A stretch of DNA of 11,538 nt, taken from contig CAMPIF010000086.1 in the NCBI GenBank assembly GCA_946886245.1, positions 1 to 11,538 of the forward strand, given 5' to 3'. The stretch comes from Ectopseudomonas composti. GTDB taxonomy: Bacteria; Pseudomonadota; Gammaproteobacteria; Pseudomonadales; Pseudomonadaceae. The position numbers and the translations under genes are program-made. The notes beneath the pieces are model-generated. The model had not been told where the DNA came from, searched no databases, and worked only from the letters and a program-made list of their open reading frames with translations. Below are positions 1 to 11,538 of the stretch, piece by piece (positions within the stretch are counted from its first letter, which is position 1; each line of letters begins with the position of its first letter).

Positions 1-185
1 GTGATGGCGGCGACCTGATCGATGAACTCGCGGATGTCGGCGCCCTTGAGGTTGATGGTCCAGCTTTCTTCCTGCTGGTTGGCGCTGGCCGGCACCTGCT
101 CGATTTGCGCAAGCAAGGGCAAGGGGGCAGCGGCCAGGCCGGCGGCGAGGAGGGCGAGGGTCAGTCTGCTTCGGAGAACATGCAT
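1..185 (-). CDS. gspD: GspD/XcpQ, type II secretion outer-membrane secretin (N-terminal part only, runs off left edge)
   Basis: Reading the minus strand from the ATG at 185 gives about 61 residues before the window ends. The first 27 or so form a signal peptide: MHVLRSR, then a Leu/Ala-rich core ending in PLPLLAQ, with cleavage probably after LLA. It is followed by WTINLKGADIREFIDQVA, which I recognise as the start of the secretin N0 domain of XcpQ. In this family the protein forms the multimeric gated channel in the outer membrane; its N-domains contact GspC in the periplasm. The gene starts 4 bases after the gspC stop, so it is probably co-transcribed and translationally coupled with gspC; no strong Shine-Dalgarno is visible. 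The ATG at 181 in another frame stops after six codons, so 185 is the only workable start. About nine tenths of a normal secretin (around 650 residues) lies outside. Confidence 0.93.
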   Translation of the reverse strand, partial: MHVLRSRLTLALLAAGLAAAPLPLLAQIEQVPASANQQEESWTINLKGADIREFIDQVAAI

Positions 186-189
186 CGGT

Positions 190-837
190 TCAGTCGCTTT
201 CCATGAGCTGATCGGCGGGCGTTTCCTCCGGCAGTGTGCCGGAGGCTTCCATCTGTTCACGCAGGTCTTGCATGCGCTGGCGCAGTTGTTCGAGGTTGTT
301 CTGGTCGAGTTGGTCGAGCTGTTCGACGGGGTCGTCGAGCGTTTCTTCCGCTGGCGTATAGACGCTGTACTGGCCACTCTGCTGACGAGGGAAGGCCAGG
401 CTTTCGCGGCGACCGTTGCGCAGCAGTTCGACGCGGTCGGCATAGACGGCATCCAGGCGCACGCCGCTGTCCACCTGCATGCCGACGGTATAACGCTGGG
501 CGCTCTGGCCCTGGCGCTGGAGCACCGCGCTGGAGCGTTGCGGGTCACTGTGGACGAAGCTGCCGAGCAGCGTCAGTTGCAGGTTGGTGGCCGGTGGCGT
601 ACCGCTGTCGGCCTCGCGCGGGCTGCCGAACAACTGGGCGATGGGCGCCTGCGCGCGCTGTTGCAGATCGGGGGCGGTCTGGCCGAGCGGTTGCTCTACG
701 GGGCCGCGCACCAGGCGCAGCAATTCTGCGCTTTGCCAGGCCAGACTCACGCTCAGGGCGATCAGCACGAGCATGCCGATCAGGCTCGGGGCATTGTCCT
801 TGATCCGCTGGGAAAGGGCCGAGATGGGCAAAAGCAT
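190..837 (-). CDS. gspC: GspC/XcpP, type II secretion inner-membrane clamp protein
   Basis: The 215-residue protein has a short cytoplasmic start (MLLPISALSQRIKDN) and one membrane segment at about residues 19-40 (LIGMLVLIALSVSLAW). A Pro/Gln-rich linker leads to the homology-region (HR) domain at about 65-150, containing LTLLGSFVHSD and YTVGMQVDSGVRL. The C-terminus is acidic and Gln/Leu-rich (VEQLDQLDQNNLEQLRQRMQD), reads as a coiled coil and shows no PDZ domain, which is the XcpP type. GspC links the secretin, through its HR domain, to the GspF/L/M platform and helps select substrates. I start at the ATG at 837; a GGAG sits only 2 bases upstream, so initiation may be modest. The frame stays open to 1122, but that extension would cover the divergent promoter and has no family resemblance. 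gspD follows after 4 bases. Confidence 0.93.
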   Translation of the reverse strand: MLLPISALSQRIKDNAPSLIGMLVLIALSVSLAWQSAELLRLVRGPVEQPLGQTAPDLQQRAQAPIAQLFGSPREADSGTPPATNLQLTLLGSFVHSDPQRSSAVLQRQGQSAQRYTVGMQVDSGVRLDAVYADRVELLRNGRRESLAFPRQQSGQYSVYTPAEETLDDPVEQLDQLDQNNLEQLRQRMQDLREQMEASGTLPEETPADQLMESD

Positions 838-1066
838 TACTCCGCAAACGACAGTCCGATTCTTCTTATGTGCTGGGCGTCGCGCGCTGATCATAGCAGC
901 CTGCGCGAGGTTGGCATCCCCTAAATGGGGTGGGTGTAGAGTTACAGACGATGTGTTAAAGATAGTCGAATGTACGCACAAAAAAGACCGTCCTAGAGGT
1001 AGCCATTGGGTCAAACAGTCAGATTTGGCTGTGCTACCCGAATAAGGTTCTGTTCCAAGGTCACGC
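838..1066. promoter_or_regulatory. Divergent promoter region between gspCD and gspE-M
   Basis: This 229-base gap must hold the promoters for both arms of the secretion locus. A convincing minus-strand promoter is listed separately. For the plus strand only weak candidates are visible: TTGGCA at 911-916 with TGTAGA at 935-940 (18-base spacing). CCCC-taaat-GGGG (918-930) is a small palindrome centred between the two promoter arms and could be an operator. GGTAGC (998-1003) can pair with GCTACC (1033-1038) in the gspE leader. The gspE ribosome site is AAGG at 1057-1060, 6 bases before the ATG. In P. aeruginosa the xcp genes respond to quorum sensing, but I do not see a good lux-type box here. 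Confidence 0.6.
890..917 (-). promoter_or_regulatory. Probable sigma-70 promoter for gspC-gspD
   Basis: On the minus strand, ATGCCA (917-912) is followed after 16 bases by TATGAT (895-890). These match the -35 consensus at 4 of 6 and the -10 consensus at 5 of 6 positions. The predicted start near 883 gives a leader of about 45 bases to the gspC ATG at 837. The same bases, read on the plus strand, include TTGGCA at 911-916, so the two divergent promoters may share their -35 region. This was found by eye and is not tested. Confidence 0.5.
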
Positions 1067-2554
1067 ATGAACACTTCGTTGCCCGAAATTCCGCTGCGCC
1101 GTCTGCCCTTCAGCTTTGCCAAGCGTCACGGCGTGGTGTTCGTCATGCAGGACGAACGCACCAGCCTGGCCCATCGCGCCGATTGTGACCCGGTGGCGCT
1201 GGCCGAGGCGCAGCGTTTCGCCGGTCGCCGCCTGCCGCTGCAGGCGCTGAGCGCACCTGAGTTCGCCCTGGTGCTGGGTGCGGCCTATCAGCACGATTCC
1301 GCTTCCATGCAATTGGCTGAGGACATCGGCGGCAGTTTCGATCTGGCCTCGTTGGCCGATCAGGTGCCGGAAACCGAAGACCTGCTGGAGCAGGAGGACG
1401 ACGCGCCAATCATCCGCCTGATCAACGCCATCCTCGGCGAAGCGATCAAGGAAAACGCCTCCGACATTCACCTGGAAACTTTCGAGAAACGCCTGGTGGT
1501 GCGCTTTCGCGTCGACGGCATCCTCCGTGAGGTGCTCGAACCCAAACGCGAGCTGGCCGCGTTGCTGGTCTCGCGGGTGAAAGTGATGGCGCGGCTGGAC
1601 ATCGCCGAGAAGCGCGTGCCGCAGGACGGGCGCATTTCGCTCAAGGTCGGCGGGCGCGAGGTGGACATTCGCGTGTCCACCTTGCCCTCGGCCAACGGCG
1701 AGCGGGTGGTGCTGCGTCTGCTCGACAAACAGGCCGGACGCCTGTCTCTGCAGCACCTGGGCATGCGCGCCGAGGACCGCAAGCTCATGGAAGAAACGGT
1801 GCGCAAGCCGCACGGCATCCTGCTGGTCACCGGCCCCACCGGCTCGGGCAAGACCACCACGCTGTACGCCAGCCTGGTCAGCCTCAACGACCATACGCGC
1901 AACATCCTCACCGTCGAGGACCCCATCGAATACCATCTCGAAGGCATCGGCCAGACCCAGGTCAACACCAAGGTGGACATGACCTTCGCCCGCGGTCTGC
2001 GCGCCATCCTGCGCCAGGACCCGGACGTGGTGATGGTCGGCGAGATTCGCGACAAGGAAACCGCCGAGATCGCCGTACAGGCTTCGCTGACCGGCCACCT
2101 GGTGCTCTCCACGCTGCACACCAACAGCGCCATCGGCGCCATCACCCGCCTGGTGGATATGGGCGTAGAGCCCTTTCTGCTGTCGTCATCCTTGCTGGGT
2201 GTGCTGGCCCAGCGCCTGGTGCGGGTGCTGTGCCCGGCGTGCAAGGAACCCTATGCCGCCGATGAGGCCGAATGCGCGCTGCTCGGTGTGCCGGCCAGTT
2301 CGCCGCCGACGCTGTACCACGCTCGCGGTTGCGCCCATTGCCATCAGCAGGGCTATCGTGGGCGTACCGGTATCTACGAACTGGTGGTCTTCGATGAAGT
2401 CATACGCACGCTGGTGCACAGCCGCGCTTCCGAGCAGGACATGAGCCGCCACGCCCGCAGCCTGGGCCCGAGCATCCGCGACGATGGCCGGCGCAAGGTG
2501 CTGGAAGGGGTGACCACGGTCGAGGAAGTGCTGCGCGTGACGCGAGAGGAATGA
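1067..2554 (+). CDS. gspE: GspE/XcpR, type II secretion ATPase
   Basis: This 495-residue protein is the cytoplasmic hexameric ATPase that powers pseudopilus assembly, docked to the membrane through GspL. Visible parts in order are: an N-terminal GspL-binding region; an N2 domain with [11 protein letters not shown] and ASDIHLE; the Walker A loop GPTGSGKT at residues 256-263; the Asp-rich segment VEDPIEY; and the Walker B/Asp box [15 protein letters not shown] at 315-329. A His box ([12 protein letters not shown]) comes next, then the zinc-binding four-cysteine motif, CPAC at 389-392 and CAHC at 422-425, which is typical of GspE and PilB relatives. The length is normal and all nucleotide-binding motifs are intact. 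AAGG lies 6 bases before the ATG. It is the first gene of the operon; the stop overlaps an ATG (ATGATGGC, 2551-2558) that no longer leads into gspF because a repeat follows. Confidence 0.98.
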
Positions 2555-2580
2555 TGGCGAGTGGGATGTTGGCATTGGCT

Positions 2581-2656
2581 CCTGTAGGAGCGGCTGGGCG
2601 GCATTCCGTTTCGGCCGCGGGTCGGCGCAGATCGCGGCTAAGGCCGCTCCTACGGG
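2581..2656. repeat. REP-type inverted repeat between gspE and gspF
   Basis: The element begins CCTGTAGGAGCGGC (2581-2594) and ends GCCGCTCCTACGGG (2643-2656); these 14-base arms are complementary except for one position. The right end, read in reverse, is GTAGGAGCGGCCTTAGCCGC. That is the classic Pseudomonas REP form, with its own GCGGC/GCCGC hairpin. The element lies in the 123-base gap between gspE and gspF, the largest gap in the operon that no gene reads through. It could stabilise or attenuate the message between the ATPase and the downstream genes, but nothing in the sequence proves this. Confidence 0.85.
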
Positions 2657-2677
2657 AACAACCGGAGCGATTTGCCG

Positions 2678-3895
2678 ATGGCTGCCTTTGAATATATTGC
2701 CCTCGACGGGCGCGGCCGCCAGCAGAAGGGCGTGCTGGAAGCCGACAGCGCGCGCCAGGTGCGCCAACTGCTGCGCGAGCGCCAGCTGGCGCCGCTGGAG
2801 GTCAAAGCCACGCGCAGCCGCGAGCAGGACAGTGGTCAGGCGCGTCTGGGTTTTGTACGTGGCCTGTCAGCGCGCGACCTGGCGCTGGTCACTCGCCAGT
2901 TGGCGACGCTGATCCAGGCGGCGCTGCCCATCGAAGAAGCGCTGCGCGCCGCTGCTGCGCAATCCACCCGTTCGCGTATCCAGGGCATGCTCCTGGCGGT
3001 GCGCGCCCGCGTGCTGGAGGGCCACAGCCTGGCCGGCAGCCTGAAGGAATTTCCGGCCGCGTTTCCCGAGCTATACCGCGCCACGGTGGCGGCGGGAGAA
3101 CATGCCGGGCACCTCGGCCCGGTCCTGGAGCAATTGGCCGACTACACCGAACAGCGTCAGCAATCGCGACAGAAGGTGCAGCTGGCGTTGCTCTACCCGG
3201 TGATCCTGATGTGTGCCTCCTTGCTGATCGTCGGCTTTCTGCTCGGCTACGTGGTGCCGGACGTGGTCAAGGTGTTCGTCGACTCGGGGCAGACCCTGCC
3301 AGCGCTGACGCGCGGGCTGATCGCCCTGAGCGACTGGGTCAAGGCCTGGGGGCTGGTTGCCCTGGTGGCGCTGATCCTGGCGGTCGTCGCCTTGCGCGCA
3401 GCCCTGCGTGACGAGGCGTTCAGGCTGCGCTGGCATCGGTTTCTGCTGCGCATACCGCTGGTCGGTCAGCTGGGCCGCGCCACCGATTGCGCGCGTTTTG
3501 CCTCGACCCTGGCGATCCTCACCCGCAGCGGTGTGCCGCTGGTGGAGGCGCTGGCGATTGCCGGCGAGGTGATCGGCAACCGGGTGATTCGTGGCGAGGT
3601 GCTGGTGGCGGCGCAGAAGGTGCGCGAAGGTGGCAGCCTGACCCGCTCGCTGGAGGCCACCGGACAGTTCCCGCCGATGATGCTGCACATGATCGCCAGC
3701 GGTGAGCGCTCCGGTGAGCTGGATCAGATGTTGGCGCGTACGGCGAAGAACCAGGAGAACGACCTCGGCGCTCAGATCGCCCTGTTGGTCGGCTTGTTCG
3801 AGCCGTTCATGCTGGTCTTCATGGGGGCAGTGGTGCTGGTGATCGTTCTGGCCATCCTGCTGCCGATTCTTTCTTTGAACCAGATGGTGGGGTAG
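2678..3895 (+). CDS. gspF: GspF/XcpS, type II secretion inner-membrane platform protein
   Basis: This polytopic protein of 405 residues sits at the centre of the inner-membrane platform and couples the GspE motor to pseudopilin insertion. It has two related cytoplasmic domains. The first holds ARDLALVTRQLATLIQAALP and the second ARFASTLAILTRSGVPLVEAL, the signature of the GspF/PilC family. Three membrane segments are seen at about residues 169-190, 225-243 and 374-400. The sequence is close to XcpS as I remember it, from MAAFEY at the start to LSLNQMVG at the end. I chose the ATG at 2678, 10 bases after GGAG (2664-2667), rather than the in-frame TTG at 2672, whose spacing of 4 is too short. 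gspG follows after 4 bases. Confidence 0.97.
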   Translation: MAAFEYIALDGRGRQQKGVLEADSARQVRQLLRERQLAPLEVKATRSREQDSGQARLGFVRGLSARDLALVTRQLATLIQAALPIEEALRAAAAQSTRSRIQGMLLAVRARVLEGHSLAGSLKEFPAAFPELYRATVAAGEHAGHLGPVLEQLADYTEQRQQSRQKVQLALLYPVILMCASLLIVGFLLGYVVPDVVKVFVDSGQTLPALTRGLIALSDWVKAWGLVALVALILAVVALRAALRDEAFRLRWHRFLLRIPLVGQLGRATDCARFASTLAILTRSGVPLVEALAIAGEVIGNRVIRGEVLVAAQKVREGGSLTRSLEATGQFPPMMLHMIASGERSGELDQMLARTAKNQENDLGAQIALLVGLFEPFMLVFMGAVVLVIVLAILLPILSLNQMVG

Positions 3896-3899
3896 CTAG

Positions 3900-4325
3900 G
3901 TGAATAGCAGACAAGCAGGTTTCACCCTGATTGAAATCATGGTGGTGGTGGTGATTCTGGGCATTCTGGCGGCGCTGGTGGTGCCGCAGGTGATGAGCCG
4001 GCCGGATCAGGCCAAGGTCACCGCCGCGCAGAACGACATTCGCGCCATCGGCGCCGCGCTGGACATGTACAAGCTCGACAACCACAACTACCCCAGCACC
4101 CAGCAGGGCCTGGAGGCGCTGGCGAGCAAGCCGAGCGGCAACCCGCCGGCGAAGAACTGGAGCAAGGATGGCTACCTCAAGCGCCTGCCCATCGATCCCT
4201 GGGGCAACCCGTATCAGTACCTGGCCCCCGGTACCAAGGGTGCCTTCGATCTCTACTCGCTCGGCGCCGACGGCAAGCAGGGTGGCAGCGATCTGAACGC
4301 CGATATCGGCAACTGGGATCTCTGA
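3900..4325 (+). CDS. gspG: GspG/XcpT, major pseudopilin
   Basis: This 141-residue major subunit of the pseudopilus is made as a precursor with leader MNSRQAG. Prepilin peptidase would cut before FTLIEIMVVVVILGILAALV, and the Glu at mature position 5 is present. The globular part has the GspG hallmarks TQQGLEAL, WGNPYQY and FDLYSLGADGKQGGSD. The last of these is the calcium-binding loop, with acidic side chains intact. The start is GTG at 3900, 7 bases after a GGTGGGG ribosome site that lies in the end of gspF; no ATG is available between the gspF stop and the cleavage site. Spacing to gspF is 4 bases. The next gene begins 7 bases after its stop, where a repeat element starts soon after. Confidence 0.97.
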   Translation: MNSRQAGFTLIEIMVVVVILGILAALVVPQVMSRPDQAKVTAAQNDIRAIGAALDMYKLDNHNYPSTQQGLEALASKPSGNPPAKNWSKDGYLKRLPIDPWGNPYQYLAPGTKGAFDLYSLGADGKQGGSDLNADIGNWDL

Positions 4326-4332
4326 CCCGACC

Positions 4333-4926
4333 ATGCCGCTGTTCGCCTGTGGGAGCGAGCGTCGCGAGCGAAGCGTTCGACATCGCCCATGTTCGCGAGC
4401 AGAGCTCGCTCCTGCGTTGAAGGCGCAGCGCGGTTTTACCCTGATCGAGCTGCTGGTGGTGCTGGTCATTCTCGGCAGCCTGATCGGCCTGGCGGTACTC
4501 AGCACCGGCGTCGCCGGGCCGGCACGCGAGCTGCGCAGCGAGGCCGAGCGCCTCGGTGGGCTGATGGGCGTGCTGGTCGACGAGGCGGTGCTGGACAATC
4601 GCGAATACGGGCTGAGTTTCACTCGCGACGGTTACCGGGTGCTGCGCTACGACCCGCAGCGCGGCGAATGGCAGGCGCTGGATCGCCAGGCTCATCGCCT
4701 GCCGGAGTGGGCCGAGCTGGCATTCGAGGTGGAGGGCGAGGCCTTGAGCCTGACAACTGATGACAGTGCTGATACGCCACAGTTGCTGATCCTCTCCAGC
4801 GGTGAAATGACGCCCTTCCGTCTGCGCCTGGCCGAACGTCGTCGTGAAGGCCTGCGCCTACAGTTGTCCAGCGATGGCTTCGGTCTGCCGCGTGTCGAGG
4901 AACTGGGCACGAGGCGCTCGCGATGA
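4333..4926 (+). CDS. gspH: GspH/XcpU, minor pseudopilin with a repeat-derived leader
   Basis: The mature part, GFTLIELLVVLVILGSLIGL onward, with VLSTGVAG and DEAVLDNREYGL, is clearly the minor pseudopilin XcpU, which sits near the pseudopilus tip. Mature Glu5 is present. The upstream end is odd. The frame runs back through a repeat element (4348-4412) to the ATG at 4333, giving a 34-residue, strongly basic leader (MPLFACGSERRERSVRHR...), against roughly 6 residues for other XcpU proteins as I recall. The only other in-frame start-like codon in reach is TTG at 4417, which would give a normal leader (MKAQRG) but has no Shine-Dalgarno, only the repeat's stem, upstream. The ATG at 4333 lies 7 bases after the gspG stop and could be used by coupling. 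The end overlaps gspI by 4 bases (ATGA). Confidence 0.93.
   Translation: MPLFACGSERRERSVRHRPCSRAELAPALKAQRGFTLIELLVVLVILGSLIGLAVLSTGVAGPARELRSEAERLGGLMGVLVDEAVLDNREYGLSFTRDGYRVLRYDPQRGEWQALDRQAHRLPEWAELAFEVEGEALSLTTDDSADTPQLLILSSGEMTPFRLRLAERRREGLRLQLSSDGFGLPRVEELGTRRSR
4348..4412. repeat. REP-type inverted repeat read through as gspH leader codons
   Basis: GGAGCGAGC (4352-4360) pairs with GCTCGCTCC (4404-4412), with further internal pairing (GTCGCGAGCG against CGCGAGCAGA). The element starts TGTGGGAGCG at 4348. Its reverse complement matches the repeat at 5309-5370 closely at both ends, so the two are copies of one family in opposite orientation. It contains no stop codon in the gspH frame. 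Confidence 0.85.
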
Positions 4927-5306
4927 GGCCAGTACGCGGCTTTACCCTGCTCGAAGTGCTGGTGGCCCTGGCCATTTTCGCCCTGATTGCCGCCAGCGTG
5001 CTGACTGCCAGCGCACGTAGCGTGCGCACGGCCAGCCAGCTCGAAAACAAGACCCTGGCCATGTGGGTGGCGGACAACCAGCTGACCGAGCTGCAACTGG
5101 CCGACACGCCACCGGCTGATGGCCGCGACCAGGGCCAGGTGGAGTTCGCCGGCCGTCGCTGGTCGTGGCAAAGCGAAATCCAGGCCACCAGCGAGCCGGC
5201 CATGCGCCGCGTGACGCTGTGGGTCGCCGCCGAGGAGCGCGGCGCCAGGGGCGATCTGCGTGAGCGGGCGCAGGTCACGCTCAGCGGTTTCCTGGGGGCG
5301 CCATGA
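4923..5306 (+). CDS. gspI: GspI/XcpV, minor pseudopilin
   Basis: This 127-residue minor pseudopilin nucleates the tip complex with GspJ and GspK in this family. The leader MRPVRG is followed by FTLLEVLVALAIFALIAASV with Glu at mature position 5. The globular part carries NKTLAMWVADNQLTELQL, the conserved XcpV segment, and the protein ends VTLSGFLGAP. The length is typical. The ATG overlaps the gspH stop (ATGA). The last ten codons plus the stop are duplicated 183 bases downstream (see the direct repeat), leaving this copy intact. Confidence 0.96.
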   Translation: MRPVRGFTLLEVLVALAIFALIAASVLTASARSVRTASQLENKTLAMWVADNQLTELQLADTPPADGRDQGQVEFAGRRWSWQSEIQATSEPAMRRVTLWVAAEERGARGDLRERAQVTLSGFLGAP

Positions 5307-5318
5307 TGCGTAGGAGCG
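5273..5318 (+). repeat. Left copy of a 46-base direct repeat (gspI tail and gspJ start)
   Basis: Bases 5273-5318 and 5456-5501 align without gaps at an offset of 183, with 40 of 46 identical. Each copy contains the last gspI codons, the stop, ATGATG and a GGAGCG repeat end. Four of the six differences fall within gspI codons (5276, 5279, 5291, 5300), all third positions and all synonymous. The other two (5309, 5312) lie beyond the stop. Confidence 0.9.
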
Positions 5319-5370
5319 AGCTCTGCTCGCGAATCCGTGGCGACGCCATTTCGCTCGCGACGCTCGCTCC
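5309..5370. repeat. REP-type inverted repeat between gspI and gspJ
   Basis: GGAGCGAGC (5313-5321) is complementary to GCTCGCTCC (5362-5370), and CTGCTCGCGA faces TCGCTCGCGA inside. It is the same family as the element at 4348-4412 but in the opposite orientation. It begins directly after the ATGATG that follows the gspI stop. Confidence 0.85.
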
Positions 5371-5375
5371 AGTCC

Positions 5376-5450
5376 GTAGGGTGGGCCGGGCGGCGCTCCG
5401 CTTCAGCCCACCAACAGCGGCCAGCCTTGGTGGGCTAAAGCCCACCCTAC
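5376..5450. repeat. Second inverted repeat (GTAGGGTGGGC family) between gspI and gspJ
   Basis: GTAGGGTGGGC (5376-5386) pairs exactly with GCCCACCCTAC (5440-5450). Inside, AGCCCACCAA (5405-5414) pairs with TTGGTGGGCT (5427-5436), and GGTGGGC-taaa-GCCCACC (5429-5446) is an alternative tight hairpin. It is a different family from its REP neighbour and resembles the GTAGGGTGCGC repeat after gspM in its outer GTAGGGTG/CACCCTAC ends. Confidence 0.8.
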
Positions 5451-5455
5451 CAACT

Positions 5456-5501
5456 GGTGACCCTCAGCGGTTTTCTGGGGGCTCCATGATGTGTGGGAGC
5501 G
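5456..5501 (+). repeat. Right copy of the 46-base direct repeat, supplying the gspJ start
   Basis: This copy still spells the gspI ending VTLSGFLGAP-stop, now untranslated as gspI. It provides the TGGGGG ribosome-binding stretch (5476-5481) and ATGATG (5486-5491) that gspJ most likely uses. It ends in TGTGGGAGCG, the same ten bases that open the repeat at 4348, and these are read as gspJ codons Cys-Gly-Ser. Confidence 0.88.
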
Positions 5502-6160
5502 CTCAGCGCGGCTTCACCCTGCTGGAGCTGTTGATTGCCATCGCCATCTTCGCCCTGCTGGGCCTGGCCACCTACCGCATGCTCGACAGCGTGCTCAGCG
5601 CCGATGCCGTCACTCGCGAGCACGAACGTCAGTTACGCGAGTTGACCCGCGCCCTGTCAGCCTTCGAGCGCGATCTGCGCCAGGTCACGGTACGGCCGAT
5701 TCGCGATGCTTTCGGTGATGCCCAGCCGGCGCTGCACGGCGATCTGGCTGATGCCACGGCGCTGGAACTGAGTCGCGTCGGCTGGCGCAACCCGCTCGGC
5801 CAACCGCGTGCCGAGGTACAGCGGGTGCGTTGGCAGCTCAGTGGCGAGCAGTGGCAGCGGCGTTACTGGCGCGTGCTGGATCGCGCGCAGGACAGCACGC
5901 CGCAGATCCAGCAGGCGCTCGATGGCGTCGAGTCATTGAGCCTGCGCTATCTGGACAAGGACGGCCAGTGGCAGCCTGACTGGCCGCCAGCCAATGCTTC
6001 TGGCGACGGTTTGCTCACCGAGCTGCCGCGTGCTGTGGAGCTACGCCTGCAGCATCGCCGCTATGGCGAGCTGCGCCGTCTGCTGCGTCTGCCTGATCTG
6101 CCGGCGCAGAGCTCTACCGGCGTGCCGCCAGAGGATTCTAACGAGGCGCCGCCGTCATGA
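5486..6160 (+). CDS. gspJ: GspJ/XcpW, minor pseudopilin
   Basis: The 224-residue precursor has leader MMCGSAQRG followed by FTLLELLIAIAIFALLGLAT, with Glu at mature position 5. Conserved XcpW segments follow: ALSAFERDLRQV, GWRNPLGQ, RYWRVLDRAQDS and RYLDKDGQW. With GspI and GspK it forms the pseudopilus tip. The C-terminal 20 residues are Pro/Ser/Glu-rich and probably disordered. The start is a choice. ATG 5486 (or 5489) lies in the right copy of the direct repeat, just after TGGGGG. The frame is also open back to ATG 5303, overlapping the gspI stop, but that would put a 70-residue repeat-encoded leader before the cleavage site. I prefer 5486. The leader residues CGS are encoded by a repeat end. 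The stop overlaps gspK (ATGA). Confidence 0.93.
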   Translation: MMCGSAQRGFTLLELLIAIAIFALLGLATYRMLDSVLSADAVTREHERQLRELTRALSAFERDLRQVTVRPIRDAFGDAQPALHGDLADATALELSRVGWRNPLGQPRAEVQRVRWQLSGEQWQRRYWRVLDRAQDSTPQIQQALDGVESLSLRYLDKDGQWQPDWPPANASGDGLLTELPRAVELRLQHRRYGELRRLLRLPDLPAQSSTGVPPEDSNEAPPS

Positions 6161-7128
6161 AGCGGCAGAATGGGGTGGCGTTGATCACTGTGCTGCTGGT
6201 GGTCGCCGTGGTCACGGTGGTGTGCGCCGGGCTGATCGCCCGTCAGCAACTGTCGATCCGCAGCAGCGCCAACCAGTTGCACGTGACCCAGGCCTGGCAC
6301 TACGCCCTGGGGGGCGAGGCGCTGGCCAAGGCGATGCTCGAGCGCGACCTGCGCCGGGGTGATCCACGTCAGCCGGTTGATCACCTGCTGGAACCTTGGG
6401 CCAGGCCGCTGACGTTCCCGCTGGATGAAGGCGGCGAGCTGCGCGTGCGCATCGTCGACCCCAACGGCCGTTTCAACCTCAACAGCCTGGTGCGCCAGGG
6501 CCGGCCCAACGAGCTGGCGGTGCTGCGCCTGCGCCGCCTGCTGTTGCGTCTGGGCATCGACAAACCCTATGCCGAGCGCTTGCTGGACTGGCTCGATAGC
6601 GACAGTGAGCTGCGGGGCGGCAATGGCGCCGAGGACGGCCAGTATCTGCTGGCGACACCGCCTTATCGCACCGCCAATCGCGAGATCACCGACGTGTCCG
6701 AACTGCGCCTGCTGCTGGAGATGGAGGAGGCCGAATACCGTCGCTTGTTGCCCTTCGTCAGCGCGCTGCCGAGTGAGGCGCTGCTCAACGTCAACACCGC
6801 CAGCGCGATGGTGCTCTCCAGCCTGTCCGATGGCCTGACGCCGGACGCGGCTCTGGCACTGATCGCCGGGCGTGGTGACGAGGGTTATCTGAGCCCGGCC
6901 GCTTTCGCCGCTCAGCCTGCGCTCGCCGGGTTGGGTGAACAGGTGGTACAGGGGCTGGCGGTCGGCAGCCAGTATTTCGAGGTGTTCAGCGAGGTGAGCC
7001 TGGGCGAACGCCGGGTGGTATTGCGTAGCCTGCTGCAGCGCAGCAATGATGGCCAGGTCAGTGTCCTGGCGCGTGATCTGGGGCAGGGCGGCGTGCCGCC
7101 ACGGCCCATCGAGGAAGAACAAGAATGA
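6157..7128 (+). CDS. gspK: GspK/XcpX, large minor pseudopilin
   Basis: This 323-residue pseudopilin is thought to cap the pseudopilus. The leader MKRQNG is followed by VALITVLLVVAVVTVVCAGL. Mature position 5 is Thr, not Glu, which is the normal state in GspK and suits its tip position. The globular part shows VDPNGRFNLNSLV, DWLDSDSELRGGNGAED and LLNVNTASAMVLSSL, the segments that mark the GspK helical insertion and pilin-like domains. The calcium-binding acidic cluster near DSDSE is intact. It overlaps gspJ and gspL by 4 bases each, so it belongs to a tightly coupled J-K-L block. Confidence 0.96.
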   Translation: MKRQNGVALITVLLVVAVVTVVCAGLIARQQLSIRSSANQLHVTQAWHYALGGEALAKAMLERDLRRGDPRQPVDHLLEPWARPLTFPLDEGGELRVRIVDPNGRFNLNSLVRQGRPNELAVLRLRRLLLRLGIDKPYAERLLDWLDSDSELRGGNGAEDGQYLLATPPYRTANREITDVSELRLLLEMEEAEYRRLLPFVSALPSEALLNVNTASAMVLSSLSDGLTPDAALALIAGRGDEGYLSPAAFAAQPALAGLGEQVVQGLAVGSQYFEVFSEVSLGERRVVLRSLLQRSNDGQVSVLARDLGQGGVPPRPIEEEQE

Positions 7129-8264
7129 ACCCGACATGGATTTTCCTGCCGCCCGAGGCGTGCCATGCGCTCTCAGCGGATCTAGTCGTGCAGCGCGTCA
7201 CGACAGGCGATAGCCGCACCCTCAGCCTGGCCGAGGCCCTGGTCGATCTGCCGGCACACTGGGAGCTGGTGCTGCCGGTGGAGGCGGTCACCGCCTGCGC
7301 CGTGCAACTGCCTACGCAGAAGGCGCGCTGGATGCGCCAGGCGCTGCCGTTCGCGGTGGAGGAGTTGCTGGCCGAGGATGTCGAGCTGATGCACCTGGCG
7401 CTGGGGGAGCAACTGGCCGATGGTCGTCACCGTGTCTATGCGCTGCGCGCCAGTTGGTTGCGCGAGTGCCTGGCCCTGTGCGCGGCGCAACCGCCGCAGG
7501 CGATTCGCGTCGATGCCGATCTGCTGCCACGCCAGGGCAGTCAGCTGCTCTGGTTGCAGTCGCGCTGGTTGCTCGGTGGCGAGGCGCCCTGGCGCCTGGC
7601 TTTGCAGAACGAGGATTGGCCAGCGCTGGCAGGCCGTTGCCCATCGCCATGCATTGCCAGTGCGCCGGCTGGGCAGGCGCTGCCCGGCCCGGTCGATGAG
7701 GTGCATCTGCTGGAGGACGCGCATCAATGGCTGGTGCTTCAGGACAATGGTGTCGATCTGGCTCAGGGGGAGTTCGCCCTGCGCCAGAGTGGCGACGGTT
7801 GGCGGCGTTGGCGCCCGCTGGCCGGGGTACTGGCGCTGTGCTTCGTGCTGCAGTGGGGCTTCACGCTCGCGCAGGGCTGGTACCTGCAGCGCGAGGCCGA
7901 TGCTTACGCCGCGTCCAGCGAGGCGCTGTACCGCGAGCTGTTTCCGCAGGACAGCAAGCTGATCAACCTGCGTGCGCAGTTCGATCAACATCTGGCGCAG
8001 TCCTCGGGTGGCGACAGCCCAGTGCTGGGCCTGCTGGCCGAGGTGGCGGCGGCGCTGCAGGCCGAGGGCACAGCGCTGGTGCAGGTCAATCAGCTCGATT
8101 ACAGCGCGACCCGTGGCGATCTGTCGTTGCAATTGCAGGCGCCGGGCTTTGCCGAGCTGGAGCGTTTGCGTGAGCGTCTGGAGGAATCCGGCCTGTCGGT
8201 GCAGATGGGTTCGGCCAGCCGTGAAGCCGAGGGCGTCAGTGCACGCGTGGTAATAGGAGGATGA
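7125..8264 (+). CDS. gspL: GspL/XcpY, type II secretion platform protein (GspE anchor)
   Basis: This 379-residue single-pass protein recruits the GspE ATPase to the membrane and partners GspM. The cytoplasmic actin-like half covers about residues 1-225, with WELVLPVEAVTACAVQLP and the conserved RQALPFAVEELLAED. One membrane segment lies at about 231-251 (LAGVLALCFVLQWGFTLAQ). The periplasmic part begins with a helical stretch rich in charged residues (READAYAASSEALYRELFP) and ends with a ferredoxin-like domain (GDLSLQLQAPGFAELERLRE). The length is normal for the family. It starts by ATGA overlap with gspK, and its own end carries the AGGAGG that serves gspM. Confidence 0.95.
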   Translation: MNPTWIFLPPEACHALSADLVVQRVTTGDSRTLSLAEALVDLPAHWELVLPVEAVTACAVQLPTQKARWMRQALPFAVEELLAEDVELMHLALGEQLADGRHRVYALRASWLRECLALCAAQPPQAIRVDADLLPRQGSQLLWLQSRWLLGGEAPWRLALQNEDWPALAGRCPSPCIASAPAGQALPGPVDEVHLLEDAHQWLVLQDNGVDLAQGEFALRQSGDGWRRWRPLAGVLALCFVLQWGFTLAQGWYLQREADAYAASSEALYRELFPQDSKLINLRAQFDQHLAQSSGGDSPVLGLLAEVAAALQAEGTALVQVNQLDYSATRGDLSLQLQAPGFAELERLRERLEESGLSVQMGSASREAEGVSARVVIGG

Positions 8265-8269
8265 TGGGC

Positions 8270-8791
8270 ATGTCGAGGACGGGGTTGAGCGAAAGTCTGC
8301 AACTGCACTGGCAGCGCTCGCCGCTGGCGCAACGCTGGCAAACGCTGCCGGCGCGTGATCGCCTGGCACTTGTGGCGCTGAGCGTTTTCCTGCTGTTGGT
8401 GCTGTTTTATCTGGCGTTGTGGCAACCGGTGCAGCGTCATGCTCAGGCCGCGCGTAGCGCATTCGAAGAGCAGCGGGCCCTGTACGCCTATATGCAGAGC
8501 CGTGCGCCACAGGTGCAGGGGCGCGACCTGCAGCCACGCGCCAGCCTCGACCCGGCGCGCCTGCAGGGCGTGGTCACGGCGAGTGCGGCTGAGCAGGGGC
8601 TGGTGATCGAGCGTCTGGATACCGAAGGCTTTGGCGTGGTGCAGGTCAACCTGCAGCCGGTGGCATTCGCTCAGTTGCTGCGCTGGATTCAGGCGCTGGA
8701 GGGGCAGGGCGTGCGCGTCGAGGAAGCCGGGCTGGACCGCGCCGAGGAAAACCGCGTGAGCGCACGCCTGAGCCTGCGCGTCGATGGGTAG
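8270..8791 (+). CDS. gspM: GspM/XcpZ, type II secretion platform protein
   Basis: This small bitopic protein of 173 residues partners GspL. It has a cytoplasmic start, a membrane segment at about 32-51 (LALVALSVFLLLVLFYLALW) and a periplasmic helical plus ferredoxin-like region (FEEQRALYAYMQSRAP, VVQVNLQPVAFAQLLRWIQAL). Three in-frame ATGs exist (8261, 8264, 8270). The strong AGGAGG at 8255-8260 touches the first, is 3 bases from the second and 9 from the third, so I start at 8270. If ATGA coupling to the gspL stop rules instead, the protein gains three residues (MMG). The TAG stop (8789-8791) lies inside the arm of a repeat element. It is the last gene of the operon; no gspN or gspO is present. 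Confidence 0.93.
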   Translation: MSRTGLSESLQLHWQRSPLAQRWQTLPARDRLALVALSVFLLLVLFYLALWQPVQRHAQAARSAFEEQRALYAYMQSRAPQVQGRDLQPRASLDPARLQGVVTASAAEQGLVIERLDTEGFGVVQVNLQPVAFAQLLRWIQALEGQGVRVEEAGLDRAEENRVSARLSLRVDG

Positions 8792-8867
8792 GGTGCGCCA
8801 TGCGCACCGGCTTCTTGTGGGTTTCGCTATCAGGCTCGGTTCTCTCGGTGCGCACGGCGCACCCTAC
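8788..8867. repeat. GTAGGGTGCGC-family inverted repeat overlapping the gspM stop
   Basis: A 22-base arm (8788-8809, beginning GTAGGGTGCGCC) is complementary to 8846-8867 (ending GGCGCACCCTAC) at 21 of 22 positions, with a 36-base spacer. The TAG of gspM is bases 2-4 of the left arm. There is no T-run after the right arm, so it is not a classical terminator, though such a stem could protect the 3' end of the operon message or slow transcription. Confidence 0.85.
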
Positions 8868-9114
8868 GGTTTGAGTGGCGCCGCGGTAACAGTGCGCACT
8901 CAATTGGGCGGTTAGGGAACGTGGGCGTGCCGATACGGTGCAAATTTCAGCGCGGGTTGGAACGCGTTAGAGGCGTTGATGCCCATGAAATGGACATTCG
9001 TTGATTCCTGGCCTGAGTATTGCTGTAAGTATCCGTTTGCCCTTTTCGCTTGATCACTCCTTTGTCTGGCTGTCAATATCTGTCGCCGGCGCTTCCTGTG
9101 CTTCTGTAATTAGT

Positions 9115-9157
9115 TGTCGCATTGAGGAAATATCGCCTCATTGCCTGCCGCTAGAAT
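9115..9157 (+). promoter_or_regulatory. Candidate ArgR-activated promoter of aotJ (upstream module)
   Basis: TGTCGC at 9115-9120, then 8 bases, then AA (9129-9130), fits the P. aeruginosa ArgR half-site TGTCGC-N8-AA-N5 as I remember it. One 21-base period upstream, the AA (9108-9109) is in register but the TGTCGC part is not conserved. TAGAAT (9152-9157) is a good -10, and no -35 consensus lies 16-18 bases upstream; the half-site covers that place. This is what an activator-dependent promoter looks like. Known biology: ArgR activates aot in P. aeruginosa. Confidence 0.5.
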
Positions 9158-9182
9158 GCCGCACACCCAGCCAAGGCCCCTG

Positions 9183-9225
9183 TGTCGCTCGTCCACCACG
9201 ACAGCGCAGCACCGCCTTCTACAAT
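9183..9225 (+). promoter_or_regulatory. Candidate second aotJ promoter (downstream module)
   Basis: TGTCGC (9183-9188) stands exactly 37 bases before TACAAT (9220-9225), the same spacing as in the upstream module. TACAAT matches the -10 consensus at 5 of 6. The AA of the half-site is only half kept (CA), and no -35 is visible. This module is weaker than the upstream one. Confidence 0.35.
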
Positions 9226-9284
9226 CCTAAAAGGCCCGGGCCCCTCACTGCCTCGATGTCATACCCAATTCGAAGGAGCAAAGA

Positions 9285-10058
9285 ATGAACAAGATCGCAC
9301 TGCTCGGCGCCCTGGCGCTGTCCCTGATGTCGCCCCTGGCCATGGCCGAGAAGCCGCTGCGCATCGGCATCGAGGCGGCTTACCCGCCCTTCGCATTCAA
9401 GACTCCCGATGGCCAGATTGCCGGCTTCGACTACGACATCGGCAACGCCCTGTGCGAAGAGATGAAGGTCGAGTGCAAGTGGATCGAGCAGGAGTTCGAC
9501 GGCCTGATCCCGGCACTGAAAGTGCGCAAGTTCGACGCCGTGCTGTCGTCCATGTCGATCACCGAAGACCGCAAGAAGTCCGTGGACTTCACTGGCAAGT
9601 ACTACGCCACGCCTGCCAAGCTGGCGATGAAGGCCGGCACCGAGATCAAGGACCCGCTGGTCGACCTCAAAGGCAAGAAGGTCGGCGTGCAGCGTTCGTC
9701 CGTGTACGACCGCTACGCCACCGACATCTTCGCTCCGGCTGGCGCCGAAGTCGTGCGCTACAGCTCGCAGAACGAAGTGTTCCTGGACATGCAGTCCGGC
9801 CGCCTGGACGCCACCCTGGCCGATTCGGTGAACATCGATGACGGCTTCCTCAAGACCGACGCTGGCAAGGGCTTCGCGTTCGCCGGCCCGGACTTCACCG
9901 ACGTGAAGTACTTCGGCGAAGGCCAGGGCATCGCCGTGCGCAAGGGTGACAAGGCGCTGGCCGACAAGATCAGTGCTGCCATCCTGGCCATCCGCGCCAA
10001 CGGCAAGTACAAGGAAGTGCAGGACAAGTACTTCGACTTCGACGTTTACGGCGAGTAA
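9285..10058 (+). CDS. aotJ: AotJ-type arginine/ornithine periplasmic binding protein
   Basis: This 257-residue ABC-transporter solute-binding protein is of the polar/basic amino-acid family. The signal peptide is residues 1-21 ([21 protein letters not shown], cut after AMA). The mature part opens [12 protein letters not shown] and holds [14 protein letters not shown], the family signature with Tyr in a usually aliphatic position. Against the lysine/arginine/ornithine-binding protein, ligand positions appear kept: Tyr33, Phe71, Arg96 and Asp180; its Asp11 corresponds to Glu30 here. It ends [11 protein letters not shown], as AotJ and LAO proteins do. AGGAG lies 6 bases before the ATG. Probable ArgR sites upstream support an arginine role. 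It is separated from its permease genes by a terminator, which suits the excess of binding protein such systems need. Exact substrate range is inferred. Confidence 0.92.
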
Positions 10059-10076
10059 GCGTCCCAGGCAGATGAA

Positions 10077-10111
10077 GTGGCACCAACCTTTTGAGGTTGT
10101 GCCACTTTTTT
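10077..10111 (+). terminator. Rho-independent terminator/attenuator after aotJ
   Basis: GTGGCACCAACC (10077-10088), loop TTTTGA, GGTTGTGCCAC (10095-10105) form an 11-pair stem with one bulged C, followed by six Ts (10106-10111). It lies 18 bases after the aotJ stop. It should end most transcripts there and let a fraction continue into aotQM, so the binding protein is made in excess. Confidence 0.88.
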
Positions 10112-10128
10112 CTTGGTTCTGCGGAGTC

Positions 10129-10154
10129 GGTGAATACCCATGCTGGTATTCACC
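10129..10154. repeat. Perfect 10-base inverted repeat upstream of aotQ
   Basis: GGTGAATACC (10129-10138) and GGTATTCACC (10145-10154) are exact complements around a 6-base loop. There is no T-run, so it is not a terminator. A second small hairpin with a GNRA-type GCGA loop (GTCGC/GCGAC, 10164-10177) follows after 9 bases. Together they could protect or process the 5' end of the aotQM message. Confidence 0.7.
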
Positions 10155-10230
10155 CTGCGGTCCGTCGCGCGAGCGACATGAATTTTCTTTGTGCTAGGCG
10201 GCGCCTGGGGTGCCTGAGAGGTATTAGCGC

Positions 10231-10920
10231 ATGCTTCAAGGCTACGGCTCGACCATTCTCGATGGTGCCTGGCTCACTCTGCTTCTGGCGCTGACGTCGA
10301 TGGCAGTGGCGATCTTTCTCGGCCTGCTCGGCGCGGCCTTTCGTCTGTCGCCGATCCGCTGGCTGGCGGCGTTGGGCGATACCTACGCCACGGTGATTCG
10401 CGGCATTCCCGACCTGGTGCTGATCCTGCTGATCTTCTACGGCGGCCAGGACATGGTGAACCGTGTCGCGCCGATGCTCGGCTATGACGACTACATCGAC
10501 ATCAATCCCTTCGTCGCTGGCGTCTTCACCATGGGCTTCATCTTCGGCGCCTACCTGTCGGAGACCTTCCGTGGTGCCTTCATGGCGATCCCCAAGGGGC
10601 AGGCGGAAGCGGGTGCGGCTTATGGCATGAGCGCGATGCAGGTGTTCTTTCGCATCCTCGTGCCGCAGATGATCCGTTTCGCCATTCCCGGGTTCACCAA
10701 CAACTGGCTGGTGCTGACCAAGGCCACCGCGTTGATTTCCGTGGTCGGCCTGCAGGACATGATGTTCAAGGCCAAGAGTGCGGCCGACGCGACGCGTGAG
10801 CCGTTCACCTTCTACCTGGCGGTGGCGGGGCTGTATCTGGTGCTGACCAGCGTTTCGCTGCTGGCGCTGCGCTTTCTCGAGAAGCGCTACTCCGTGGGTG
10901 CCAAGGTGGCTGACCTATGA
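10231..10920 (+). CDS. aotQ: AotQ-type permease of the arginine/ornithine ABC transporter
   Basis: This 229-residue inner-membrane permease is of the HisMQ/GlnP family. Several hydrophobic helices are evident: WLTLLLALTSMAVAIFLGLL, VLILLIFYG, FVAGVFTMGFIFGAYLSE and YLAVAGLYLVLTSVSLLAL. The cytoplasmic EAA loop, which docks the ATPase, begins at Glu126 (EAGAAYGMSAMQVFF) and runs to ILVPQM. The RGIPDLVLIL segment is typical of the basic amino-acid subgroup. GAGAGG lies 9 bases before the ATG. The gene lies 172 bases after aotJ, beyond a terminator, and overlaps aotM by 4 bases. Together with AotM it forms the channel. Confidence 0.93.
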   Translation: MLQGYGSTILDGAWLTLLLALTSMAVAIFLGLLGAAFRLSPIRWLAALGDTYATVIRGIPDLVLILLIFYGGQDMVNRVAPMLGYDDYIDINPFVAGVFTMGFIFGAYLSETFRGAFMAIPKGQAEAGAAYGMSAMQVFFRILVPQMIRFAIPGFTNNWLVLTKATALISVVGLQDMMFKAKSAADATREPFTFYLAVAGLYLVLTSVSLLALRFLEKRYSVGAKVADL

Positions 10921-11538
10921 TCTTCGACTATCAAATGATCTGGGAGAACCTGCCGCTGTACTGGGGCGGCGTGCTGGTCACCCTGAAAATCCTGCTGATC
11001 TCCCTGGCGTTCGGCCTCAGCCTGGCGCTGCCACTGGCGCTGATGCGGGTGTCGAAATCGCCCTGGGTCAACTTCCCGGCCTGGCTCTACACCTACGTGA
11101 TTCGCGGCACGCCGATGCTGGTGCAGCTGTTTTTGATCTACTACGGCCTGGCCCAGTTCGAGTTCATCCGTGACAGCTTCATGTGGCCATATTTCTCCAG
11201 CGCGACCTTCTGCGCCTGCCTGGCGTTCGCCATCAACACCAGCGCCTACACGGCGGAAATCCTCGCCGGCAGCCTCAAGGCCACGCCGCCCGGCGAGATC
11301 GAGGCAGCCAAGGCCATGGGCATGTCGCGCAGCAAGCTCTACCGGCGCATCCTGCTGCCGTCGGCGTTGCGCCGTGCGCTGCCGCAGTACAGCAACGAAG
11401 TGATCATGATGCTGCACACCACGTCGCTGGCCTCGATCGTGACCCTGATCGACATCACCGGCGCCGCGCGCACGGTCAGTTCGCAGTACTACATGCCTTT
11501 CGAGGCCTTCATCACCGCCGGCCTGCTCTACCTGGCGC
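10917..11538 (+). CDS. aotM: AotM-type permease of the arginine/ornithine ABC transporter (runs off right edge)
   Basis: The reading frame from the ATG at 10917, overlapping the aotQ stop (ATGA), stays open to the end of the window, giving 207 residues of a protein usually about 230 long. It begins MIFDYQMIWENLPLYWGGVL and has the second-permease hallmarks: TYVIRGTPMLVQLFLIYYGL, NTSAYTAEILAGSLKATP and a full EAA loop starting at Glu129 (EAAKAMGMSRSKLYRRILLP). Mature AotM and HisM proteins look the same, so only the last membrane segment and tail are missing. The ATPase gene (aotP) and the regulator argR are expected beyond the edge by analogy with P. aeruginosa. Confidence 0.94.
   Translation, partial: MIFDYQMIWENLPLYWGGVLVTLKILLISLAFGLSLALPLALMRVSKSPWVNFPAWLYTYVIRGTPMLVQLFLIYYGLAQFEFIRDSFMWPYFSSATFCACLAFAINTSAYTAEILAGSLKATPPGEIEAAKAMGMSRSKLYRRILLPSALRRALPQYSNEVIMMLHTTSLASIVTLIDITGAARTVSSQYYMPFEAFITAGLLYLA

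Follow-up and report, generated by a model that had tools for sequence, protein, structure and literature searches.

The repeat block that separates gspI from the conserved part of gspJ in Ectopseudomonas composti is probably an expansion of the gspJ prepilin leader that was built from REPINs. The window, as we call the whole stretch of 11,538 nucleotides that was analysed, encodes a Pseudomonas type II secretion operon with profile matches to gspC and to gspE to gspM; the closest named locus is that of Pseudomonas sp. 8O (L001), whose GspI is 100% identical. The genes and elements from gspH to gspJ lie on the forward strand. gspH (4333..4926; TIGR01708, 3.2e-38, from residue 32) carries an in-frame REPIN A in its leader, and gspI (4923..5306; TIGR01707, 1.3e-37; PF02501) encodes a minor pseudopilin with the C-terminal end VTLSGFLGAP-stop. 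gspJ (5303..6160) comprises 285 residues when its frame is read from the left ATG, of which residues 69-262 match TIGR01711 (7.2e-65); its prepilin motif QRG/FTLLE is found at 5504-5527, gspJ-homologous sequence begins at about 5504, and the mature part, going by prepilin biology, presumably begins at 5513.

Two 46-base copies at 5273-5318 and 5456-5501, with a spacing of 183 bases, are identical at 40 of 46 positions, in agreement with the original prediction, while among 200 first-order Markov sequences derived from 4923-6160 no 46-mer pair matched at more than 32 of 46. With the same structure present in nine distinct junctions from several named species as well, the probability of chance similarity or of an assembly artefact is practically negligible. 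Read in the gspI sense, the left and right copies both spell VTLSGFLGAP-stop, and the four differences within gspI codons (GTC/GTG, ACG/ACC, TTC/TTT and GCG/GCT) are without exception third-position and silent, as had been noticed from the start. Self-comparison and the junctions of relatives delimit the two units. The left one consists of working gspI codons (5273..5302), followed by ATGATG (5303..5308), the upstream gspJ start seen in the open reading frames and junction rows, the first ATG of which overlaps the gspI stop (ATGA). The right one is a duplicated gspI tail (5454..5485) that lies within the gspJ frame and is not translated as gspI; a second ATGATG (5486..5491) follows, a possible downstream gspJ start with the short leader MMCGSAQRG and the same ribosome-site score as the left start. 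The repeat had been described as gspI tail plus gspJ start. The gspI tail and ATGATG are indeed repeated, but each copy ends with the nine-base head of REPIN A (GTAGGAGCG at 5310, GTGGGAGCG at 5493) and not with gspJ sequence; within the right copy, junction comparison identifies TGTGGGAGCG (5492..5501) as an apparent remnant of this head. Homology of the right copy also extends to the left of the 46-base edge, beginning with CTGGTGACC (5454), which matches leucine-valine codons in gspI of other species (L015, L058).

The sequence between the copies, treated as an anonymous block in the original prediction, consists of two REPINs. REPIN A (5310..5370; GTAGGAGCGAGC ... GCTCGCTCC) is a variant that sits in frame within the leader of gspJ, with inverted arms at 5313-5333 and 5350-5370 that are 76% complementary; fuller versions occur in L005, L008, L010, L013 and L018, and the GTAG tag is altered in some. 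REPIN B (5376..5450; GTAGGGTGGGC ... GCCCACCCTAC) is 75 bases long and belongs to a second REP family, its inverted arms (5369-5386 and 5440-5457) being 89% complementary. In both elements a spacer separates two inverted GTAG-tagged palindromes. A CAACTGG joint (5451..5457) connects REPIN B with the right gspI tail, here as in the rest of the window group, and the same seven bases follow B elsewhere in L030 and L181. A further REPIN-like pair of another REP type (GTAGGAGCGGC ... GCCGCTCCTAC) is located between gspE and gspF, at 2584-2653 of the window.

Both families are multicopy. Allowing two mismatches and counting arms singly, 11 of 12 related genomes contain 9-80 strand-wise matches to A and 5-88 to B (G014 has none), and the reversed patterns gave no match in any of the 12. 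In a scan of 30 RAYT loci, REPIN A was found on both sides of the RAYT gene (PF01797, Y1_Tnp) in L091, L100 and L107; the L091 gene contains an internal stop. REPIN B, by coordinates, adjoins PF01797 matches that are near the cut-off, on both sides in G100 and G199 and on one listed side in G325, and the G199 match likewise contains an internal stop. Since A and B each lie beside PF01797 genes of their own, they are REP families with different RAYTs. Two guessed REP-like motifs had no match in 180 loci. Separately, G292 has 20 listed Y1_Tnp matches of 158.5-158.6 bits, far above the RAYTs, which are probably copies of an IS200-type element. A and B resemble the REPIN/REP elements and RAYT (TnpA-REP) partners described in the literature (Bertels and Rainey 2011, PMC3116915; PMC8266576) in being GTAG-tagged imperfect palindromes in inverted pairs, with many copies per genome, some of them beside Y1_Tnp genes. 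In contrast to the mainly extragenic REPINs described there, the two families here occur in frame in prepilin leaders, A and B inside the open gspJ frame and A also inside the gspH frame, and one block includes a duplicated piece of the preceding gene.

The history of the block can be read from the junctions of relatives. The comparison covers 29 rows (the window, L001-L016, L018, L025 and L054-L063), of which 23 are distinct once six duplicates with identical junctions (L016, L054, L055, L057, L059 and L060) are dropped; L024, a duplicate of L001, and L017 together with more distant loci outside the group were also excluded. Nine distinct junctions are empty or short, five contain A alone, as in P. 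alcaliphila, and in nine, among them Pseudomonas sp. 8O, both REPINs are followed by a further gspI tail. Empty-site strains, for which the original prediction had suggested looking, do exist (L002, L003, L007, L011, L014, L061 and L062), and the short class further includes L025 and L063 with 18 and 15 additional bases, respectively. At the most compact junctions the GTG or ATG of gspJ overlaps the gspI stop and the QRG motif follows four codons on. Each of the five A-only alleles has a single gspI tail, and an A+B allele devoid of the right tail was not found among the 29 rows. L009 (P. guguanensis, 4331-4747) contains three gspI tails and two successive A+B units before gspJ, with 121 open codons; the three tails indicate that units of gspI tail, A and B multiply. 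L002 and L003 are empty, yet both gene trees place them with A+B relatives of the window, so that loss or replacement of the block may occur as well; the junction sequence of these two resembles that of P. sediminis (L007). Inspection by eye of 20 listed loci from 19 further genomes of the genus revealed no REPIN-like block at the junctions. LAPT leaders (CTCGCNCCTAC), present between gspI and gspJ in L025 and between gspG and gspH in L063, are similar to the end of REPIN A and are perhaps scars of lost insertions.

Two similar copies that flank a mobile block could be taken for the target-site duplication of one composite element. Usual target duplications are shorter than these copies, and this explanation was rejected as very improbable, because the A-only alleles are all one-tailed and because the repeat contains the REPIN's own head.

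Throughout the group the inserts preserve the gspJ frame. It is open from the gspI-overlapping start in all 29 rows, for up to 121 codons; in 21 of the 21 rows tested (14 with inserts) the leader is free of stops and divisible by three in length, and the tail-to-tail spacings (183, 195, 186, 168 and 180) are all multiples of three. The other two forward frames of the nine A+B alleles hold 2-6 stops (with the gspI stop set aside) and 2-7 stops, respectively. The five A-only inserts hold 0-1 stops in either other frame, so that their openness alone proves little. In L005 and L008 the only in-frame ATG, GTG or TTG of gspJ is the one that overlaps gspI; hence gspJ translation must cross the REPIN there, unless a rarer start codon is used. 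On sequence grounds we infer that the upstream gspJ start is used for translation and that in-frame REPINs are tolerated by the cleaved prepilin leader; prepilin peptidase cuts off this leader, which would explain the tolerance of in-frame inserts. Variable sites in the leader are distributed over the codon positions as 20/11/20 (8 rows), without a third-position excess, which indicates that the frame is kept without conservation of the peptide sequence; on the basis of this distribution, selection at the protein level on the leader encoded by the REPINs was rejected.

According to the original prediction, the right copy restores a ribosome site and ATG for gspJ. Both are present, and the anti-Shine-Dalgarno score is identical upstream of the two window starts (-8.4 kcal/mol each), but gspJ does not depend on them for a start, the left ATG at 5303 opening a frame through the whole block. 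It is nevertheless possible, albeit unlikely, that the insert is untranslated, in which case the gspI tail would have replaced a lost ribosome site and start, gspJ would begin at 5486 and the upstream frame would be incidental. The right tail of the window would then provide a ribosome site equal to the native one and a short leader, and the duplication, by supplying a separate start, would have rescued a damaged operon. The RNA from 5270 to 5540 is predicted to fold with -138.1 kcal/mol (z -3.38 versus shuffles); a fold of this strength could slow ribosomes and hinder read-through, and it speaks for an untranslated insert. What argues against such an insert is that the nine A+B alleles differ in length and are nonetheless all in frame and free of stops, that L012 (-3.8) and L009 (-5.0) have a weak right ribosome site, and that a second tail is missing from all five A-only alleles.

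A comparison of the tails separates the right copies from the left ones. Per 30 bases, the nine A+B genomes show mean differences of 2.17 between right copies and 2.53 between left copies, and of 5.0 and 4.93 between left and right copies within and between genomes, respectively. In eight of nine cases a right copy is closest to another right copy (L058 is tied), and the left copy of the same genome ranks 7th to 30th of 31 candidates, so that the right copy groups apart from its own left copy, an outcome on the side of the original prediction. The likeness of right copies across species has the pattern of a single old duplication that would later have spread by recombination. Among changes in right copies, judged in the gspI sense, 6 of 10 are silent and 4 of 10 non-silent, the latter carried by three of nine genomes, which indicates that right copies are not strictly held to the gspI sense; exchange with gspI alleles may account for the silent portion. 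In view of the non-silent changes, the idea that both copies diverged as working gspI is not supported. The second possibility offered at the outset, a left copy that drifted under selection after a duplication, is the best-fitting alternative, the silent differences being in keeping with a gspI-selected left copy: left copies evolved as gspI, and differences between left and right consequently fall mostly at silent sites. The estimate of one in 81 for four third-position differences was dropped as a strong argument, given that selection is needed on the left copy only and that right copies are partly non-silent. The left-copy end CCATGATGCGT resembles the right copy in the window, L001, L006 and L058, and GTGA-type starts are retained in L004, L009, L012, L015 and L056; the repeat looks longest in this window, for which local gene conversion would account.

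The original prediction also considered that the copies were joined by recombination with the operon of a related strain. The junction does appear to recombine between lineages, but a donor allele was not found in 398 genomes. The A+B haplotype occupies separate positions in the gspI tree and in the gspJ tree, and L058 groups with L010 in the gspI tree and with the P. sediminis group in the gspJ tree, both branches lying below the 95/80 mark. REPIN B together with the right copy shows lower divergence than gspI and gspJ combined in 35 of the 36 genome pairs, and p<0.05 was reached in 16 of the 36, where the pairs are not independent and the p values uncorrected; the significant ones include L058 versus the window group (6/6) and L012 versus the window group (6/6), and the difference between block and flank is non-significant in all eight L009 pairs and in L058-L012. 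Five comparisons were hand-picked after viewing the data, the 36-pair test of one measure having come later. Among these, the window and L058 differ at 14/251 positions in A, B and right copy versus 134/958 (p=1.4e-4), and the window and L012 at 2/75 in B alone versus 128/960 (p=0.0035; p=0.0096 for B plus right copy). L058 and L012 show a mosaic gspJ 5' end (5/150 versus 72/480, p=4.6e-5), and the comparison of the window with L009 gave p=0.14. Together, trees and divergence tests of block versus flank support part of the recombination idea of the earlier reading.

Recombination between species also favours an account in which the right copy is a piece of gspI from another lineage, brought in by one recombination between diverged operons instead of by local duplication. 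In line with this, all right copies differ from every left copy (there are 5 distinct right and 15 distinct left 30-mers). We nonetheless regard a foreign piece as improbable: a right-type tail without a left copy, i.e. as the sole gspI tail of a possible donor, was not found in 398 genomes with up to two mismatches, and the left copies of L008, L012 and L015 are just two bases off the right type, so that an old local duplication suffices. The donor pattern matched 12 of the 398 genomes, comprising seven known junctions that keep the left copy and five loci without a GspI or GspJ match.

How the REPIN-built leader could have arisen is summarised in the following scenario. REPIN A inserted just behind the gspI stop, within the few codons between the overlapping gspJ start and the QRG/FTLLE motif, as empty and A-only relatives show. 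REPIN B would then have joined the remains of A, with duplication of the gspI tail and the A head on its far side, probably through a tandem duplication via the CTGG match between the B flank and the gspI tail, after which the A of the right unit would mostly have been lost. A candidate source for B is found in L030 (1504-1585), where a B copy with a 98% match over the 75-base body is followed by CAACTGG and then by unrelated DNA; L181 in the close relative G001 has the same B flank and the same DNA beyond it, and with flank and following DNA in common the two appear to represent a single chromosomal site in two genomes. Among the seven long B copies listed outside the junction, only L030 has the CAACTGG flank. 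B may thus derive from this place together with its flank, meeting the gspI tail at CTGG. TnpA-REP is reported to cleave at CT dinucleotides (PMC8266576); the CT within the joint of B and tail is suggestive only. In a third step, supported though not proved, the block would have spread between species by recombination. Finally, ribosomes that start at the gspI-overlapping codon would traverse the block, and inserts and length changes would survive only in frame. The leader being removed by prepilin peptidase, the mature pseudopilin would stay unchanged, and the duplicated tail would also bring the gspJ ribosome site and ATG, a possible second start.

A similar insertion is present upstream. 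The gspH leader of the window contains REPIN A (GTGGGAGCGAGC ... GCTCGCTCCTGC) at 4349..4415, 72 additional bases compared with the empty gspH of L007. This in-frame REPIN A, located after an ATG that is common to the empty L007 allele, occurs in 14 of 23 distinct rows, and at gspH as at gspJ the frame is kept and free of stops; REPIN A is missing from gspH in L007, L009, L011, L014, L018, L025, L058, L062 and L063, of which L011 has a different, longer leader. In L010, L013 and L015 the only in-frame ATG, GTG or TTG of gspH precedes the REPIN, so that, barring the use of a less common start codon, translation must cross the element. REP-coded SRAELAP occurs in the leaders of several predicted GspH proteins (P0121-P0125 and P0127-P0129). 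Start calls for gspH and gspJ are inconsistent, with similar GspH leaders annotated as 20 or 34 residues.

REPs inside genes are not new as such. The main text of Di Nocera 2013 (PMC3733652) describes intragenic GTAG and CGTC REPs, many of them N-terminal, with clusters that encode 43-82 residues, and mentions GTAG elements of P. mendocina; it also points out (section 15) that REPs at N termini may in many cases be misannotated or escape translation. The elements of gspH and gspJ resemble the intragenic REPs described there in being in frame and N-terminal in their host genes, and go beyond them in that empty, single, composite and multiplied alleles exist at one site, along with the duplication of the gspI tail. 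The words 'pilin', 'pseudopil', 'gsp' and 'leader' are absent from the main text of PMC3733652, the gene list of which is in the supplement, and the gspI-gspJ junction does not appear in the titles and abstract starts of the listed literature on REPs, REPINs, in-frame palindromes, tandem duplication with REPs, pseudopilins and long leaders. Rickettsia palindromic elements, as summarised in section 15 of PMC3733652, are also intragenic, some of them N-terminal in expressed proteins. They differ from REPINs A and B in their host. To our knowledge, they also represent a different sequence family and are not tied to a cleaved leader. In-frame REPs are thus already known (PMC3733652); what appears to be new is the gspJ-leader series with its duplication of the gspI tail.

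A broader interpretation, which we put forward tentatively and at somewhat less than even chances, is that REPINs land recurrently in the prepilin leaders of minor pseudopilins, where the reading frame is guarded. REPINs would have been built separately into GspH and GspJ, units of ~56-65 codons (gspI tail, A and B) would multiply, and translated leaders of up to ~120 residues would alter the output or processing of GspJ and leave the mature protein untouched. In other lineages, of which only the proteins were seen, GspJ leaders contain WERLQPR (P0016 and P0019) or close variants of it (P0024 and P0025); WERLQPR is the translation of a third REP, GAGCGGCTTCAGCCGC, which is found beside RAYT genes in L087-L089 and L096. 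If leaders are recurrent landing sites, these WERLQPR-type GspJ leaders would be further cases. A region that is translated but then removed from the protein could let mobile palindromes enter a tight, overlapping operon without damage to it. The coexistence of empty, single, composite and multiplied alleles among close relatives makes the junction a natural series for following how REPINs join, multiply and recombine, and how they affect the translation of a minor pseudopilin.
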